From a virus, in the IMG/VR virus record IMGVR_UViG_3300024262_006558, positions 248,001 through 312,000 of that record: a stretch of 64,000 nt of DNA; one strand, written 5' to 3'. Under the pieces are notes generated by a model that saw only the letters and a list, made by a program, of their open reading frames with translations, did no database searches and was not told the origin of the DNA. A program made the position numbers and the translations under genes. Each line of letters opens with the position of its first letter. The stretch's first letter is position 1. This document shows, piece after piece, positions 1-64,000 of this stretch.

Positions 1-102
1 GAACAAGCTACGAAAGTCTTGAATGATTACGGAAAACAATTTGAACCTAAGCCATTAACACAACAGGAAAGATGGGATAATTGGGCTATAGGTAAAGGGT
101 AA
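1..102 (+). CDS. C-terminal end of a cassette ORF (partial)
   Basis: An open frame runs in from the left edge and stops with TAA at 100-102, giving the last 33 residues (ending DNWAIGKG). The stop lies 2 nt before the first attC site, as expected for the ORF of an integron cassette. Too little is present to name a product. Confidence 0.55.
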   Translation, partial: EQATKVLNDYGKQFEPKPLTQQERWDNWAIGKG

Positions 103-104
103 TT

Positions 105-166
105 GCATATAACGAATTGTATATGAGGCGTGAGGAACGAATGACTGCATATACGCTGTTATATGC
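105..166 (+). other. attC recombination site 1
   Basis: Outer boxes GCATATAAC (105-113) and GTTATATGC (158-166) are exact complements. Inner boxes GTATATG and CATATAC (148-154) are also complementary. The outer/inner spacers are 5 nt (GAATT) on the left and 3 nt (GCT) on the right, leaving extrahelical bases as in integron attC hairpins. The right box belongs to the following cassette. Confidence 0.8.
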
Positions 167-196
167 TTTTTTATTAACTAATTAAAACAGATTAAA

Positions 197-520
197 ATGA
201 TTATAGGATTAATACAAGGAAATAGAGTTGAATTAGGAGAAACTGATAACGGATATGTATACAAAAACAGTTTTGCGTTTGACAAAAAGACTGATGAAAT
301 ATGTTATATACCAGAGTTAGGGATTGAGGGAGATATAATTACAGAAGACACTTCTGTTTATAGATATTCCGACTTTTTAGAAATAGCTACTGATTATGTA
401 AAAAGAAATGGGTTAAGTAATACACCTCAAGATATGGCTGAACAATTATTTGAATGTGTTGATTGGCAACATCCAAGTACATTACTTGATGAATGGGAAA
501 TTCATTTAGAAGATGAGTAA
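197..520 (+). CDS. cassette-encoded hypothetical protein
   Basis: A 107-residue acidic protein with no motif I recognise; the C-terminus is rich in D/E and aromatic residues. It starts at ATG 197 and stops 2 nt before attC site 2. No P1 or P2 element and no host-type promoter lies directly upstream, so transcription probably reads through the array, as is usual for cassettes. The cassette runs from the right core of site 1 to the left core of site 2, and these cores are perfect complements. Function unknown. Confidence 0.7.
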   Translation: MIIGLIQGNRVELGETDNGYVYKNSFAFDKKTDEICYIPELGIEGDIITEDTSVYRYSDFLEIATDYVKRNGLSNTPQDMAEQLFECVDWQHPSTLLDEWEIHLEDE

Positions 521-522
521 TT

Positions 523-585
523 GCATATAACGGTTAGTATATGAAATGTGGAGCAAAGCGGAATTTTTTATATACCGTGTTATGC
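523..585 (+). other. attC recombination site 2
   Basis: The left box GCATATAAC (523-531) complements the right box of site 1, so both belong to one cassette. The inner arms GTATAT and ATATAC pair; the spacers are 5 nt (GGTTA) and 3 nt (CGT). The right box GTTATGC (579-585) belongs to the next cassette. Confidence 0.82.
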
Positions 586-604
586 TCTTTTAAATTAGAT
601 AATT

Positions 605-760
605 ATGATAAGTTTTAAATATTACAAGAATTACGGAATTGAATACTGCTTTGGTAGTGCAACTGTACAGGGATTTATGGGTAGACCTCTTAAAACTTTT
701 ACAGGTGGATGTATAAAGGCAGTAGAAAAAGCAGAAAAGTATATAGATAGCCTTAATTGA
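605..760 (+). CDS. small cassette-encoded hypothetical protein
   Basis: A 51-residue ORF from ATG 605 to TGA 758-760, directly abutting attC site 3. It is glycine-rich in the middle (TFTGGC) and ends in a short charged helix (AVEKAEKYIDSL). It fills the space between its two complementary core boxes, which supports it as the cassette payload. Function unknown. Confidence 0.6.
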   Translation: MISFKYYKNYGIEYCFGSATVQGFMGRPLKTFTGGCIKAVEKAEKYIDSLN

Positions 761-823
761 GCATAACGGTTAGCGTATAGTGACGTGAAACGAAGTGAAA
801 TGCACTTATACGCCTTGTTGTGG
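761..823 (+). other. attC recombination site 3
   Basis: The left box GCATAAC (761-767) complements the right box of site 2 (GTTATGC). The inner arms GCGTATA and TATACGC are complementary, with 5-nt (GGTTA) and 3-nt (CTT) spacers. The right box GTTGTGG (817-823) starts the next cassette. Confidence 0.82.
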
Positions 824-858
824 TGAGTACGGGTTATTAACCAATAAATTAAATTGAA

Positions 859-1080
859 ATGATACAAGACAAATTAGAAAATCAAATCCATAACGTAATT
901 ATGGAAACGGCAAGAGAACCTAAACTTATTGTAATGCACCCACAAACATGGGTTGACCTTGCAAAAGAAGTTACTGGCAAAGATGGGATGACAATAAATA
1001 GATACGACCCAAATATGAAGTACAGAGGGATTAAGGTGATTAGAAGTTTGGATTTGTTGGAGGGTGAGTTTGAAATGTAG
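859..1080 (+). CDS. cassette-encoded hypothetical protein
   Basis: 73 residues starting at ATG 859 and stopping 6 nt before attC site 4. The segment with MHPQTW and KYRGIKVIRS vaguely recalls the C-terminal part of phage capsid-like proteins, but the protein is far too short for one and I make no functional call. It lies inside its cassette, with no promoter element of its own. Confidence 0.6.
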   Translation: MIQDKLENQIHNVIMETAREPKLIVMHPQTWVDLAKEVTGKDGMTINRYDPNMKYRGIKVIRSLDLLEGEFEM

Positions 1081-1086
1081 TATTCA

Positions 1087-1153
1087 CCACAACACGAAAA
1101 TAAAGATAAGCGTTAAGCGACCCGATAGGGTTATCTTTTATTTTCTGTTATCG
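1087..1153 (+). other. attC recombination site 4 (last of the array)
   Basis: The left box CCACAAC (1087-1093) complements the right box of site 3, and complementarity extends outward to 10 nt. The inner arms around 1098-1109 and 1131-1143 pair with one bulge. The right box GTTATCG (1147-1153) touches the first P1 element. No further site with a matching left box was seen downstream, so the array probably ends here. Confidence 0.72.
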
Positions 1154-1189
1154 GTACATAATATCCCCCGTACCGTATATATTGGTGAA
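1154..1189 (+). promoter_or_regulatory. P1 element
   Basis: GTACATAAT, a 12-nt spacer starting ATCCCCC, GTATATATT and GGTGAA. It ends 16 nt before ATG 1206. Confidence 0.8.
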
Positions 1190-1205
1190 CTTAAATAAAA
1201 ACATC

Positions 1206-1472
1206 ATGGCAAAGCAAAACTTTAAAAAGAGATATAGAGATTTAGAGGTACAAGTATTCGCAACCCTTAGGGATGCGATTGAGAATAGTGAGTTTAAATC
1301 TGAACACTTAAGCGAAAAAGCTATTAAGGTAAATGTGTTTGATTATACAGAATTATCAATACTTAATGACCGCTTGGTATTATTAGACCATAAAGGTTTC
1401 CATTATTCAATTTATTCTGATTGTACGTTGGAAGATTTAATTGACATCATTAACAAATTGGAAGATGAATAA
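1206..1472 (+). CDS. hypothetical protein
   Basis: 88 residues from ATG 1206 (MAKQNFKKRYRD). A TTG at 1182 would extend the frame upstream but lies inside the P1 element, so ATG is chosen. N-terminal basic stretch, acidic C-terminus. The stop overlaps the next start (ATGAATAA at 1465-1472), suggesting translational coupling. Not recognised. Confidence 0.75.
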   Translation: MAKQNFKKRYRDLEVQVFATLRDAIENSEFKSEHLSEKAIKVNVFDYTELSILNDRLVLLDHKGFHYSIYSDCTLEDLIDIINKLEDE

Positions 1473-2766
1473 ATATTCAAATACCGTAAAAATGTTAGGT
1501 GTAGATACTAGAAGCTCATTTCTTTTTGGGGATGCGTGCGACAATTTAATTAAGTGTAGCAGTAAAGAAATCCAACAAGAAGCAAAGGACGAAATTAGTC
1601 AGATACTAATCAAGCTAAAGCCCGTTGAAGGCGGTATAACTATTCAAATGGTTGACGCGCTTTTACATGGTATGATTACGGAACATGCACACAAAGATAC
1701 TTTGCCTTTAAAAGGGTTTAGTATAAAAGTACATAATTCCCCCGAAGCCGTATATATTGGTGAATCAAAAGAAAAGAATATGCACACTATAAGAAAAAGA
1801 ACGCCAGTATTTGAAACCGATGACTTTCAAGAAGTATTCAATACAGATTCTTACAATGTATTTGTGAAACCTGAATTTGAATCTAAATTCAAAAGCTCTT
1901 TATCTTATCCTGATATCGTACTAAGAAAGTATGACCACGAAAATGGAATGACTACAGTAGTGGCGGACTATCAAAACAAAATAGGAAGCAAGATGCTTGC
2001 AAGAGTAAGAACAGAAACAGTGTACAGAAACATTGAAGAAGCTCCAATAAAGCACACGGCAGTAGATAACATTAACCTGATGATTGTAAATGGTAATCGT
2101 TTAGAATTACCTCAGGATGTAAAGTTCAAAAACTACAATCAGATCAAAACGGTATTGGAGAACTCTGGAGGAAAATACAAGAAATTAGGATTTGAATTTA
2201 AAGGTGAAGCTCAAGAAATATTTGACCGTTTAGTTAATGGGGAAAAGGTTAATGACAAGAAGAAATTCCAATTCTTTGCGACTCCTGATACCTTAGCTAA
2301 AACAGTTGTGGATAAGGCTGACATTAAAGCAGGTGATAAAGTGTTGGAGCCGTCAGCAGGTGAAGCAGGTATAGCAAAACACATTCCTGAATCCGCAAGT
2401 TTAGATGTTGTCGAGTTCATGGAAGAGAATAGAAACTTCCTAATTAAAGAAGGGTACAATGTGATAGGGGAAGACTTCTTAAAAGTGGAGGGAGAGGAAG
2501 TATATGATAAGATTGTAGCTAATCCACCATTTACAAAGAATCAGGATATCAAGCATTTATATAATATGCTTAAGTTGTTAAAGTCAGGGGGGAGAGTTGT
2601 CTGCATTATGTCTACCAGTTGGGTAAAGGGTAGCTTGACTATTCACAAGGAGTTTAGAGATAAGCTAAAAGAATTAAAAGCGCAAGTTTCTGAGATAGAG
2701 CAGGGAGAGTTTAAATATAGTGGAACTAATATTGCCACTATGCTAGTAATAATTGATAAACCATAA
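1465..2766 (+). CDS. class I SAM-dependent DNA methyltransferase, probably N6-adenine type
   Basis: The C-terminal half carries the SAM-binding motif LEPSAG (residues about 294-299) and the catalytic NPPF motif (353-356), the hallmarks of amino-methyltransferases acting on DNA adenine. It would methylate host or element DNA as modification or anti-restriction. The frame opens at ATG 1465, overlapping the previous gene, giving 433 residues. A full P1 element lies in frame inside it (1729-1764), with an in-frame ATG at 1780 at the usual P1 distance. The methyltransferase proper may therefore start at 1780 (about 328 residues), with the first 105 codons an upstream gene fused to it by read-through. 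No restriction endonuclease is adjacent. Confidence 0.8.
   Translation: MNKYSNTVKMLGVDTRSSFLFGDACDNLIKCSSKEIQQEAKDEISQILIKLKPVEGGITIQMVDALLHGMITEHAHKDTLPLKGFSIKVHNSPEAVYIGESKEKNMHTIRKRTPVFETDDFQEVFNTDSYNVFVKPEFESKFKSSLSYPDIVLRKYDHENGMTTVVADYQNKIGSKMLARVRTETVYRNIEEAPIKHTAVDNINLMIVNGNRLELPQDVKFKNYNQIKTVLENSGGKYKKLGFEFKGEAQEIFDRLVNGEKVNDKKKFQFFATPDTLAKTVVDKADIKAGDKVLEPSAGEAGIAKHIPESASLDVVEFMEENRNFLIKEGYNVIGEDFLKVEGEEVYDKIVANPPFTKNQDIKHLYNMLKLLKSGGRVVCIMSTSWVKGSLTIHKEFRDKLKELKAQVSEIEQGEFKYSGTNIATMLVIIDKP
1729..1764 (+). promoter_or_regulatory. P1 element inside a coding frame
   Basis: GTACATAAT-N12-GTATATATT-GGTGAA, fully canonical, read in frame as part of the methyltransferase ORF. An in-frame ATG follows 15 nt later at 1780. 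Confidence 0.75.
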
Positions 2767-2767
2767 A

Positions 2768-2797
2768 AAAAGGTGAGCTACATGGCTCACCTTTTTT
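2768..2797 (+). terminator. intrinsic terminator
   Basis: GGTGAGC/GCTCACC stem with a 6-nt loop, an A-run before it and a T-run after it, right behind the methyltransferase stop. Confidence 0.9.
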
Positions 2798-2809
2798 GTT
2801 TAGCTGAAA

Positions 2810-2845
2810 GTACATAGTTTCCCCTTCGTAGTATATATTGGTGAA
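2810..2845 (+). promoter_or_regulatory. P1 element
   Basis: The first box is the variant GTACATAGT, with spacer TTCCCC... It ends 44 nt before ATG 2890, one of the two long leaders. Confidence 0.75.
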
Positions 2846-2889
2846 TCGGACAAACAACAAGTTTGCCAGTAAACTAAAACAAATAGATC

Positions 2890-3111
2890 ATGAGCAAGAA
2901 AACATATAAAATCAATTACGGAGGTAAAGAAGAAACCATAACAGGCGTAAATCTTGAAACCGCTCTTTCGGATCATGGATTCAAAGATATTGTTATAGAG
3001 CCATCATGGAGAGGTAAGTCAAATGGAAAGTATATAGCTTTTTGTGGAGGTAGAACTAATCAAGTTCGATGTGAATGGGTTGAGAAGGTGAAAAGATTAG
3101 CAAGTACATAA
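2890..3111 (+). CDS. hypothetical protein
   Basis: 73 residues, basic, beginning MSKKTYKINYGGKEE; probably a small beta-rich fold. Its stop codon TAA lies inside the next P1 element, showing how tightly gene and promoter units are packed. Not recognised. Confidence 0.7.
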   Translation: MSKKTYKINYGGKEETITGVNLETALSDHGFKDIVIEPSWRGKSNGKYIAFCGGRTNQVRCEWVEKVKRLAST

Positions 3112-3139
3112 TATCCCCTCGGTCGTATATATTGGTGAA
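3104..3139 (+). promoter_or_regulatory. P1 element
   Basis: Canonical boxes, spacer ATCCCCTCGGTC. It overlaps the end of the preceding gene and lies 31 nt before ATG 3171. Confidence 0.78.
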
Positions 3140-3170
3140 TCTAAACAAAACAAATTAAAATATTAGTATT

Positions 3171-3461
3171 ATGGCAAAGACAGTTTTAAGAGTAGGAGGT
3201 AACGAAATCACGCACGTTTACTTTACAACAATAAATGGACAACATCAATATTTGACCAAAGCGGACAATGAAAGAATGTTAGATATATCTAATGAAGATG
3301 TTGAAATATACTATTCGGGCGAAGACCATGACGAGGTTTTGTCTTTAAAAGAAGATATTTCAAATTTGTTGACTGGTAACATTTCTTTAAAAGTGTTAAA
3401 ATTAAGAATTGCAATGCATAATGGTGTAATTAAAGATAAAGTATTAGAGATTAACGGATAG
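3171..3461 (+). CDS. hypothetical protein
   Basis: 96 residues. N-terminal beta-type segment (VLRVGGNEITHVYF), then an acidic middle and a short basic C-terminus. The last base of its TAG stop is the first base of the following P1 element. Not recognised. Confidence 0.7.
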   Translation: MAKTVLRVGGNEITHVYFTTINGQHQYLTKADNERMLDISNEDVEIYYSGEDHDEVLSLKEDISNLLTGNISLKVLKLRIAMHNGVIKDKVLEING

Positions 3462-3496
3462 TACATAATATCCCCCGTCCCGTATATATTGGTGAA
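3461..3496 (+). promoter_or_regulatory. P1 element
   Basis: Canonical boxes with spacer ATCCCCCGTCCC; 16 nt before ATG 3513. Confidence 0.8.
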
Positions 3497-3512
3497 TCTA
3501 AATAAAGAAACC

Positions 3513-4265
3513 ATGTTTAACATACAAGAACAAAGATATTTCGATGCAGGCATAATGCCTTTTACATTCCACCAAACGGAATCAGAAGAAAGCTACTCTT
3601 ACACCACTAAAGTAGAAGTGGGCAAGGAAGAGACCGTAGAGGTTACAATTACTCATTCTGAATTGAGAAAAGTAGTTGTAAAAGACACGGTAAGAAGAGT
3701 AAAATATTATGCTCCAGGAATGATTGTTAGCATTGTTGAGCTGTTAAAGTGTCCAGCTGGATCTGGATACAATCCATTGAGAAGCGGTAAGACGGAAGTA
3801 CACGTGGATACAGATATCGAAACAAAAAAGATAACAGGAAAAAGCGGTGGTTGGTATGGTCCTCATAAAATGTGCGATACATTTGAGGAAGCAATGGAAT
3901 ACGCTAAAGGATTCGTGAAAGAATTCAGCGAAATGGCGGAAGATGGATTTGTTGAAAAGTCTACTATATTCAAGGGTGATGAAGAAATAAACCGTCAACC
4001 TATAGAAGACGTATTTGGAATTGAAGTTGCGGACAAATGGGAAGCTGCTTGTATAAAAGCTAAGATGTCTAGAAAAGCGGAAGACAAGTATTTGGAAAAG
4101 CTTAGAGCTGTGTTTCATAATCACTTTGGAGAAACGAGACACTTCAAACATTATTGCTTTGAGTTCATGAGCTTCTTAAGAGATATAGACAAAAAGAAGG
4201 ATGACCTAACAGCATTCGAATTAAAACTAATCAGGAAACTATCAAAAGTTACTTGGAGACGGTAA
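3513..4265 (+). CDS. hypothetical protein, 250 residues
   Basis: Starts at ATG 3513 (MFNIQEQRYFD), not at the TTG within P1. The middle has a possible ligand-binding GKSGGWYGPH segment, followed by a long charged helical C-terminal half ending KVTWRR. Soluble, with no membrane segment. An intrinsic terminator follows, so it is a single-gene unit. I do not recognise the family. Confidence 0.72.
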   Translation: MFNIQEQRYFDAGIMPFTFHQTESEESYSYTTKVEVGKEETVEVTITHSELRKVVVKDTVRRVKYYAPGMIVSIVELLKCPAGSGYNPLRSGKTEVHVDTDIETKKITGKSGGWYGPHKMCDTFEEAMEYAKGFVKEFSEMAEDGFVEKSTIFKGDEEINRQPIEDVFGIEVADKWEAACIKAKMSRKAEDKYLEKLRAVFHNHFGETRHFKHYCFEFMSFLRDIDKKKDDLTAFELKLIRKLSKVTWRR

Positions 4266-4285
4266 AAATATTATTTTGGTTCAAG

Positions 4286-4320
4286 GAAAAGGGGACGTGC
4301 TTAGGCGCTGTCCCTTTTCT
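4286..4320 (+). terminator. intrinsic terminator
   Basis: AAAAGGGG-AC pairs with GT-CCCTTTT around a loop of about 13 nt, followed by TTTTCT. Confidence 0.75.
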
Positions 4321-4331
4321 GATTAGCTGGT

Positions 4332-4362
4332 TCTCTGAGTTTTTCCGCATATTCGTAAACCT
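4332..4362 (+). repeat. TTTCCGCAA interspersed repeat, copy 1
   Basis: Core TTTCCGCATATTCGTAAAC preceded by TCTCTGAG. It fits the imperfect dyad TTTnCG-N6-CGnAAA shared by all nine copies. Confidence 0.75.
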
Positions 4363-4391
4363 ATAGTTTAGATCTTGGATCGGATCCAGAA

Positions 4392-4427
4392 GTACATAGT
4401 ATCCCCTCGGTCGTATATATTGGTGAA
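4392..4427 (+). promoter_or_regulatory. P1 element
   Basis: First box variant GTACATAGT; 18 nt before ATG 4446. Confidence 0.78.
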
Positions 4428-4445
4428 CCAAAAAACAAATACATT

Positions 4446-4682
4446 ATGTTACATTTACATTCAGTAATCCTATTCTTGTTTAACAATCACGATTTCGTAA
4501 AAAACGTTTGGGGCGGTACTCATTTAGAAAATCATCTAGGTGGAAAGCTTGAAGGCTTTATCGAAAGACATGGAAACTTAGCGGGACTTGTAAGCTTCTT
4601 AGCGGAACTAGATGCGGAAAACCTTAAGCTAATAGAAGAGTACATCAAAACAAAGCACCCTTCTCATTACTATAAATCTTAA
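4446..4682 (+). CDS. hypothetical protein
   Basis: 78 residues. Hydrophobic, histidine-containing N-terminus (MLHLHSVILFLFNNHD), then GGTHLENHLGGKLEGF and a charged helical C-terminus. The N-terminal stretch is too short and polar for a confident membrane call. Not recognised. Confidence 0.65.
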   Translation: MLHLHSVILFLFNNHDFVKNVWGGTHLENHLGGKLEGFIERHGNLAGLVSFLAELDAENLKLIEEYIKTKHPSHYYKS

Positions 4683-4695
4683 ATAAAAAGGGGAA

Positions 4696-4731
4696 GTACA
4701 TAATTTCCCCTTCGTAGTATATATTGGTGAA
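4696..4731 (+). promoter_or_regulatory. P1 element
   Basis: Spacer TTCCCCTTCGTA; 15 nt before ATG 4747. Confidence 0.8.
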
Positions 4732-4746
4732 CCAAAAATAAAGAGC

Positions 4747-5112
4747 ATGAAAAAGTCAGAAGAAATCAAGTTAATGATTATCGAAAACTTCATTGACCAC
4801 TTTACTTCCAATGAGGAGGAGAGAGAGAAAATGAAGGCTACAGCCAAAGCTTATGTGGATGAAGACCACGTAAATGAAATTGAACAATCGGAACTGTTCC
4901 AAGAGGAAGAGGATGAAGAAATAAAAGCGGTAAGCAGAGCAGCTAATCTTCTATCTAATGATTACTTGGAGATACCAAGTATCTTAGAGAGGTTAAGCGA
5001 ATTAGAAGACCAGTCCGTAATGCTTGAAGGTTCTGTTGATGATATTATTGTATGGGAAAAGGTTGCGCATTCATTTACCGTTTCACAATTCTTAGAAGAA
5101 ATAGGGTACTAA
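4747..5112 (+). CDS. acidic hypothetical protein
   Basis: 121 residues, strongly acidic and helical, with an EEEDEEIKAV patch near residue 58. Flanked by P1 elements on both sides, so monocistronic. Highly acidic small proteins are common among phage early proteins that mimic DNA or bind host factors, but nothing here proves such a role. Confidence 0.7.
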   Translation: MKKSEEIKLMIIENFIDHFTSNEEEREKMKATAKAYVDEDHVNEIEQSELFQEEEDEEIKAVSRAANLLSNDYLEIPSILERLSELEDQSVMLEGSVDDIIVWEKVAHSFTVSQFLEEIGY

Positions 5113-5129
5113 CTAAAAATGAGGGGGAA

Positions 5130-5165
5130 GTACATAATTTCCCCCTCATAGTATATATTGGTGAA
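5130..5165 (+). promoter_or_regulatory. P1 element
   Basis: Spacer TTCCCCCTCATA; 15 nt before ATG 5181. Confidence 0.8.
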
Positions 5166-5180
5166 TCAAATAATTAACTC

Positions 5181-5636
5181 ATGGAAAGCACAATTCAAAT
5201 AAATAACAGATACGCTACAGGAACTTCTTATGCTTGCATAGATGAAGGAGAAAAGACTTTAGCTTTCACAAGCCTTGAAGATGCTGTTCAGTATTTCACC
5301 GATACATTAAAAGGTTTCTATTCAGAAAGAACGGGTGAATTTTCAAGATGGAACTATTGTTCTAAAAATGATCTTGATTGGCATGTACATACTCAAACCC
5401 TTGACTATGCAACTAACCTAGAAACGGTTAAAGCTTATTTAGATGAAAATGATGTTTATGAATGCAGCGGAGGTCTACCTCCAATGTATGAAATTAAAAT
5501 TAGTAAAGATTTCAAAGTAACAGTTAAAACGTTTATACACATGACTCTTCAAAGTCAAACGCTTACTTGGTTTTCGGAAGATGCTATTAAAGCGGCTATC
5601 ATTAAGAAAAGAAACCATATAGTAGAAAGTACATAA
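5181..5636 (+). CDS. hypothetical protein
   Basis: 151 residues; mixed alpha/beta, with tryptophans at FSRWNYCSKNDLDWHVH. The stop TAA at 5634-5636 is supplied by the first box of the next P1 element. Not recognised. Confidence 0.7.
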   Translation: MESTIQINNRYATGTSYACIDEGEKTLAFTSLEDAVQYFTDTLKGFYSERTGEFSRWNYCSKNDLDWHVHTQTLDYATNLETVKAYLDENDVYECSGGLPPMYEIKISKDFKVTVKTFIHMTLQSQTLTWFSEDAIKAAIIKKRNHIVEST

Positions 5637-5664
5637 TTTCCCCCTCATAGTATATATTGTTGAA
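5629..5664 (+). promoter_or_regulatory. P1 element
   Basis: The last box is GTTGAA instead of GGTGAA; 17 nt before ATG 5682. It overlaps the upstream stop. Confidence 0.78.
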
Positions 5665-5681
5665 TTAAAAAAGAAGAGATT

Positions 5682-5885
5682 ATGAAAGTAGACATGTATG
5701 GTACGGAAGTAGAAATATTCTTTAATGAGTATGATTCTAAAACAAAGAAAAGAAAAGTTATTGACATGGAATTTACCTCTGCTCATAGAAGAGAGTTGGA
5801 TAACCAAATGGATAGTACAGACAGCGGCTGTTTCTTTAATGTAACAGTCGGAACTAAAACAATCACAGGACACTTTAGCTTTTAA
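5682..5885 (+). CDS. hypothetical protein
   Basis: 67 residues, beta-rich pattern (alternating hydrophobics at both ends). First gene of a two-gene unit with the zinc ribbon 4 nt downstream. Not recognised. Confidence 0.68.
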   Translation: MKVDMYGTEVEIFFNEYDSKTKKRKVIDMEFTSAHRRELDNQMDSTDSGCFFNVTVGTKTITGHFSF

Positions 5886-5889
5886 AGAT

Positions 5890-6030
5890 ATGCCAAAAGA
5901 AAATCAAATCATACTATGCCCCGAATGTTTTAAGGGGCAAGTACAACCCGACTCTAAAGGAGAGGGGAAATGCAATCAATGTTCAACCGAGTTTGTGTAC
6001 AAAGCACCAACTACAGTAAAATTTAAGTAG
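5890..6030 (+). CDS. small zinc-ribbon protein
   Basis: 46 residues from ATG 5890. Two CxxC knuckles, CPEC (residues 10-13) and CNQC (28-31), 14 residues apart, form a treble-clef or zinc-ribbon pattern that binds one zinc ion. Such proteins often bind nucleic acid or a polymerase subunit; the partner is unknown. It sits 4 nt after the previous stop, so is probably cotranscribed. Confidence 0.72.
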   Translation: MPKENQIILCPECFKGQVQPDSKGEGKCNQCSTEFVYKAPTTVKFK

Positions 6031-6045
6031 CACTCATAAGTAAAA

Positions 6046-6081
6046 GTACATAATATCCCCGACATCGTATATATTGGCAAA
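6046..6081 (+). promoter_or_regulatory. P1 element
   Basis: The last box diverges (GGCAAA); 15 nt before ATG 6097. Confidence 0.72.
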
Positions 6082-6096
6082 CAAAACAAAAACAAT

Positions 6097-6483
6097 ATGA
6101 AAGATGTTAAATTCCTAGGAGTCGAGCTTAATTTCTTCGGCGACCTAACCAATTCAAAAATGGACTTCGGTTCACTAACTCTAACCAATGAAGGTAGAGA
6201 GTACAAATTAGATGTATGCCAAACCTATAGAACATTCGAAGGCGGTTTCACTAGCGTTAGGATAGACTTAGAAGAAGATAGAGAAACGTTAAATGATTGT
6301 AAGTATGACCTTACAGCGGTTGATCTAATGTCTTCTAGTATAGATGCAAACCTTTTCTTTGAATCAGAAGATACACCAGAGGATGGAACGTTCTTTGTAA
6401 AATTCATTAACAAGGATGGATCTGGATGCACAAAAGCAATCGATCTTAGTAATGAAACAGTAGATTGGAATGCTAACCACTAA
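6097..6483 (+). CDS. hypothetical protein
   Basis: 128 residues, acidic, regular beta-strand pattern throughout (for example EYKLDVCQTYRTF and FFVKFINKDGSG). Its own promoter and terminator make it a single-gene unit. Not recognised. Confidence 0.7.
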   Translation: MKDVKFLGVELNFFGDLTNSKMDFGSLTLTNEGREYKLDVCQTYRTFEGGFTSVRIDLEEDRETLNDCKYDLTAVDLMSSSIDANLFFESEDTPEDGTFFVKFINKDGSGCTKAIDLSNETVDWNANH

Positions 6484-6486
6484 AAC

Positions 6487-6512
6487 AAAGGGGAAGAAAT
6501 TCCCCTTTTTGT
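6487..6512 (+). terminator. intrinsic terminator
   Basis: AAGGGGAA/TTCCCCTT stem, 4-nt loop, then TTTTTG. Confidence 0.9.
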
Positions 6513-6513
6513 T

Positions 6514-6544
6514 TCTCTGAGTTTTTCCGCAACTTCGTATACCT
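6514..6544 (+). repeat. TTTCCGCAA interspersed repeat, copy 2
   Basis: TCTCTGAG then TTTTTCCGCAACTTCGTATA. Followed by a short inverted repeat (ACATATTTCTATGTATCCATATGT) also seen after copy 4. Confidence 0.78.
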
Positions 6545-6581
6545 ACATATTTCTATGTATCCATATGTGAAAAGCTGAAAA

Positions 6582-6617
6582 GTACATAATGTCCCCACCG
6601 CCGTATATATTGGTGAA
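6582..6617 (+). promoter_or_regulatory. P1 element
   Basis: Spacer GTCCCCACCGCC; 17 nt before ATG 6635. Confidence 0.8.
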
Positions 6618-6634
6618 TCAAAAAAAACATCATT

Positions 6635-6880
6635 ATGGAAAAGGCTTGTATATCAATTATCGTAAAAAAGAATTTTAAAAAGACGCAAGGTGGGAGTATT
6701 GACGTACAATACGATACGCAAATGGGTGAACTTAAAATTGTTGAAATTGGAGATGCAATTGCAAGTTTGAATAAGTCTGCTACCGTTACTATAGAGTATT
6801 CAGTATTCAGTGAAATTTCAGGAACTTGGTTAGTACTTAGAAGTTACTATGCAAATGAAAAAAGATTAGTTAAACACTAA
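6635..6880 (+). CDS. hypothetical protein
   Basis: 81 residues; basic N-terminus, then a beta-rich body (ATVTIEYSVFSE). Monocistronic between two P1 elements. Not recognised. Confidence 0.68.
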   Translation: MEKACISIIVKKNFKKTQGGSIDVQYDTQMGELKIVEIGDAIASLNKSATVTIEYSVFSEISGTWLVLRSYYANEKRLVKH

Positions 6881-6882
6881 AA

Positions 6883-6918
6883 GTACATAATATCCCCACC
6901 ACCGTATATATTGATGAA
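6883..6918 (+). promoter_or_regulatory. P1 element
   Basis: The last box is GATGAA; 19 nt before ATG 6938. Confidence 0.78.
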
Positions 6919-6937
6919 TCAAAAAACAAACATTATT

Positions 6938-7663
6938 ATGGAAAAGTTAAAATTTGGAAAAGGAAATGCGAAATTAGGTAAAAAGGTTATGACTTTCTCT
7001 TTGCCAGCAGGTTATTCTTGCCCTTTCGCAAAAGACTGTTTATCAAAAGCAGACAAAGATACTGGAACGTTAACCGATGGTAAACATACACAGTTTAGAT
7101 GTTTCAGCGCTTCTAGCGAATCTATTTATAAAAATACTCGCATAGCACGTTGGCACAATTACGATGCCTTAAAAGGGCTTAAAACGGAGCAAATGGCGGA
7201 GTTGATTAATGCTTCTATTCCAAAAAATACGGGCATGGTAAGAATACACGTTTCAGGAGACTTCTTTAATCAAGCTTACTTCGATGCTTGGATGTTAGTT
7301 GCAAATATTAATCCTGCAGTAGTATTCTATGCATACACTAAGAGCATTGGATATTGGGTAGAAAGATTAGGTTCAATTCCTGCTAACTTAAAATTAACTG
7401 CTTCATTCGGAGGTAAAAATGACAAGTTAATTGAAAAACATAACTTGAAATCTGCAAGAGTAGTATATTCTTATGCGGAGGCGGAAGAATTAGGCTTAGA
7501 AATTGACCATGACGATAGTCACGCATTCAAAACCGATTATAGTTTCGCGTTAATTATCCACGGTGGACAACCAAAAGGGTCTGCAGCTTCAAAAGCAAAG
7601 CAAGCTTTGAAAAAAGAAGGTTGGGAAGGTTACACTAAGAAAAACAAAAAGGCTGCAGCTTAG
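6938..7663 (+). CDS. GP88-like phage protein
   Basis: 241 residues from ATG 6938 (MEKLKFGKGNAKLG); the in-frame ATG near 6914 falls in the P1 element and is rejected. The N-terminal pattern, a LPAGYSCPFAKDCLSKAD segment with cysteines at about 28, 34 and 55 and a following RCF..S, matches my memory of the mycobacteriophage 'gene product 88' family (PF17338). That family is widespread in phages and of unknown function. The cysteines suggest metal or Fe-S binding. Single gene with its own P1 and terminator. Family call moderate, function unknown. Confidence 0.68.
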   Translation: MEKLKFGKGNAKLGKKVMTFSLPAGYSCPFAKDCLSKADKDTGTLTDGKHTQFRCFSASSESIYKNTRIARWHNYDALKGLKTEQMAELINASIPKNTGMVRIHVSGDFFNQAYFDAWMLVANINPAVVFYAYTKSIGYWVERLGSIPANLKLTASFGGKNDKLIEKHNLKSARVVYSYAEAEELGLEIDHDDSHAFKTDYSFALIIHGGQPKGSAASKAKQALKKEGWEGYTKKNKKAAA

Positions 7664-7676
7664 TAGTCTTTATATA

Positions 7677-7709
7677 AAAAAAGGACCGATAAACTTCGGT
7701 CCTTTTTTG
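7677..7709 (+). terminator. intrinsic terminator
   Basis: AAGGACCGA/TCGGTCCTT stem with an A-run and a TTTTTT tail. Confidence 0.92.
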
Positions 7710-7737
7710 TATCTCTCCCTATTAGTGCCTATATTTG
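7707..7737 (+). promoter_or_regulatory. Bacteroidota primary-sigma promoter
   Basis: TTG at 7707-7709, exactly 20 nt, then TATATTTG at 7730-7737. The ATG at 7741 sits where transcription should start, so the mRNA would be leaderless. Confidence 0.75.
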
Positions 7738-7740
7738 TGT

Positions 7741-7926
7741 ATGGATTCAATAATAAAGAAAGATAAGCAAAACCCTCAAAGTGGTTTTACTTTGCAATTT
7801 GGTGGTAAGAATCAAAACAGCTCAATTCAAATAGAAAGATTATCAGATCCAAAAATAACAGTTTGTTATAATGGATCAAAAAAAACTCTCTCCCTTGAGG
7901 AGTTAGCAAAGTTATTAGATCTCTAA
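7741..7926 (+). CDS. hypothetical protein, leaderless mRNA
   Basis: 61 residues from ATG 7741. Contains a repeated short-strand pattern (SGFTLQFGGKNQNSSIQIE) and ends with a leucine-rich helix (LSLEELAKLLDL). One of the few left-arm genes with a host-type promoter in place of P1, so it may be expressed under different conditions from its neighbours. Function unknown. Confidence 0.7.
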   Translation: MDSIIKKDKQNPQSGFTLQFGGKNQNSSIQIERLSDPKITVCYNGSKKTLSLEELAKLLDL

Positions 7927-7950
7927 TAATTTCCGCAACTTCGTAAACCT
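7921..7950 (+). repeat. TTTCCGCAA interspersed repeat, copy 3
   Basis: ATTTCCGCAACTTCGTAAACC, with the 5' CTCTGAG flank degenerate. It overlaps the end of the preceding gene. Confidence 0.7.
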
Positions 7951-7957
7951 TATACTT

Positions 7958-7988
7958 AAGCTCTCCCTATGTGGAGGGCTTTTTTTGT
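7958..7988 (+). terminator. intrinsic terminator
   Basis: GCTCTCC/GGAGGGC stem (one G-U pair) followed by TTTTTTTG. Confidence 0.85.
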
Positions 7989-8015
7989 TTAGCTGAAAAG
8001 TAAACTTTCCTATAA

Positions 8016-8051
8016 GTACATAATATCCCCACCACCGTATATATTGGTGAA
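8016..8051 (+). promoter_or_regulatory. P1 element with extended upstream block
   Basis: Canonical boxes. The preceding AGCTGAAAA...CTTTCCTATAA block is also found upstream of the P1 copies at 8201, 13202, 17254 and 25517. Confidence 0.8.
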
Positions 8052-8111
8052 TTAAAACTAAAATCTTTATGAATAGATTAAAATTAATAAACCAGTTAAT
8101 GTCAAGAAAAA

Positions 8112-8180
8112 ATGGAAGAAGAAATATTTCACTCATACGATACTGAATACATAAAAGAATGTATCGAAAACGAAAGCTGA
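8112..8180 (+). CDS. possible 22-residue acidic peptide
   Basis: The transcript from the P1 at 8016 contains only very short frames: ATG 8069 gives 25 residues (to 8146), and ATG 8112 in another frame gives 22 residues (MEEEIFHSYDTEYIKECIEN...). The first is at the normal P1 distance; the second has composition like its acidic neighbours. Either may be translated, or the locus may be a decayed gene. Confidence 0.3.
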   Translation: MEEEIFHSYDTEYIKECIENES

Positions 8181-8200
8181 AAAATAAAGTTTTCCTATAA

Positions 8201-8236
8201 GTACATAATATCCCCATCACCGTATATATTAGTGAA
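8201..8236 (+). promoter_or_regulatory. P1 element
   Basis: The last box is AGTGAA; 17 nt before ATG 8254. Extended upstream TTTTCCTATAA block present. Confidence 0.78.
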
Positions 8237-8253
8237 CGAAAACAAAACACATC

Positions 8254-8709
8254 ATGAAAAAGTATAGAGTAAAACTTACAAGCGAAAGCAATCATAGACA
8301 AGACCAAAAGGTTATCGACCCAAAGAATCCCGAATCAGGATTTTATCTTGGAGATGTTTATTCAGAAACGCCATCACTTTATAGTAGAGGTGAAGCAGTT
8401 AAAAAAGCAAAAACTTTCAATGGTAAGATTGAAGTATACAACGGAGCGTATCAAATTGTAGATGTTATCAGTGTTGCTCATGTACCTTATGACTCTTTAC
8501 CCGATGTAGTTAAAGCTGAGTTTGAAAAGCATTCTCCTTCCTTCCAAGATACGGATGAAACATTAGGAGAGCAAATGTTTTCTGTAGATGCAATCAAAGA
8601 AGAGGTAATTGCAGAGTGTAAAACTGAATCTACTAGAGTAGAGTTGAGAGAATTGTATGAGATTCTTAATGATGGTAGTTTCTGTTATGTTTCATTTATA
8701 AAAGCTTAA
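8254..8709 (+). CDS. hypothetical protein
   Basis: 151 residues, mixed alpha/beta, starting MKKYRVKLTSESNHRQ. First gene of a three-gene unit (8254, 8713, 9000) on one P1. Not recognised. Confidence 0.7.
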   Translation: MKKYRVKLTSESNHRQDQKVIDPKNPESGFYLGDVYSETPSLYSRGEAVKKAKTFNGKIEVYNGAYQIVDVISVAHVPYDSLPDVVKAEFEKHSPSFQDTDETLGEQMFSVDAIKEEVIAECKTESTRVELRELYEILNDGSFCYVSFIKA

Positions 8710-8712
8710 GGT

Positions 8713-9003
8713 ATGAAAAAGATATATTTTAATTTGATGGAAGTGGGTAACCACGAATGTCCAAACATGGGAGTTGTTGAAACTCAAATAGATAAGGAAT
8801 TCAATATATCTGATGATAGTATTGATAGCAAAATAAAGCAGTGTATTCAATCTCACATGGATGCGGAAGTTGTTGATATGTCAAAGATTGATGTGATGCA
8901 AGCCCATCAAGCTTGTGGAGTTGAATTTGAAGTAACCATTGATAATGATGGTGAAATTCAAAAAATTAAAGTTGAAGTTGAACAAACCTGGTTATACTCA
9001 TGA
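8713..9003 (+). CDS. hypothetical protein
   Basis: 96 residues, acidic, with an alternating-strand C-terminus. It starts 3 nt after the previous stop, and its TGA overlaps the next ATG (ATGA), so it is translationally coupled in the middle of the unit. Not recognised. Confidence 0.68.
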   Translation: MKKIYFNLMEVGNHECPNMGVVETQIDKEFNISDDSIDSKIKQCIQSHMDAEVVDMSKIDVMQAHQACGVEFEVTIDNDGEIQKIKVEVEQTWLYS

Positions 9004-9200
9004 AAGCAAAATTAGTAAAAGTCTCCCTAATGACTAGAGTAGTTGTTGGGGATAACGCAACGGAAGAAGAAATCTTAGAAGCATCTAAGGCTCAACTAGT
9101 TGATAAGATTATGAATGAACTTGGAGACAATGTAGAAGAGGTCGAAGATGATGAAGAAATGCCTTATGGTCTAGGGTTAGGGGAGGATGAGGATTTATAA
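9000..9200 (+). CDS. acidic hypothetical protein
   Basis: 66 residues from ATG 9000 in an ATGA overlap. Basic first 10 residues, then a strongly acidic tail (VEEVEDDEEMPYG). End of the three-gene unit. Not recognised. Confidence 0.65.
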   Translation: MKAKLVKVSLMTRVVVGDNATEEEILEASKAQLVDKIMNELGDNVEEVEDDEEMPYGLGLGEDEDL

Positions 9201-9212
9201 CTCTCCCCATGA

Positions 9213-9248
9213 GTACATAATATCCCCTCGAATGTATATATTGTTGAA
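9213..9248 (+). promoter_or_regulatory. P1 element
   Basis: The last box is GTTGAA, spacer ATCCCCTCGAAT; 18 nt before ATG 9267. Confidence 0.78.
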
Positions 9249-9266
9249 CTAAAAAGAAATATTATT

Positions 9267-10148
9267 ATGGGATGCGACATTCACATCATTGCCGAAGTAA
9301 AGGAGAACGGAGTCTGGAAAAAGAACACCAACAAAGTTTTCCTTAATCCTTATTACGAAATGTATAAGGGCATTAAGGTGACAGACCCAGCTCGATACAA
9401 AGAAATCAAAAAGGGTAACTGGATAGACCTTAAAAAGTTTATGGATGAGCCTTCAAGTGGTAGAAATTACAATTGGTTTGCCGTTCTAGCCGATGTTAGA
9501 AATGGTAGAGGGTTCGCTGGAATAAAAACGGGTGAAGGCTTTGATCCAATTGCAGATCCTAAAGGTTTTCCTAGTGATGCTTCAAGAGAAACAATGGAGT
9601 TTCTTGGGATGGTCATTGACGACAACATGACTATGGATGATTACAAAGAAAATGGTGGAGAAATCGACTTAGGCAATGGGGATTATAAATACGTTTACCC
9701 TCGTTTAAAAATCATTGACTGGGGCTGTAAGTATCTCGATGAAGAAGAAACGATTGCGGAAAATGTTGACTACCATAGTTACTCATATTTCACCGCAAAA
9801 GAATTAGCCGAGTTTGATTGGAAAGGTAAAATGACTATGCTTAGAGGAACTATATCTTTAGAGCAATATAAATCTTTGCAAGAAAAAGGAGGAGAGCCAA
9901 CAGAAGGTTGGTGCGGTGCTTCTTGGGGCAAAGGTTTTGTCACCGTAGATGAAGACCAAGCCGATAAGATTTTGAAAGATGGCGTGGAGGGTACAGAGTT
10001 TGAAGGTAAAACTATTAAAGTAAATTATCATTGGATGGATGGTTACCACAAAATGTTTGAGCATGAATTGAAAACAATTGTTGAGCCATTAAAAAAGCTC
10101 TCCATGAAATATGAAGATGCAAGAATAGTATTTGCATTTGACAATTAA
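9267..10148 (+). CDS. 'MGCDIH' family phage/bacterial protein
   Basis: 293 residues beginning MGCDIHIIAEVKENGVW, the conserved N-terminus of a protein family common in phages and bacteria with no assigned function. The repeated GCDIH-type N-terminus and scattered tryptophans (WGCKYL, GWCGASWGKGF) fit full length. Monocistronic, with its own P1 and terminator. The family resemblance is from memory of its N-terminus; the role is unknown. Confidence 0.72.
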   Translation: MGCDIHIIAEVKENGVWKKNTNKVFLNPYYEMYKGIKVTDPARYKEIKKGNWIDLKKFMDEPSSGRNYNWFAVLADVRNGRGFAGIKTGEGFDPIADPKGFPSDASRETMEFLGMVIDDNMTMDDYKENGGEIDLGNGDYKYVYPRLKIIDWGCKYLDEEETIAENVDYHSYSYFTAKELAEFDWKGKMTMLRGTISLEQYKSLQEKGGEPTEGWCGASWGKGFVTVDEDQADKILKDGVEGTEFEGKTIKVNYHWMDGYHKMFEHELKTIVEPLKKLSMKYEDARIVFAFDN

Positions 10149-10150
10149 GA

Positions 10151-10180
10151 AAAGGTGAGCTGTATGGCTCACCTTTTTTG
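10151..10180 (+). terminator. intrinsic terminator
   Basis: GGTGAGC/GCTCACC stem, nearly identical to the terminator at 2768, with a T-run. Confidence 0.9.
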
Positions 10181-10192
10181 TTTAACTGAAAA

Positions 10193-10228
10193 GTACATAA
10201 TATCCCCCGCCTCGTATATATTGGTGAA
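10193..10228 (+). promoter_or_regulatory. P1 element
   Basis: Spacer ATCCCCCGCCTC; 16 nt before ATG 10245. Confidence 0.8.
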
Positions 10229-10244
10229 CTTAAATAAAAACATC

Positions 10245-10490
10245 ATGGCAGTAAGAATGGATATAAATGGATACTTAGGAATCACCTTCCACGATATTAA
10301 AACTGGAAAAGAAGTAGACCGTAAGACTGAAAAAGCTATTGCGGAAAAGCTACAAACTGGTGACTATGTAATTGGAATTGTTCAAAAACTGATATATGAC
10401 TTATCAGATTTCGAAAACCCTCCTTATGCGATTGAAATAGATTCCACTGATGGAGTTGAATTTGACTGGGATGTATTTGACGAACTGTAA
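10245..10490 (+). CDS. hypothetical protein
   Basis: 81 residues from ATG 10245 (MAVRMDINGYLG); longer readings run through the terminator and P1 and are rejected. Acidic C-terminus. Cotranscribed with the next gene 12 nt downstream. Not recognised. Confidence 0.7.
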   Translation: MAVRMDINGYLGITFHDIKTGKEVDRKTEKAIAEKLQTGDYVIGIVQKLIYDLSDFENPPYAIEIDSTDGVEFDWDVFDEL

Positions 10491-10502
10491 AATTTAGAAA
10501 TC

Positions 10503-10718
10503 ATGAAAGCAATTCAAAGAGAAGATATGGAAGATGAAATGATTCCAGTAAAGAATGAAGAAACTGGAGATGAATCATACATGGAACTTAGAACTCCAGT
10601 AAGATCGGAACAGCATGAAGACTGGGAAGATCGAGCATTCTATAATACTAGACTGTTCTTAGAAGATGGGACTGTTGTGCTGGCTATGTCTGTGGATTTA
10701 GATTTCATAAACGATTAG
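10503..10718 (+). CDS. acidic hypothetical protein
   Basis: 71 residues, about a third acidic. The stop TAG shares its final base with the following P1 element. Not recognised. Confidence 0.68.
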   Translation: MKAIQREDMEDEMIPVKNEETGDESYMELRTPVRSEQHEDWEDRAFYNTRLFLEDGTVVLAMSVDLDFIND

Positions 10719-10753
10719 TACATAATATCCCCCGCCCCGTATATATTATTGAA
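10718..10753 (+). promoter_or_regulatory. P1 element
   Basis: The last box is ATTGAA; 16 nt before ATG 10770. Confidence 0.76.
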
Positions 10754-10769
10754 TTTAAACGAAAAAATT

Positions 10770-11225
10770 ATGAATCCAATTATCATTCAAGCATTAGAAA
10801 AAGCAATAGAAGCAATTGATCTTAACGACAAATTTGGAGACGACAGCGATGCAAAAGAATCAGCAGAGATCGAAGCCGTAAGCTTACTACACGCAGCATT
10901 GGCGGAAGCTAAGAAAATACCACAGCCTATATTAGCTAGTGATGCCGATAACTATGACAGTATGAATGTTTTGGTGTCAAGCTTAAAAAGAGCTAGGCAA
11001 GAAAGATATGAAGACTTATTAGATCAAGGATTTACTGAAGAAGGTGCAAGGGTAGAATCTCATGAAAACATAGAGATGGAGTTCTATTACGAGAAAGGAT
11101 CGGGCTTATTTGCTGTGGAATCTGAAGCCGTTGAAACTAATACAATCATCTCTCCCTATACAGGTGGAGAAATCCTAGAAGATGAATTGTATTGCGAAAG
11201 AATGACTAAATTTAATAATCAATAA
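10770..11225 (+). CDS. acidic helical hypothetical protein
   Basis: 151 residues from ATG 10770; the TTG within P1 is rejected. Long amphipathic helices in the first half (IIQALEKAIEAIDLND), a short linker, then an acidic beta-type end. First of two genes with the small glycine-tailed peptide. Not recognised. Confidence 0.7.
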   Translation: MNPIIIQALEKAIEAIDLNDKFGDDSDAKESAEIEAVSLLHAALAEAKKIPQPILASDADNYDSMNVLVSSLKRARQERYEDLLDQGFTEEGARVESHENIEMEFYYEKGSGLFAVESEAVETNTIISPYTGGEILEDELYCERMTKFNNQ

Positions 11226-11236
11226 ATATTATTACC

Positions 11237-11380
11237 ATGAAAAAAAAGGTTTTAAAAACTTGGGTCACCCCAATTATAAAAGAAGATTCAATACCTAAAA
11301 TAACTTTAGGTATTGGAAATGGAACTGGAAGAGGAAGTGGAAGCGGAAGAGGTAATGGAAACGGAAGAGGTAATAGTTAA
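11237..11380 (+). CDS. 47-residue peptide with Gly-rich tail, RiPP-precursor-like
   Basis: ATG 11237 to TAA 11378-11380. The basic leader-like first half contains TWVTPIIKEDSIPKITLG, in which W-x-x-P and the following I/S/T positions resemble leader peptides of Bacteroidota lasso-type and related modified peptides. The second half is only G, R, S, N and T (GNGTGRGSGSGRGN...). No modifying enzyme lies nearby, so this may only be a disordered small protein. It sits 11 nt behind the previous stop, probably in the same transcript. Confidence 0.55.
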   Translation: MKKKVLKTWVTPIIKEDSIPKITLGIGNGTGRGSGSGRGNGNGRGNS

Positions 11381-11383
11381 AAA

Positions 11384-11419
11384 GTACATAGTTTCCCCAC
11401 CACCGTATATATTGGTGAA
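11384..11419 (+). promoter_or_regulatory. P1 element
   Basis: First box GTACATAGT, spacer TTCCCCACCACC; 15 nt before ATG 11435. Confidence 0.78.
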
Positions 11420-11434
11420 CTTAATTAAAGCATT

Positions 11435-11758
11435 ATGGAAAAGACATTTGACCAATTCGTAGAAGAGTATAAGCCCGAAACAAATAAGGTGCTTAGAAAA
11501 GAACATGACAGTAATATTGCCGATGGTGATGTTGCCCCTATATGTGGATTCATGTATGAAACTTATGGCGAAGAATTGGAAGTTGTTCGTGAAGCTTTGA
11601 AAAAGAATCCTAAAACGGTATGGACTGTATTGGATGGGGATGATGGAGAATTATTTATCAGTAGCGGTATGCAGTTTGTAAATCGCTTTGGGTATATTAT
11701 TACCGAAACCCCTTGCGAGTTAGGTAAATTTGGAATGAATATTAATTTAGAAGACTAA
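11435..11758 (+). CDS. acidic hypothetical protein
   Basis: 107 residues; helical N-terminus (EKTFDQFVEEYKPE) then a beta region (TVWTVLDGDDGELFISSG). Followed 5 nt later by the next gene on the same transcript. Not recognised. Confidence 0.7.
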   Translation: MEKTFDQFVEEYKPETNKVLRKEHDSNIADGDVAPICGFMYETYGEELEVVREALKKNPKTVWTVLDGDDGELFISSGMQFVNRFGYIITETPCELGKFGMNINLED

Positions 11759-11763
11759 AAGTT

Positions 11764-12138
11764 ATGAGAACTAAAGTATTAGTATACGTAAAAGATGGTA
11801 TGATTCAAAGTGTTCATGCCAATGGCGGAGTAGAGGTTATTGTATTAGATGAAGAACAAGATTCAGCATCTAGCATAGAGCGACAAATGGTTCAAGAACA
11901 TACTATCGAGAAATTCGACCAGTTGGTTCAAGACTCTTGGAAAAGAACTTTAGAGAATGAGTTTAAATTCAATGATGAGGTAGAAGTAAGCCCTGATGGA
12001 GATGTTGTTACTCATGGGTTCTCAGGAAGAGTAATGGATGGTGTTCAAACCGATACAGATGGAAGTTTCTATGTGAACGTGAAAGACATGGATGATAATT
12101 GCTTTAGCGTTAACATTATGAATGTATCAATAGCATAA
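11764..12138 (+). CDS. hypothetical protein
   Basis: 124 residues; N-terminal strand-rich segment (KVLVYVKDGMIQSVHANGG) and an SH3-like C-terminal pattern (VTHGFSGRVMDGVQTDTDGSFYVNV). A start like this, with a short strand and VHANG, occurs in many phage proteins of unknown role. Last gene of its unit. Confidence 0.68.
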   Translation: MRTKVLVYVKDGMIQSVHANGGVEVIVLDEEQDSASSIERQMVQEHTIEKFDQLVQDSWKRTLENEFKFNDEVEVSPDGDVVTHGFSGRVMDGVQTDTDGSFYVNVKDMDDNCFSVNIMNVSIA

Positions 12139-12154
12139 AACTTTAAAGGAAAGA

Positions 12155-12260
12155 CAGCAGGTGTGTTATAGCTCTCCCTATATAGGAAAGCGGTTTAAAA
12201 ATTACTCATATTCCTGCACGGACACAATGAAAGAAACGTAGGCGTAGCAATTGTGTGAAC
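12155..12260 (+). ncRNA. possible structured RNA or untranslated region
   Basis: This 150-nt gap holds no ORF but has nested complementarities: GCAGG (12157-12161) with CCTGC (12213-12217), and ACACAAT (12222-12228) with ATTGTGT (12250-12256) enclosing an ACG/CGT hairpin. It could be a 3' UTR structure of the preceding unit or a small RNA. Confidence 0.3.
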
Positions 12261-12288
12261 CTCCCCGTTGAGTTGACCTTTATTAAAA

Positions 12289-12324
12289 GTACATAATATC
12301 CCCCCGAACGTATATATTGGTGAA
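12289..12324 (+). promoter_or_regulatory. P1 element
   Basis: Spacer ATCCCCCCGAAC; 17 nt before ATG 12342. Confidence 0.8.
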
Positions 12325-12341
12325 CTAAAAAAGAAACAAAT

Positions 12342-12695
12342 ATGGGAGCAGAAACGTTTATGAATGTAGTACACGCAGTAACCGCAAAGGAAGCGTATCA
12401 ACAAGCAAAACAACAAGCTTGTTATGAACACGGTCATGGAGGTTATACGGGTACTATCGCAGAGAAGAGCGGTTATACTATGTCTAACAAGCCCGATGAA
12501 ATCGATGCAGACGATTGGGTAGAGATGATTGAGGGTTTCGATGAGGATGACACAGACCAAAAGCATTACTCTGAACTCAAAAAAGACTTCGGGGTATACG
12601 ATGACAAGTGGGGTGATGCTTTATGTATCGATTGCGGAAAAGTCGAAGGAAAGGATTATAATAAATACATATTATGCGGGTGGGCTTCTAGTTAA
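12342..12695 (+). CDS. 'MGAETF...GHGGYTGTIAEK' family protein
   Basis: 117 residues. The N-terminus MGAETFMNVVHAVTAKEAY and the motif YEHGHGGYTGTIAEK belong to a conserved family in phages and bacterial genomes without known function. A CxxC (CIDC, near residue 90) and a later Cys suggest metal binding. First of two genes on this P1. Family resemblance from memory; role unknown. Confidence 0.7.
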   Translation: MGAETFMNVVHAVTAKEAYQQAKQQACYEHGHGGYTGTIAEKSGYTMSNKPDEIDADDWVEMIEGFDEDDTDQKHYSELKKDFGVYDDKWGDALCIDCGKVEGKDYNKYILCGWASS

Positions 12696-12716
12696 GCCAC
12701 CCATAAATTTATCACT

Positions 12717-13070
12717 ATGCAAGAATGTTTATTTGTAGTATTAAATAGCGCTAAGAATGGAACCATGATTTATCGAATGGTAGGATTCGATGAAGTGTAC
12801 TTCATTAATGAGAGAGAAGAATTGGCGGCTTTATTTACAGAGGATGGACGCTTAGTGAAGCAATGGAATAATATTTATGAGTTTCGTGAAGACTTCAGTA
12901 GAGATTGTTTCGAATCAGATGAGGATATGATGAGGGCTGAATATCAATTGAACATCAGCAAAAGAACATTAAACAAACCTTATGCGAAACTTGCTTCAGC
13001 TGAAGCCGTTGGAGAAAATCTCACCAAAGAATTGTGTATGAGAGCAATGAATCCAATATTTTATAATTAA
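12717..13070 (+). CDS. hypothetical protein
   Basis: 117 residues; begins with beta strands (QECLFVVLNSAKNGTMIYRMVG) and ends helical (LTKELCMRAMNPIFYN). It starts 21 nt after the previous stop and is followed by a terminator. Not recognised. Confidence 0.7.
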   Translation: MQECLFVVLNSAKNGTMIYRMVGFDEVYFINEREELAALFTEDGRLVKQWNNIYEFREDFSRDCFESDEDMMRAEYQLNISKRTLNKPYAKLASAEAVGENLTKELCMRAMNPIFYN

Positions 13071-13074
13071 TATC

Positions 13075-13105
13075 AAAACCTAGGGTAAAAACCTTAGGTT
13101 TTTTT
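13075..13105 (+). terminator. intrinsic terminator
   Basis: AAAACCTAGG pairs with CCTTAGGTTTT, then a T-run. Confidence 0.85.
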
Positions 13106-13114
13106 ATGATCACA

Positions 13115-13147
13115 TCTCTCGGAGAATTTCCGCAACTTCGTATACCT
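13115..13147 (+). repeat. TTTCCGCAA interspersed repeat, copy 4
   Basis: TCTCTCGGAGAA then TTTCCGCAACTTCGTATACC, followed by the same ACATATTTCTATGT block as copy 2. Confidence 0.78.
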
Positions 13148-13201
13148 ACATATTTCTATGTACTCATATGTGAAAAGCTGAAAAACAAAGTTTTCCTATA
13201 A

Positions 13202-13237
13202 GTACATAATATCCCCCGCCCCGTATATATTGGTGAA
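13202..13237 (+). promoter_or_regulatory. P1 element with extended upstream block
   Basis: Spacer ATCCCCCGCCCC; preceded by AGCTGAAAAACAAAGTTTTC; 15 nt before ATG 13253. Confidence 0.82.
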
Positions 13238-13252
13238 CAAAACAAAAAGCAC

Positions 13253-13735
13253 ATGATAACTATAACATTAAATTTTCCAGAATACACAGATAGCTTTGAT
13301 GTTGAAGCTAATATTGTAGATGCTAGGAGATATGTAGCCCTTACTGAATTGGAAGTTTTTAAAGCAAGCTTTGAATGTAAGGTAATAATCTTCACACCTA
13401 AAAGTTATGTTAAGTATGTAGGCATTGAGGATATCGATAATGCAGCAAATGAAGTAATGGATTTTGTTAGAGACGTTGCAGGCATGGACAGCGATAGTGA
13501 TGAAGATGACGAGATGTACACTATAGTTCATGATATGATGCATGGAGGTTATGACGAAACAGAATTCGTTCCTTATTTCGAGACGGTAGAAGACGGTGTG
13601 CAGGTTATGCATGTATTGAAACAAAATTCAGCACCTAATATTTCAAAGTTAGAATTTGTGCAGGACTTACACTTTGACAGCCAAATACCTTATCATTTAA
13701 TAAAGGATGCTGTAGAAGAATTTCACGGATATTAA
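13253..13735 (+). CDS. acidic hypothetical protein
   Basis: 160 residues; N-terminal strand region (ITITLNFPEYTDSFDVE), an acidic block (DSDSDEDDEMYT, residues about 80-92), then a helical end. Monocistronic. Not recognised. Confidence 0.7.
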   Translation: MITITLNFPEYTDSFDVEANIVDARRYVALTELEVFKASFECKVIIFTPKSYVKYVGIEDIDNAANEVMDFVRDVAGMDSDSDEDDEMYTIVHDMMHGGYDETEFVPYFETVEDGVQVMHVLKQNSAPNISKLEFVQDLHFDSQIPYHLIKDAVEEFHGY

Positions 13736-13742
13736 AAATAAA

Positions 13743-13778
13743 GTACATAATATCCCCCGCTCCGTATATATTGGTGAA
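13743..13778 (+). promoter_or_regulatory. P1 element
   Basis: Spacer ATCCCCCGCTCC; 17 nt before ATG 13796. Confidence 0.8.
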
Positions 13779-13795
13779 CTAAAAACAAATATATT

Positions 13796-14080
13796 ATGGC
13801 AAAAATTGGAAACAAAGAGTATGATCTTTCAAATGAAAAAGAAAGAGAAGCTTACTGGGTAGCATACGCAAAGGAAAATTTTGTAGGTAAGAAAATAGTT
13901 TCGGCTAGATACCTAACGAAAAAAGAAGGTGAAGAAATGCACTGGTTTAGTAGACCAATAGTTTTCCAAATGGATGATGGTTCCTTAATGTTCCCATCTT
14001 GTGATGATGAGGGAAATGATGGAGGATCAATCTTTGGACAAAAGAAAAATGGCGAACATATTACTTGTCCAGTTCTTTAA
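13796..14080 (+). CDS. hypothetical protein
   Basis: 94 residues; helical N-terminus then a strand-rich half (VSARYLTKKEGEEMHWF, IVFQMDDGSLMFPSCDDEG) typical of small beta folds in phage genomes. A hairpin follows. Not recognised. Confidence 0.68.
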   Translation: MAKIGNKEYDLSNEKEREAYWVAYAKENFVGKKIVSARYLTKKEGEEMHWFSRPIVFQMDDGSLMFPSCDDEGNDGGSIFGQKKNGEHITCPVL

Positions 14081-14090
14081 AAAATAAAAA

Positions 14091-14114
14091 GGATCCAAGA
14101 ACTAACTTGGATCC
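14091..14114 (+). terminator. hairpin, possible weak terminator
   Basis: GGATCCAAG/CTTGGATCC perfect 9-bp stem with an A-rich 5' flank but only ATTAT after it, so termination is uncertain. Confidence 0.5.
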
Positions 14115-14141
14115 ATTATCAAACATTTAAATATTATTACC

Positions 14142-14651
14142 ATGGGATACACTCACTATTGGAAATTGCCGCAAGTAAGTAAATTAGACGCAGCTAAGTA
14201 TAACGCGTTTGTAAAAGATGTTAAAGAGCTGATGACAAACTTACCAGCTAATTCAGAAAGCGCAGGAGGTTATCATGAAGATGAGGACCTAGCTATCAGA
14301 GGAGGTCTTGGAGTTAAACTTCCAGAAATGAACTCACAGCATGTTTGGTTTAATGGAGACAATAACAAAAACATGGACCACGAGACTTTTGTCATCACAG
14401 CAGATGCAGGAGATGAAGAGGATTCTATGAGATGGTATAGAGGATTCCAGTTCTGTAAAACAGCTCGCAAGCCTTATGATTTATTAGTGTGCGCAGCGTT
14501 ACTCTCCCTAGAGCACCACTTCGGAAGAAGAGTTACTCAGGTTTCTAGTGACGGCGACTACAATGACTGGGAGCCAGCGATCAAATTCTACAGGGAGACT
14601 TTAAAAAGACCCGTTAAAAGATCAATCATTAATTATTTAAAGAAGGGATAA
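14142..14651 (+). CDS. 'MGYTHYW' family phage protein
   Basis: 169 residues beginning MGYTHYWKLPQ, an N-terminus shared by a family common in phages and bacteria. Conserved-looking internal segments include CKTARKPYDLLVCAALLSLEHHFG, shown here only in part as KTARKPYDLLVCAALL. Function unknown. No P1 precedes it, so it is probably cotranscribed with the gene at 13796. Confidence 0.75.
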   Translation: MGYTHYWKLPQVSKLDAAKYNAFVKDVKELMTNLPANSESAGGYHEDEDLAIRGGLGVKLPEMNSQHVWFNGDNNKNMDHETFVITADAGDEEDSMRWYRGFQFCKTARKPYDLLVCAALLSLEHHFGRRVTQVSSDGDYNDWEPAIKFYRETLKRPVKRSIINYLKKG

Positions 14652-14668
14652 TTTAGTATCTTAGTCCC

Positions 14669-14869
14669 ATGAATAAAGATACGCATACAGAGACTCAATA
14701 CGTAGAGGAGTTTAGACGACTCCTCTACGATAACTATAGAGTTGACATCGATAAAGGGCCACTTAAGAAAAAGTACATAATTGCCCGCAAGTCGTATATA
14801 TTAGGCGAGAACGTTGAAGACGTAGTAGCTAATACGGCAGAGATGTTTAAGTTAATTCAAAGGAGGTGA
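14669..14869 (+). CDS. hypothetical protein containing a decayed P1 sequence
   Basis: 66 residues from ATG 14669. Codons for KKYIIARKSYILGE are a slightly degenerate P1 element (14773-14808), so part of this protein is encoded by promoter-like DNA. A strong Shine-Dalgarno for the next gene overlaps its end. Upstream, TATCTTAG may be a weak host-type -7 box. Function unknown. Confidence 0.6.
   Translation: MNKDTHTETQYVEEFRRLLYDNYRVDIDKGPLKKKYIIARKSYILGENVEDVVANTAEMFKLIQRR
14773..14808 (+). promoter_or_regulatory. degenerate P1 element inside a coding region
   Basis: GTACATAAT-N12-GTATATATT is intact, but the spacer reads TGCCCGC and the last box is AGGCGA. No ATG follows at the usual 15-19 nt, so it is probably inactive or decayed. 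Confidence 0.5.
14860..14869 (+). promoter_or_regulatory. strong Shine-Dalgarno site
   Basis: AAGGAGGTGA, 7 nt before ATG 14877. It stands out because nearly all other genes here have A-rich leaders without any Shine-Dalgarno, as usual in Bacteroidota. Confidence 0.7.
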
Positions 14870-14876
14870 AGTAGGT

Positions 14877-15158
14877 ATGGATAAAACAGGAAATTTATTG
14901 GCAAAGTTATTCTCTACACATAGAGCGGACTTTAAAACTAATGAGAAATCATATCATTTCGCTTTAGGTTTTAGATTACAAAACAGCATTGACTCTTTAG
15001 ATAAATTAGAATTGGCTTACGGTTTTTCTTTATTAGAAACTTTAATCCAACAAGAAAAGTCTAAATCAGTTAAAAAGAAATTGACAGAGATAAAAACCGT
15101 GGGCATCTTCTCCCTATATAAGGAAGACTCTCCCCAGCATAAAACTATTGTTTCATAA
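14877..15158 (+). CDS. hypothetical protein
   Basis: 93 residues, helical, basic overall. The start is fixed by the Shine-Dalgarno at 14860. Repeated lysine-rich stretches (EKSKSVKKKLTEIK). Not recognised. Confidence 0.7.
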   Translation: MDKTGNLLAKLFSTHRADFKTNEKSYHFALGFRLQNSIDSLDKLELAYGFSLLETLIQQEKSKSVKKKLTEIKTVGIFSLYKEDSPQHKTIVS

Positions 15159-15171
15159 AAAACTTATTATC

Positions 15172-15714
15172 ATGGGGTACCAAATAGAACTAAGAGGCGC
15201 CGAATTCAAAATCAAGAAAAGTAATGTTGATCAAGCGTTGCAGGCTTTGAAAGAATTCGTTAAGAATAAAAGAAACACTTTCATTGATGTGCCTGGTGTA
15301 GAGAATTCTAAGACTTTAGAAAAGGCTATGTTAAGTTGTAGATTTGTTTTAGACATCTCAACTGAGAAACAAAAACCTCTTCCTACTAAAGAAGAAATTT
15401 TGAAGGATGTTAGTTCAGCTTTGAAGATGGTTGAAGAAGATATGACCGTAGGATCAAATAAATCTATTGTTAAAGATTTATTAATTCAAGCGGAAGCAAA
15501 GTTGACGGCGAAACCAGAAGATATGATTTTAGTAACTGGAATCTCTTTTGAAGGTGAAAGTCAGGACGGATCAGAAGAGGCAATGTTTCAATCTATCGCT
15601 CCATTTGTTGAAGCCGATTCTTATATAGAGATGCAGGGCGAAGCAGGAGAAATTTGGAGATGGGTATTTGACGGGACAACCTGTGTAGAAAAAGTAGCAA
15701 ATTTAAATTTCTAA
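15172..15714 (+). CDS. hypothetical phage-type protein
   Basis: 180 residues from ATG 15172 (MGYQIELRGAEFKIKK). It consists of a helical N-terminal half and a C-terminal segment with EIWRWVFDG. A similar end, strand plus WxWxFDG, occurs in phage proteins of unknown role. Followed 2 nt later by a 47-residue gene. Confidence 0.7.
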   Translation: MGYQIELRGAEFKIKKSNVDQALQALKEFVKNKRNTFIDVPGVENSKTLEKAMLSCRFVLDISTEKQKPLPTKEEILKDVSSALKMVEEDMTVGSNKSIVKDLLIQAEAKLTAKPEDMILVTGISFEGESQDGSEEAMFQSIAPFVEADSYIEMQGEAGEIWRWVFDGTTCVEKVANLNF

Positions 15715-15716
15715 TT

Positions 15717-15860
15717 ATGGATCAGGAAATTATAGATTGGATCGAAGACGGTAATGCTGTGGAGATCAGGGACGGCGTATGGAAAGAACAAACTACTCAA
15801 TGGAGAAAAGAGTTCACCACTAAGGAATTAATTGACTTCTTCCATAGAGAATTTAGATAG
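15717..15860 (+). CDS. small acidic hypothetical protein
   Basis: 47 residues, ATG 15717 to TAG 15858-15860, the stop sharing its last base with the next P1. Tryptophan-containing and amphipathic (DQEIIDWIEDGNAVEIRDG). Coupled to the gene before it (2-nt gap). Confidence 0.62.
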   Translation: MDQEIIDWIEDGNAVEIRDGVWKEQTTQWRKEFTTKELIDFFHREFR

Positions 15861-15895
15861 TACATAATATCCCCCTGGTAGTATATATTGTTGAA
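15860..15895 (+). promoter_or_regulatory. P1 element
   Basis: The last box is GTTGAA, spacer ATCCCCCTGGTA; 18 nt before ATG 15914. Confidence 0.78.
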
Positions 15896-15913
15896 CTTAA
15901 ATTAAAAGAAATT

Positions 15914-16498
15914 ATGGCAGCACCTAAAAAAAGTTACGCAGTACAACCTTCCTGTTATTCAGATAGAAAGGCGGACTATAAAGAGCAAGAATATCTGAAC
16001 GAAGCATTCGAAACTATCTCTCATGAGGAAATGTATGAAGAGATCGATGGTAAAGAAAAGAAAGGTTTCGGAGGAACTTGTGGAAACATAGCCTGGGAGA
16101 TCAATTTTTCCAGACCTAAAAGAAAAGTTCTGGTAAACATCACTCCAGGAAAAGAAAATATGTTGGACAAAGGAGAAGAAGCTGTCAGATCTTATCAGGT
16201 AATCTCATCAGCATTCATGCTTTACAGAATGATCTGTATGTTTCCGAATCCTATTGTAGAGATGCAGGGATCAGAAGGGTACAAAGTCCCATGGTCGATC
16301 GCGCTTAAACATAAAGAAACAGGAGAGTTCTTTATTATTCGTGAATGGAAAGGTGGATTATCTTTTGCATCAGATGCCCATTCATTCAAAGATACACCTG
16401 CAAGCTTCACTAATGATGTACAGCGATTGTTGCAGCTGTTAGTTAGCGACAAGTCACCACATCCTTATGATGGAGTAACAGCAGGAGGTGTAGCATAA
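15914..16498 (+). CDS. hypothetical protein
   Basis: 194 residues starting MAAPKKSYAVQPSCYSDRK. Likely globular alpha/beta with a beta-rich middle (KVPWSIALKHKETGEFFIIREWKG) and a helical end. Monocistronic, with its own terminator. Not recognised. Confidence 0.7.
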   Translation: MAAPKKSYAVQPSCYSDRKADYKEQEYLNEAFETISHEEMYEEIDGKEKKGFGGTCGNIAWEINFSRPKRKVLVNITPGKENMLDKGEEAVRSYQVISSAFMLYRMICMFPNPIVEMQGSEGYKVPWSIALKHKETGEFFIIREWKGGLSFASDAHSFKDTPASFTNDVQRLLQLLVSDKSPHPYDGVTAGGVA

Positions 16499-16500
16499 AC

Positions 16501-16538
16501 AAAAAAACCCTCATCTAATTAAAGATGAGGGTTTTTTA
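16501..16538. terminator. bidirectional intrinsic terminator
   Basis: AAAAAACCCTCATCT pairs with AGATGAGGGTTTTTT. It serves both the plus-strand gene at 15914 and the minus-strand tRNA-like cluster. Confidence 0.92.
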
Positions 16539-16570
16539 TTTGCATACTACTATGGAAACTAACATGCTTG

Positions 16571-16671
16571 TGGGGGCGGAATAGATTCGAACTATCGACA
16601 CACTGGCTTTCACACCGAGCTGCTCTCAAGATCACGCCTCAAGGACGGATACCAAACTGAGCTACACCCCC
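16571..16671 (-). tRNA. tRNA-like gene 1 with extended D-arm/anticodon region
   Basis: On the minus strand, the acceptor arms GGGGGTG/CGCCCCC pair fully (one T-G), GCTC...GAGC can form a D-stem, and the T-arm GATAG-TTCGAAT-CTATT is canonical. At 101 nt it is too long. An extra hairpin with loop CTTGA lies between the conserved D-loop GGT and AGAGC, and no regular 5-bp anticodon stem with a 7-nt loop can be formed at the normal place. GTGTGAA would be the best anticodon loop (GTG), but its flanks do not pair. CCA is not encoded. It may be an unusual tRNA, a tRNA with a small insertion, or a tRNA mimic. Confidence 0.55.
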
Positions 16672-16677
16672 ATATAG

Positions 16678-16696
16678 AAAAAGCAAATTGCTTTTT
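16678..16696. terminator. AT-rich hairpin
   Basis: AAAAAGCAA/TTGCTTTTT inverted repeat between tRNA-like genes 1 and 2; could terminate in either direction or act in processing. Confidence 0.5.
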
Positions 16697-16697
16697 G

Positions 16698-16797
16698 TGG
16701 GAACGGAATAGATTCGAACTATCGACACACTGGCTTTCACACCGAGCTGCTCTCAAGACTAACATCAAGTGTTAGCACCAGACTGAGCTACATTCCC
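16698..16797 (-). tRNA. tRNA-like gene 2
   Basis: Acceptor GGGAATG/CGTTCCC, the same T-arm and the same 3' two-thirds as gene 1. The extra hairpin here is CTAACA/TGTTAG around the same CTTGA loop: different bases, same pairing, that is compensatory change relative to gene 1, which supports a real RNA structure. Confidence 0.58.
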
Positions 16798-16892
16798 ATG
16801 TAGTTAAAGATATAAAGGAAATTTGGAGAACTTGTTTTTTAATTTAAGATAATTTTTTAGAAGGAAGTCCAAGCATAGCCTTTAATCTTTTG

Positions 16893-16992
16893 TGGGAACG
16901 GAATAGATTCGAACTATCGACACACTGGCTTTCACACCGAGCTGCTCTCAAGACTAACATCAAGTGTTAGCACCAGACTGAGCTACATTCCC
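16893..16992 (-). tRNA. tRNA-like gene 3 (duplicate of gene 2)
   Basis: Identical in sequence to gene 2 across the 100 nt, and the flank TTTTGTG is also shared, so it is a recent duplication. It is the first of the three downstream of the minus-strand promoter at 17099-17129. Confidence 0.58.
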
Positions 16993-17098
16993 ATATGTAA
17001 TAGGGGCTTATTTCGGATTTCATTCCGAGATAGATTCCCATATTAAGATTGTTGTTAAGAAGAAACCCTCTTGGTATCTTTATCCCTTATCAACAATA

Positions 17099-17129
17099 CA
17101 AAAGTACTGTTTAAATATCATATTGTCAA
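17099..17129 (-). promoter_or_regulatory. Bacteroidota primary-sigma promoter for the tRNA-like cluster
   Basis: Minus strand: TTG (17129-17127), exactly 20 nt, then TACTTTTG (17106-17099), matching TAnnTTTG. It points at the three tRNA-like genes. The remaining gap to 17250 contains nothing else I can support. Confidence 0.75.
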
Positions 17130-17164
17130 GCATTAGATAGAAAAAAGTTTAAAAAGTTTTCTCT

Positions 17165-17194
17165 CCTCTGAGTTTTTCCGCAACTTCGTATACA
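17165..17194 (+). repeat. TTTCCGCAA interspersed repeat, copy 5
   Basis: CCTCTGAG then TTTTTCCGCAACTTCGTATA, upstream of the P1 at 17254. Confidence 0.76.
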
Positions 17195-17253
17195 TAACCC
17201 TTTATCCATCAGACATTAAACTCAAAAAGCTGAAAAACAAAGTTTTCCTATAA

Positions 17254-17289
17254 GTACATAATATCCCCTCCACCGTATATATTGTCGAA
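17254..17289 (+). promoter_or_regulatory. P1 element with extended upstream block
   Basis: The last box is GTCGAA; preceded by AAGCTGAAAAACAAAGTTTT; 16 nt before ATG 17306. Confidence 0.78.
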
Positions 17290-17305
17290 CGAAAAAGAAA
17301 CACTT

Positions 17306-18220
17306 ATGAAAATCTACTATAATCAATATAATATCGGTAAATCAAAGTATGTGGTAAAGCATCATGATGGTAAAAAAATCCATAAAGATGGAAGCAGGTT
17401 CTTTGATATTGCAATCTTTAGTAACAAAAAGAAACGCGACAGCTTTATAAAAGATCTGGAGGCGGATGGCTACACTCATAGAGATATGGCTATCAATACT
17501 TACTCTGGCTTAAAAAACAGAATTAAAGATTCTGATGTTGCTCGCTGGGTAATGACGTTCAATGAACCAGTAGTGATTAATAAGTTATCACGATATGGAA
17601 ATTGGAAAGAAAACGAAGATGGATCTAAATCTAAAAGCAAGAAAGCTAAAAAAACTTATAATGTATACTTACGCATTATCAATGGCAGCTTAACATATGC
17701 AGCAAGCAAAAAAGCTAGGTTTTGGAACTATGTAGAATTAGGTCTTCCTTTCTCTAAAATAGTAGACTTAAAACCACATATGTCAAAAACAGAAAAGATG
17801 TCCCCAGAAGAGTACAACAAAGCGGAATGTCAAAAGTTCATCAATAGATGTCATCCAAATATTTGGAATGAAATCAAAGAAGAATGTAAAATGTTCATAG
17901 AAACAGGGGACGAAGAACATCTTCCTAGCTTTATAAGATATAATGGCAAATGTAAGTTTGTTTCCATAAAAGGTAAAATGGGAGATTCTTATGCAGGGAA
18001 GCATACTATTGAAGCTTTGAAAAAAGCAATGGATGAGAATGGGGATTACAGAACATCATTTAGTGCTATGGCTCCACAAGGGAGAGATAGAAGTTTCTCT
18101 GTAGCAACTTCTAATGGAGAAACTAGGGCTTGGTTCTCATCGGAATTCCCTGGATGTGGAAATGGTGACTATTACTTACTAATAAATCCAACTACAGCAG
18201 TATTCTGTGAAAGAGATTAG
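17306..18220 (+). CDS. hypothetical protein, 304 residues
   Basis: Starts at ATG 17306 (MKIYYNQYNIGKSKY). Basic, lysine-rich, with a charged linker (SKSKSKKAKKTYN) near residue 110 and a C-terminal part with SAMAPQGRDRSFSVATSN. Soluble. Its TAG stop abuts the next P1. Not recognised. Confidence 0.7.
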   Translation: MKIYYNQYNIGKSKYVVKHHDGKKIHKDGSRFFDIAIFSNKKKRDSFIKDLEADGYTHRDMAINTYSGLKNRIKDSDVARWVMTFNEPVVINKLSRYGNWKENEDGSKSKSKKAKKTYNVYLRIINGSLTYAASKKARFWNYVELGLPFSKIVDLKPHMSKTEKMSPEEYNKAECQKFINRCHPNIWNEIKEECKMFIETGDEEHLPSFIRYNGKCKFVSIKGKMGDSYAGKHTIEALKKAMDENGDYRTSFSAMAPQGRDRSFSVATSNGETRAWFSSEFPGCGNGDYYLLINPTTAVFCERD

Positions 18221-18255
18221 TACATAATATCCCCGCCACCGTATATATTGTCGAA
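18220..18255 (+). promoter_or_regulatory. P1 element
   Basis: The last box is GTCGAA, spacer ATCCCCGCCACC; 15 nt before ATG 18271. Confidence 0.78.
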
Positions 18256-18270
18256 CGAAAAGAAAACAAC

Positions 18271-19095
18271 ATGAAAACATTAATTCAATTCAGAAAAACA
18301 AGAAAGGTAATTTCCCCAAGAGAATTAGAGAATATACTTGGCTTGAATGTTATCGATGAGGCAAACAAAGGAGTAAATGAGATCCTATTGTATGCAGGAA
18401 GATACTATATATTCATAACCGAAAACGGAGAATACTATACAGAGTTTTCTAATTGCTCACACTTACATCCTACTTTGGAAAGAGTAGAAGAAGCGTTGTG
18501 GGATGACTTTGCGAAATGGGAAGAAATAGATATTGATGAGATCGAAGAAGAGCTACACCAAAGAGCACGGGATCTTCTAGATAATACTGAGTTCCCTGCG
18601 CTGAGCTTGGATGAGGCAATCGCTGAAGGATTGACTAATCCATTCCATCACCAGCAAGCTTATTATCTTATGGATAAATTTGAACACCTTGCTAATGCAA
18701 TTGAGCCAGATGTAAAAAAAGAGTTCTCACCAGAAGAAGTGATACAATTTTCAAAAAATATGTCCCAACTTCTGTATGAAATGTACATAGAAAGTGAGTC
18801 CTCTAAAACGATACAATTCGAGTTCGATGAATTCTTAGAGCCAATCCCTGTAGAGTTTGTTGAAAAGACGTTGGATGACCCAATTTACATGGCTGCAATG
18901 AAAGCTGTAGTGTTTTATGAGCTGCTGTCAAATTTGAAAGATCCTGAAACTCAAAAGTTCTATACGGACAAAGAGGGAGCGTTAGCGTATAGGCCTGAAC
19001 TGAGAGATTATGATGCATCGTTTGATACATACATAAGAGATGTGTATGCTAGAGCATTAAAGTCAGGAGCTGAATCATATCCAGTAGAAAGTTAA
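18271..19095 (+). CDS. acidic hypothetical protein, 274 residues
   Basis: Strongly acidic and mostly helical after an N-terminal mixed region; contains EEIDIDEIEEELHQRARDLL and a long C-terminal helical part ending in ALKSGAESYPVES. No known motif. Monocistronic. Confidence 0.7.
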   Translation: MKTLIQFRKTRKVISPRELENILGLNVIDEANKGVNEILLYAGRYYIFITENGEYYTEFSNCSHLHPTLERVEEALWDDFAKWEEIDIDEIEEELHQRARDLLDNTEFPALSLDEAIAEGLTNPFHHQQAYYLMDKFEHLANAIEPDVKKEFSPEEVIQFSKNMSQLLYEMYIESESSKTIQFEFDEFLEPIPVEFVEKTLDDPIYMAAMKAVVFYELLSNLKDPETQKFYTDKEGALAYRPELRDYDASFDTYIRDVYARALKSGAESYPVES

Positions 19096-19105
19096 AAACA
19101 AAGAA

Positions 19106-19141
19106 GTACATAATGTCCCCGCCATGGTATATATTGGTGAA
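19106..19141 (+). promoter_or_regulatory. P1 element
   Basis: Spacer GTCCCCGCCATG; 46 nt before ATG 19188. Confidence 0.76.
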
Positions 19142-19187
19142 AGAAAGTTAAAGTAAAATAAATTGTTAAACAAAACCCAGAAAAATT

Positions 19188-19784
19188 ATGAAAAAGTTAT
19201 TAAGTATTTTATTTGCAATGTTATTATTCATTGCCCTACCTTCCTGCGAAAAAGAAGATGACACAAAACCTTCAAATGATCCTACAGTAACCGATGACGG
19301 AGGAGGAGTAACAACCACCGATCCAACGGTGACAGCCACCGTGCATTTTGTTCTTACCCATGAAGACAGCTGGAACGATCCCAATGCGTTAGGAGATTAC
19401 GGAACACCTTACGCTTACGTGAGCACAGATAGCTCAGCTTTAGAAGCAAGAGTCGCTGATCCTTATCTAAATAATAATGAGATAGTCTCAGTCTTTTCTC
19501 TAATTCAAAAACCCAATAACGATATAAGTCCCTGCGTTTTCACAAGCTCTACCACATATCAAAATACAAGCAATATAAGAGATAGGAAACTTACATCTAA
19601 AATAGGTCAGAAAATACATATAGTAATAGCTACTAGTACTTATCATCCAGAACTAGGCAAATCAATAAAGGTAGTCACACATAGAGGCAGCATTAAGATT
19701 AACAGCTATGGTATAGAGAGTATTAGCACAGAAAAAGGTGTCTTTGTATCTAGTTGCGCTAAAGCTATAGGTATAAAGTATTAA
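19188..19784 (+). CDS. lipoprotein of unknown function
   Basis: 198 residues with a lipoprotein signal peptide: MKKLLSILFAMLLFIALPSC, Cys20 being the lipidated residue after an LPS lipobox. A low-complexity linker rich in D, T and G follows, then a beta-rich domain. In Bacteroidota such proteins are anchored in the outer or inner membrane, so this is an envelope-modifying candidate such as surface exclusion. Role not shown. Confidence 0.78.
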   Translation: MKKLLSILFAMLLFIALPSCEKEDDTKPSNDPTVTDDGGGVTTTDPTVTATVHFVLTHEDSWNDPNALGDYGTPYAYVSTDSSALEARVADPYLNNNEIVSVFSLIQKPNNDISPCVFTSSTTYQNTSNIRDRKLTSKIGQKIHIVIATSTYHPELGKSIKVVTHRGSIKINSYGIESISTEKGVFVSSCAKAIGIKY

Positions 19785-19792
19785 CCACACAA

Positions 19793-19846
19793 GGAGATGA
19801 TATAGTCTGTAACCCAACAGGGTCCGAAAGCGGAATTCGGGTCTCC
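19793..19846 (+). other. small multi-helix RNA element
   Basis: GGAGA (19793-19797) pairs with TCTCC (19842-19846), enclosing ACCC/GGGT and TCCG/CGGA hairpins. The piece GAGATGATATAGTC resembles a group I intron P7 strand, but no intron body is present. It lies between the lipoprotein and the sigma factor, and could be a regulatory leader or a 3' structure. Confidence 0.4.
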
Positions 19847-19936
19847 ACTAAATAAATTTAAAGAAATGTTGCTAAATTGGAAACTTTTATTTTAATTGCA
19901 ACGTATACACAAACGGAAACTAAAACAAAAAAGCTT

Positions 19937-20515
19937 ATGAAAAATTCAACATTAGTAATTGCTGCACAAAATGGATGTCAAAAATCATTATCTAAGTTAT
20001 ACGCTCAATGCTATCCATTGCTAGTTAGAACTGTAAAAAGTAAAATGGGAGGTCGTAGAGACTCTCAACTTGTAGAAGACATAGCACAAGAGTCTATGAT
20101 CAAAGGGTTTCAAAGGATCAATGAATATAAGCCAAGCTTTAGCTTTAATACTTGGTTAGGGAGAATTGCATACAACCTAATGATTGACTTTACACGTAAG
20201 AATTCAAGAACATCGATTACCACTATAGACGGAGATGAGCGTGAAGATGAGAAGTTCTCCCTAACTAGCGTTCTTGCTAGTGAAGACTCTCTCCCTGACA
20301 TGATGATCATTGATGAAGAAACTAAAGCGAGGATCAACGCAATCATTAAGCACACTCTTAGTGAGGATATGCAAGAGGTTATTAAGATGAGATATTTCGA
20401 TGGATTATCTTATGAAGATATGAAGGATGAGCTTGATATCCCAATGGGGACTTTGAAAGCGCAGGTATTCAGAGCTCACAAAGCTTTAAAGAAATCAGCG
20501 CTAGCTGCAATCTAA
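19937..20515 (+). CDS. sigma-70 family (ECF-like) RNA polymerase sigma factor
   Basis: 192 residues from ATG 19937 (MKNSTLVIAAQNG). Region 2 spans residues about 15-85 (LVEDIAQESMIKGF, TWLGRIAYNLMIDFTRK). Region 4 spans about 135-185 (MRYFDGLSYEDMKDELDIPM, a helix-turn-helix). There is no region 1 or 3, as in ECF factors. It would direct RNA polymerase to alternative promoters, and the P1 or P2 family in this window is the obvious candidate target. No anti-sigma gene was recognised next to it. Its stop overlaps the next start (TAATG). Confidence 0.87.
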   Translation: MKNSTLVIAAQNGCQKSLSKLYAQCYPLLVRTVKSKMGGRRDSQLVEDIAQESMIKGFQRINEYKPSFSFNTWLGRIAYNLMIDFTRKNSRTSITTIDGDEREDEKFSLTSVLASEDSLPDMMIIDEETKARINAIIKHTLSEDMQEVIKMRYFDGLSYEDMKDELDIPMGTLKAQVFRAHKALKKSALAAI

Positions 20516-20784
20516 TGAATAGAAAAGAAACAAATATCCATATGGAACATTGCACATCAAGAGCATGTAAATATGGAGAGGAAAAAATCTGCCCTGCTGT
20601 GTCAAACAGAAAGGGTGGATCCTTTTCTTTTGAAGCAACTGCACATAAGACGGGAGAAAGCCCCGCTGCAGTATGGACCGATGGGCTAGGTCTTTCTAAT
20701 GACGACCTGCCTCACAAAAGCTATATCCTGATGCCAGGAAAAAGGTATAGAGTAACCGTAGAACAAATTGAAGATGAAGGATAA
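20515..20784 (+). CDS. hypothetical protein
   Basis: 89 residues with four cysteines/histidines near the N-terminus (HMEHCTSRACKYGEEKICP), possibly metal-binding. Translationally coupled to the sigma factor by a 1-nt overlap, so a role linked to it is possible. Not recognised. Confidence 0.65.
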   Translation: MNRKETNIHMEHCTSRACKYGEEKICPAVSNRKGGSFSFEATAHKTGESPAAVWTDGLGLSNDDLPHKSYILMPGKRYRVTVEQIEDEG

Positions 20785-21112
20785 GATATTCAAAGTAAAC
20801 GCCGTCCTGGGAGAGAAAGGCTATAAACACTTCGGAATACATCCCTGCACTTGTTCCTTGTATGGTAGCAAAGAAGAAGATATTATAGAATTAGGAGTAG
20901 AAATAGCTGAAGATCAATCTCTCCCTGACAAGGATACTGGCACTGAAGAAGCTGACTACTGGGCCTGGCTGCCTGAAGGAAAAGACGGATTCTCCCTAAT
21001 GGTGTATCCTCAATACTTTCTATTGAACATGTGTTTCCCATATGGAATAAAATCTTCGGAAGAAGCTGGGCATGGAAAAGCATATAGAATTAATATCATA
21101 AAAGAATTGTAA
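20774..21112 (+). CDS. hypothetical protein
   Basis: 112 residues from ATG 20774, overlapping the previous gene by 11 nt. Mixed fold with acidic middle (DTGTEEADYWAWLPEG). Third gene of the sigma-factor unit. Not recognised. Confidence 0.65.
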   Translation: MKDKIFKVNAVLGEKGYKHFGIHPCTCSLYGSKEEDIIELGVEIAEDQSLPDKDTGTEEADYWAWLPEGKDGFSLMVYPQYFLLNMCFPYGIKSSEEAGHGKAYRINIIKEL

Positions 21113-21118
21113 TTTATT

Positions 21119-21145
21119 GAAACATATTTCATTTCTTTTCGTTAA
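21119..21145 (+). promoter_or_regulatory. P2 element, copy a
   Basis: GAAACA (21119-21124), 12 nt, TTTCGTTAA (21137-21145). No ORF follows before the terminator at 21202, so it appears to drive a small RNA. Confidence 0.6.
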
Positions 21146-21151
21146 TATAAA

Positions 21152-21235
21152 TCCAGGGGTTAAGAGCCCAACAATAAGTTCATAAGTTTAGTTTCCATTA
21201 AAAGCAAGTAACCTTTGTGGTTACTTGCTTTTTTA
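21152..21235 (+). ncRNA. candidate small RNA
   Basis: About 84 nt between P2 copy a and an intrinsic terminator. It has no start codon and contains a GGG...CCC hairpin near its 5' end. The 5' end is inferred as about 7 nt after the P2 box. Confidence 0.5.
21202..21235 (+). terminator. intrinsic terminator
   Basis: AAGCAAGTAACC/GGTTACTTGCTT 12-bp stem, 5-nt loop, TTTTTT tail. Confidence 0.93.
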
Positions 21236-21258
21236 TTTCCTTTCTATCCAGTAATGTT

Positions 21259-21266
21259 TATATTTG
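21259..21266 (+). promoter_or_regulatory. host-type -7 box
   Basis: TATATTTG, 4 nt before ATG 21271. The -33 position reads TTT in place of TTG, so the promoter is weaker than consensus and would give a leaderless mRNA. Confidence 0.5.
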
Positions 21267-21270
21267 TAAT

Positions 21271-21831
21271 ATGGATGTGAAGAAGTTCGAACAATTTTCA
21301 GACCTTGAATGGCAACGTCACTTCAGAGCTAATGAAGCTTCTGAAGAACTGATAGAAACTTATGCCTGCCAATTTAATGAGACTACCTGGAAAGTTATAT
21401 GCCAATACCAAAAATTAAGCGGAGACTTCATCACTACATTTAAATTTGAGCTTCCTATAAGAGATTTACTACAGCATCAGGTAGTACATCAGAATATCAT
21501 TGAAAATGATATAAACTTTTTTAAAGATTACATGTATCACATATGTAAACATCAGTATATTACTGAAGACTTTATCATAAGACATGATAATATAGTTAAC
21601 TGGCCAAGCGTATTTAGATACCAAGAACATCTATCTATCGTATTCATTAAGAGGACCTTCTCTAAATATTTTGGCAATAAAGAATTCCTGGACGGAAGCA
21701 GGGCTACTCAATACTTTTCTAGCCCCGTAGCTCTTAGGTGGCGTAAGAAATTGTCAGAAATAGTGTCACAGCACAACATTAAAACTTCTATAGTCCGCCA
21801 GGCTAGACATAGAATGTCATCCCATAAATAA
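21271..21831 (+). CDS. 'YQxLSxxFI' repeat protein
   Basis: 186 residues from ATG 21271 (MDVKKFEQFSDLEWQ). Degenerate 25-30 residue units of the form W..I..YQ.LS..FI..F occur at WKVICQYQKLSGDFITTF and WPSVFRYQEHLSIVFIK. They are the same type as the repeats in the minus-strand proteins at 59681 and 60526. Such repeats are seen in large DNA viruses and phages; a protein-binding role is likely but unproven. Confidence 0.65.
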   Translation: MDVKKFEQFSDLEWQRHFRANEASEELIETYACQFNETTWKVICQYQKLSGDFITTFKFELPIRDLLQHQVVHQNIIENDINFFKDYMYHICKHQYITEDFIIRHDNIVNWPSVFRYQEHLSIVFIKRTFSKYFGNKEFLDGSRATQYFSSPVALRWRKKLSEIVSQHNIKTSIVRQARHRMSSHK

Positions 21832-21845
21832 TTTCCTTAATCCAG

Positions 21846-21872
21846 GAAACAAAATTCATTTTATTTCGTTAA
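21846..21872 (+). promoter_or_regulatory. P2 element, copy b
   Basis: GAAACA (21846-21851), 12 nt, TTTCGTTAA (21864-21872); 26 nt before ATG 21899. Likely also transcribes the large structured RNA. Confidence 0.62.
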
Positions 21873-21898
21873 TTAAGTATTGAAACTCATTTAATACA

Positions 21899-22219
21899 AT
21901 GACAAAAAAAGAAAAAGAAAACTTAGCATTTATTTTGTTTGAATCTCATCCTGAGATGGCAACTATGAATGTGCTAAATAATTACCCAGACATAAAGAAA
22001 GCCTATAACAAACTAAAGGAACAAAGCAATAAAAAAGAATCCTCTTATGAAGCTGAAACCCAGAAGATGAAAGAAAACTATATGAATATAGGTAAAAAGT
22101 ATTCAGGTAGATTATTCTTTGGAGACTCTATGAGGTTTGATGTAGATGGAGACGGAAAAGAAAAAGCAGATAAAGATTGGCAAAAATTATATGGGACAAA
22201 ATATCCCACAAGCATTTAA
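21899..22219 (+). CDS. charged hypothetical protein
   Basis: 106 residues, lysine/glutamate-rich and helical. The end has the short pattern RFDVDGDGKEKADKDW, reminiscent of a Ca-binding DxDGDG loop. It is directly followed by the structured RNA (2 nt after the stop), so both could come from one transcript. Function unknown. Confidence 0.65.
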   Translation: MTKKEKENLAFILFESHPEMATMNVLNNYPDIKKAYNKLKEQSNKKESSYEAETQKMKENYMNIGKKYSGRLFFGDSMRFDVDGDGKEKADKDWQKLYGTKYPTSI

Positions 22220-22220
22220 G

Positions 22221-22674
22221 TAATTGTAGGTTAGCAATAAATAAACGCGGAGCATTAAGGAAGGTACAACTTAATGAAAAGCTGAGGTCGGCGAATCAGC
22301 TGTTAACTTACATTTAAGGCTAAACATTGATCCATTGTGGGGCTACTCTTAATTGAGTACTAGTTTTCACATAAAGATACCAGTCGAAATACTGGATGTG
22401 TTGTTCCATGTGAGAAAGGAATGTTAGAGAGGTAACTTCTGGAAACGGACATAACACCTACAACACAAATGAGCAAGTATCCGTGAGGACTCGGACTGCA
22501 ATCCTAGTTAAAGCTAACATGCTTATAGTATGTTACTATACTAGCTTTCGACAGTTTCTCAGCAAGTAGTTGAAGGATAATCGGAGTAAAACTAGAAATA
22601 GATAATAGTCCGACTAAGAATAAACTACGTGACCGTACCAAGTAATGTTGACGGTGCTAAATAAATATAACTAC
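22221..22674 (+). ncRNA. large structured non-coding RNA (about 450 nt)
   Basis: No ORF, and a high density of complementary segments. The ends close on each other: GTAG 22226-22229 with CTAC 22671-22674, and TTAGC 22231-22235 with GCTAA 22656-22660. Internal hairpins: CATTAAG/CTTAATG (22253/22270), AGCTGA/TCAGCT (22280/22296), TACTC/GAGTA (22344/22355), TTTTCACAT with ATGTGAGAAA (22364/22408) enclosing CCAGT/ACTGG (22380/22391), AACATGC/GTATGTT (22516/22528), ACCGT/ACGGT (22632/22651). The size, closed ends and phage-like setting recall the ornate classes GOLLD and ROOL; I see no RNase P or tmRNA signature. Family membership is not established. Confidence 0.7.
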
Positions 22675-22677
22675 ATT

Positions 22678-22704
22678 GAAACATTTACTAAATTATTTCG
22701 TTAA
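22678..22704 (+). promoter_or_regulatory. P2 element, copy c
   Basis: GAAACA (22678-22683), 12 nt, TTTCGTTAA (22696-22704); 17 nt before ATG 22722 and right behind the structured RNA. Confidence 0.62.
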
Positions 22705-22721
22705 CTAAAATAAAAAACATT

Positions 22722-23195
22722 ATGACTAAATCAAAAAACTCTACTGAAGTAGCAAAGGCATCTTTAACTTTAACTCAAGCTGATGTGCCTGCTCAAATAG
22801 ACCTGCTGAAAAAACAACTACAAGAAATCCAAGGAGACGGAAAAACAAAAATCTCTACCGATGTCTCCTATAAAGGTAGTAAAATCAACAAAGTCTCTAC
22901 AGTAAAAGAACTGTTAGAAATATCAGCTTCAATACATGCTAGAGCTAAAGCATTTGAAGAAGAAACCGCCAGATATAAAATGGAAGGTAAATTAGATAAA
23001 TTCCAAACAGAAGGACACACTCCAGAACAATGGAAACTTATTATAGAAAAAGCAATCTTTGATAAAGTGAACAGTGTGCAAATAAGTAATATTAAAAAAG
23101 CTATCTCTGAACTAGAAGAATTCCTTAGCGATGAAGCTAAACTACAAAACAAACTGTCGCAAATTGTCAATATGGCTAACCAAAAAATAGCATAA
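22722..23195 (+). CDS. coiled-coil hypothetical protein
   Basis: 157 residues, nearly all helical: heptad-like stretches at residues about 20-40 (VPAQIDLLKKQLQEIQ) and 120-150 (AISELEEFLSDEAKLQNKL). No catalytic motif. Likely a structural or scaffolding protein. Own P2 promoter and terminator. Confidence 0.72.
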   Translation: MTKSKNSTEVAKASLTLTQADVPAQIDLLKKQLQEIQGDGKTKISTDVSYKGSKINKVSTVKELLEISASIHARAKAFEEETARYKMEGKLDKFQTEGHTPEQWKLIIEKAIFDKVNSVQISNIKKAISELEEFLSDEAKLQNKLSQIVNMANQKIA

Positions 23196-23200
23196 CATAA

Positions 23201-23231
23201 AAGAGCCTTTCAATAGGCTCTTTTTTTTTAC
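23201..23231 (+). terminator. intrinsic terminator
   Basis: AAAAGAGCCT/AGGCTCTTTT stem and an 8-T tail. Confidence 0.93.
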
Positions 23232-23241
23232 TCTCTCTACT

Positions 23242-23448
23242 ATGAAAAAAGAAATCTTGTTTGAACTTAATCGCTTTGGTGATAGAAAATATTATCTTGA
23301 TGATGAACTCCATAGAGAAGATGGCCCAGCCGTTGAATATTCTAATGGAGATAAAGAGTGGCGCCTGAATGGTAAAGAATTAACCGAAGAAGAGTTTAAT
23401 AAGAAGATAACCGAATTGAATGTGTCTAAAATACACGAGCTATGGTAA
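23242..23448 (+). CDS. DGPA-repeat (MORN-like) protein 1 of tandem array
   Basis: 68 residues with one HREDGPAVEYSNGDK unit and the conserved tail NGKELTEEEFNKKITELN...HELW. The unit W-[YF]-L-N-G-K-x-H-R-x-D-G-P-A-[VI]-E-x-x-x-G-x-K resembles MORN_2-type repeats found in YwqK-like antitoxins and viral proteins. Its stop overlaps the next ATG by 7 nt. No P1 or P2 precedes the array. Confidence 0.72.
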   Translation: MKKEILFELNRFGDRKYYLDDELHREDGPAVEYSNGDKEWRLNGKELTEEEFNKKITELNVSKIHELW

Positions 23449-23855
23449 AGCAAGAACCTATATGTAAAACAACTGCCTATGGAGATAAGCATTGGTATCT
23501 CAATGGAAAGCAACATCGTGAAGATGGTCCAGCCGTTGAATGGGCTGATGGAACTAAATTCTGGTACCTCAATGGAAAACGCCATAGAGAAGATGGCCCA
23601 GCCGTTGAATATGCATATGGAACTAAAGCTTGGTGGATTAATGGAGAACTACATAGATTAGGAGGACCATCAGTCACTGATGAAGATGGTAAGTTCTGGT
23701 ACCTCAATGGAAAACGCCATAGAGAAGATGGTCCAGCCGTTGAATATAACGATGGAACTAAAGAATGGTTTCTTAATGGTAAAAAATTAACCGAAGAAGA
23801 GTTTAATAAGAAGATAACCGAATTGAATGTGTCTAAAATACATGAGCTATGGTAG
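23442..23855 (+). CDS. DGPA-repeat protein 2 of tandem array
   Basis: 137 residues: MVKQEPICKTT head, four repeat units (the third degenerate, LHRLGGPSVTDEDG), then the common HELW tail. Starts inside the previous stop region (ATGGTAA). Confidence 0.75.
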   Translation: MVKQEPICKTTAYGDKHWYLNGKQHREDGPAVEWADGTKFWYLNGKRHREDGPAVEYAYGTKAWWINGELHRLGGPSVTDEDGKFWYLNGKRHREDGPAVEYNDGTKEWFLNGKKLTEEEFNKKITELNVSKIHELW

Positions 23856-24127
23856 AACAGGAACCTATATGTAAAACAACTTCCGATGGAACTAAAAACT
23901 GGTTTCTGAATGGAAAGCATCATCGTGAAGATGGGCCAGCCGTTGAATATACTAATGGAGATAATCACTGGTTCCTTCATGGAAAACGCCATAGAGAAGA
24001 TGGTCCAGCTGTTGAATTAGCAGGTGGATATAAATATTGGTTCCTTCATGGTAAAGAATTAACCGAAGAAGAATTTAATAAGAAGATAACCGAATTGAAT
24101 GTGTCTAAAATACATGAGCTATGGTAG
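23849..24127 (+). CDS. DGPA-repeat protein 3 of tandem array
   Basis: 92 residues, head MVEQEPICKTTSDG, two units (HHREDGPAVEYTNG, RHREDGPAVELAGG) and the common tail. 7-nt overlaps on both sides. Confidence 0.75.
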   Translation: MVEQEPICKTTSDGTKNWFLNGKHHREDGPAVEYTNGDNHWFLHGKRHREDGPAVELAGGYKYWFLHGKELTEEEFNKKITELNVSKIHELW

Positions 24128-24399
24128 AACAGGAACCTATATGTAAAACAACTTCCGATGGAGATAAATGTTGGTACCTGAATGGAAAAAGGCATAGAGA
24201 AGATGGTCCAGCTATTGAATATGCCGATGGAGACAAAGAATGGTGCCTGAATGGAAAACGCCATAGAGAAGATGGTCCAGCTGTTGAATTAGCAGGTGGA
24301 TATAAATATTGGTTCCTTCATGGTAAAGAATTAACCAAAAAAGAGTTTAATAAAAAGATCTCCGAATTGAATGTGTCTAAAATACACGAGCTATGGTAG
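24121..24399 (+). CDS. DGPA-repeat protein 4 of tandem array
   Basis: 92 residues, two units; the second unit and tail are almost identical to protein 3, showing a recent duplication. The tail reads ELTKKEFNKKISELN. Confidence 0.75.
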   Translation: MVEQEPICKTTSDGDKCWYLNGKRHREDGPAIEYADGDKEWCLNGKRHREDGPAVELAGGYKYWFLHGKELTKKEFNKKISELNVSKIHELW

Positions 24400-24671
24400 A
24401 ACAGGAACCTATATGTAAAACAACTGCCGATGGAGATAAGCATTGGTATCTGAATGGAAAGCATCATCGTGAAGATGGTCCAGCTATTGAAAGGGTTAAT
24501 GGATCTAAATACTGGTATCTGAATGGAAAGCATCATCGTGAAGATGGTCCAGCTATTGAATATGCCAATGGAGATAAATACTGGTTTCTCAATGGTAAAG
24601 AATTAACCGAAGAAGAATTTAATAAGAAGATAACCGAATTGAATGTGTCTAAAATACACGAGCTATGGTAG
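24393..24671 (+). CDS. DGPA-repeat protein 5 of tandem array
   Basis: 92 residues, two units beginning HHREDGPAIE; same length as proteins 3 and 4. 7-nt overlaps on both sides. Confidence 0.75.
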   Translation: MVEQEPICKTTADGDKHWYLNGKHHREDGPAIERVNGSKYWYLNGKHHREDGPAIEYANGDKYWFLNGKELTEEEFNKKITELNVSKIHELW

Positions 24672-25009
24672 AACAGGAACCTATATGTAGATTATTTCCA
24701 GATGGAACTAAACAATGGTACCTAAATAGAAAGCTTCATCGTGAAGATGGGCCAGCCGTTGAATATACTAATGGAGATAAATGTTGGTTTATTAATGATA
24801 AACTTCATAGATTAGATGGCCCAGCTGTGGAGTCTATTGGAGATAAGCAATGGTGTTTAAATGGAAAAAGACATCGTGAAGATGGCCCAGCTGTTGAATG
24901 TTCTGATGGAGATAAATTTTGGTTTCTTAATGGTAAAAAATTAACCGAAGAAAAATACAATGAAGAGATCGCTAAATTGAATGCATCTAAAATACATGAG
25001 TTATGGTAG
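24665..25009 (+). CDS. DGPA-repeat protein 6 of tandem array
   Basis: 114 residues, three units; the head diverges (MVEQEPICRLFPDG) and one unit is shortened (LHRLDGPAVESIGD). The tail NGKKLTEEKYNEEIAKLN is also the most divergent. Confidence 0.74.
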   Translation: MVEQEPICRLFPDGTKQWYLNRKLHREDGPAVEYTNGDKCWFINDKLHRLDGPAVESIGDKQWCLNGKRHREDGPAVECSDGDKFWFLNGKKLTEEKYNEEIAKLNASKIHELW

Positions 25010-25488
25010 AACAAGAACCTATATGTAAAACATGTTCCAATGGAGATAAAGAATGGTATCTCAATGGAAAACTACATAGAGTAGATGAGCCAGCTATTGA
25101 ATCTGCCAATGGACATAAACTATGGTATCTCAATGGAAAGCAACATCGTGAAGATGGTCCAGCTTGTGAATATGCCAATGGAGATAAATCTTGGTACCTG
25201 AATGGAGAAAGGCATAGAGAAGATGGTCCAGCTATTGAATCTGCCAATGGAGATAAATCTTGGTTCCTTCATGGAAAACGCCATAGAGAAGATGGTCCAG
25301 CTATTGAATCTGCCAATGGACATAAACTATGGTATCTCAATGGAAAAAGGCATAGAGTAGATGGTCCAGCCTGTGAATGGAGCAATGGAGACAAAGAATG
25401 GTTCCTTCATGGGAAAGAGTTAAGCGAAGAAGAATTTAATAAGAAGATCTCCGAATTGAATGCATCTAAAATACACGAGCTATGGTAA
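25003..25488 (+). CDS. DGPA-repeat protein 7 (last) of tandem array
   Basis: 161 residues, five units, the first with DEPA replacing DGPA. After its stop the sequence still reads ATGGTAA, a leftover start like those used between the other members, but no further member follows. Confidence 0.75.
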   Translation: MVEQEPICKTCSNGDKEWYLNGKLHRVDEPAIESANGHKLWYLNGKQHREDGPACEYANGDKSWYLNGERHREDGPAIESANGDKSWFLHGKRHREDGPAIESANGHKLWYLNGKRHRVDGPACEWSNGDKEWFLHGKELSEEEFNKKISELNASKIHELW

Positions 25489-25516
25489 AAAGCTGAAAAG
25501 TTAACTTTCCTAAAAA

Positions 25517-25552
25517 GTACATAATTTCCCTGATGTTGTATATATTGGTGAA
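25517..25552 (+). promoter_or_regulatory. P1 element with extended upstream block (last full copy)
   Basis: The spacer has only CCC (TTCCCTGATGTT); preceded by AAGCTGAAAAGTTAACTTTC; 15 nt before ATG 25568. Confidence 0.76.
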
Positions 25553-25567
25553 TTTAGAATATAGATT

Positions 25568-25864
25568 ATGAAAAAAAGATATACATTAGCAAAGCAGGCA
25601 AAAGTTGGAGAGACATGCACATGTCCAAGTTGCGGCACTCAGTTCGAGAAAACCAATTACCAACAAGCTTTCTGTAAATCTAAAGGCGGAACTATATGTA
25701 AAGATAAGTATTGGAATACAGTAACTCCAAACAAAAGAAATAACACTACAAGAATTTCGCCAGCGTCAGCAAGATGGATGGCTCAACAAGCCCAGGAAAG
25801 AGAAGACTTTGACCCTTATGACATGGAGCATCCATTTAGCTCGGAAGCTCTGGGACAATGGTAA
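25568..25864 (+). CDS. small zinc-finger-like protein
   Basis: 98 residues. CPSC (about residues 20-23) and two later cysteines (AFCKSKGGTICKDKYW) form a likely zinc-binding site. The pattern CxxC, FEKTNYQQAFC, then CKDKYWN is familiar from phage-encoded zinc proteins of unknown role. Last plus-strand gene before the convergent junction. Confidence 0.7.
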   Translation: MKKRYTLAKQAKVGETCTCPSCGTQFEKTNYQQAFCKSKGGTICKDKYWNTVTPNKRNNTTRISPASARWMAQQAQEREDFDPYDMEHPFSSEALGQW

Positions 25865-25924
25865 ACAAAAACTTCGGAATCACTACCATTCAACGCCTAG
25901 CGCTTAGCGGACGTAGATTCTAAG

Positions 25925-25999
25925 CTGGGCATGTGAATGATGTAGCGAAGCGGAATCATTCACGTAACGCGTAGCGTTACTTTGATTAATTATGCCCAG
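25925..25999. other. branched inverted-repeat structure
   Basis: CTGGGCAT (25925-25932) pairs with ATGCCCAG (25992-25999). Inside are GTGAATGAT/ATCATTCAC and the palindrome GTAACGCGTAGCGTTAC, giving a two-hairpin branched fold. It could be an RNA element at the 3' end of the left arm or a DNA structure such as an origin or recombination site. Confidence 0.45.
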
Positions 26000-26005
26000 G
26001 CAATA

Positions 26006-26029
26006 ACCGACCAGGTCGGTAATCTTTTT
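26006..26029 (+). terminator. intrinsic terminator
   Basis: ACCGACC/GGTCGGT stem followed by AATCTTTTTA; likely ends the plus-strand transcript. Confidence 0.7.
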
Positions 26030-26042
26030 AACTCATCATATA

Positions 26043-26077
26043 ATTAAATGTACGACATGGTATGTCGTACATTTAAT
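26043..26077. repeat. perfect 16-bp inverted repeat
   Basis: ATTAAATGTACGACAT, 3-nt loop GGT, then the exact complement. Strong hairpin or cruciform with no T-tail of its own. Confidence 0.75.
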
Positions 26078-26107
26078 AGAGCAGCAACATTATAATTTGC
26101 AACCCAA

Positions 26108-26138
26108 TCTCTGAGAATTTCCGCAAGTTCGTAAACCT
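26108..26138 (+). repeat. TTTCCGCAA interspersed repeat, copy 6
   Basis: TCTCTGAGAATTTCCGCAAG then TTCGTAAACC. Confidence 0.78.
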
Positions 26139-26262
26139 AACCCCTTAGCTATGTTAATGAATTTATGCCTGCGGGAATGTGGAGGAATTTTTGCTGGTTT
26201 GTAACAAAGCAGAAAAATGACGACACAAGACTAAAGGCATAAAGAAAAGACATAGCAGCTTG

Positions 26263-26282
26263 GTCCTGATCTGGATCAGGAC
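26263..26282. repeat. inverted repeat
   Basis: GTCCTGATC, TG, GATCAGGAC: a perfect 9-bp stem within the non-coding junction. Confidence 0.6.
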
Positions 26283-26330
26283 AATAACTAGACCTATAAA
26301 AAACTCTTAGCAGCACTCCCATCTTTTTAT

Positions 26331-26376
26331 ATTTGTTATCCTCGATAACAAATAGCATTATCCCGACTAGGTCGGG
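26331..26376. repeat. two adjacent inverted repeats
   Basis: ATTTGTTATC-CTC-GATAACAAAT (26331-26353) and CCCGAC-TAG-GTCGGG (26362-26376). The second shares the GTCGG arm with the terminator at 26006. Confidence 0.6.
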
Positions 26377-26430
26377 TTTAAATAAACTTCCTAAGAGAAA
26401 GCAACGCTTTCGAAGAATACCTACACTGAC

Positions 26431-26461
26431 CCTCTGAAAATTTCCGCAAACTCGTAAACGA
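26431..26461 (+). repeat. TTTCCGCAA interspersed repeat, copy 7
   Basis: CCTCTGAAAA then TTTCCGCAAACTCGTAAACG. Copies 7-9 lie within 160 bp of one another. Confidence 0.78.
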
Positions 26462-26498
26462 TTAACCCGCCACAATCCCCCACTTACCCCCACCCTAC

Positions 26499-26530
26499 TC
26501 TCTGAAAATTTCCGCAAACTCGTAAACGAT
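26499..26530 (+). repeat. TTTCCGCAA interspersed repeat, copy 8
   Basis: TCTCTGAAAA then TTTCCGCAAACTCGTAAACG, the same core as copy 7, 68 bp further on. Confidence 0.78.
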
Positions 26531-26556
26531 AAAACATACCAGTAACAACCAACGTT

Positions 26557-26587
26557 TCTCGTAGAATTTCCGCACTTTCGTAAACGC
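26557..26587 (+). repeat. TTTCCGCAA interspersed repeat, copy 9
   Basis: TCTCGTAGAA then TTTCCGCACTTTCGTAAACG. Confidence 0.74.
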
Positions 26588-26632
26588 TATGCAGACACAA
26601 CTCTACATATAAATTTTTTACTTAAAAATAAA

Positions 26633-26672
26633 GTACATAATATCCCCAACAAAATAGAGATTATTTCGTTTA
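26633..26672 (+). promoter_or_regulatory. half P1 fused to P2 element, copy d
   Basis: GTACATAATATCCCC (26633-26647) is the left half of a P1. It runs directly into AACA (26648-26651), 12 nt and TTTCGTTTA (26664-26672), a P2. A structured RNA starts 7 nt later. Confidence 0.55.
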
Positions 26673-26678
26673 TTAAGT

Positions 26679-26770
26679 ATAGGGAGTTTGGACAAGAACA
26701 GACGCCGCCTTTTAACACGAGAACAAAGGCGGATCCAATAAACAAAAAAGGAGCTTGTCCCCTACCCTAT
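26679..26770 (+). ncRNA. candidate structured small RNA
   Basis: Three nested helices: ATAGGG (26679-26684) with CCCTAT (26765-26770), GGACAAG (26690-26696) with CTTGTCC (26754-26760), and CCGCCTTT (26705-26712) with AAAGGCGG (26725-26732). It starts just after P2 copy d and has no ORF. About 92 nt; function unknown. Confidence 0.6.
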
Positions 26771-26968
26771 TAAAACATTATGTATACACGCCCAACCGCA
26801 TACCCGCTTACGCGATTATACGGACAGGATTATACAGCCTAAAAAAAAAATTCTCATTATTGTAAATTATAAGTTTGATTATTGTCGCATTTAATCACAC
26901 TTGACTAGGAGTTAACGCAGTGAGAAAAAATTTGGCCCCCTTAATGGAGTGCCGAGCGGCTTCAGTTA

Positions 26969-26992
26969 GAGATGTTCCACGTGGAACATCTC
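26969..26992. promoter_or_regulatory. parS-like ParB-binding palindrome
   Basis: GAGATGTTCCAC followed by GTGGAACATCTC, a perfect 24-bp palindrome. Its centre TGTTCCACGTGGAACA closely matches the 16-bp parS consensus (TGTTNCACGTGAAACA) bound by ParB. No parA or parB gene is in the window, so it may use the host ParB or one encoded elsewhere. Confidence 0.65.
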
Positions 26993-27014
26993 GCTAAAGT
27001 CTAAGAATTTTAAA

Positions 27015-27031
27015 GTTTCCACTTTGGAAAC
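27015..27031. repeat. inverted repeat
   Basis: GTTTCCA-CTT-TGGAAAC, 24 bp after the parS-like site. Confidence 0.5.
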
Positions 27032-27109
27032 CTGGGTTTTAAAGTTTTTTCGTTGGTTGAAAAACCATGAGGATTTCTGGTGGAAAATCTTGGGCAAATT
27101 GAGTCGCTT

Positions 27110-27800
27110 TTCTAGAACGCCCCCAGCCCACAAAATGTACTTTTACTCTCCTTCCCTCCAAAAAAACCAATTTTACCTCTTAAAAACCTTTTTTACACCA
27201 AACATACCGCCTAAGTCTCCCCCTAATATAAGCCATTCTAAGCCCCTATAATCTCCCTATTAATACATCATTAATAAGTCTTAAAAACCTCTCTAAAAAC
27301 CTCTTATATATGCACCTATTAACACGTCTATATACTGGGTTAAATCGGGTTAAAAAGTACTCTATTTCTTCATGTGAATAACCTACTCTTTTTACACACA
27401 TATTCACACATATTTTTACATACTTCCTCTCCCTAATTTGGACCTCTCCCTGTGTGGTAAAAAGCGATCAGATTTAGGGCATAAAACCGATGTTAAAAAA
27501 GGGGTTTTGGCGACCCCTTTTTACCATAGAATAACTACCATAATTAATGGCGTAAAAACCTCTAATAACCCTATCCTTTTACTGGGTGTGAAAACGCTCA
27601 AATCACACCTCTCCCTGCCCTATATAATACACCACAATAAACAGCCTATTAATAAGTCATTTTAAGCTCTTCTAAGCGACTCGATTATACATCTGGGGTA
27701 ATGAGTTATTATCTACATAAAAACGTTATTATACATGCTTATATCTAACCTCTCCCTATTCGTAGATTTAAGTCATATACAATTTTGTTGGGGTTTATTT
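27110..27800. other. gene-free AT-rich stretch with a G-poor plus strand
   Basis: The plus strand is almost devoid of G between about 27110 and 27345. Short repeats occur: TTAATAAGTC-type (27268, 27648) and CTCTCCCT (27427, 27443, 27609, 27750). Two ORFs of 75 codons here have low-complexity, compositionally odd translations, and I do not accept them as genes. Candidate replication, packaging or transcription-stop region. Confidence 0.4.
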
Positions 27801-27848
27801 GTAAGTAATATTTTTTATTAATATTTATTCATGTAACCCTTAATCAGA

Positions 27849-28101
27849 GGGGGGTTTAGGAAGCTTCAACATAGTTGAATGAAGACTACACTTTTAAACT
27901 ACGTTCCTCAATAGCACGGGTACTAATTACGAAGCATCTCTATAATACTTGGAGGTTCAATGCTAAGTCTGTTTCTATTTTTTCCAAAGGGGGTTGTTGA
28001 TGGGGCAGAGCCTAAACTCAATCGTACTGACTTGACTGACAGCAAGACGAAGGTTAATAAAACAATTCTCAAATCTCTTTCTAACGAAGGGGGTTTGGGG
28101 G
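27849..28101 (+). other. gene-free stretch with four G-tracts
   Basis: G6 at 27849 and G5 at 27989, 28089 and 28097, each followed by TT (GGGGGTTG/GGGGGTTT). The last two could form a two-tier or higher G-quadruplex. No ORF was seen. Confidence 0.4.
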
Positions 28102-28181
28102 TTGTTGTTTAAGACCTACCTCTTCTCACCAGCCTTACTTCCAGCAAATAATTTACTGTCTACAATAGGCATGTATATTAC

Positions 28182-28886
28182 TTATATAGTTCTCCTAGTA
28201 ATTTTGTAGTCTAGTTCACCTCTAAGTTTCTTCTGTTGGAATTCTTGTCTCTTCAAGTAATCTAATATAAAATCCTTAGTAGGGTCTGAAACATATCCTT
28301 CATTAACTAGACGCCAAGGAGATTGGTTATGTACATTTCTTATATACATATCCGCTCCAGCATCGAGTAGAGCTTTAATCATATCCAGTGAAGCTCTTCG
28401 TTCTAGCGCGGCATACAATACGGTCCAGGAAGATGGTGTTGATTGGTAGTTAGGATCTACTCCTAATTCCAACAACAGCTTTAGAGCTTTGGGGGAATTC
28501 TGAGTTGCGGCTTGTACAATTGGAGGGGCCCATTGTTTAGCAATACACCTATGTATATCTACTCCTATTCCGTGTAGGTATTTGATACAATCTACCGAAT
28601 CATAAACGGAGCATATTATAATTAAGCTTCTACTATCTTTGTCTAATTCATCTCTATGAATAGCTCCTACGTATATTAGTTTTTTAAGCGCTAGTGGTTT
28701 ATCGTCTCTAATACATTGTACAGCTATCTCCATAAAATCTATATCTGTTTTGAAGTCTTTGAAGAATTCATTGGACAGGAACTGGAAAGATAGATAGTAG
28801 TCTGACCAATTTATTTGGTCGGCATGTTCTATGAGCCACTCTTCTGTTTTTATAAAATTTCTTTGAGGTATTTCACTTAAGTACAT
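28182..28886 (-). CDS. ankyrin-repeat protein with 'ADxxxW' N-terminal module
   Basis: 234 residues. The N-terminal module EEWLIEHADQINWSDYY...FSNEFFKDFK (residues about 15-50) is shared with many neighbours. Several ankyrin repeats follow (ALKLLLELGVDPNYQ, MIKALLDAGADMYIRN). Ankyrin repeats mediate protein binding. The start overlaps the upstream stop by 10 nt. Last gene of the minus-strand array before the junction. Confidence 0.78.
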   Translation of the reverse strand: MYLSEIPQRNFIKTEEWLIEHADQINWSDYYLSFQFLSNEFFKDFKTDIDFMEIAVQCIRDDKPLALKKLIYVGAIHRDELDKDSRSLIIICSVYDSVDCIKYLHGIGVDIHRCIAKQWAPPIVQAATQNSPKALKLLLELGVDPNYQSTPSSWTVLYAALERRASLDMIKALLDAGADMYIRNVHNQSPWRLVNEGYVSDPTKDFILDYLKRQEFQQKKLRGELDYKITRRTI

Positions 28887-29563
28887 AAAACTTTTTCTTT
28901 AAATTCTTCTTCTCTATGCCTTTCTCCATTCAGATACCAAGATTTATCTCCATTGGCACATTCAATAGCTGGACCATCTTCACGATGTTTTTCTCCATTC
29001 AGATACCAAGATTTATCTCCATTGGCACATTCAATAGCTGGACCATCTTCACGATGTTTTTCTCCATTCAGATACCAAGATTTAGATCCATTGGCATATT
29101 CAACGGCTGGACCATCTACTCTATGTCTTTCTCCATTCAGATACCATTCTTTTTGTCCATCGGCATATTCAACGGCTGGACCATCTACTCTATGTCTTTC
29201 TCCATTCAGATACCAATATTTAGATCCATCGGCATATTCAATGGCTGGACCATCTACTCTATGTCTTTCTCCATTGAGATACCAATATTTAGATCCATCG
29301 CTCCATTCAACGGCGGGTCCATCTTCTCTATGCCTTTCTCCATTAAAAAACCAATACTTATCTCCATCGGCATGTTCAATAGCTGGACCATCTTCTCTAT
29401 GCCTTTTTCCATTCAGGTACCAGTTAGTTATTTCATACTTAAACATATCTCCGAATTCTTTGGAGAAGATATCGGAATGGTATTCGAATTTATCCCAATC
29501 AATAGAGTCGGCATGTTCAATGCACCACTTTTCTCCTTTATCTATGTAATCATTGGCGATCAT
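28877..29563 (-). CDS. DGPA-repeat protein with N-terminal ADxxxW module
   Basis: 228 residues: N-terminal module (EKWCIEHADSIDWDKFEYHS, FSKEFGDMFKYEI) then seven full units and one partial. Consecutive units are nearly identical at DNA level, so copy number may vary by recombination. Overlaps its neighbours by 10 and 14 nt. Confidence 0.78.
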   Translation of the reverse strand: MIANDYIDKGEKWCIEHADSIDWDKFEYHSDIFSKEFGDMFKYEITNWYLNGKRHREDGPAIEHADGDKYWFFNGERHREDGPAVEWSDGSKYWYLNGERHRVDGPAIEYADGSKYWYLNGERHRVDGPAVEYADGQKEWYLNGERHRVDGPAVEYANGSKSWYLNGEKHREDGPAIECANGDKSWYLNGEKHREDGPAIECANGDKSWYLNGERHREEEFKEKVLCT

Positions 29564-30215
29564 TGTATTTTTTTTCGGTTAATTCTTTTCCATTGAGATA
29601 CCATGATTTATCTCCATCGGCATATTCAATAGCTGGACCATCTTCTCTATGCCTTTTTCCATTGAGATACCATGATTTATCTCCATCGGCATATTCAATA
29701 GCTGGACCATCTTCTCTATGTAGATTTCCATTGAAATACCACTCTTTATGTCCATTGGCCCATTCAACGGCTGGCCCATCTAATCTATGCCTTTCTCCAT
29801 TAATCCACCATTCTTTATGTCCATTGGCAGATTCAATAGCTGGACCATCTTCACGATGATGCTTTCCATTCAGAAACCATTCTTTATATCCATTGACATA
29901 TTCAATAGCTGGTCCATCTAATCTATGCCTTTCTCCATTAATCCACCATTCTTTATGTCCATTGGCATATTCACAAGCTGGACCATCTACTCTATGCCTT
30001 TTTCCATTCAGGTACCATTCTTTGTCTCCATTGACTAATTCAACAGCTGGACCATTTTCTCTATGTAGTTCTCCTTTGGAGTTTTTCCATACAAACCTTA
30101 TAATTTCATATTTAAAGGTTTCAAAGAAATCTTTAGAGTAATAATTCATATCGCATTGGAATGAGTTCCAGTCGAATGAGTCGGCGTGCTTTATGATATA
30201 TTCTTCTGTTTGCAT
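29550..30215 (-). CDS. DGPA-repeat protein with N-terminal ADxxxW module
   Basis: 221 residues; module EEYIIKHADSFDWNSFQCDM...FFETFKYEI, then seven repeat units, ending NGKELTEKKYNDRQ, the same tail type as the plus-strand array. Overlaps the next gene by 14 nt. Confidence 0.78.
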   Translation of the reverse strand: MQTEEYIIKHADSFDWNSFQCDMNYYSKDFFETFKYEIIRFVWKNSKGELHRENGPAVELVNGDKEWYLNGKRHRVDGPACEYANGHKEWWINGERHRLDGPAIEYVNGYKEWFLNGKHHREDGPAIESANGHKEWWINGERHRLDGPAVEWANGHKEWYFNGNLHREDGPAIEYADGDKSWYLNGKRHREDGPAIEYADGDKSWYLNGKELTEKKYNDRQ

Positions 30216-30841
30216 TGAGTTCTTTGTTTAAAGTCTTCTTCGGTTACTCGTTTACCATTGAGATACCAGTGTTTAGATCCATTGTATTTAATTACAGCTG
30301 GTCCATCTTCTCTATGAAGTTCATCATTGATATACCAAAAATTATCTCCATTGGCATATTCACAGGCTGGACCATCTTCTCTATGTAGTTTTCCATTCAG
30401 GTACCAAAAATTATCTCCATTGGATTTAATTACAGCTGGCTCATCTACTCTATGCCTTTTCCCATTCAGATACCATTCTTTGTCTCCATCGCTCCATTCA
30501 CAGGCTGGACCATCTACTCTATGCCTTTTCCCATTCAGATACCATTCTTTGTCTCCATCGGCATATTCACAGGCTGGACCATCTACTCTATGCCTTTTTC
30601 CATTAATAAACCAATGCTTATCTCCATCGGCATATTCAATAGCTGGCCCATCTACCCTATGACATTTACCATTCAGATACCAATGTTTAATTTCACTTTT
30701 AAACTGTACAGCAAAGTCTGTTGAGAACTTATCTGCATGGTATTCGAATTTATCCCAATCAATCTTATCGGCATTATTAATACACCATTCTTCTCCTAGT
30801 ATAGTATAGTCTTCTGCATTAATATTATCCTGTGTATTCAT
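30191..30841 (-). CDS. DGPA-repeat protein with N-terminal ADxxxW module
   Basis: 216 residues; module GEEWCINNADKIDWDKFEYH, then six units, one with DEPA and two with the variant AVIK in place of AVEY. The C-terminus overlaps the next gene by 25 nt. Confidence 0.77.
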   Translation of the reverse strand: MNTQDNINAEDYTILGEEWCINNADKIDWDKFEYHADKFSTDFAVQFKSEIKHWYLNGKCHRVDGPAIEYADGDKHWFINGKRHRVDGPACEYADGDKEWYLNGKRHRVDGPACEWSDGDKEWYLNGKRHRVDEPAVIKSNGDNFWYLNGKLHREDGPACEYANGDNFWYINDELHREDGPAVIKYNGSKHWYLNGKRVTEEDFKQRTQCKQKNIS

Positions 30842-30886
30842 TATATTCTCTATAGTAGTTGAAGTGTTATTCTCCTATGTAATATA

Positions 30887-31648
30887 TTAATTATCTATAG
30901 TTGAAGTTGTGTTTTCTAATTGGGGTTCTCCATGAATGTGCCAACGTTTATGTCCATCGACATATTCAACAGATGGACCATCTTCACGATGTCTTTTTCC
31001 ATTTAGCCACCAGGATTTAGTTCCATTGGCAGATTCAATGGCTGGACCATCTACTCTATGTCTTTCTCCATTGAGATACCAAGCTTTATCTCCATCGGCA
31101 TATTCAATGGCTGGACCATCTACTCTATGTCTTTCTCCATTGAGATACCAGTGATTATCTCCATTAGTATATTCAACGGCTGGCCCATCTTCACGATGTT
31201 TTTCTCCATTCAGATACCAAGCTTTATGTCCATCGCTCCATTCAACGGCGGGTCCATCTTCACGATGTTTTTCTCCATTCAGATACCAAGCTTTATCTCC
31301 ATCAGAACATTCAACGGCGGGTCCATCTAATCTATGCCTTTCTCCATTAAGAAACCATTCTTTATATCCATTGGCCCATTCAACGGCTGGCCCATCTTCT
31401 CTATGTCTTTCTCCATTCAGATACCATTCTTCATCTCCATCGCTCCATTCAACGGCGGGTCCATCTTCTCTATGAAGCTTTCCATTCAGATACCAGTTAG
31501 TTATTTCATATCTAAACATTTCACCGAATTCTTTGGAGAAGATATCGGCATGATATTCAAATACATCCCAATCAATATTATCTGCATTAGCGATACACCA
31601 TTTTTCTCCTTTAGTTATATGGAAATTGTTTTCTAAGTTAATAGCCAT
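30887..31648 (-). CDS. DGPA-repeat protein with N-terminal ADxxxW module
   Basis: 253 residues; module GEKWCIANADNIDWDVFEYH, then eight units, the most in the window. The terminal unit has DGPS, and the C-terminus lacks the LTEEEF tail. Confidence 0.78.
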   Translation of the reverse strand: MAINLENNFHITKGEKWCIANADNIDWDVFEYHADIFSKEFGEMFRYEITNWYLNGKLHREDGPAVEWSDGDEEWYLNGERHREDGPAVEWANGYKEWFLNGERHRLDGPAVECSDGDKAWYLNGEKHREDGPAVEWSDGHKAWYLNGEKHREDGPAVEYTNGDNHWYLNGERHRVDGPAIEYADGDKAWYLNGERHRVDGPAIESANGTKSWWLNGKRHREDGPSVEYVDGHKRWHIHGEPQLENTTSTIDN

Positions 31649-31651
31649 AAT

Positions 31652-32374
31652 CTATTTTGTATTTTCTATATCATCTAGATTATCTATGGTTACGGTTATT
31701 TCTCTAAAGACTCTTTTGTTACTATAGTTAGTTTCTCTGGTTTCCAGTATTCTAGCGCTTGGATATTTACTGGTTAGTAATTTAGAAAGTGCTTCGAAGT
31801 TTTTATCTGATGCTATTGTTTGGTTATCATCATTAAAAGACAGGCCGACTTTTTCCAGGTCTACTTTCTTTTCTTCTATGGTCTTACCTTTATCTCTATA
31901 CGGATCGCATAGCATACCTGAAAGGGTAAGGTTTATTCTACCTGATTGTCCAATGGAGAATTCCTTTATATGTCCTAGTCCTTCTAAGTTCCACCACATC
32001 CAGATATCATCATAGATATTCTTTATTCTTTCTCTAGCGTCTTCGTTGGTTACTTTGTTGCCCAGTTGTTTTCTAAGATCCCTGTTCTCGATGTTCAGGG
32101 ATCTTATCTCTGAGTATCGTTCTTTATTTTGTTGGTCTAGTACCCCTTCATAACCTAAAGTCTTCTGTAATTCTAGAACATAGTGTTCCGAAAGGGATAA
32201 CTGAGTTGCTTTCATTCCTTCAGTAAGTTTACCCGCTTTCAGTTGAGAGTGAAGATGTCCTATGTTAAATTTAATGTCATTATAGGATTTCTCTATAGCT
32301 TTTAGAAGATCTCCTTTGGGATCTTCTACAAGCGTTGTGTCTTCTTTATCAAATGTTAATTGTCTATCTTTCAT
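31652..32374 (-). CDS. hypothetical protein with coiled coil
   Basis: 240 residues; a central coiled-coil region (YSEIRSLNIENRDLRKQLGN, residues about 87-106) and a C-terminal alpha/beta domain (VFREITVTIDNLDD). It sits between DGPA-repeat genes and overlaps the upstream one by 11 nt. Not recognised. Confidence 0.68.
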   Translation of the reverse strand: MKDRQLTFDKEDTTLVEDPKGDLLKAIEKSYNDIKFNIGHLHSQLKAGKLTEGMKATQLSLSEHYVLELQKTLGYEGVLDQQNKERYSEIRSLNIENRDLRKQLGNKVTNEDARERIKNIYDDIWMWWNLEGLGHIKEFSIGQSGRINLTLSGMLCDPYRDKGKTIEEKKVDLEKVGLSFNDDNQTIASDKNFEALSKLLTSKYPSARILETRETNYSNKRVFREITVTIDNLDDIENTK

Positions 32375-32894
32375 TATATTTTTCTTCGGTTAATTGTTTA
32401 CCATTCAGATACCACTCTTTATTTCCATCGGCATTTTCAATAGCTGGACCATCTAATCTATGCCTTTCTCCGTTGAGATACCAATATTTAGATCCATTGG
32501 CAGATTCAACAGCTGGGCCATCTAATCTATGACATTTACCATTGATATACCAATATTTAGATCCATCGTTCCATTCAATAGCTGGCTCATCTACTCTATG
32601 CTTCTTTCCATTCAGGTACCAGTATTTATCTCCATTGTCCAATTCCATAGCTGGGCCATCTAATCTATGACATTTACCATTGATATACCAGTATTTAGAT
32701 CCATTGTCAGATTCAATAGCTGGACCATCTACTCTATGGAATTTACCATCTGGGTTTTTACAAACATAAACTAGTATTTCATCTTTAAAGTCATCGGCAA
32801 ATTCCTTTGAATAGGTATTCATATCGCATTGGAATGAGTCCCAATCGAAAGAGTCGGCGTGCTTTATGATATATTCTTCTGAATACTTTTCCAT
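32364..32894 (-). CDS. DGPA-repeat protein with N-terminal ADxxxW module
   Basis: 176 residues; module EEYIIKHADSFDWDSFQCDM, nearly identical to that of the gene at 29550, then five units and the LTEEKYNER tail. Confidence 0.77.
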   Translation of the reverse strand: MEKYSEEYIIKHADSFDWDSFQCDMNTYSKEFADDFKDEILVYVCKNPDGKFHRVDGPAIESDNGSKYWYINGKCHRLDGPAMELDNGDKYWYLNGKKHRVDEPAIEWNDGSKYWYINGKCHRLDGPAVESANGSKYWYLNGERHRLDGPAIENADGNKEWYLNGKQLTEEKYNER

Positions 32895-32902
32895 GAATAA
32901 AT

Positions 32903-33883
32903 TTATTTAAAATCTACTTTTCCATGAAAGTTCCAACCAGTTACAAGGCAATGATCATTGTAGGCTTTGTACTCATGTCCATCTGGAGAAGTAAACGTCA
33001 CCGTGTATGAGCAGACTTGTCCATCATGGTTGTGATATTCGTCAGTACTAGCTTCAAACTCCCACTCTTCAAGGGCGGACCAATCAACTTCAAATTCCTC
33101 ATTCCATTCACTTATAGTTTCTTTATCTAGAATCATATGATCTCCACAAGTATCATATAAAACTCCATTAAGTACTTTCCCATCAATTTCAAATGGGAAA
33201 GGAGGTTTCTTATCTTTTTTACCAAAAATTTTACACAGTAAAGATTCATCTTCCGCTAAACTGATAGCCTTTGGTAATTCATTCATACTAATCTCTATAC
33301 GAGTTTTTAGTATGTAGTTAGCTATACGTTTAAGCGTAGCTTTAGATTTCAATTTCTTCTTGCTATCATTGAGCCATTTTTCTAACTCGACTAAACCTTT
33401 CACAAAGTATTCTTTTTCGTAGTAAGTATGACCCCCATTTCCTGTAGAGAAAGAAAGGCCGCTAAAATAAAAGTCTAATTTTTCATAAGAAACAAAAACG
33501 CCTGTATGATACTCATTAGATCCGAGTAAATTTCTTTCATAAATCTTTTCATCTCTAAACGACTCCTTTTTAAAAACGAATTTCTCTGGGCTTTCTTCCC
33601 AAGCTTTAATAACTTTATTAGCTACTCTCTTAACTTTTTCGGATTCATCTTCAATCTTCTTTAATAATGAGTCAGCTATTTGTTGAACAGCTTCATCAAC
33701 GCCATCAGCGCTAGATATATTAGCTAATACTCCATCTAGATCAATTTCATCAATTCTAATTTTAATATTAGAGAGTTTAACGTTGTGATCAGAAAGGTTT
33801 TCAATCTTGAAATCTGGATTTAAATTGAAGTCTTTGTTTAGGTTCTTCACGAATCCTGATAATGTTATTTCTTTTGCGCTCAT
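32903..33883 (-). CDS. hypothetical protein, 326 residues
   Basis: Soluble; helical middle (ALSLAEDES region) and a C-terminal domain with DEYHNHDGQVCSYTVTF and HCLVTGWNFHG, where His and Cys residues might bind metal. It lies within the repeat-protein operon, 8 nt behind its neighbour. Not recognised. Confidence 0.68.
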   Translation of the reverse strand: MSAKEITLSGFVKNLNKDFNLNPDFKIENLSDHNVKLSNIKIRIDEIDLDGVLANISSADGVDEAVQQIADSLLKKIEDESEKVKRVANKVIKAWEESPEKFVFKKESFRDEKIYERNLLGSNEYHTGVFVSYEKLDFYFSGLSFSTGNGGHTYYEKEYFVKGLVELEKWLNDSKKKLKSKATLKRIANYILKTRIEISMNELPKAISLAEDESLLCKIFGKKDKKPPFPFEIDGKVLNGVLYDTCGDHMILDKETISEWNEEFEVDWSALEEWEFEASTDEYHNHDGQVCSYTVTFTSPDGHEYKAYNDHCLVTGWNFHGKVDFK

Positions 33884-33889
33884 ACCTTT

Positions 33890-34630
33890 TTAATTTGTTT
33901 TAGCAACTACTAATTTCTTTTCTATTTCTGGCTGTACGTAATCTTTATGTTCTCTTATGAAATTTGCCATTTCCTCTTTATAGAAGAAATCGCAAAACAT
34001 GACAGCATTCCTGTCGTGATCATCCACCGCATTAATATCAGCTCCAAGTTCTAGAAGCAGGTCAACAGTTTTTCTTTGATCACTACTTGCCGCCATCATA
34101 AAGGCGGTGCTACCAACATATTCTCTATAGTCTACTCCTAATATTTCTACTAGTATTTTGACTAACGTGTTATAGCCTTGCTCTGCTGACCACATAAACA
34201 TTTCACCTAACTCAAGGGTTTCTTTTGCTTTAACGAAGAAATCTTTTGAAAAGTTGCGTAACAGTGGGAACTTTTCATCTTTATACTTAAGTTTGTGCAT
34301 GTTTTCTAAATACCAAACTTCTTTTTCTTCCGAGTTCTTAAACTTTTGTTTCTTTGCTTTAGATAAAAACTTCTTTGTATTTTTAGAGATTTCTTCACCA
34401 TCAATGTACCATGTTTTTTGGTTATATCTCTTGTCAATTGTGGCTGGACCATCTTCTCTATGCAATAGACCTTCCTCATTTTTCCAAAATAGAATTTTAA
34501 TTTCGCTTTTAAATTCCTTAACAAACTTTTTTGAGAAGATATTCATACTGCACTCAAAATCATCCCAGTTAAATGAATCGGCGTTCTCTGTTATATATTC
34601 TTCGTTATATGTGTCTCTAAATTTGTCCAT
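33890..34630 (-). CDS. hybrid protein: ADxxxW module, one DGPA unit, ankyrin repeats
   Basis: 246 residues. The module EEYITENADSFNWDDFECSM is followed by a single LLHREDGPATIDKRYN unit (residues about 55-70). Ankyrin repeats at the C-terminal half follow (TVDLLLELGADINAVDDHDR). It joins the two repeat families in one protein, evidence that modules are exchanged within the cluster. Confidence 0.76.
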   Translation of the reverse strand: MDKFRDTYNEEYITENADSFNWDDFECSMNIFSKKFVKEFKSEIKILFWKNEEGLLHREDGPATIDKRYNQKTWYIDGEEISKNTKKFLSKAKKQKFKNSEEKEVWYLENMHKLKYKDEKFPLLRNFSKDFFVKAKETLELGEMFMWSAEQGYNTLVKILVEILGVDYREYVGSTAFMMAASSDQRKTVDLLLELGADINAVDDHDRNAVMFCDFFYKEEMANFIREHKDYVQPEIEKKLVVAKTN

Positions 34631-34637
34631 CTATTAA

Positions 34638-36044
34638 TTACCATTTGTCTTTAGTAAAGTACTTTTTTAATGAGTCATATATGTATATAGACGCTTCTCC
34701 TGTAGATCCTGTTTCATAAGATCCTCTATAACTATAATCTATCAAACTACTAGACACAGTTTGAACCATTTTTGTAATTGGCGTTGGAATTAGTGGTATA
34801 TCCATTCCATATTTATTAAGAGCTTTAATGAAGAAATTTCGAGCTATTACTGATGCTACCAAATATTTTGTAGAGTGGCTTAGTTCCGCGCATTTATCTA
34901 AAGCTTTTTCAATAGTAATGTGTGATCTCTTACTAGGATTAGCTCCGTGTTTCATCAGAACTTTAAAAGAATCTTGACAATCTTGCATAATAGAACAAAT
35001 AATAGCTGTCACTTTTTTCTTGTTAAGAAAATTCATATTTGCTCCAAAGTTTGCTAAGATTTCCAATTTTTCTACATCACCTTTCATTACACATTCATGC
35101 ACTAATCTGTTACCATTACTAACAAAAGAGTTTGGGTTAGCTCCGTTTTTCATGAACAACACTAGCACTCTCTTATCGCTATGATCGATAGCTTCTTCTA
35201 TAAACCTATTAGCATTTGACCCTTTCTTCAATAAAGACTCCATCTTTTTAAGAACTTTAACTCTAGTGTTTTTCTCTTCTTTATCATTTAACAAAGTGAT
35301 TGAGTTTATTATATTGGATGGATCAGTTTTCAACAAATAAGATAGAATTATGTCAGGGTCAATCCCCATTTCTATTAATAAATCAAATTTACTCTCTTTA
35401 TTTTCAAAAGTTTCTTGAAGGTAATCTCTTATATATAGATCTGTGTTGGAAAAACATTTAGATAATAAAATCATCTTCTCATCAAAATCATCTCTTTTAA
35501 AGAGATGATCATGTTTCCAATAATAAAAAATAAATGAAGATTTTAAACTTTCACTTGTTATTTGAGAGATTAATGCTTTAAAAACATTAATTTCCTGACA
35601 GAATATTTCATATAAAATATCATTGTCAGTAACCAGTTGTAATGATATAAAAGAAAACGTTCCAAGTTTACTTAATGCTTTCTCCACATAATTAAATTTT
35701 CTTTTAACTAATAAGAAAATTAAAAATTTAGACCCAAAACTTTTAAGTTTACTGTCGTCAACTACTATACTTTCAACTTTTTGTATAATCTTATTTAGTA
35801 TGTAGTTAAATACTATATCTAATTTTTTGTCATCTTTATTATCTATACAGTGAAGAAGTACTTCAAGAGCTTCATCTAATGTAAGATTTGTAGGTTCAGC
35901 TGAAAATTCAAAGAAGTATTTAAATAAGAAAGGTTTAGGAAGTTTAAATCTTTCTTTTTCGCTCATAGACTCAATATCAATGAATTCCATGTATTCATTG
36001 GCTATTTCTTCGCTGTATGGTAGTTTAAGGTTTATAGTAGCCAT
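34638..36044 (-). CDS. ankyrin-repeat protein with second N-terminal module
   Basis: 468 residues. The N-terminal module LKLPYSEEIANEYMEFIDIE (residues 5-24) is a different type from ADxxxW and recurs in six other genes. A long helical region and ankyrin repeats follow (LVHECVMKGDVEKLEILANF, DSFKVLMKHGANPSKRSH). The stop of the upstream gene overlaps its start (TAATG). Confidence 0.76.
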   Translation of the reverse strand: MATINLKLPYSEEIANEYMEFIDIESMSEKERFKLPKPFLFKYFFEFSAEPTNLTLDEALEVLLHCIDNKDDKKLDIVFNYILNKIIQKVESIVVDDSKLKSFGSKFLIFLLVKRKFNYVEKALSKLGTFSFISLQLVTDNDILYEIFCQEINVFKALISQITSESLKSSFIFYYWKHDHLFKRDDFDEKMILLSKCFSNTDLYIRDYLQETFENKESKFDLLIEMGIDPDIILSYLLKTDPSNIINSITLLNDKEEKNTRVKVLKKMESLLKKGSNANRFIEEAIDHSDKRVLVLFMKNGANPNSFVSNGNRLVHECVMKGDVEKLEILANFGANMNFLNKKKVTAIICSIMQDCQDSFKVLMKHGANPSKRSHITIEKALDKCAELSHSTKYLVASVIARNFFIKALNKYGMDIPLIPTPITKMVQTVSSSLIDYSYRGSYETGSTGEASIYIYDSLKKYFTKDKW

Positions 36045-36544
36045 TAGGAAAAAGGTTTATGTGTTTTTTCGAACATCATTGTTTTAATGCTCGTAATATG
36101 TTTTGAATTTAAACCACTAGAAAGATCGTCAATTGCAAGCATTGCGCTATTACCATCATCTTTACTTTCTAGTTCAGGATCAGCTCCGTTTTTAAGTAAG
36201 GCTTTAACTATTTCCACATGCTTGACTGAAATAGATGGACAGTACCATTGTCCAGATTTTACTATTAGCCTGCAAATAATTGATTCGTTATGTCTTGGAG
36301 CTGTAATATTTGGATCAACTCCTTTACTTAGAAAGTCTTTTATAGCCTCTACGTCCAACACATCAATCATTTTGTTAAATATTCTTCTTTGAGATACTAC
36401 TGGAATAGCGCTAATTATTTCTTTAGGGACTTTACTAATTAATTTATAGGACACATTGTCCCAATCAATGAATTCAGCGAATTCATTGAGAACTTCTTCA
36501 CTAAAGTCTATTATGATAGGTATTTTAAGATTAGATTCACTCAT
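36044..36544 (-). CDS. ankyrin-repeat protein, second module type
   Basis: 166 residues; module IIIDFSEEVLNEFAEFIDWD then ankyrin repeats (AIKDFLSKGVDPNITAPRHN, IVKALLKNGADPELESKDDG). Translationally coupled on both sides. Confidence 0.76.
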   Translation of the reverse strand: MSESNLKIPIIIDFSEEVLNEFAEFIDWDNVSYKLISKVPKEIISAIPVVSQRRIFNKMIDVLDVEAIKDFLSKGVDPNITAPRHNESIICRLIVKSGQWYCPSISVKHVEIVKALLKNGADPELESKDDGNSAMLAIDDLSSGLNSKHITSIKTMMFEKTHKPFS

Positions 36545-37370
36545 GTCTAAGGAGTTTATAAACGTCTATTTTATCTAATACTTCTTGAAAGTAATTTCTT
36601 ATAACGTTTTCAGGTGTGCTATTATATTCTGAGGTCTCAAGACATCCCTCAGAATAATCAACTACACCAAGCTTTGTATCATCTTTAGGTTTTAACGTCT
36701 TTTGTTCTTCATTGTATTGTTCTATGTTTTTCATGCCATATTTTACTAGTAGAAAATAGATTTCTTCAAATTCTCGTCCAGGACTATACCATTGGTGATA
36801 AGAGTCCCCTTCACTATCTAGGTAATATGGATTAGCTCCATATTTAAGCATAGATTCTATTATTATGTATTCAATATGAGAGCCTTCATATCCTACTACA
36901 AGTTCATTAAAAACACTGCTTCCGTCCTCTAATATTAGATTAGGGTCAGCTCCATGTCTCAATAAAGTCTTAACAATGTGAAAATTTTTGGAGTCCACCG
37001 ATCTTTCTAAAGACGTAAAACCACAAAAATCTTCTCCTATGTTAGGGTTAGCCCCTTTTTTTAGAAGATGTTCAACAAAATCTATTTTATAATTCTCAAT
37101 ACATAATGGAAGCATCGCTGTATCATTTTCAAATATAGTATTTACGTCAAACTCAGATATTTCTAATATCTTCTTAAACTTTTTAAGAGAGCATGTGTAA
37201 TCTTCTTTAATAATATATAGGATGATTGACTTCCAGTCCATTTCAGTTTTGAAATCTTCTAGGAATCCAATAGAAAAACCTAAAAAATGCTGAACCCATT
37301 CTTTAGGGAAGAAATTTTGAGGTTTATCGGCATTCTTTATATACCATTTTTCTGAATATTTTTTTGGCAT
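36537..37370 (-). CDS. ankyrin-repeat protein with ADxxxW module
   Basis: 277 residues; module EKWYIKNADKPQNFFPKEW (slightly divergent), then three or more ankyrin repeats (FVEHLLKKGANPNIGEDFCG, IVKTLLRHGADPNLILEDGS). An 8-nt overlap (ATGAGTGA) with the next gene. Confidence 0.77.
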   Translation of the reverse strand: MPKKYSEKWYIKNADKPQNFFPKEWVQHFLGFSIGFLEDFKTEMDWKSIILYIIKEDYTCSLKKFKKILEISEFDVNTIFENDTAMLPLCIENYKIDFVEHLLKKGANPNIGEDFCGFTSLERSVDSKNFHIVKTLLRHGADPNLILEDGSSVFNELVVGYEGSHIEYIIIESMLKYGANPYYLDSEGDSYHQWYSPGREFEEIYFLLVKYGMKNIEQYNEEQKTLKPKDDTKLGVVDYSEGCLETSEYNSTPENVIRNYFQEVLDKIDVYKLLRHE

Positions 37371-37831
37371 TTTTGTCTATTTTCAAATTTAGTAAGATAA
37401 GATAAGCATCTTTTAAATTTCCTAAATGCTACTCTATTTTTTCTAGTATAACCTTTTCCAGATGCTATAACCACTTTTAATTTAAGTAACTTTCTTGATA
37501 AATTTAGATTTGTATAACTATCTTCATCAATAAGAAACTTAATAGCTTCTATGTTACCATGCATAATGGAAATAACCCAAGGAGTTTCTCCATTAGAATC
37601 ATAAAGATACTTAAATTCTAACAAAACAGCAACTCTTCTCATTTCTATTGATCTACTTTTACATTGACAAAGATAACAGAAATAGTTTATGAGATTTATT
37701 TCATCTTTAAAATGCAATATAAAATCAGTAGAGAAGTCTGGCAATCTGTGCCAGACTTCTTTTTCCCAATTAGTTATTAGATCAGCATTTCTAGTAGCCC
37801 ACTCTTCGGTTATTAACCTACCCATTCCCAT
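37337..37831 (-). CDS. ADxxxW-module protein with degenerate ankyrin repeats
   Basis: 164 residues; module EEWATRNADLITNWEKEVWH, FSTDFILHFKDEI, and one recognisable ankyrin-like repeat (DSNGETPWVISIMHGNIEAI). A basic, cysteine-containing C-terminus follows in place of more repeats, suggesting a shortened family member. Its C-terminus overlaps the downstream gene by 34 nt. Confidence 0.68.
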   Translation of the reverse strand: MGMGRLITEEWATRNADLITNWEKEVWHRLPDFSTDFILHFKDEINLINYFCYLCQCKSRSIEMRRVAVLLEFKYLYDSNGETPWVISIMHGNIEAIKFLIDEDSYTNLNLSRKLLKLKVVIASGKGYTRKNRVAFRKFKRCLSYLTKFENRQKCQKNIQKNGI

Positions 37832-38481
37832 TTATTATAGTCTTGATCTTTAGATTCTGAAGCTCCAGCTCCAGGAACAGCCCCTAAGTTAAGCAAATAT
37901 TCTTTTACTATTGTGTAAGGGTTAGCGTTATCATAAAGATAGTTTAATTCATTGTTATATAGATAATCTAATGGAGTCCAACCTTTATGACATTTATCAT
38001 TAATATTAGCACCAGCTTCAATAAGATAGCGATGTATATTATCTTCTATATGAGATTGCTCCAAAGAAATCATCAATGGAGATTTACCTGTTGATATACC
38101 TTTTGAGTTTGGATCCGCTCCGCATTGTATAAGCATGTCTAAGGAGTTTTTGAGACCGTGGTATGCGGCAGCACATAATGAAGGAGTTATTGTATTAAGA
38201 GGCTTCTTTCTTAGCCAATACCTAACATAATTAATATCCATTATAGTGCTTAGAGTATTTATCAAATGGATTTTTTCATTATGTATAGCCCATGAAAATA
38301 ATACACCTAAATTTAGTTCATTTTTAAAGTCATTTAAAAACTCAGCATCAAAACCAGATATCTCTTCAAAATATTCATACCATTCTTCTATTTGATCCGC
38401 ATTTTGCACAAACCATTCCTGTCCTGAAGATCTTCTACGAATCTTTCTGGATTCATAATTAAAATATCCACTAGCTTCCAT
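37813..38481 (-). CDS. ankyrin-repeat protein with ADxxxW module
   Basis: 222 residues if started at 38481 (MEASGYFNYESRK), which overlaps the upstream stop by 11 nt like other pairs here. An ATG at 38529 is possible but lies deep in the upstream gene. Module QEWFVQNADQIEEWYEYFEE, then ankyrin repeats (SLDMLIQCGADPNSKGISTG, IHRYLIEAGANINDKCHKGW). Confidence 0.74.
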   Translation of the reverse strand: MEASGYFNYESRKIRRRSSGQEWFVQNADQIEEWYEYFEEISGFDAEFLNDFKNELNLGVLFSWAIHNEKIHLINTLSTIMDINYVRYWLRKKPLNTITPSLCAAAYHGLKNSLDMLIQCGADPNSKGISTGKSPLMISLEQSHIEDNIHRYLIEAGANINDKCHKGWTPLDYLYNNELNYLYDNANPYTIVKEYLLNLGAVPGAGASESKDQDYNKWEWVG

Positions 38482-39613
38482 ATTCTTGTAGTAGTTCTGT
38501 GAGCTCGTAATTACGTTTACTTCTAGCATATTCTACTAACTTTAAACCATTAATAGTTCCTTTATTAGGATCAACTCCTAGCTTTAACATATCTTCAACA
38601 ACTTTTAGGTTGTTGTCGCAAATTGCTCTTTGTAGAATTTCACTATTTGAATATGACCCGTTTTTAGATAACATTTTAATTGCTTCTATTGGACCATTTG
38701 TTATTGCATGCTTAGCTAAAGAAATACCTTCATTGTTTTTTTTAGTTAAATCGGCACCTTTATCAATAGCAAATTTGAATAGGTCTAGATTTTTATTGTA
38801 AAGACCTATCCATATAAGTGATTTTTTATCTCTTAATACAGCATCAATTTTCCAAAAACCATTATCAATAATGTATCCTAACAGTTTCATCATATTTTTC
38901 TTTTGATTGTCTGGTACTGGCTTTATCATATTATTAGCGCACCATAAAACAGTTCTTTCAACAACTTTCTTCTCCATACATGAATTAATAAATTCTTCAT
39001 CTATAGAGTTTTTAAGATCATACATATACACCATAGATTTAATTAAAGGAACTGAAGGCGCGGCTTTATATCCTTTTTCTTTTATGAAGAATTTGATCAA
39101 CTCTACAGTTTTTATATATGAAAATCTATCACTATTTGAAATAACAATCGTCATTTGTAAGTTGGTAAGGTTTAAGCGTTTTAATAAACTTATCGCTATA
39201 TTAGATGAAACAACCGACATTACAAACGCTAAAGTAAACTTATCTATTTTTCTGCCTTCTAAAAATTTAACACATGATATTATATCCTCTTGCTTTAAAG
39301 CGTGTTTAAAAGCGTCTCTAACACCACCTACTTCAATTGAGCTATTTTTAAGACTAGCATCCTTAGTCTTTATGTCTAGAATGTTAAATATCATTCTAGC
39401 CGAATTGCCTCTATTATCATTTATGAGAGTAATATATAGCTGGCTAAGCATTTTAAATGTCAATCCAGTCTGATCCGTAATCAGACTGGATAGTAGATCA
39501 TCGGGAAGGGCAGAAATATCTTCACAACTCATTAAAGGAAGCTCAAGGAACTCAAAGAATTCCTTGGCTAACTCATTAGAGTATGGCACTTTTAACGTTA
39601 GGTAATTGGACAT
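38471..39613 (-). CDS. ankyrin-repeat protein, second module type
   Basis: 380 residues; module LKVPYSNELAKEFFEFLELP, a long helical region, then C-terminal ankyrin repeats (LDLFKFAIDKGADLTKKNNE, KVVEDMLKLGVDPNKGTING). Domain order matches the gene at 34638, its closest relative here. Confidence 0.75.
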   Translation of the reverse strand: MSNYLTLKVPYSNELAKEFFEFLELPLMSCEDISALPDDLLSSLITDQTGLTFKMLSQLYITLINDNRGNSARMIFNILDIKTKDASLKNSSIEVGGVRDAFKHALKQEDIISCVKFLEGRKIDKFTLAFVMSVVSSNIAISLLKRLNLTNLQMTIVISNSDRFSYIKTVELIKFFIKEKGYKAAPSVPLIKSMVYMYDLKNSIDEEFINSCMEKKVVERTVLWCANNMIKPVPDNQKKNMMKLLGYIIDNGFWKIDAVLRDKKSLIWIGLYNKNLDLFKFAIDKGADLTKKNNEGISLAKHAITNGPIEAIKMLSKNGSYSNSEILQRAICDNNLKVVEDMLKLGVDPNKGTINGLKLVEYARSKRNYELTELLQEYGS

Positions 39614-39614
39614 A

Positions 39615-41579
39615 TTACAATAAAGATTTTAGTTTTTCCATTGTCTTAGCAAGTTCAGACATTTCTTTTTTAATAGCTTCTTTATCTTTTTCTATAATAG
39701 CTTTGATATCGAATTTAGTCAACATTTCATTGTCTAGCCATTTGTCTACAGTTGTATACAAAGCTTCAACATCTCCTTTAAAATCACTTAACTTAATGGC
39801 ATGAAAATATTTTTCATCGTAATGATTTTTACCCTCCCATCTACTTCCTGTATGATGTGCATTGGTCTCAGACAGCACTAGGTAAGCTTCTCCGTTATCC
39901 ACGTAATCTGTTAAACAATCAACATTGTGTTGCAAGTCAAAAGAATAGTTAGTTACTTGAACCGTTCTAATTAGCATATTAGAACCTCCATGACTCAGTA
40001 AAAAAGAGGAATAGTTTGAATTATAATATCCTCCATATACCCTTTTTTTGTATTTTAAATTTATTTCTTTATTAATTAAAGATTTTTTGTTTATAATTAA
40101 TGTTCTATTTTCATCTGTTCCAACTATCTTTTTAGAATTTTTCTTAACCAATGCTTTAGTCATTTTAAGATCATCACTTTCATCTTCAAAGTGATGATTA
40201 ACAAACTCACGAGATAAAAATTTATCTATAGCATATATTCTTTGTTTTTTAATGTCAACATTTGATTCATCGTTTTTTAAAGACAAATCAAACAAATTCC
40301 TTAGACTTATATGTTCTGTAACATAACAACTAGTAACATATCCTTTATCATCCGTACCATTTTTATGAATATTATGAAATAATTTAAGAGTTGGGAAATC
40401 TGTAGTCAATGTCTCAACCCAATTCAACAAACTAATAAGCACAGGATACATTTCTTCTTCTGATTCTATAAACTCTGTTAGATATTGATTCTTTCTTTCA
40501 TATTTCCATTCAAGATTACTTAGTTGCTCTTTTCTTTCACTTTCATCTTTGCAATTTTTAAGTTGTTTATTTTCCTCTTTAGTAATAGATTGAGGTTTAG
40601 GCATTTCTTGACCTATAGTCTCTTGCCAATATTTAGACCATCCATGAAGGTGTGAATGTCTATTTCCGATCAATTTGTTAATTAACAAATACATAAATGA
40701 GTTCTCAGATGTTTTATCTACTAGCTCTTCATTTAATCCTTGTTCCTTTAAAAACTCATACCCTTCTTTACTGTCAAACTTAATACATGCTGAAAGTAAA
40801 TTACTAGCTACGGATAAATTCTCTGCTTTATTATCTTGACTTGTGTAAACATCATCAATTTTAACCATTCCAGTTAAAAATATAAATTTAAGAAAATCTA
40901 AGAAGTTTTCTTTTTCTAACCTGATACTGCTTGAAAAATGTTGGTTATTTCTTCTATTATTATCAGATGAGTAATGATAAATAAATTGGAGCACTAAACT
41001 TTGCACTGTGTCTTTAGACACTACTTTGTATAGTTTTCTCTCTTCTAATAGTTTATTGACTTTTTCATTTTCTATATTAAACTCTTCTTTATTAACTTTA
41101 GGTGAATATTCATTACCTATAACATCGCGTATATCATCAATCTTTTTTTGAATTTTGTCTATAGATTTTTCGTTTTCCTCGTTATACTTAACAAGAACCA
41201 TATCTTTATGTTTTAGGCTCAAAGGGTTATAAGGGAAAGATCTATAATCTTCATTTCTACGTGAATTTACATTATTTGATTCACTTCTTGTAAGATAATA
41301 TTTATTTAAAAAATGATACACAAAAGGTTTATACAACTCCATGTCTTCGTGGGTGTATATTTTTAACTGTTCTGGAGTTATAGATTCCAAGTATGATTTA
41401 TAGTAAAATTTTTCATCAGAATTTTTACATAATGTTTCGTTTTCAGAAACTCTAACATTAACATAAGATTGAGCAGTAGAAATTATTTTTTTTATATCTA
41501 AATCATAAACTTCACCCTCTTCATCAGTGAATTGTGTTAAATTTAATTCTATTGAAAATTTACTATCTACCTTTTTCAT
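39615..41579 (-). CDS. large hypothetical protein, 654 residues
   Basis: No motif recognised. Charged and helical for most of its length, with a distinct C-terminal region (HTGSRWEGKNHYDEKYFHAI, SDFKGDVEALYTTVDKWLDN) and a final helix rich in K/E. No signal peptide or membrane segment. One nt separates it from the ankyrin gene downstream, so it is in the same operon. Confidence 0.68.
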   Translation of the reverse strand: MKKVDSKFSIELNLTQFTDEEGEVYDLDIKKIISTAQSYVNVRVSENETLCKNSDEKFYYKSYLESITPEQLKIYTHEDMELYKPFVYHFLNKYYLTRSESNNVNSRRNEDYRSFPYNPLSLKHKDMVLVKYNEENEKSIDKIQKKIDDIRDVIGNEYSPKVNKEEFNIENEKVNKLLEERKLYKVVSKDTVQSLVLQFIYHYSSDNNRRNNQHFSSSIRLEKENFLDFLKFIFLTGMVKIDDVYTSQDNKAENLSVASNLLSACIKFDSKEGYEFLKEQGLNEELVDKTSENSFMYLLINKLIGNRHSHLHGWSKYWQETIGQEMPKPQSITKEENKQLKNCKDESERKEQLSNLEWKYERKNQYLTEFIESEEEMYPVLISLLNWVETLTTDFPTLKLFHNIHKNGTDDKGYVTSCYVTEHISLRNLFDLSLKNDESNVDIKKQRIYAIDKFLSREFVNHHFEDESDDLKMTKALVKKNSKKIVGTDENRTLIINKKSLINKEINLKYKKRVYGGYYNSNYSSFLLSHGGSNMLIRTVQVTNYSFDLQHNVDCLTDYVDNGEAYLVLSETNAHHTGSRWEGKNHYDEKYFHAIKLSDFKGDVEALYTTVDKWLDNEMLTKFDIKAIIEKDKEAIKKEMSELAKTMEKLKSLL

Positions 41580-41635
41580 ATGCTTCTCAATTTAGTTCCT
41601 TAACTATACAACGGATAAAACCTTAAAATGTTTCA

Positions 41636-42328
41636 TCAATCTATATCATATCCATAAACTTTATTGTGCATTACGGCTCCGTAACCCGATAATAGATTCA
41701 CTGTATCATCTTTTCCATCGTTATTACACTTTGAAGCATACCATAACACGCTTGCTCCAGAGTAACACTTGGCATTAACATCTGCTCCATGACATATAAG
41801 TAAATCGCATAGATCTGTTTTTCCAAGAAATGCTAAAAACATAAGAGGTGTGTTTCCCAATTTATGTTTTTTGTTAATGTCTACACCCAAATCGATTAAA
41901 TAATTAATCACACCATCATCATCGTTTTTTCTTTTAGCGGAATAGTAAATAGGTGACACTTCATTTTCATCACAAGCATTTTTATCTGCACCTTTATCGA
42001 TAAAATATTTAACCATGTCTAAGTCGGCATGGTTAGCAGCCCACATAAGAGGAGTGGTATCACCTTCTAATCTTATATCTATATCATAATCTAAAAAGTG
42101 AGAATCAAAAATAGTTTTAATTGTATAAAAATTATTGTTTTGAATAGCCCATACTATTAATTTGTTCATTCCAATTTCATCTTTAAATTGGCAAAAGAAA
42201 TCTTCAGAGAAATCGCAAATTACTTCCCAATAATAATCCCAGTCAACTATGTCATCAGCATTTTCAATATACCATTCTTCTCTGTAGTAGTCATCCTCAT
42301 TATCAGATTCTAAAATTTTTTCATTCAT
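41636..42328 (-). CDS. ankyrin-repeat protein with ADxxxW module
   Basis: 230 residues; module EEWYIENADDIVDWDYYWEV, FSEDFFCQFKDEI, then four ankyrin repeats (DMVKYFIDKGADKNACDENE, LCDLLICHGADVNAKCYSGA). Starts one nt after the upstream stop. Confidence 0.78.
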   Translation of the reverse strand: MNEKILESDNEDDYYREEWYIENADDIVDWDYYWEVICDFSEDFFCQFKDEIGMNKLIVWAIQNNNFYTIKTIFDSHFLDYDIDIRLEGDTTPLMWAANHADLDMVKYFIDKGADKNACDENEVSPIYYSAKRKNDDDGVINYLIDLGVDINKKHKLGNTPLMFLAFLGKTDLCDLLICHGADVNAKCYSGASVLWYASKCNNDGKDDTVNLLSGYGAVMHNKVYGYDID

Positions 42329-42329
42329 A

Positions 42330-42800
42330 TTAGCGTGATGTTAGTAGAGATGAAATGAACTTATCACCTTTTAATTCCGCGTAGTAAAAAGCGTTGTTGC
42401 CATTTTTATCAGTTTTAAATGGATCCGCTTTAAATTTAAGTAATAAATCAATAAAATCTGCATTATTAAATGCAATAGCAAAACATAACATTGGAGTTTT
42501 TAAACCATTTCTAAAATTTATTAAAATATTTGGATCAGCTTTATTAGCCAATAGGTCACAAGCAATAGAGTACCTATTGCTATTTAAAGCGTAAGCTAGA
42601 GATGAATTTCCATTATCGTCTATTTGGTTAACGTCCGCTCCATGTTTAATTAATAACTTCATAACGGCTGTTGTTCCTTTGTTAGCGCAATTCATGAGAG
42701 CCGTTCTAGAGTTGTTATCTTTATAGACTTGGTTGACATCAGCTCCAGCTTGTATTAATTTATTAGTTAATTTTACATTTAGCGACATATAATGAAACAT
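42330..42800 (-). CDS. ankyrin repeats lacking an N-terminal module
   Basis: 156 residues made only of ankyrin repeats, starting mid-repeat (MFHYMSLNVKLTNKLIQAGA). Every comparable neighbour has an N-terminal module. The gene just upstream (42828-43142) is a lone module. The two together look like one gene split by a frameshift or small deletion. Confidence 0.65.
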   Translation of the reverse strand: MFHYMSLNVKLTNKLIQAGADVNQVYKDNNSRTALMNCANKGTTAVMKLLIKHGADVNQIDDNGNSSLAYALNSNRYSIACDLLANKADPNILINFRNGLKTPMLCFAIAFNNADFIDLLLKFKADPFKTDKNGNNAFYYAELKGDKFISSLLTSR

Positions 42801-42827
42801 TGCTTATGAATTTCATCATATGTTTGA

Positions 42828-43142
42828 TTAAAATAAAACACTTCCTCTAGAGATAGTATGTTGATAAGCTCCCGACAACTCACTGCCAAAAACCTTCTTG
42901 GATTCAAGTATGTTGTTTATTAAAATTTCATACATTTGCTCTAAACAATCCTCTGGTGTGCCTGGAATATTTAAATAAAAGTCATACACTATAAAAAGTT
43001 GACTCATGGATAACTCATTTAAATTATCTAAAATAAGATTTTTTGGCACTCCCGTGATATCTTTAACTGATATCGAACCCCATTCAATAAGATGAGGGTA
43101 CTCAACAATAATGTCTAAAGAAAATGGAACGTTAATTTTCAT
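42828..43142 (-). CDS. N-terminal module alone, probable fragment of a split ankyrin gene
   Basis: 104 residues; KINVPFSLDIIVEYPHLIEW matches the second module type, with the helical region after it, but no repeats follow before the stop. 27 nt separate it from the ankyrin-only ORF. Upstream, TATATTTG on the minus strand may be its -7 box. Confidence 0.6.
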   Translation of the reverse strand: MKINVPFSLDIIVEYPHLIEWGSISVKDITGVPKNLILDNLNELSMSQLFIVYDFYLNIPGTPEDCLEQMYEILINNILESKKVFGSELSGAYQHTISRGSVLF

Positions 43143-43217
43143 ATTTTAATTTACCCATAATATTGTTTTTTATATTTCTCCTAGCACAAATATAAGAAAA
43201 ATAAATTATTTATTATT

Positions 43218-43940
43218 ATGAACTGGCTAAAAAAGATTTCTGAAAGTTTCTTTGCACAATTAATGATGATGCTAGGAGCGTTTGCTGTCCTTCTAGGTAT
43301 TGTTTTCTTTTGTTTAACCATTTATGCTAATAGCTTATCTGGAAGCATGAGAGGTGGTCATTCTCATGATTTCAAAGTAGAGTATGTAAATAATAAAGTT
43401 TATCTTGTGGATCATGACAATGAATCTAAGATATCTGTTATAAAGTCGGTTTACCAGGAGCCAGCATTTGAGCGTATTATTGGTCAAATGAATGAGATAA
43501 GAAAAAGATCAGAATCTCATGATAAAACCATGATTTTCTTTTTTCAACAACAATACATTTTCAATTTGCTACAAGCTTTTATGATACTTGTCACCACTAT
43601 TTTTATGCTAGTGGTAAGTAAATATGGATGGGACAACGTAGATAGATGGCTTCTTATAGCCTTCTTTGTTTGCGGTGGGTACGTTGCGTTCTTTAACGTA
43701 ATACCTCAATCCCTTAAAATTCAAGACAACATACACAACAATAAGAAGTATTATCTTATTTATGACAATGCTGAGAGTTCTATCATAACTTATTTAGCTA
43801 CTGGAGAGAACTCTGAAGGAGTGTTTATTAAACCTAATGACTATGTTCACAAATTGGATAAACAATTAAAGATGAACAATGATATTTCTTTTGATTTAGA
43901 TGATATACCTAAACAAGACTTTCAATTCGATAAGAAATAA
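43218..43940 (+). CDS. membrane protein, three predicted transmembrane helices
   Basis: 240 residues, the only plus-strand gene in the right arm. Hydrophobic segments at residues about 14-34 (LMMMLGAFAVLLGIVFFCLT), 112-133 and 142-160; the loop between the first and second is hydrophilic. Divergent from the gene at 42828. No recognised family. Confidence 0.72.
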   Translation: MNWLKKISESFFAQLMMMLGAFAVLLGIVFFCLTIYANSLSGSMRGGHSHDFKVEYVNNKVYLVDHDNESKISVIKSVYQEPAFERIIGQMNEIRKRSESHDKTMIFFFQQQYIFNLLQAFMILVTTIFMLVVSKYGWDNVDRWLLIAFFVCGGYVAFFNVIPQSLKIQDNIHNNKKYYLIYDNAESSIITYLATGENSEGVFIKPNDYVHKLDKQLKMNNDISFDLDDIPKQDFQFDKK

Positions 43941-43961
43941 TCATTTAATACTGGTTTAATA

Positions 43962-44306
43962 TCAAGCATAAAGAGAAATTCGATGACTACATTCTTCACA
44001 TCTATGATGTAAATCTTGTATAGAGTTTTCTAAATCAACCTTCATGTTTTGAAACCTATCTGGTAGATATGAAATATCAGGTTGATCAAATGGGGATTGA
44101 TGATTCATACCTCTATCTTTCATTTCTGCAGCTACTTGATCATGACGAATACCCATAGACTGGGGTTCTATCTGAACAATTGGCTCCATTCTTCCCGTCA
44201 TATTATGTTTCTTAATAAAATTGTGTCGGTGTTTATGTATCTCTCCATGTTCTCCTAAAAGATGCTTATTACAAAGCATTTTTGGAGGTATCATCCACAT
44301 TCTCAT
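43962..44306 (-). CDS. pyrimidine-dimer DNA glycosylase (endonuclease V)-like protein
   Basis: 114 residues. The N-terminus MRMWMIPPKMLCNKHLLGEH and the following GEIHKHRHNF, then RHDQVAAEMKDRGMNHQSP, match the bacterial/phage Pyr_excise family (PF03013), related to T4 DenV. Such enzymes cleave the glycosyl bond at UV-induced thymine dimers and then nick the backbone. It is downstream of a Cys-rich 37-residue gene with which it overlaps (ATGA type). Family call from memory, not alignment. Confidence 0.65.
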   Translation of the reverse strand: MRMWMIPPKMLCNKHLLGEHGEIHKHRHNFIKKHNMTGRMEPIVQIEPQSMGIRHDQVAAEMKDRGMNHQSPFDQPDISYLPDRFQNMKVDLENSIQDLHHRCEECSHRISLYA

Positions 44307-44416
44307 ATATCTCGTTTAAGAGCGTCTCCATAACTTGGCAAACACCCTAAATTGCTGGCCATAATTCCAGCTTCAGAGGTTGGATCTATAGGGCAGTCTT
44401 TGCAAGGCTTTTTCAT
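44303..44416 (-). CDS. small cysteine-rich protein
   Basis: 37 residues: MKKPCKDCPIDPTSEAGIMA...LGCLPSYGD. CxxC plus a later Cys suggest metal binding. The stop overlaps the start of the glycosylase gene, and its ATG overlaps the upstream stop (ATGA), so it is a fully coupled reading frame. Confidence 0.62.
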   Translation of the reverse strand: MKKPCKDCPIDPTSEAGIMASNLGCLPSYGDALKRDI

Positions 44417-45168
44417 ATTAAGTCTTTAAATGCTTCTTGGACTAACTGTGTATTTTCCATACCTTTCATTAAAGAATTTATCTTCAAACGAATTTCAAGT
44501 TCTGCAATGTTTTTCTTATTTTCCTCTATGTCACTTTTTACTTCATCTTCATGTTTTTTGTCTTGTTTCTTTAAATCAATAATCTCTGCAACAATTTCAA
44601 TCTGTTTATTTCTATCTGGAATAGTTTTTTCAGAGATCTCTAGCCCTTCCTTAATGGTTTTATTTTTTTCATACCATCCCCTAGATGTAAGAAAATCTTT
44701 TTCTTCATCAGTAAGTTTTTCTACTTTATATTCAATTGGATTACCTTTTAACGCGACAAGAGCATCTAACCCTTCTTTGTTATCCTTTAGCCAGGCTTCA
44801 TACAGAGGCTTACCTTCTTCGCTTTGTGCGATTTCTGTATCTGTCTTACCAAATGCTGGTATATTTTCTGAGGATCCAAGTAAATGACGTAAAAATGACA
44901 TGTGACTTAAGTTACCTCCACTTTTTGACAGCTCTTCTTCAATGCAATATACTCCTTCCAAGCATATTGTTTCATCATCAGGGAGGTGAGAGTATGATTT
45001 AGTAACTATCTTAACCTTCTTCTCAGTAATAAGAGAATCCAAAGCATCTTGAACTTCTTTATTTTGTTTTAACATGAATAGAGGTATTCCCTGGCCATGC
45101 TTTGCTGTAATATCCACAACGTTTTCATAAAGCTCTTCTTTAGTTACAGTTTTTTTCTTAGTAGCCAT
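44413..45168 (-). CDS. hypothetical protein with coiled-coil C-terminus
   Basis: 251 residues. The N-terminal 70 residues look like a winged helix (GIPLFMLKQNKEVQDALDSL, then a strand pair). The C-terminal 60 residues are a lysine/glutamate coiled coil (IIDLKKQDKKHEDEVKSDIE). DNA or protein binding is possible; not recognised. Confidence 0.65.
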   Translation of the reverse strand: MATKKKTVTKEELYENVVDITAKHGQGIPLFMLKQNKEVQDALDSLITEKKVKIVTKSYSHLPDDETICLEGVYCIEEELSKSGGNLSHMSFLRHLLGSSENIPAFGKTDTEIAQSEEGKPLYEAWLKDNKEGLDALVALKGNPIEYKVEKLTDEEKDFLTSRGWYEKNKTIKEGLEISEKTIPDRNKQIEIVAEIIDLKKQDKKHEDEVKSDIEENKKNIAELEIRLKINSLMKGMENTQLVQEAFKDLI

Positions 45169-45170
45169 AT

Positions 45171-45740
45171 CTATTTATCTTTTAATTTCTCATCAAATAA
45201 AAACCAGTGACCTTTATGTTCATGAAGATTGTATGGAGGATATTCACCTTCATCATCTTCTTCTCCATTGGGGTCACAATCCCAATCACTGCTGCATACT
45301 GATGTCTGATTCCATCCTACGGCAATTATATTATCATCATCTAAAGTCTTTTCAATTATATCGGCTTGTTCATTGAGAGAACTTTCAAATTCCATAGCTC
45401 TAAACGATTCAATCAACTCTACGAAGTTTTCTTTTTTAACTACTACTTTATCGTATGTAGACATCATAACTATTTGATGTTTTCTATCTATTGAATCTAA
45501 ATTTACTATATTCCATATTTCTTTTTGCTCTTGATCTGTAGCTCCATTTATTCTATGATACTTTTTACCTTCCTTATGGAGATGGGGATGTTTTTTAATC
45601 CAATCTGGAATATATTCAGGAAGATACTTTTCCTCCATATAACACCAGACGGCCATTGCTCCTCTCCATGAATTTTTAATTTCATCTTCATGGGCAACTA
45701 ATCCATCTTTACCAAAAAACGTAATTTCTGTATAGCTCAT
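45171..45740 (-). CDS. hypothetical protein, 189 residues
   Basis: Mixed fold; RGAMAVWCYMEEKYLPEY near the N-terminus and an acidic patch (DCDPNGEEDDEGEYPPYN) near the C-terminus. Its overall pattern is of the kind found in phage genomes without known role. A P2-like sequence (GCAACA-N13-ATTCGTTA) lies just upstream on the minus strand. Confidence 0.66.
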   Translation of the reverse strand: MSYTEITFFGKDGLVAHEDEIKNSWRGAMAVWCYMEEKYLPEYIPDWIKKHPHLHKEGKKYHRINGATDQEQKEIWNIVNLDSIDRKHQIVMMSTYDKVVVKKENFVELIESFRAMEFESSLNEQADIIEKTLDDDNIIAVGWNQTSVCSSDWDCDPNGEEDDEGEYPPYNLHEHKGHWFLFDEKLKDK

Positions 45741-45774
45741 GTTTCTATAACGAATTTATATGTTATTTTGTTGC

Positions 45775-46389
45775 TTAATACTTTTTGTTTTTAATATGAG
45801 TCAAAAATTTTTGATATATTTCCATGTGCTTAAGTCGATGAGCTATGGTAAGTGCGCAGTCTTGTAACACATCAGTCTCAAGAGGGTCTGCTCCTTTTTC
45901 CAATAACAGATCAACAACTACTTCCAGGTTATTCTGAACGGCGTACATAAGCGCCGTTCTACCATCTTTATTCTTTTTATGAACATCTGCTCCACTTCTT
46001 ATGAGAAAGCTTACTAGGACGAAGTTTAAACCTCTTATAGCATGAGTAAGCGGTGTGTCTAGATCTTCATCAACGTTATTGATGTTTGCTCCGTGTTTAA
46101 TAAGAATTTTGGCTATTTCTGTATGACCATGATAGCATGCATCCATCAGAGCGGTTTGTTTGTAACCTCTTTTATCGAAAGCTTTATCTGGTTTAACTCC
46201 AGATTTAATTAATTTATCTGCAGTTTTTCCATACCCATGAACACAGGCCCAAGTCAACATAATTTCACCATCCAGATCAAACACAAAACTATCAAAAAAC
46301 TCTTGGGAGAAGTCTTTTATATTCTCATAATATTCAGACCAATTAGATACCCTATCAGCTTGTTCTATAAATTCTTCTTCAGTGTACAT
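45775..46389 (-). CDS. ankyrin-repeat protein with ADxxxW module
   Basis: 204 residues from ATG 46389 (MYTEEEFIEQADRVSNWSEY), 5 nt after the -7 box of a consensus promoter, so near-leaderless. Five ankyrin repeats follow (IAKILIKHGANINNVDEDLD, VVDLLLEKGADPLETDVLQD). Ends with a basic tail. Confidence 0.8.
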   Translation of the reverse strand: MYTEEEFIEQADRVSNWSEYYENIKDFSQEFFDSFVFDLDGEIMLTWACVHGYGKTADKLIKSGVKPDKAFDKRGYKQTALMDACYHGHTEIAKILIKHGANINNVDEDLDTPLTHAIRGLNFVLVSFLIRSGADVHKKNKDGRTALMYAVQNNLEVVVDLLLEKGADPLETDVLQDCALTIAHRLKHMEIYQKFLTHIKNKKY

Positions 46390-46394
46390 ATTGA

Positions 46395-46425
46395 CAAATA
46401 TAGTTTTGTTATGCCAATAAAACAA
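46395..46425 (-). promoter_or_regulatory. Bacteroidota primary-sigma promoter
   Basis: Minus strand TTG (46425-46423), 20 nt, TATATTTG (46402-46395), for the ankyrin gene at 46389. Confidence 0.8.
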
Positions 46426-46458
46426 AAAAGACCTAAACTTTCGCTTAGGTCTTTTTTT
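46424..46458. terminator. bidirectional intrinsic terminator
   Basis: AGACCTAA/TTAGGTCT stem with A-run and T-run on both sides, just upstream of the promoter at 46395. Confidence 0.88.
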
Positions 46459-46678
46459 ATTTTTCAGAAGAAACGTGGCACGCTTTTTATCGTTGCTCTT
46501 ATAGTTGTAGAAGGAAGCGCTATAATCCCCGTGTCCTTAAATAGATTTACACGTCTAACGTGAAACCAAAGCATTTTTTTTTTGCGCTTTACTTTAAGGG
46601 GTTATAGAATTATGAACCATAGCCTCTGATAAATTTCTAAAGTAAATATATATATTTTTTAGTAAAACATCAAGCATT
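46459..46678 (-). other. 220-nt gap with boxes shared with the tRNA-like loci
   Basis: No ORF. The minus strand contains GCTTCCTTCTA and GGCTATGGTTC, both also present at 16859-16880 and within the insertion of the tRNA-like gene at 47539, and an imperfect AAAGCGTGCCACGTTT dyad. Possibly an untranslated RNA. Confidence 0.3.
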
Positions 46679-46879
46679 TTACAATTTACATGAAAAGCAC
46701 AGGTCTTCTTTCCTAGCTTCATCTAACGTAATAGTATCAACATCACATCCAGATGCCACTAATTCAGATTGCTCTTTTTTCTCTTGTTTAGAAGGAGGGT
46801 TGTCAGCATCTATTACAGATAACATTCTAGATTTACCGCAAAGGCATTTAAACCTTCTTACTTTAATTTCGTCTTCCAT
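46679..46879 (-). CDS. small zinc-binding-type protein
   Basis: 66 residues from ATG 46879 (MEDEIKVRRFKCLCGKS). CxC-G at the N-terminus and CFSC at the C-terminus probably bind one zinc. It follows the DnaQ-like exonuclease by 2 nt and may be its partner. An upstream ATG at 46909 lies in the exonuclease end and is less likely. Confidence 0.65.
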   Translation of the reverse strand: MEDEIKVRRFKCLCGKSRMLSVIDADNPPSKQEKKEQSELVASGCDVDTITLDEARKEDLCFSCKL

Positions 46880-46881
46880 AA

Positions 46882-47370
46882 TTATTTTATTAAAAAAAGC
46901 TTTGCGCATGCAATAGCATCTGATAAAGCTTCATGGTGATCAAGTTCTATTTTATGTTTACTACAACATTCATTTAATTTAGTTGACTTATAACCTTTGT
47001 CTTTAAACTTCTTCATAGTACATTCCCACTTCTCAGACAATTTCAATTCCGTATAGTCTAAACCATATAATTCCATTGTTGCTTTTAGAACACTACGATC
47101 AAACACTTCATTATGAGCAACTAATATATTTCCTTGAAGCCTTCTTTTGATCTCTGGATACAGCTCTTTGAAAGTTTTAGCGTTAGCTGTGTCTTTAGCA
47201 GTTAATCCATGAACCTTTGTATTGGCCCAAGAATATTTATTACCTGGAGGTTTAATTAAAGCTTGGTACTCATGAGCTATTACACCATCCTTTACCATAA
47301 CTATTCCTACTGAACAAGCGGAGTTACGCTTACCTGTAGCGGTTTCAAAATCAATAGCAACAAAGTTCAT
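46882..47370 (-). CDS. DnaQ-like 3'-5' exonuclease
   Basis: 162 residues with all DEDDh motifs: Exo I D7-x-E9 (AIDFETATG), Exo II D91 in AHNEVFD, and Exo III H146-x4-D151 (HHEALSDA). It would degrade DNA or RNA from the 3' end in proofreading, repair or nucleotide recycling. Length fits a stand-alone exonuclease domain. It lies between the tRNA-like genes and a small zinc protein. Confidence 0.85.
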   Translation of the reverse strand: MNFVAIDFETATGKRNSACSVGIVMVKDGVIAHEYQALIKPPGNKYSWANTKVHGLTAKDTANAKTFKELYPEIKRRLQGNILVAHNEVFDRSVLKATMELYGLDYTELKLSEKWECTMKKFKDKGYKSTKLNECCSKHKIELDHHEALSDAIACAKLFLIK

Positions 47371-47386
47371 AATAATATTTTATTTG

Positions 47387-47531
47387 CAGAGAAGATAGGC
47401 CTCGAACCTACAAGGATTTAAAGAAATAATCTCCAACTATTCACGTTTATAGTTTGTCCACCGAGTTCCCCCACTCTATACGTTTCTTCAAGGGTACTGT
47501 CAGCGTGGTTGCCAAATTTCACCACTTCTCT
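47387..47531 (-). tRNA. tRNA-like gene 4 (Leu-type framework) with large insertion
   Basis: Acceptor AGAGAAG/CTTCTCT pairs perfectly, the D-arm GGTGAAATTTGGCAACCAC is like bacterial tRNA-Leu, and the T-arm GTAGG-TTCGAGG-CCTAT is canonical. The length is 145 nt. The region between D- and T-arms is about twice that of a normal long-variable-arm tRNA and contains the hairpin AACTAT/ATAGTT. No clean anticodon stem is visible. CCA is not encoded. Confidence 0.55.
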
Positions 47532-47538
47532 ATTTTTG

Positions 47539-47672
47539 CGTTCTCGGCAGGACTCGAACCTGCAACCCCCTGTTTGGAAATGTAGAAGGAAGACTTGAAC
47601 ATAGCCAATGGTCTTAGGTAATTGTCATGTCTAAACGATAGACAGGTGCTCTACCAGTTGAGCTACGAGAAC
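47539..47672 (-). tRNA. tRNA-like gene 5 with insertion in the anticodon arm
   Basis: Acceptor GTTCTCG/CGAGAAC, D-arm GCTC-AACTGGTA-GAGC and T-arm GCAGG-TTCGAGT-CCTGC are all perfect. A 5-bp anticodon stem CCTGT/ACAGG is present, but its loop is 67 nt in place of 7. The insertion folds on its own (TGTCTA/TAGACA, AAGAC/GTCTT). Removing about 60 nt would leave a normal tRNA, so a small intron-like insertion is the simplest reading. Confidence 0.6.
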
Positions 47673-47685
47673 ATAAATACTTAGC

Positions 47686-49761
47686 TTATGCTAAGTATTC
47701 TGAGTTAATTACATCGATATCGTAAGGCGTGATTTTACCTTCAGCGACTTCCCAAGAGAAGACGGTGTCGGCATCCTCTGCCTTGTCCACGAATTCGGTA
47801 CCTCTAGCTTCTGCATGAAGTCTGAATAACTGGTGCAATGTAGGTTTATTTTCCAAACTTAACATTGCTTCAAGCAAATCTGTAGTAGTTGCTTTGTTTG
47901 ACTCTAAATTAATAGGTCCAATGCTACCACTTCTCTCATTATGAGCAAGGTCACACCATACAGCTTCTCTTGTTTCTAAATCAAACACTACAGGAAGTGC
48001 TACTTTTGACTCTGAAGATAGATCAATCTTTTGATTAACAGTCTTAGCATCATATATCTCATTTGCATTTGGTTTAGACTTCATCATCCACCCAGCATAA
48101 CAAGATTCCATTTCACAATAACTAATATCAGAGAAAGAGTAAACATGCATCACAACATATCTAACTCCTTTTTCAAGAGCATCTTTAATACTGAAGTCAA
48201 CAAACTCTGCAGCTCCAGCTGGAGAAGGGGCTCTAGTTATATCTCCACCATGAACCGCTTGAACTTTATTACCTCTCAACCTAGTATAGCTTACTTGATC
48301 CACCATAGTGAAATCTTCTTTATGGAAAGATGCACTTAAATCAACATCTTGTCCAATCCAGTGGATAAACATTCTCACTGTATCTTTAGTGCCTAAATTC
48401 ATTCTAGTACCTCTAGCAACAGTGAACAATCCGCTAGAAGCATTTCTTTGCTGTAAAGGAAGTGGGCAAGACTTAAGTTTTGGATCTAAATATACCTTTC
48501 CAAGGTCCTCACCTTCAGAAAATTTAGTAACCAATACCTTTTCAATACCTTTTACCAACTTATTTACAGTTGCGTTACCGAAAGCTGGCAATTCATTTCT
48601 AAGAATTATAGCCTTAGCTACGCTTCCTTTAGGAAACACCACTCTTTTATCGATAGCAGATGAACCTTTTCTAGCATTGAAGTGTCCCAGTAACTGGAAC
48701 AACACTCTAGTTGATACTTTATTCGCTACAGAAAGAAAAGTTTCTATTGTTTTCGTTCTTGATCTCTCATGGAGTCTCAAGATATGATCCAATCTCCTTG
48801 CAAACTCACCTGGCCTATTAGATAACAGATCAAGTATTTCTGTGGCATTTCCATTATCAAGAGCGTTTTCAACTTTAGAGTTGAAAGTCTCAAGAGATTT
48901 GTTTTCTCTGATCTTTTGAGCAATTTCGAAAACTTTTGGTGCCTTAGTCTTGTACTCACCAACATGTAAACTATGGAATAATTTACCCCATTTGTTTTTA
49001 TGTCGATTAATATCATCTTCATTAATAACGTTTTCCAACGTTGAAACGAATAACTTTCTAGCACTTCTCGGCAAAGATCTAAACTTAGTATTCTGAGCAA
49101 GAGAAACGTCTCCATCAGAAAGGTAAGTTATAACCCTCAATACGTCTGTAGCCGTTTTAATGCAGCCAGTTATGTCTTGATTTTTTTCAAGAAGCTTACC
49201 TACAATAAGGCATAAATTCTCTTTGAATGGTATCTCTGTTGGATACTCTTGAGTATCATGTTTGTCAATAAACCATTCAACAATTGTTCTGTCTTCATCA
49301 GAGATAGAAGCATTTGATCCAACAAGTCTTGTAAAGACTTTATTGAAATCCTCCTCAGCTTTTAACTCTAGAGTCTTAAATGTTGTTTCTTCATAGGCAA
49401 ACTGTTTTGGCAAAGCCTCATAGTTTGGCTTCCAAGTACCATTTGACCAGTAATGCAAAATAGCATTACGATAAAGTTCTGCATCTTCCATCTCCATCAC
49501 TTGCTGAGGAAAATTTGGATAAAGAGGAACATACTTTTTATCTGCACCTTTCATCTCTTTCAAGACAGGTATTAGTTCATTATAAAGAGCTTCCGCAGCA
49601 TCTTCAGATAATGACTTAACAGCATTAAGTAAATCTTCAGACATAATATACCCTAACTGCATCAATGACGCATTAAGAGAAAGGGCAATTTGTTCATTAC
49701 CTTCATCTTGTGGATTTACAACTATTCCATTAAGTTTCTTTACAGATATTATAGTCTTCAT
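47686..49761 (-). CDS. TerD-domain protein, MXAN_6230/SCO0854-like
   Basis: 691 residues from ATG 49761 (MKTIISVKKLNGIVV). The C-terminal third reads like a TerD-type domain: MFIHWIGQDVDLSASF, then GGDITRAPSPAGAAEFVDFS and VRYVVMHVYSFSDISY. This order occurs in the MXAN_6230/SCO0854 family linked to tellurite-resistance (ter) type systems, which are tied to calcium binding, stress and phage defence. The N-terminal part is helical. No other ter gene lies in the window. Its own consensus promoter; the tRNA-like genes follow directly. Call from remembered motifs. Confidence 0.68.
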   Translation of the reverse strand: MKTIISVKKLNGIVVNPQDEGNEQIALSLNASLMQLGYIMSEDLLNAVKSLSEDAAEALYNELIPVLKEMKGADKKYVPLYPNFPQQVMEMEDAELYRNAILHYWSNGTWKPNYEALPKQFAYEETTFKTLELKAEEDFNKVFTRLVGSNASISDEDRTIVEWFIDKHDTQEYPTEIPFKENLCLIVGKLLEKNQDITGCIKTATDVLRVITYLSDGDVSLAQNTKFRSLPRSARKLFVSTLENVINEDDINRHKNKWGKLFHSLHVGEYKTKAPKVFEIAQKIRENKSLETFNSKVENALDNGNATEILDLLSNRPGEFARRLDHILRLHERSRTKTIETFLSVANKVSTRVLFQLLGHFNARKGSSAIDKRVVFPKGSVAKAIILRNELPAFGNATVNKLVKGIEKVLVTKFSEGEDLGKVYLDPKLKSCPLPLQQRNASSGLFTVARGTRMNLGTKDTVRMFIHWIGQDVDLSASFHKEDFTMVDQVSYTRLRGNKVQAVHGGDITRAPSPAGAAEFVDFSIKDALEKGVRYVVMHVYSFSDISYCEMESCYAGWMMKSKPNANEIYDAKTVNQKIDLSSESKVALPVVFDLETREAVWCDLAHNERSGSIGPINLESNKATTTDLLEAMLSLENKPTLHQLFRLHAEARGTEFVDKAEDADTVFSWEVAEGKITPYDIDVINSEYLA

Positions 49762-49825
49762 ACTAATATTAAAATTTATGTTCAACCTTAGAAATATACT
49801 AACGTATTTCTATGTGATAATGTTG

Positions 49826-49856
49826 CAAATATAATGTAAAATTTAATTCAGGTCAA
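49826..49856 (-). promoter_or_regulatory. Bacteroidota primary-sigma promoter
   Basis: Minus strand TTG (49856-49854), 20 nt, TATATTTG (49833-49826), about 65 nt upstream of the TerD-like gene. Confidence 0.82.
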
Positions 49857-49872
49857 GTAAAAGAATAGATTT

Positions 49873-50475
49873 TTATAAATTCTTTTCCCATTCATGTTGA
49901 TCATCCATTTCTTTATCAATCATTTCAGTTGGAAATATTTGAGCAGGATGATTTAAGTTGTTATTGTCTATTATATATCTTCGCAGAAAAGAATGAGCTT
50001 TTAATACGTTACCAAGTCTTTCGTAATCGATTTCACATTCAAAGTTACCCATAAAATCTTCAGAATAAAACAACTGCAATTTAGCTATAGCTGTTGTTAT
50101 ATCAGAAAACCTATCAGCATTTTCGATAAAGAAATCTTCAATAAACTCAATAGCTTCAATGGATCCATGTTTTTCTAAATCTCTCCTACTGTTAAACACC
50201 TCATTGTGTTCTAATAAGAATTTTATAGCATAAAACTTAGCCGTTTTTCTATCATTAAACCTGTAAATGTGTTCAAACAACCATTCGTAAGAATCTTTAG
50301 GAAACATTTGCACATACTCTTTACCATTTACATAGAATAAACAATAACATCTATACGGAACCTCACTAAATATTATCTCATCATAATGAGTTAATATTAA
50401 AACATACATTTGTAGTCCACCGAAGTCTAGTTCAATATCACACTTACTTTTAATATCATCTGATGTAAATTCCAT
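49873..50475 (-). CDS. hypothetical protein with internal ADxxxW module
   Basis: 200 residues. The shared module appears in the C-terminal half (FFIENADRFSDITTAIAKLQ, YSEDFMGNFECEI) instead of at the N-terminus. The N-terminal half is beta-rich (LQMYVLILTHYDEIIFSEV). No ankyrin or DGPA repeats. Confidence 0.68.
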   Translation of the reverse strand: MEFTSDDIKSKCDIELDFGGLQMYVLILTHYDEIIFSEVPYRCYCLFYVNGKEYVQMFPKDSYEWLFEHIYRFNDRKTAKFYAIKFLLEHNEVFNSRRDLEKHGSIEAIEFIEDFFIENADRFSDITTAIAKLQLFYSEDFMGNFECEIDYERLGNVLKAHSFLRRYIIDNNNLNHPAQIFPTEMIDKEMDDQHEWEKNL

Positions 50476-50477
50476 AT

Positions 50478-50594
50478 TTAAACGCTAATTTTACCATCAT
50501 CCATCTTCATTGGGCCCAAGGAAGGTATATATCTTTTACTAGCACAAGAAAAAAGTAATAAAATCAATACAAAACTAATAACTAAAGTTTTCAT
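50478..50594 (-). CDS. small lipoprotein
   Basis: 38 residues: signal peptide MKTLVISFVLILLLFSC with Cys17 as the lipidation site, leaving a 22-residue mature part (CASKRYIPSLGPM...). Stops 2 nt before the next gene. The frame stays open upstream to an ATG near 50650, but the signal peptide fixes this start. Confidence 0.65.
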   Translation of the reverse strand: MKTLVISFVLILLLFSCASKRYIPSLGPMKMDDGKISV

Positions 50595-50657
50595 TATTTG
50601 ATCTCTAACATTGCTTTCTCTCCAGAAAAAAGTGTATTTATTATTCATTTTTTGTTT

Positions 50658-52466
50658 TTAAAATGGTAAATCTTCTTCATCATCACCTCGATCTACCATG
50701 TCAGTGAAAAAAGGTTCTACATGCTCTTTTGGTTCATAGGCCTCAAAAGCATACAAAACTTGTTGAACTGGCCTGTGTAAACCTAAAGATTTCTCTTCTT
50801 TTTTGTATATGGAAATTGGAGCAGAATCTAATATTTTATTTATATCACTAACAACTTCTATGGGAGGGTTTATATTTGAATAACCTCTAAACTGTTTATA
50901 TTTAAAGAAGTTATTACCTTCACTATTTAACCCAACTCCCACTTCTAAAGTCCACCCTTTTTTATGAATTTCAACTTCTTCTTTACATAATTTTTCTAGG
51001 AGTATATCATCTTTCAATTTTATATGAAATATAGCACTTTGACCTGAATTAATAACATTAGAATATGATGTTACACAATGCTTCATTTTAGTCCCTTCTA
51101 ACACTAAACGATCTACATCATCTACCAATTCTATGTCGTACTTATCTGTAGATTGAATAACTCGGTACCAAGATTTAGATTTAATTTCACCTAATTCTTT
51201 CTTTTTATAAACAATAGAAACATTATCATGTTCTTGCTTTAACCTCTTTGGTGACTTGATCTTTAAATTAATCTTCATGCCTAATTCATAAGACATCCTT
51301 ACATAGTCTTTAACTAAATAATCTTGGTCTTCTAATCCTGGTATTAAATGATTATATAATTTTCTAAAAAAGATCATGTTATATGATGTATTTGTAAAAA
51401 TCAAATCATTACAAGCTGCTCTTTTTATTGCAGGAACATCAAGCGGTTGATTCTTATCAACTATAGGACTTCCTCCAATTGTAAGTCTATTTTTTCTCTG
51501 TTCATCATTTTTATATAGTATATGATTGGATAATAATCCGTATGATTTAATCTCTTCTAAGCTCATAATAGAAGTAAGAGAATCTACAAAGCTTTTTATC
51601 TTGTTTTCTTGATTATGTATGAACTGAGTTACTTTATTCAATTCATCTGGCTCTACAATATAAGCAATAATTAAAGCTAGGTCTGTGTTACACATTCCTA
51701 ATAGCTTCTTAGGAATGTTAACCTCATTTCCATTAACTTTTTTTAGTAGTTCAGCCATAGTTTTTGTGTTTTTAATTAATTTATTGGGTATTGGCTTATT
51801 GTATAAGCTTTTCATTAAAACGCTTGCAACTGGGCCTCCACTATAAATGTCGAGCAACTCTCCAAATAAATCACCTTTATTAGTTAATCCAGTTTTACTA
51901 CAAATTGTTTCATGATTCTTGAGAGATAGATATTGAGTTCTATAAGTACATCTCTGCTTATAGTTTTTCATTTTAAACCTAACTAAAGTAGAATCATTTT
52001 TCATATTAAATACAACTCTACCTTGCCACACTTTATCTAAAAAGTAATGCTCCGTTTTATTGTTATATCCAGTATAATGATACCACTCTTGGTATTGAAA
52101 CTTTTCCTCTCTTAAATCATATCTCAAGATCTTTTCCTCAAAAAAAGATCTTGAGATACTTGATTCACCATCAAACTTATTTTTGTTTAATATAGCTTTT
52201 TCTGAATTAAACCAATTATTTTCCCAATGTTCAAGTATCCAATACTCCCATCGATCTGTTTTTATATACTTGATTTTTTCAACATAACTATTTTCAGTTC
52301 TAAAGTCTTCATAATCACTTATACCAGTAGTGAACTTGTTAGATAAACAAGTTCTATTAAATATATCTAAAACAAGCCTTTTCTTACCAGTTTCTTTAGA
52401 AAATATTTTTCTGATATCATTGACATCAGATATTTCGATCTTATCTTCAGTATGTTCTTGAATCAT
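50658..52466 (-). CDS. PcfJ-like protein
   Basis: 602 residues if started at ATG 52466, which overlaps the upstream stop as ATGA; an ATG at 52523 would add 19 residues. The C-terminal region has the PcfJ-type signature: VLEGTKMKHCVTSYSNVINS, then a beta segment, TLEVGVGL and a later QFRGYSNINPP. PcfJ-like proteins (PF14284) are found on plasmids and phages and have no settled function. The N-terminal 400 residues are unassigned. Confidence 0.7.
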   Translation of the reverse strand: MIQEHTEDKIEISDVNDIRKIFSKETGKKRLVLDIFNRTCLSNKFTTGISDYEDFRTENSYVEKIKYIKTDRWEYWILEHWENNWFNSEKAILNKNKFDGESSISRSFFEEKILRYDLREEKFQYQEWYHYTGYNNKTEHYFLDKVWQGRVVFNMKNDSTLVRFKMKNYKQRCTYRTQYLSLKNHETICSKTGLTNKGDLFGELLDIYSGGPVASVLMKSLYNKPIPNKLIKNTKTMAELLKKVNGNEVNIPKKLLGMCNTDLALIIAYIVEPDELNKVTQFIHNQENKIKSFVDSLTSIMSLEEIKSYGLLSNHILYKNDEQRKNRLTIGGSPIVDKNQPLDVPAIKRAACNDLIFTNTSYNMIFFRKLYNHLIPGLEDQDYLVKDYVRMSYELGMKINLKIKSPKRLKQEHDNVSIVYKKKELGEIKSKSWYRVIQSTDKYDIELVDDVDRLVLEGTKMKHCVTSYSNVINSGQSAIFHIKLKDDILLEKLCKEEVEIHKKGWTLEVGVGLNSEGNNFFKYKQFRGYSNINPPIEVVSDINKILDSAPISIYKKEEKSLGLHRPVQQVLYAFEAYEPKEHVEPFFTDMVDRGDDEEDLPF

Positions 52467-53470
52467 GTTAAAATATCTATGATAAGCTTTATAAGTCCAG
52501 TTAGAATGCCTATACAGGCCCACAGTTTGTATAATCGTTTAATATAGTCTACTTTTTCGTCCTTTATGGTATCATCAAATTTAAAAATTAAACCCCCCAT
52601 AAAAGTATACAATAAAGCTCCTACAACTTTAACTGCAAAGAAAGTAATTAATAAATCATTAAATTTGGTACCATATATAAAATAGACCATTGAACTTACA
52701 ACGGATGGAATTGCAATACAATAACATAAAAACATTATTCCTGTAACTTTCCAGAATCTTTTTACATTTATATTATTATTGTTTTCTAATATTTCATAAT
52801 TTTCGGCAATTATTCTTTCATTTTCTTCCTCTATTTCCCTGCACTCTCTTGCTTGTGTTACTAGTTCTTCAGCTATTCTAGCCTCAAATTCTTGCATTAT
52901 TTCATACGTAGGAACATCCAATAAGCCTGAGAAGTCACCTTCAATCATTTTAGTTAATGTAATATTTCCTCCGTTCTTAGCATTTTTATAAACTATATTC
53001 ATCATGGAGCTAACATACTTATTGCCATAAATGGTTTTAATAATAACTAAAGCTTTAAACACTACCGAGCTGAACTCTTTTTTTGTGGAATTAAAACTTA
53101 TAAAATGTTCAATATCTTCAAGTATTAAACGATTTTTATTCCCTTTTTCTCTAAAGCATCTCAATGACTCCATCATTAAAGTGATCCCGCCTTTATCATA
53201 AGGATGGTTCATAAAATAATCACTTAAATAAGAAATTATTTTTTTATTTGCAATCCTTTCTTCATAAACTACTTGTTTCACTAATTCCAATGGAGCATTA
53301 AATAATATCCTAATGTCAAATTGTTCCCAATCTATAATGTCAAAATAGTCTTCTATAACATTATCTGTAATAGGTAAATTTACTTTAATGAATTCAGGTT
53401 CAGATTTTGGATTTTTATAATATACTTTTCTCGAATACATGTCTTGTGTTATTGATATTACATCCATCAT
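52463..53470 (-). CDS. membrane protein with second-type N-terminal module
   Basis: 335 residues from ATG 53470, in an ATGA overlap with the upstream gene. Module VNLPITDNVIEDYFDIIDWE, a helical cytoplasmic region, then three or four transmembrane segments near the C-terminus (FWKVTGIMFLCYCIAIPSVV, FAVKVVGALLYTFMGGLIF, LWACIGILTGLIKLIIDIL). Paralogous in layout to the next gene upstream. Confidence 0.7.
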   Translation of the reverse strand: MMDVISITQDMYSRKVYYKNPKSEPEFIKVNLPITDNVIEDYFDIIDWEQFDIRILFNAPLELVKQVVYEERIANKKIISYLSDYFMNHPYDKGGITLMMESLRCFREKGNKNRLILEDIEHFISFNSTKKEFSSVVFKALVIIKTIYGNKYVSSMMNIVYKNAKNGGNITLTKMIEGDFSGLLDVPTYEIMQEFEARIAEELVTQARECREIEEENERIIAENYEILENNNNINVKRFWKVTGIMFLCYCIAIPSVVSSMVYFIYGTKFNDLLITFFAVKVVGALLYTFMGGLIFKFDDTIKDEKVDYIKRLYKLWACIGILTGLIKLIIDILT

Positions 53471-54345
53471 ATAGGCCAAGTTAAAATGAATGATATAATA
53501 TATAAAAACACATTAGATACTAAATTTGTAATAAAATCTATTCTATCATTATCCTCTATATTAAATTTTCTTTTTCTATAATAATCTTCATAGCAAAGAG
53601 CGCCGCAACCTACAAACTGAACTATGAAAAACAATTTCAAAGACATGTTTTCAGAAATTGGAGTATTAGACCAAGCATTAAGTGTAAAGAAAAAAAACAA
53701 GGGGACAATTACAGCATAAACAGAAAATGAAACCATAAAATGGTTAAGGTAGATGTTTTCTAAATGTTTTGAATTTTCTCTAACATTTAATTGAAGCATC
53801 TTTTTATGTTCAGAAATTCTACCTTCTTTAGTTTTCAAATTAGGATTTAAATTTTCAACATACCTCACTAATTCCCTATTATTGCTTCTAGTCGCTTCTT
53901 TGTGTATCTCAAACAAATACAATTTCTTTTTACCCTCATCTGGGTGTGAGTTCATTAAATCAGCTAATGCTGTAGATAATAAATTGAAGCTATCATCAGA
54001 GTAACCACCAACTCTCTTATAGAAATCTCTAAGTGAATATATAATTTTGTACATCCTTTTTGGGTGATCTCTTGCATCAGACATCAAACCTCTTAAAACT
54101 TCAGCACTTTTCTTATCCAACTCTGCTCGATCTTCAACATGATTCAAGAAAGTGTCAAAAATACGTATAACCATAAGACCATCCATGTCGGTGGTGTGCC
54201 TTGTTATCTTTCGTATTTTAGAAGCTTCATATGTAAGAAACCAAGAATAATCAAACGTTCTCCAATTGATAATGTCCATATATTCTATGACATTATCCTG
54301 GCTAGGATCAATTTGAACATCTAACAATTGTTTTTTAGTTGTCAT
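53467..54345 (-). CDS. membrane protein with second-type N-terminal module
   Basis: 292 residues; QDNVIEYMDIINWRTFDYSW at the N-terminus, a helical middle and C-terminal membrane segments (FMVSFSVYAVIVPLFFFFTL, LKLFFIVQFVGCGALCY, LVSNVFLYIISFILTWP). Same architecture as the following gene, suggesting a duplicated pair that may form one membrane complex. Confidence 0.7.
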   Translation of the reverse strand: MTTKKQLLDVQIDPSQDNVIEYMDIINWRTFDYSWFLTYEASKIRKITRHTTDMDGLMVIRIFDTFLNHVEDRAELDKKSAEVLRGLMSDARDHPKRMYKIIYSLRDFYKRVGGYSDDSFNLLSTALADLMNSHPDEGKKKLYLFEIHKEATRSNNRELVRYVENLNPNLKTKEGRISEHKKMLQLNVRENSKHLENIYLNHFMVSFSVYAVIVPLFFFFTLNAWSNTPISENMSLKLFFIVQFVGCGALCYEDYYRKRKFNIEDNDRIDFITNLVSNVFLYIISFILTWPI

Positions 54346-54348
54346 TTC

Positions 54349-54711
54349 TTATTTTTTTAAGGCTTTATTATCAGAAGATGATCCATTCTTAATTTCGTTT
54401 ATTTGTAATTTAAACAGTTCAGTTCTCAGGCTATCATTTGTGAAATTAACAGTTGTCATACCACCATGATCACCTCCCACCCTAAATATTTTATAGTGTA
54501 TATCTCCATCATAAACTTCAAATAATTCAACATCATATCCTCTCCCATTCTCATGAAGAGTGAATTTTTCCGTAGTAATTACTCGGTCTACAAAAACACC
54601 TTTACCTATCTGCATGTCTATTGACATTTCCTGTTTAGAACTTGTATCATCGCATGATGTTAATAAAACAATTAACGATATGATCAATAAGTATATGTAT
54701 ATGTGTTTCAT
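54349..54711 (-). CDS. lipoprotein
   Basis: 120 residues; signal peptide with lipobox LLTSC (Cys20) after MKHIYIYLLIISLIVLL. The mature part is a small beta-rich domain (GRGYDVELFEVYDGDIHYKI). Function unknown; lies among membrane-protein genes. Confidence 0.75.
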   Translation of the reverse strand: MKHIYIYLLIISLIVLLTSCDDTSSKQEMSIDMQIGKGVFVDRVITTEKFTLHENGRGYDVELFEVYDGDIHYKIFRVGGDHGGMTTVNFTNDSLRTELFKLQINEIKNGSSSDNKALKK

Positions 54712-54712
54712 A

Positions 54713-54784
54713 TTAATTTTCTAATCTAACAATTTCTTTAGCTAACGTAATTAAGTTACCATATGTTTCATTCCAAGCTCCCAT
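54713..54784 (-). CDS. possible 23-residue peptide
   Basis: A short frame, MGAWNETYGNLITLAKEIVR..., starting within the upstream stop (TAATG) and ending one nt before the lipoprotein start. Tight packing fits translation, but its size makes this doubtful. Confidence 0.3.
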   Translation of the reverse strand: MGAWNETYGNLITLAKEIVRLEN

Positions 54785-55221
54785 TATTTTATAAGCTCTT
54801 CTACAGTTTCATCTATTTCTTCTATTGGAGTTAGTAAAACAACTCCAGGCATGTCTCTATAATAATAATAAGAAGACATTTCAATATTGAATATGTTCCA
54901 ATTAGCTTCTTGTATAATGGGTTTACCTGCCTTCAAATAATTAATGGACTTCATATCTTTAATTACTTTTAAATCATTTTGAAAAGATAGACATCCATAA
55001 TCATCTACTATTTCAAAGTGATAGTTTTTATGAGCATAGTATTTGGATTCAAATGATACAATAAATCCTGTCAATAAAAACACAGCAACACCTATTATAC
55101 TAAGCGCTCCAAACACATCAAAACCACTGCTGTTGTAATTATTACGGTAAAACCAAAGCCATGTTCCTGATAAGATCAGTAAAACAGTTACTTCTATTAA
55201 AATTAATGTTAATCTATCCAT
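54784..55221 (-). CDS. small membrane protein, two transmembrane helices
   Basis: 145 residues; hydrophobic segments at residues about 4-25 (LTLILIEVTVLLILSGTWLW) and 37-58 (GALSIIGVAVFLLTGFIVSF), then a soluble C-terminal domain. Not recognised. Confidence 0.7.
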   Translation of the reverse strand: MDRLTLILIEVTVLLILSGTWLWFYRNNYNSSGFDVFGALSIIGVAVFLLTGFIVSFESKYYAHKNYHFEIVDDYGCLSFQNDLKVIKDMKSINYLKAGKPIIQEANWNIFNIEMSSYYYYRDMPGVVLLTPIEEIDETVEELIK

Positions 55222-55232
55222 TTTATTTTTGT

Positions 55233-56243
55233 TTAATTCATAAAACTATTACTGTTATCTGCGTCTTCATCTCCATAGTCATAATCATCTCGATAGTCAT
55301 AATCATCACAATGAATATCGTAGTAAGAAGTGTCATTTACAGACACTAATCCCTTAGTGGGGCTTGTATCAATTTCACGTTTACTTAGAGCATGTTGTAG
55401 CTCTTTTCTAACACCTCTTTTGTTAGCTATATCATCAATTATATTAATCATAGCCTCTATAGCAGGAGGTTCTATATCAGACACAACTTCTTTGACATTA
55501 TCCGTAACAAAATTCAAAAGCCAAAATAATGCGTCATTAGCTACTTCAGATCTATTGATTAAACTTTTAAAAATTGGTAACTCTGGATTATCCTTATGCT
55601 CATATCCTCCGACCACAGATAACAATTGAGGTTTCACTTGATCAGCTACAAATGAGTACATTGACGTGAAGTATTTTTTAAATGTTTCGTCCTCATATCT
55701 TGCACACATGGCTGATGCAGCTAAATATGTATTGTATCCCCAAGTAGCTCCATTCTCCAAGAAAAACTCTACCATCTCCACATTATTACATGCAATAGAA
55801 AATGATAACGGAGAAGCGTCTTGTCCACTATTAACTTTTTCTAAGAAATTGTATATTGGACGAGCATTGAGTTTCATATTATCACTATGAATCTTTTTAA
55901 TTATATCATTACTATGGTGAGAAATGCATAATATTATGACTAACTGAAGATTAGTAGCCTTCATTAAATCAGAAATATTTTTTACCGTAGCTGGATTATT
56001 TCCTAGAAGAGAGTTTAGTAAATCAATTCGATTATCTTCAAGAATAACTGTTCTATAAATATCGTACCTCTTTGCTTCGCTGACTAACAAGGAAACTTCT
56101 TTTATAGTGTCATCATCGAAAGCTTTAAAAGCTTTGACTTCTACTTTTTCCCAATCAATTACATCCATGTACTCGTTAGCGAATTCATTAGTAAGTTCCA
56201 TATGTATTGGAACTGTAGTATGTATTTTATTATCCCTAGGCAT
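55233..56243 (-). CDS. ankyrin-related protein, second module type
   Basis: 336 residues; module VPIHMELTNEFANEYMDVID, then a helical repeat region with one clear ankyrin-like unit (PLSFSIACNNVEMVEFFLEN) and an acidic Y/D-rich C-terminus (DYDYRDDYDYGDEDADN). Driven by a consensus promoter. Confidence 0.7.
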   Translation of the reverse strand: MPRDNKIHTTVPIHMELTNEFANEYMDVIDWEKVEVKAFKAFDDDTIKEVSLLVSEAKRYDIYRTVILEDNRIDLLNSLLGNNPATVKNISDLMKATNLQLVIILCISHHSNDIIKKIHSDNMKLNARPIYNFLEKVNSGQDASPLSFSIACNNVEMVEFFLENGATWGYNTYLAASAMCARYEDETFKKYFTSMYSFVADQVKPQLLSVVGGYEHKDNPELPIFKSLINRSEVANDALFWLLNFVTDNVKEVVSDIEPPAIEAMINIIDDIANKRGVRKELQHALSKREIDTSPTKGLVSVNDTSYYDIHCDDYDYRDDYDYGDEDADNSNSFMN

Positions 56244-56248
56244 ATAAA

Positions 56249-56279
56249 CAAAGTTAAGACTTTAAAATTATATTAACAA
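56249..56279 (-). promoter_or_regulatory. Bacteroidota primary-sigma promoter
   Basis: Minus strand TTG (56279-56277), 20 nt, TAACTTTG (56256-56249). It overlaps the end of the DUF3307 gene and drives the gene at 56243 as a near-leaderless mRNA. Confidence 0.75.
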
Positions 56280-56639
56280 CAATTTGTCGAAAGTATATAG
56301 TAAACATATAGCATGTATCATTTGATCAAAACCTATTGTCCACCAAAAAAGACCCAATTTATCATGTTTATAGAAATAAGAACTAGCTTTGCTAGTAGTG
56401 AAGTCTGTAACCAAATGCAGTAATCCATTAATCATACAGAATTGTAGCACAGTCAAATAACTAACGCTAATTTCGTATACATACCAAGCTCCAAATGAGC
56501 ATGCTGTAATAATAGAAGTATAAACTAAGATATGAGCCAACAGCCATTTAAGGCTGTGGCTCTTATTAACTCCCATCTCTCTAGTCTGACATAGAAAGTC
56601 TGCTATAAAATGTGCTATTATTAACCAAATGTATTGCAT
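56268..56639 (-). CDS. DUF3307 membrane protein
   Basis: 123 residues, four hydrophobic segments, with family-type motifs HFIADFLCQT near the N-terminus, LLAHILVYTSIITAC, and NGLLHLVTDFTTSK. DUF3307 proteins are small integral membrane proteins common in phages and bacteria; their role is unknown. Between the NDP kinase and ankyrin-related genes. Confidence 0.78.
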   Translation of the reverse strand: MQYIWLIIAHFIADFLCQTREMGVNKSHSLKWLLAHILVYTSIITACSFGAWYVYEISVSYLTVLQFCMINGLLHLVTDFTTSKASSYFYKHDKLGLFWWTIGFDQMIHAICLLYTFDKLLLI

Positions 56640-56658
56640 ATTGTTATGGTTTCATTTA

Positions 56659-57255
56659 TCAAAGTTTACCGAAGAATGCAATATTTACTTCTTTTATGAA
56701 AGATTCATAACTATCTGATCCATGAACAGAATTCTCGGTCATAGAGTGGGCGTAGTTTGCTCTCAAAGTGTTAGGGTATCTATCTGGATCATTAACGGCT
56801 GCAACTGGTCCCATGAGGTCTCTAAATGCTTTTATAGCGCCTCCATCCTCTTTCTCCAGCACAAGAATATAACTTGGTCCAGAAGACAGAAAATCTACCA
56901 ATCCATCAAAGAAGTCTTTTCCCTCATGCTCTTTGTAAAATGATCTTGCTACTGATTCTACAAATAAAACTTTCTTAGCAGCAATTACATTTAAGCCTGC
57001 TATTTTAATGTCTCCAATGATGCTGTTTACTTGATTGCCTTTTACAGCGTTTGGTTTAAGTATCGCGAATGTGTACTTATCATCAGTTGATTCAAAGTTA
57101 TCATATTGTTTCTCGAAAGACTTTAAAGCGTTAATTGGAATATCTCTATTACAACTTATTGCTTCTTCAATATCAAAATTTTCTCCAAAATTAGATTCAA
57201 AATTCTCAATTAGATTTAGAATTTCATTGGATAACTCTTTTTTATTCTGTTTCAT
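56659..57255 (-). CDS. ndk: nucleoside-diphosphate kinase with N-terminal extension
   Basis: 198 residues. The kinase domain starts near residue 60: TFAILKPNAV (Lys67), FVESVARSFYKEHEGKDFF, SGPSYILVLEK, then the catalytic His178 in NSVHGSDS. It transfers the gamma-phosphate from ATP to other (d)NDPs through phospho-His, so it would supply dNTPs for replication. The first 60 residues are an extra helical extension absent from standard enzymes of about 140 residues. Confidence 0.9.
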   Translation of the reverse strand: MKQNKKELSNEILNLIENFESNFGENFDIEEAISCNRDIPINALKSFEKQYDNFESTDDKYTFAILKPNAVKGNQVNSIIGDIKIAGLNVIAAKKVLFVESVARSFYKEHEGKDFFDGLVDFLSSGPSYILVLEKEDGGAIKAFRDLMGPVAAVNDPDRYPNTLRANYAHSMTENSVHGSDSYESFIKEVNIAFFGKL

Positions 57256-57439
57256 TTTTCTTCGGTTTAATTCTTAATGTAAATAACAATGCTATCACTT
57301 GAGCTATTAAAACTCCAATAGTAAAAGGTAGTATATGCCATAGAATAAATGGGTATAATAAAAAGTATATAAAATAACTAAAGCACATGTTAGGAAATCT
57401 ATTCTCCCAATACTTTTCCGTTTTAAAATATAATCTCAT
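57242..57439 (-). CDS. small membrane protein
   Basis: 65 residues with two hydrophobic stretches (NMCFSYFIYFLLYPFILWHI, FTIGVLIAQVIALLFTLRI) and a basic tail. Overlaps the NDP kinase start by 14 nt and is coupled to the upstream gene by TAATG. Not recognised. Confidence 0.65.
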   Translation of the reverse strand: MRLYFKTEKYWENRFPNMCFSYFIYFLLYPFILWHILPFTIGVLIAQVIALLFTLRIKPKKNETE

Positions 57440-57993
57440 TATTTATTACTACTTCTAATTTGGCTTTTTAAACTCTGTATTGTATTTCTTGAATCCATGA
57501 ACCATGAAGTTAAATTTAAAACTTTTTCAAAAGCTTTTTGATCTTCATGTGAAACTTTAAATGTTTTGAATGTTAAAGTCTCTATCCCTGGATCATCTGG
57601 ATCTTCATCATATAGTTCACTTGTAATTCTTGCTACAAGTATATCAACGCCATTTCTTATCTTTTCCTTTTTAAGAAAAGTTCTCCTGTTAGTAAATATG
57701 TTATACACTTCTCCACTAGTAATTTCTTGTATTGATGCTTTAACTTCTAATTCATCAATATTAACAGCTTCTATATTATTGTTTTTAAAAGAAAAATCCA
57801 AAACCAAGAAATGGCTTGAGTGATCTAATGGAACATCATCGGGTAAGTCTCGTCCATATAACATGCCCCTCATGTGCATGTTTCTATGTATCGTCTCACA
57901 CTCTCCAGTGAAATGGTAATAAATAACATCACCTATATCAAACCCAAAATTTCTAACGCCTAATTCTCTAGGTGAGTATAATAAATTTTCCAT
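57439..57993 (-). CDS. hypothetical protein, 184 residues
   Basis: Soluble; N-terminal region with FDIGDVIYYHFTGECETIHR, a beta-rich middle (HFLVLDFSFKNNNIEAVNID) and a helical end. Near-leaderless start 5 nt after a consensus -7 box. It heads the operon with the membrane protein, NDP kinase and DUF3307 genes. Confidence 0.7.
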   Translation of the reverse strand: MENLLYSPRELGVRNFGFDIGDVIYYHFTGECETIHRNMHMRGMLYGRDLPDDVPLDHSSHFLVLDFSFKNNNIEAVNIDELEVKASIQEITSGEVYNIFTNRRTFLKKEKIRNGVDILVARITSELYDEDPDDPGIETLTFKTFKVSHEDQKAFEKVLNLTSWFMDSRNTIQSLKSQIRSSNK

Positions 57994-57998
57994 ATAGG

Positions 57999-58029
57999 CA
58001 AATATATGGAAACCATACTCTTAAAACAA
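57999..58029 (-). promoter_or_regulatory. Bacteroidota primary-sigma promoter
   Basis: Minus strand TTG (58029-58027), 20 nt, TATATTTG (58006-57999). Confidence 0.8.
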
Positions 58030-58036
58030 ATTAGTA

Positions 58037-58363
58037 TTATAAAATATTATAATCTTTGAGCATAGATCTAATCTGCATAGTTAAACACAAAGAAAGAAGC
58101 GCAGCTATTATAGCGCTTCCATAAGAAATTTCTCCAGTCTCTATAACAAAAATGTTTGATATAAAGTATCCTATTATAATGATAGTAGTTATCATGATAG
58201 ATATCATTGGAATAAAGAAAAACTTTCTAGTCCTTGACAACTCTTGTTCTAGCTGTTCTATTAAATCTAGATGTATCTGCATATATTGGTCTACATCTAC
58301 TTTAGCTTCTTTATAAGAAAAATAAAAACGCTTTCTAATTTTCGGTGTCTTCTTCGAAATCAT
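58037..58363 (-). CDS. small membrane protein, two transmembrane helices
   Basis: 108 residues from ATG 58363 (MISKKTPKIRKRFYF); an ATG at 58399 is also open but overlaps the upstream gene more. Transmembrane segments FFFIPMISIMITTIIIIGYF and SAIIAALLSLCLTMQI follow a helical N-terminal region. Confidence 0.65.
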   Translation of the reverse strand: MISKKTPKIRKRFYFSYKEAKVDVDQYMQIHLDLIEQLEQELSRTRKFFFIPMISIMITTIIIIGYFISNIFVIETGEISYGSAIIAALLSLCLTMQIRSMLKDYNIL

Positions 58364-58610
58364 CGAATTCTCTGGGGGGCCTTGGTGGTATGTATCCATA
58401 CGCTCTTAGAATAATTTTGATTGCAAATGTAAATGGTATTAGCGAAATTAACGATAGGATTAAATAATCCTGTATAGTTTGTATATTTTCCTGTTCAAGA
58501 ACATTACTTATGAATAAGAGGGTGTTGACAATTATAACTAAGCCCATAAAGACTCTTGTGTACCTTCCATACACTTCATCTTTATACTTACCCCCTCTTT
58601 TATAACTCAT
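58335..58610 (-). CDS. small membrane protein, two transmembrane helices
   Basis: 91 residues; FMGLVIIVNTLLFISNVLEQ and LILSLISLIPFTFAIKIIL, then a proline-rich acidic tail (YIPPRPPREFDDFEEDTEN). Overlaps the next gene. Not recognised. Confidence 0.67.
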   Translation of the reverse strand: MSYKRGGKYKDEVYGRYTRVFMGLVIIVNTLLFISNVLEQENIQTIQDYLILSLISLIPFTFAIKIILRAYGYIPPRPPREFDDFEEDTEN

Positions 58611-58620
58611 TCTACATCAT

Positions 58621-59445
58621 TTATTCTTTTTTTGGAGTTACAGTTTTTACTTGTTCTACACCTTTCTCTTTTACAGAGAAATGGTCATCTATATTAACAA
58701 TTGATGTATATATAGAGAACGTTATCATAAGCGCTATTATACCCATAACCACCCTATATATAATTATCCGTCTTTTTACGCTTTTCTCAATTCTCTCTCT
58801 ATTATTTTGACCTTCTGCTTCCGTTAGGTCTCGAAGCTGGTCTAATAAATTTTGCAATGCTGGATTTGCTGCAACTTCACCTGCACCTGCACCTGCATCA
58901 ACTGCATATTCATCTTCAAAACCAACCTCATCTTCTAAACCAACCTCATCTTCTAAACTTTCTTTCTCTTGTTTATATGCAGCTAGACTTTGAAATTCGA
59001 AATTACTTACGATTTTATCTTTGTGTTTTTCTAAAAACTCGGTAGATAGATCTTGGCATAAAAAAATTGCACACCAATCTAACACATCTTGATATTCTTC
59101 AATAAAATCTTCACTAAGTTTTTGAGTCTCAGATATCAAGTCACCATCAAATAATTCTATATTCTTACTTATTATGCTTTCTTCTATATAATAATTTCTA
59201 CATATATCTTTATATGCTGCAATTACGGATTGATTATATATTCTAGCTTTAAAGTTATATAAGTCATCAACTGGATTTCGTGAAACATCTACCACTATTT
59301 TTCTGTAACACAAATCTGGATTTAGTGATTTTTGTGGAGTTGTAGATTCTTTCAGCTCAGCAATCGAATTACCTACCAGGCTAATTAAACTAATATATTC
59401 ATCAATTTTATCCTTAAACTCTTTTTCTGTCGTAATGGTTTTCAT
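58621..59445 (-). CDS. single-pass membrane protein with ADxxxW-like soluble domain
   Basis: 274 residues; helical N-terminal domain with a module-like DWCAIFLCQDLSTEFLEKHK (residues about 125-145), an acidic/alanine linker with repeated GLEDEVG units, and one transmembrane helix near the C-terminus (VVMGIIALMITFSIYTSIV). A TATATTTG -7 box lies 6 nt upstream of the ATG, with a poor -33. Confidence 0.68.
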   Translation of the reverse strand: MKTITTEKEFKDKIDEYISLISLVGNSIAELKESTTPQKSLNPDLCYRKIVVDVSRNPVDDLYNFKARIYNQSVIAAYKDICRNYYIEESIISKNIELFDGDLISETQKLSEDFIEEYQDVLDWCAIFLCQDLSTEFLEKHKDKIVSNFEFQSLAAYKQEKESLEDEVGLEDEVGFEDEYAVDAGAGAGEVAANPALQNLLDQLRDLTEAEGQNNRERIEKSVKRRIIIYRVVMGIIALMITFSIYTSIVNIDDHFSVKEKGVEQVKTVTPKKE

Positions 59446-59469
59446 ATGATCAAATATAAATAAAAGTTA

Positions 59470-59700
59470 TTAATAAATCATAAATTCTGAAAACTCTTTT
59501 AAAAAATAATCTTCTTTTTGAGTTGTATCCAGTACTTCCCATACTAAATCGAATTTAAATTGTTGATAGAAGTTATGTGAAAAATTATCTGGATTCATAA
59601 AAAAAGAGAATGCATGCCAATCTACCTCATCAGCATGGTCAATTATTTCTTGTTCAGTTACAAGTTTATATTCATGATAGTTACTCCATTTTTTTACCAT
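59470..59700 (-). CDS. short ADxxxW-module protein
   Basis: 76 residues that are essentially one module: EQEIIDHADEVDWHAFSFFM then FSHNFYQQFKFDLVWEVL. No repeats. It may be a truncated relative or a minimal functional form. Confidence 0.62.
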   Translation of the reverse strand: MVKKWSNYHEYKLVTEQEIIDHADEVDWHAFSFFMNPDNFSHNFYQQFKFDLVWEVLDTTQKEDYFLKEFSEFMIY

Positions 59701-60499
59701 CTAACAATCCATTTCTTATTTCATAATTATCTTTCATAATCTTCCATCTAGACCATTCTTTAGGCGTAATTGATACATCATGATCCATCAAGCATCTATA
59801 TTTAGACTCTTCTGAAACTTTTATGTTTCTAATAATGTTATCCCATGTTATTTTATCTGCAAACTCAATTAAAAAGTCTAGTGACATTGATTGCTTTAGA
59901 GATAAACTTGTCCAATCAAGTTCATTTGAGTAATCTTTCATAAACTGTTCAGAAATAACTCTGCTAAATGAAATTGTTTTAAAGAAACTTTTAAGGGAGC
60001 TAGACAGTTCTGGTTCGGACAATAAATAAGAATTATTATCTATTATAGCCCTCTGTCTTTCAATCAACTCTCTCATGAAATCTTCTTCATCACCTAAGTT
60101 GATTGACATATTATTAAGAATGTAAGCGGGAACTAAAGAGTCTATAAATTCTTTAGCAAAATTTAAGCTCATAGTTTTGTTTGCGCTTATTAATGACCAA
60201 TTGAGTTCCCCTCTAAAACTTTCAAAGAAATCTGAGCTGAACTTTTTTATATCCATGCTCATTGCTAAAGCTTCAAAATCTATCTTGTCAGCCCAGCATG
60301 TTGCTTCTTCTTCGGTTATGGTTGGGTAATTAAAAACTTTATCTTTAATCAATTTTTCTTTAAACGACATGCCTGAGTTTTCCCTCAGCCAGTCTTTTAT
60401 GAAGTTTAAATCTTCATCCCTATGATCTAAACTATAAGCTCTTCCTTGGGTTACAAGTTGAGAGGTATAGGCTTTTTTTACATCTTCTTTATTTGCCAT
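59681..60499 (-). CDS. multi-module 'DWxxxSxxxLSxxF' repeat protein
   Basis: 272 residues built from repeated units: EEATCWADKIDFEALAMSMD, FSSDFFESFRGELNWSLISA, MSLNFAKEFIDSL, ISEQFMKDYSNELDWTSLSL and FLIEFADKITWDNIIRN. This tandem form shows that the single N-terminal module of the ankyrin and DGPA proteins is one unit of a repeat family. Protein binding is likely. Confidence 0.72.
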   Translation of the reverse strand: MANKEDVKKAYTSQLVTQGRAYSLDHRDEDLNFIKDWLRENSGMSFKEKLIKDKVFNYPTITEEEATCWADKIDFEALAMSMDIKKFSSDFFESFRGELNWSLISANKTMSLNFAKEFIDSLVPAYILNNMSINLGDEEDFMRELIERQRAIIDNNSYLLSEPELSSSLKSFFKTISFSRVISEQFMKDYSNELDWTSLSLKQSMSLDFLIEFADKITWDNIIRNIKVSEESKYRCLMDHDVSITPKEWSRWKIMKDNYEIRNGLLDGKKME

Positions 60500-60525
60500 T
60501 TACATTAATGTAATAAAACATATAC

Positions 60526-60999
60526 TTATTTTGTAGCTAGTTTGTATTTAAACTTCTCTTTAACTGATGGGGAAATTCTTTCATTATTCATAATAGATCT
60601 CCAACAAACTTCATCTTGATATTCTTCCACTAATTCATTAGTGATATATTTTGAATAACTTAACGCTGCAAAGTCCATTGTGTCAGCAAAATATCTAATG
60701 TTTTCCTGATTCTCTAAAAACTTCTTGCCTTGACTCATAGTTATAGACCAGTTAATTTTATCTTTGAATTGCTTGAAGAATTCTATATCACTATTTTTTT
60801 TAGAAAGCTCTATCCAAGATAAAGAGTCACGAAACTCTTCTATAAAGTCTAGAGATAAATCTTCACGCATTGATATAGCGTTCCAAAATATTGACTTTGT
60901 GTTTAATTTAAAATAATCAAATGAATATTTTTCAAAATCACAGTTTTTAGAAAACTCTAGCCAAAAACTTAAATTACTTTGATTCTTTTGTATCTTCAT
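60526..60999 (-). CDS. multi-module 'DWxxxSxxxLSxxF' repeat protein
   Basis: 157 residues, about five units (FWNAISMREDLSLDFIEEFR, SLSWIELSKKNSDIEFFKQF, KINWSITMSQGKKFLENQEN, TMDFAALSYSKYITNELVEE). Similar to the gene at 59681 and to the plus-strand gene at 21271. Confidence 0.7.
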   Translation of the reverse strand: MKIQKNQSNLSFWLEFSKNCDFEKYSFDYFKLNTKSIFWNAISMREDLSLDFIEEFRDSLSWIELSKKNSDIEFFKQFKDKINWSITMSQGKKFLENQENIRYFADTMDFAALSYSKYITNELVEEYQDEVCWRSIMNNERISPSVKEKFKYKLATK

Positions 61000-61330
61000 C
61001 TGGCTGAAATTTTATAAGAATAAACTCTAATTTTTGTTGTAATATAGAAAGCTCTGCATACGTAGCTTCAATAAGATCATCAACGTTTTCAGTAATATAA
61101 TTATCCCATTCAGAAACAACTTTTTCAACTCCATAATCATTTAACAAAAGCTCTAGATCTCTACTGGCTGTATACTTAATCAAAGATATAAGAAACATTT
61201 GTTTAGTCATGTCATGTATTAAATCTGGTTTAATACTTTTAGCTACAGATCTTAACGTGCTCATTGTTGAGCCATTGAATAAAGATGTTGCTAACTCATT
61301 TGATATGGGTCCAAATTCTTTAAGTTTCAT
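60974..61330 (-). CDS. helical hypothetical protein
   Basis: 118 residues, entirely helical by pattern (LATSLFNGSTMSTLRSVAKS, NVDDLIEATYAELSILQQKL). Starts in an ATGA overlap with the upstream gene; its end overlaps the downstream start by 26 nt. Not recognised. Confidence 0.65.
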   Translation of the reverse strand: MKLKEFGPISNELATSLFNGSTMSTLRSVAKSIKPDLIHDMTKQMFLISLIKYTASRDLELLLNDYGVEKVVSEWDNYITENVDDLIEATYAELSILQQKLEFILIKFQPDEDTKESK

Positions 61331-62274
61331 TTCTTGTTATGTTTTAATTTTATCTTTTCTATGTTCTTAGTTCCTAGATAATCTATAGAGTCTCCACTTT
61401 TAGAATGGCTTCCTCCACTTCTTTCTAGTTGTAATTGCTCTAAAGATTCTGCGGCTTTAATTATCTCTGCATGATTAGCAGGTTTCTTATTAGAAGATGT
61501 AGGGATTAACTTCAATCTAGGCTCTGGAACATAAGAATCCTTTATAGTTTTTATTATATGATCAGGATAAGATTTAAACTCCTCTGAATTAAAACTGGAA
61601 TACTCTATATATACTCCTTTTCCTCTCCAAAAAGCATCCATAAAGAAATGAGTTAACTGATCCATGAAAACTAATTCCATACTCCAGCTTATTTCTATGC
61701 AGTCTTGTATTAACAATCCTAAATCATAACGATTCATTCTTAGGAACTTTTTAAATAGTTCAGCGTCCTCGCTCTCCATTATCTTTCCTAAGAACTTAGT
61801 GACTCTCTTTTGCTTATATTCAAATTCTTGAGTAGTTACTTCTTTAAATCTTTTCAAATACGACTTTTCTATAAGCCCGTTTTCTTTCAAGAAAGTATAC
61901 ACTGGAGTAAAATAAGATTTTCTATGTTGTGCAAACAGCAGCTCTTCACCACTTCTTCCAAACATAGAAAAATTATAGATAGTTTCACTATCCACAAGAT
62001 CTCCATTAAGCATTTCAATATAACAAACAGGAGTTCCGCTGTTAGCATTTATCAATACAAAAGAATTATATTTACCTAAAGCATGTCTAGCTGTATCAAT
62101 GTCTTCCCAGTGATTTTCCAAATATAATCCATACATTAGATAAGCTTCTAATGTTAATGGCTTTACTAATTGCAAATCATTTTCTTCTATCTCAAGAGCT
62201 ATTTGATAATCTTGATCCTGGACTAGTTCTATTTTATCAAAGAAGGATTCATTTTTATCTTGTTCTGAGATCAT
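61327..62274 (-). CDS. hypothetical protein, 315 residues
   Basis: Alpha/beta N-terminal part (YNSFVLINANSGTPVCYIEM), helical middle, and a low-complexity C-terminal tail (GGSHSKSGDSIDYLG). No membrane segment. The segment ENHWEDIDTARHALGKYNSF could bind nucleic acid or peptide, but no family is recognised. Confidence 0.66.
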   Translation of the reverse strand: MISEQDKNESFFDKIELVQDQDYQIALEIEENDLQLVKPLTLEAYLMYGLYLENHWEDIDTARHALGKYNSFVLINANSGTPVCYIEMLNGDLVDSETIYNFSMFGRSGEELLFAQHRKSYFTPVYTFLKENGLIEKSYLKRFKEVTTQEFEYKQKRVTKFLGKIMESEDAELFKKFLRMNRYDLGLLIQDCIEISWSMELVFMDQLTHFFMDAFWRGKGVYIEYSSFNSEEFKSYPDHIIKTIKDSYVPEPRLKLIPTSSNKKPANHAEIIKAAESLEQLQLERSGGSHSKSGDSIDYLGTKNIEKIKLKHNKK

Positions 62275-62284
62275 AAGAGTTTAT

Positions 62285-62602
62285 TTATATAATTTCTACA
62301 GACTTCCAAGTGTCAGTCACCTTCTTGCGGCATACTACAAATTCACGAAGAACGTTTTCAAATATCATGTAATGCACTAATGTATCATCATCATGATCCT
62401 CTTCTAGTATGCTAAAAAGATCTTTAACAACATCAGCTTTAGTAAATGTGCTATTCATAACAGAAGGAGCACTCAGATCATAACTATCTGTTATTACTGC
62501 TTCTTTTATTAATTTCAATTCAGCAATTGTAATAGTCTCTTTTTCTTTTTCAACCCCGTTAGCGTTAAACACTTTCGTAACTGTTGTAATTGGTCTTTTC
62601 AT
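62285..62602 (-). CDS. hypothetical protein
   Basis: 105 residues; short N-terminal strands (ITTVTKVFNANGVEKEKETI), then helices and a final strand pair. Overlaps the end of the zincin gene by 38 nt. Not recognised. Confidence 0.64.
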   Translation of the reverse strand: MKRPITTVTKVFNANGVEKEKETITIAELKLIKEAVITDSYDLSAPSVMNSTFTKADVVKDLFSILEEDHDDDTLVHYMIFENVLREFVVCRKKVTDTWKSVEII

Positions 62603-63266
62603 CTTTGTTTATTTGATTTAACATGTAATCGATAAGTCTGTCAGCTTCATCTTCAAGATCTTTGAAGTTATACTCTGAATTTTGCTCGCATATCACTTCA
62701 ACAAACTTACTAAAAATATTTGAATTAAACCACATTATTTGGTTTAATTGCTTAATGTCTGGGTTTGAAATTAAACAAGATTTAATTGAAAAATATGTTA
62801 CAAGTAGCTCCTCTTCAGCTTCTATGAAATCCATCTCTTCTTGAGTTAAGTCTTCATTTATGGTATGAAACACTTCTCTATTCATTCTTTTAGGGTGCAT
62901 AGTGCTATGGCCTAATTCATGAAACATGAGTTGATAATACATTAAAGGGTTTGAAAAAAACCCTTTAGATAAAGTGTGTATCTTGTCATGTTTGGGATGA
63001 TATATAGGATCTTCATAATCTCCAGACATATAAATTATTTTAGGTTTGCCTGACCAATTATCTATTAAGTTTTCTAGAGTTTGATTGGGTTTAAAAGTTT
63101 CTTTACGTTTATTGCTAAATCTTAAAAATACACCGCAACTACCAGTTAAGTTCTTTTTAAACCAACTGAAAATAACTCTTATAAAATAAGGTGTCTTCAC
63201 AGTTTTTCTATGAAGACGTATTAATTGTAAAGTTATAGATATGTTAGGATCAAAATTATTTATCAT
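62565..63266 (-). CDS. zincin metallopeptidase-like protein, ArdC-type
   Basis: 233 residues. The metal-binding motif HELGH (residues 116-120) is followed by STMHPKRMNR and, about 30 residues on, AEEELLVTYFS as a likely third (Glu) ligand. This spacing is typical of the zincin domain of ArdC-like anti-restriction proteins on plasmids and phages. The N-terminal ssDNA-binding part of ArdC is not obvious, so function could differ. Confidence 0.68.
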   Translation of the reverse strand: MINNFDPNISITLQLIRLHRKTVKTPYFIRVIFSWFKKNLTGSCGVFLRFSNKRKETFKPNQTLENLIDNWSGKPKIIYMSGDYEDPIYHPKHDKIHTLSKGFFSNPLMYYQLMFHELGHSTMHPKRMNREVFHTINEDLTQEEMDFIEAEEELLVTYFSIKSCLISNPDIKQLNQIMWFNSNIFSKFVEVICEQNSEYNFKDLEDEADRLIDYMLNQINKDEKTNYNSYESV

Positions 63267-63846
63267 ATTTATTATTTAATTTATGACCTAAAACTGCCAC
63301 GAATATACACATAACCTCTACCGCTACAAAATCTCTAAAACCATTTCTTGCAGATATGTTTTTTGTATTTTTTATAACTCCTTCTGTAACATTTTGATTG
63401 CCGCTTGCATACTTGGTGATAACTTCAATATTATGTTCTCCATCAACGTTAACTACTTTAATCATTGCTTTTGCTAATACCTTTTTATCTAATCTTCCAT
63501 AAATAGATACATAGGCTTTAGCAAACTCTATATCTTCTTCTGGCCAAGGTTCAGCATATCCAGTAGTAGATATCCCATAGTCTGATTTCATTTTGTCAGA
63601 TATACCTTTAGACATTTCATCAGCAACCCTTTCACTTACACAATTTACCTCTTTTGCATGTAAATAATTTACACCTAAAATGTTTACTTTATGAGTTAAA
63701 TTGTATGCAGTAATACCTCCTTCAAAGAAACTTGATGATCCCGATATACTAGCAAACGCGTCCTGAAGTTTACCTGCAGTAATACTTTCCGCAACAGCTA
63801 CAGTAGCCCCTTCTAAAATTAATAACTTCTTTATGGAATCAATCAT
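63256..63846 (-). CDS. pncC: PncC / CinA C-terminal domain protein (NMN deamidase)
   Basis: 196 residues. The first 110 or so match the CinA C-terminal family: ATVAVAESITAGKLQDAFAS, SGSSSFFEGGITAYN and YGISTTGYA. The enzyme hydrolyses nicotinamide mononucleotide to nicotinate mononucleotide in NAD recycling. The C-terminal 60 residues are non-standard and end in a hydrophobic stretch (FVAVEVMCIFVAVLG). Stop and start overlaps on both sides place it in an operon. Confidence 0.82.
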   Translation of the reverse strand: MIDSIKKLLILEGATVAVAESITAGKLQDAFASISGSSSFFEGGITAYNLTHKVNILGVNYLHAKEVNCVSERVADEMSKGISDKMKSDYGISTTGYAEPWPEEDIEFAKAYVSIYGRLDKKVLAKAMIKVVNVDGEHNIEVITKYASGNQNVTEGVIKNTKNISARNGFRDFVAVEVMCIFVAVLGHKLNNKYDK

Positions 63847-64000
63847 CCTTTTCTTGTTTTAAGTCTCTCATAAGCCCTCTGTATGCTCCTATATTTGTTA
63901 ACAAGGAGAAAAGTCCAGTTCCTACAAACAGAAGACATATTATTTCAGGTCTAGCTGTTTTATTTTCTTGATCCATTTCATAATGAGACACGAAAGTTTT
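63839..64000 (-). CDS. membrane protein C-terminus (partial)
   Basis: An open frame enters from the right edge and ends at TGA 63841-63839, giving 53 residues with one hydrophobic helix (EIICLLFVGTGLFSLLTNIG) and a charged tail. Its stop overlaps the pncC start. Product unknown. Confidence 0.55.
   Translation of the reverse strand, partial: KTFVSHYEMDQENKTARPEIICLLFVGTGLFSLLTNIGAYRGLMRDLKQEKDD

Follow-up and report, generated by a model that had tools for sequence, protein, structure and literature searches.

A candidate orphan structured RNA in a long ORF-free gap of a jumbo phage genome

A stretch of about 450 nucleotides lying between two co-directional genes of a large phage genome may encode, on its + strand, an orphan structured RNA of ~400-450 nt that would be phage-encoded and co-transcribed with the preceding gene for a 106-aa protein, a reading that we favour tentatively and to which we give slightly less than an even chance. 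It is favoured because the region forms a GC island, carries an excess of GNRA tetraloops and contains two strong local domains; what we propose below for the structure and function of this RNA may be taken as a plausible guess. The window referred to here is the whole stretch of DNA that was analysed, 64 kb in length, corresponding to positions 248001-312000 of a virus record 388,594 bases long (IMGVR_UViG_3300024262_006558, a 389-kb genome), and positions are those of the window unless genome coordinates are given. The locus is made up of the following elements:

21864..21870, + strand: TTTCGTT motif, probable promoter for the 106-aa gene, with read-through into the RNA (upstream enrichment)
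21899..22219, + strand: orphan ORF of 106 aa, ending directly before the candidate RNA
22221..22674, + strand: candidate structured noncoding RNA (ORF-free, GC island, GNRA hairpins, no Rfam match)
22245-22650, + strand: GC-rich core of the candidate RNA (GC 0.389)
22696..22702, + strand: second TTTCGTT motif, directly before the next gene
22722..23195, + strand: orphan ORF of 157 aa, 3′ of the candidate RNA (coiled-coil-like matches only)
23199..23224, + strand: intrinsic terminator closing the transcription unit (10-pair stem and T run)

The large terminase of the phage is T4-like, and the closest named terminases, at ~31% identity, belong to a 484-kb uncultured phage and to Flavobacterium and Microcystis phages. 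Since its terminase is of this type and has these nearest relatives, the record is, on that basis, a jumbo tailed phage, and the same neighbours suggest that its host is possibly a member of the Bacteroidota.

The initial annotation had described the region as free of ORFs, and this is borne out: no ORF of at least 60 aa occurs in the 502-nt gap at 22220-22721, the longest partial frame being 46 aa. Such long gaps are rare in this phage, where the present one ranks among the longest ORF-free gaps of the 389-kb genome, and the others of this length are mostly occupied by tRNA or tRNA-like genes, by a CRISPR array or by the presumed replication origin (a noncoding GC-skew switch at 26-28 kb). 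Six-frame translations of the gap matched no family in Pfam or PHROGs and nothing in the rest of the phage genome, and a recognisable decayed protein gene at 22220-22721 is therefore unlikely. The base composition sets the region apart from its surroundings, with a GC content of 0.389 in the core at 22245-22650 against 0.339 in the genome and 0.31-0.33 in the flanking genes, and the borders of this island are sharp (0.23 in 22220-22245 and 0.21 in 22650-22721). In an AT-rich genome, a long intergenic region that is rich in GC is a recognised predictor of structured and bacterial noncoding RNAs (PMC8632094), and the segment 22245-22650 is a region of this kind.

Several other features of this genome were seen along the way. 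A tRNA whose anticodon loop is longer by ~61 nt lies at 47539-47672 on the - strand (Rfam tRNA model, 55.6 bits; missed by ARAGORN), and what looks like another long tRNA-like sequence adjoins it at ~47388-47535. Three tandem tRNA-like genes at 16568-16995 (- strand), apparently tRNA-Phe(GAA) with an extra D-arm hairpin, were missed by ARAGORN and Rfam alike, and a tRNA array at genome 373.6-376.7 kb (L021:13617-16738) includes 119- and 130-nt tRNAs with inserts. The phage also carries a CRISPR array of ~14 repeats (GTTGTGATTTCCTTTCAAAATAATGGTATACATACT) with a period of 66 at genome 377.0-377.9 kb (L021:17043-17945), in which one spacer resembles the phage's promoter-like motif and another is present twice; inspection by eye of the phage ORFs of at least 420 aa revealed no recognisable Cas protein. 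An anti-repeat to this CRISPR repeat was considered within the candidate RNA; the similarity is of 8 nt only (GAAAGGAA, by eye) and was judged to be due to chance. The probable replication origin is a 2.3-kb, mostly noncoding segment at 25865-28181 with repeats ctctgaaaatttccgcaaactcgtaaacg, at which both the GC skew and the direction of the genes change over, and a large gene family with WYLNGKRHREDGPAVE-type repeats extends on both sides of it (23240-32900). Finally, small ORFs at genome 119.6-122.4 kb (L010/L011) and 86.2-86.9 kb (L009) are situated between imperfect inverted repeats of the TAAC...GTTA kind, an arrangement that recalls integron attC cassettes.

The candidate RNA and its two orphan neighbours, the 106-aa and 157-aa ORFs, would form one transcription unit. 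Neither ORF has a relative or matches a family above the cut-off. The TTTCGTT motif upstream of the first gene is a probable promoter, as suggested, rather than proven, by its enrichment upstream of ORFs: in 90-nt upstream segments genome-wide it occurs 8 times where 1.2 are expected (~7-fold), and TTCGTTA occurs 9 times where 1.0 is expected (~9-fold). For the candidate RNA, neither a convincing promoter of its own nor a terminator at its 3′ end was found, and a hairpin, UAUGGGA/UCCCACA, is present at the end of the 106-aa gene. Note also that further promoter-like motifs exist upstream of genes across the genome, namely AAGTACATAATATCCCC-N-CCGTATATATTGGTGAATC (about 22 sites at least) and CTATTTATAA (~40 sites), and that at 26664-26775 (+ strand) TTTCGTT precedes, instead of an ORF, a short sequence that can fold into a hairpin (tagggagtttggacaag...cttgtcccctaccct), possibly a small RNA.

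Within the region, the following hairpins and domains are predicted, all on the + strand:

22253..22276, + strand: 7-bp hairpin CATTAAG/CTTAATG around GAAGGTACAA (MFE, centroid and sequence)
22280..22301, + strand: 6-bp hairpin AGCTGA/TCAGCT around GGTCGGCGAA (inverted repeat)
22380..22395, + strand: 5-bp hairpin CCAGT/ACTGG around CGAAAT (centroid; stem found)
22429..22449, + strand: two adjoining GNRA hairpins, GAG-GUAA-CUU and UCUG-GAAA-CGGA (tetraloop scan)
22480..22489, + strand: GNRA hairpin UCC-GUGA-GGA (tetraloop scan)
22503..22552, + strand: strong local hairpin with 7-bp arms, AAAGCUA/UAGCUUU and UAUAGUA/UACUAUA
22560..22630, + strand: strong local domain, GUAGUU/AACUAC around UCGGA/UCCGA and CUA-GAAA-UAG
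22632..22655, + strand: 3′ hairpin ACCGU/ACGGU (sequence)

One sign of structure is the number of GNRA tetraloops closed by at least three pairs, of which the + strand holds five against 0.92 in shuffled sequences (p 0.003, an optimistic value, as the test was picked after seeing the sequence) and the reverse strand one; of 1,496 genome windows, 0.4% hold as many as the + strand. The local folding of the segments 22503-22552 and 22560-22630 gives z values of -2.77 and -3.91 against shuffles, both inflated by the choice of these windows from the fold itself; the MFE variant of the former pairs CUAGU with ACUAG. Other elements compete for partners. GCTGAG of the 22280-22301 hairpin can pair over a long range with CTCAGC near 22560, the option that the MFE favours, TTTTCACAT has two partners, and the hairpin at 22632-22655 is paired in the reverse-strand MFE and only partly in that of the + strand. 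Pairing between the two ends of the region, as put forward in the initial annotation, is possible over 5 bp (UGUAG 22225-22229 with CUACA 22671-22675), and the MFE closes there; the closed ends are nevertheless not secure in these predictions, because the 5′ arm has a better rival partner over 8 bp (TTGTAGGT 22224-22231 with ACCTACAA 22456-22463).

The same annotation had counted at least eight helices, many of them perfect over 5-9 bp. Perfect or near-perfect complementary segments of this length are indeed present (CATTAAG/CTTAATG, AGCTGA/TCAGCT, TTGTAGGT/ACCTACAA and TGTGTTGT/ACAACACA), but neither their number nor their stability exceeds chance. The region as a whole folds with z values of -1.6 to -1.8 on the + strand and -1.8 to -2.3 on the - strand, so that relative to shuffles the reverse strand folds as well as the + strand, and 24% of random 454-nt windows of the phage genome (n=100; mean z -1.0, sd 1.4) are as low as the candidate. 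For helices 6 bp or longer within 80 nt, the count is 9, compared with 6.0±2.4 in shuffles (p 0.15). As z is thus ordinary for windows of this genome and the helix count is not significant, eight helices of 5-9 bp are roughly the chance yield for a sequence of such size and composition. Genuine structured RNAs treated by the same method gave z values of -0.5 (core of the T4 td intron), -1.4 (nrdB), -1.6 (E. coli tmRNA), -3.0 (RNase P) and -5.3 (nrdD), and because true RNAs span this whole range, folding energy neither confirms nor refutes a large RNA at 22221-22674.

Homologues of the candidate RNA were sought in several collections. By blastn, none was found among plasmids or in 25 terminase-related records, and a match among phages, of 31 nt in coding genes of an Erwinia phage, was judged to be chance; no second copy was found in the phage's own genome. 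Exact patterns from four segments were compared with 2.9 million viral contigs and one exact DNA pattern with genome contigs, and in both cases the matches ended at the seed, these patterns being of 15-18 bases, so that many diverged homologues would escape them. When the 3′ domain was turned into a covariance model built from its single sequence (R2), 38 records yielded only the domain itself (best other E 0.45), and a search for relatives through both flanking proteins gave none. The terminase-guided search led to a nearest relative that is 45% identical, on a 20.6-kb contig, and, on a 66-kb contig that does not contain the candidate RNA, to a terminase identical to that of the phage. Because short exact patterns miss many diverged homologues, the lack of homologues is weak evidence against the RNA.

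Nearly as likely as an orphan structured RNA, in our view, is a long spacer or 3′ UTR that has no function as an RNA (a gene too decayed to be recognised would also belong here) and whose helices would be chance complementarity. Such a sequence would be expected to look as the region does in its global z and helix count, which are ordinary for the phage genome, in its competing pairings, in the equal folding of both strands and in its want of homologues. It would leave unexplained why the GC island has sharp edges, why one strand is enriched in GNRA loops, why none of the six frames shows any protein trace and why so long a gap is present in a genome where long gaps are rare. We consider it improbable that the region is a cis-acting regulatory element (an attenuator, a structured leader or a 3′ stabiliser) that regulates the 106-aa and 157-aa genes. 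The position between co-directional genes and 3′ of a promoter motif, a terminator placed only after the second gene, and the UAUGGGA/UCCCACA hairpin at the end of the first gene are all consistent with this role; 450 nt is long for such elements, though, and the second TTTCGTT between the RNA and the 157-aa gene means that read-through is not needed.

Two further explanations involve known kinds of RNA. A degenerate or divergent self-splicing intron, or another known ribozyme, is very improbable: a weak S-like string, AGATAATAGTCC, and its possible P7-like pairing with CGGACUG speak for it, yet the group I intron model RF00028, which recognises the P3-P8 catalytic core, is silent throughout the phage genome at E≤10 and picks up three introns of T4 (positive control) at E about 1e-8 or better, no other Rfam ribozyme matches at E≤10, no acceptable P3/P4 was seen by inspection, and no gene is interrupted. 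The least probable explanation, with hardly any weight, is a cluster of insert-bearing tRNA-like genes as found elsewhere in this phage; its tRNAs with long inserts that ARAGORN missed lend some colour to the idea, against which the candidate gave no tRNA-model match at E≤10 and lacks the T-arm consensus.

Returning to the orphan structured RNA, we propose that the TTTCGTT-type promoter at 21864 would drive its transcription along with that of the 106-aa ORF, and that the RNA would either stay as a long structured 3′ region of the 106-aa mRNA or be cut out of it. Separate hairpin domains would then form, those at 22503-22552 and 22560-22630 being the best supported, and several GNRA loops would be available for tertiary or intermolecular docking. 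The molecule might serve during infection as an RNA scaffold or decoy, acting as RNA and without a peptide. That it represents a new class of large structured phage RNA, seen in one jumbo phage, whose GNRA loops could mediate tertiary contacts or self-assembly, is a bolder proposal, which we consider rather unlikely. The candidate is at present a single orphan, of practical interest as a target of RNA-seq and of further metagenome searches.

Comparison with known families began from the initial annotation, which had proposed an Rfam search, had recognised no RNase P, tmRNA or intron core, and had likened the region to GOLLD and ROOL RNAs. In the Rfam 15 search no family matched at the candidate RNA, either at the gathering cut-off or at E≤10; the single match at E≤10, of 12 bits to a vertebrate lncRNA model, fell in the upstream ORF and is attributed to chance. 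The likeness to GOLLD and ROOL found no covariance-model match and comes down to size class and phage setting alone, so that, with the family tests that were run giving no match, the comparison would serve as a lead only. Group I introns (RF00028) share with the candidate a similar size class and a short J8/7-P7-like string; they interrupt a gene or tRNA, whereas the candidate is flanked by complete, unrelated ORFs, of which the second has a motif and an ATG of its own. GOLLD (RF02032), present in the scanned library, gave no match at E≤10 and is absent also from six distant relatives. Like the candidate it is large, noncoding and phage-encoded; GOLLD RNAs measure several hundred nt, many of them more than 800 nt (PMC12286853), and the candidate at most ~450 nt in a gap of 502 nt. 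GOLLD also has a conserved 3′ domain, and no conserved domain was found in the candidate. The ROOL model (RF03087, 574 positions) had no match in the whole phage record, a negative that carries little weight by itself, since the control genomes were silent as well, but with which the Rfam scan agrees. The ROOL fold is ornate, with pseudoknots and support from covariation. ROOL RNAs are frequently, not universally, located near tRNA islands (PMC12286853); the main tRNA array of this phage is ~103-106 kb away from the candidate, and three tRNA-like genes lie 5.2-5.7 kb upstream of it. ROOL differs in that the candidate is unrelated to it in sequence and has no conserved family, and shares with it an origin in phages or prophages, a length of hundreds of nt, freedom from ORFs and many predicted helices. 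ROOL and GOLLD are large phage RNAs that were recently found to be RNA-only cages of unknown function (PMC12286853), and another independent class in another phage lineage would help to show whether phages build with large RNAs.
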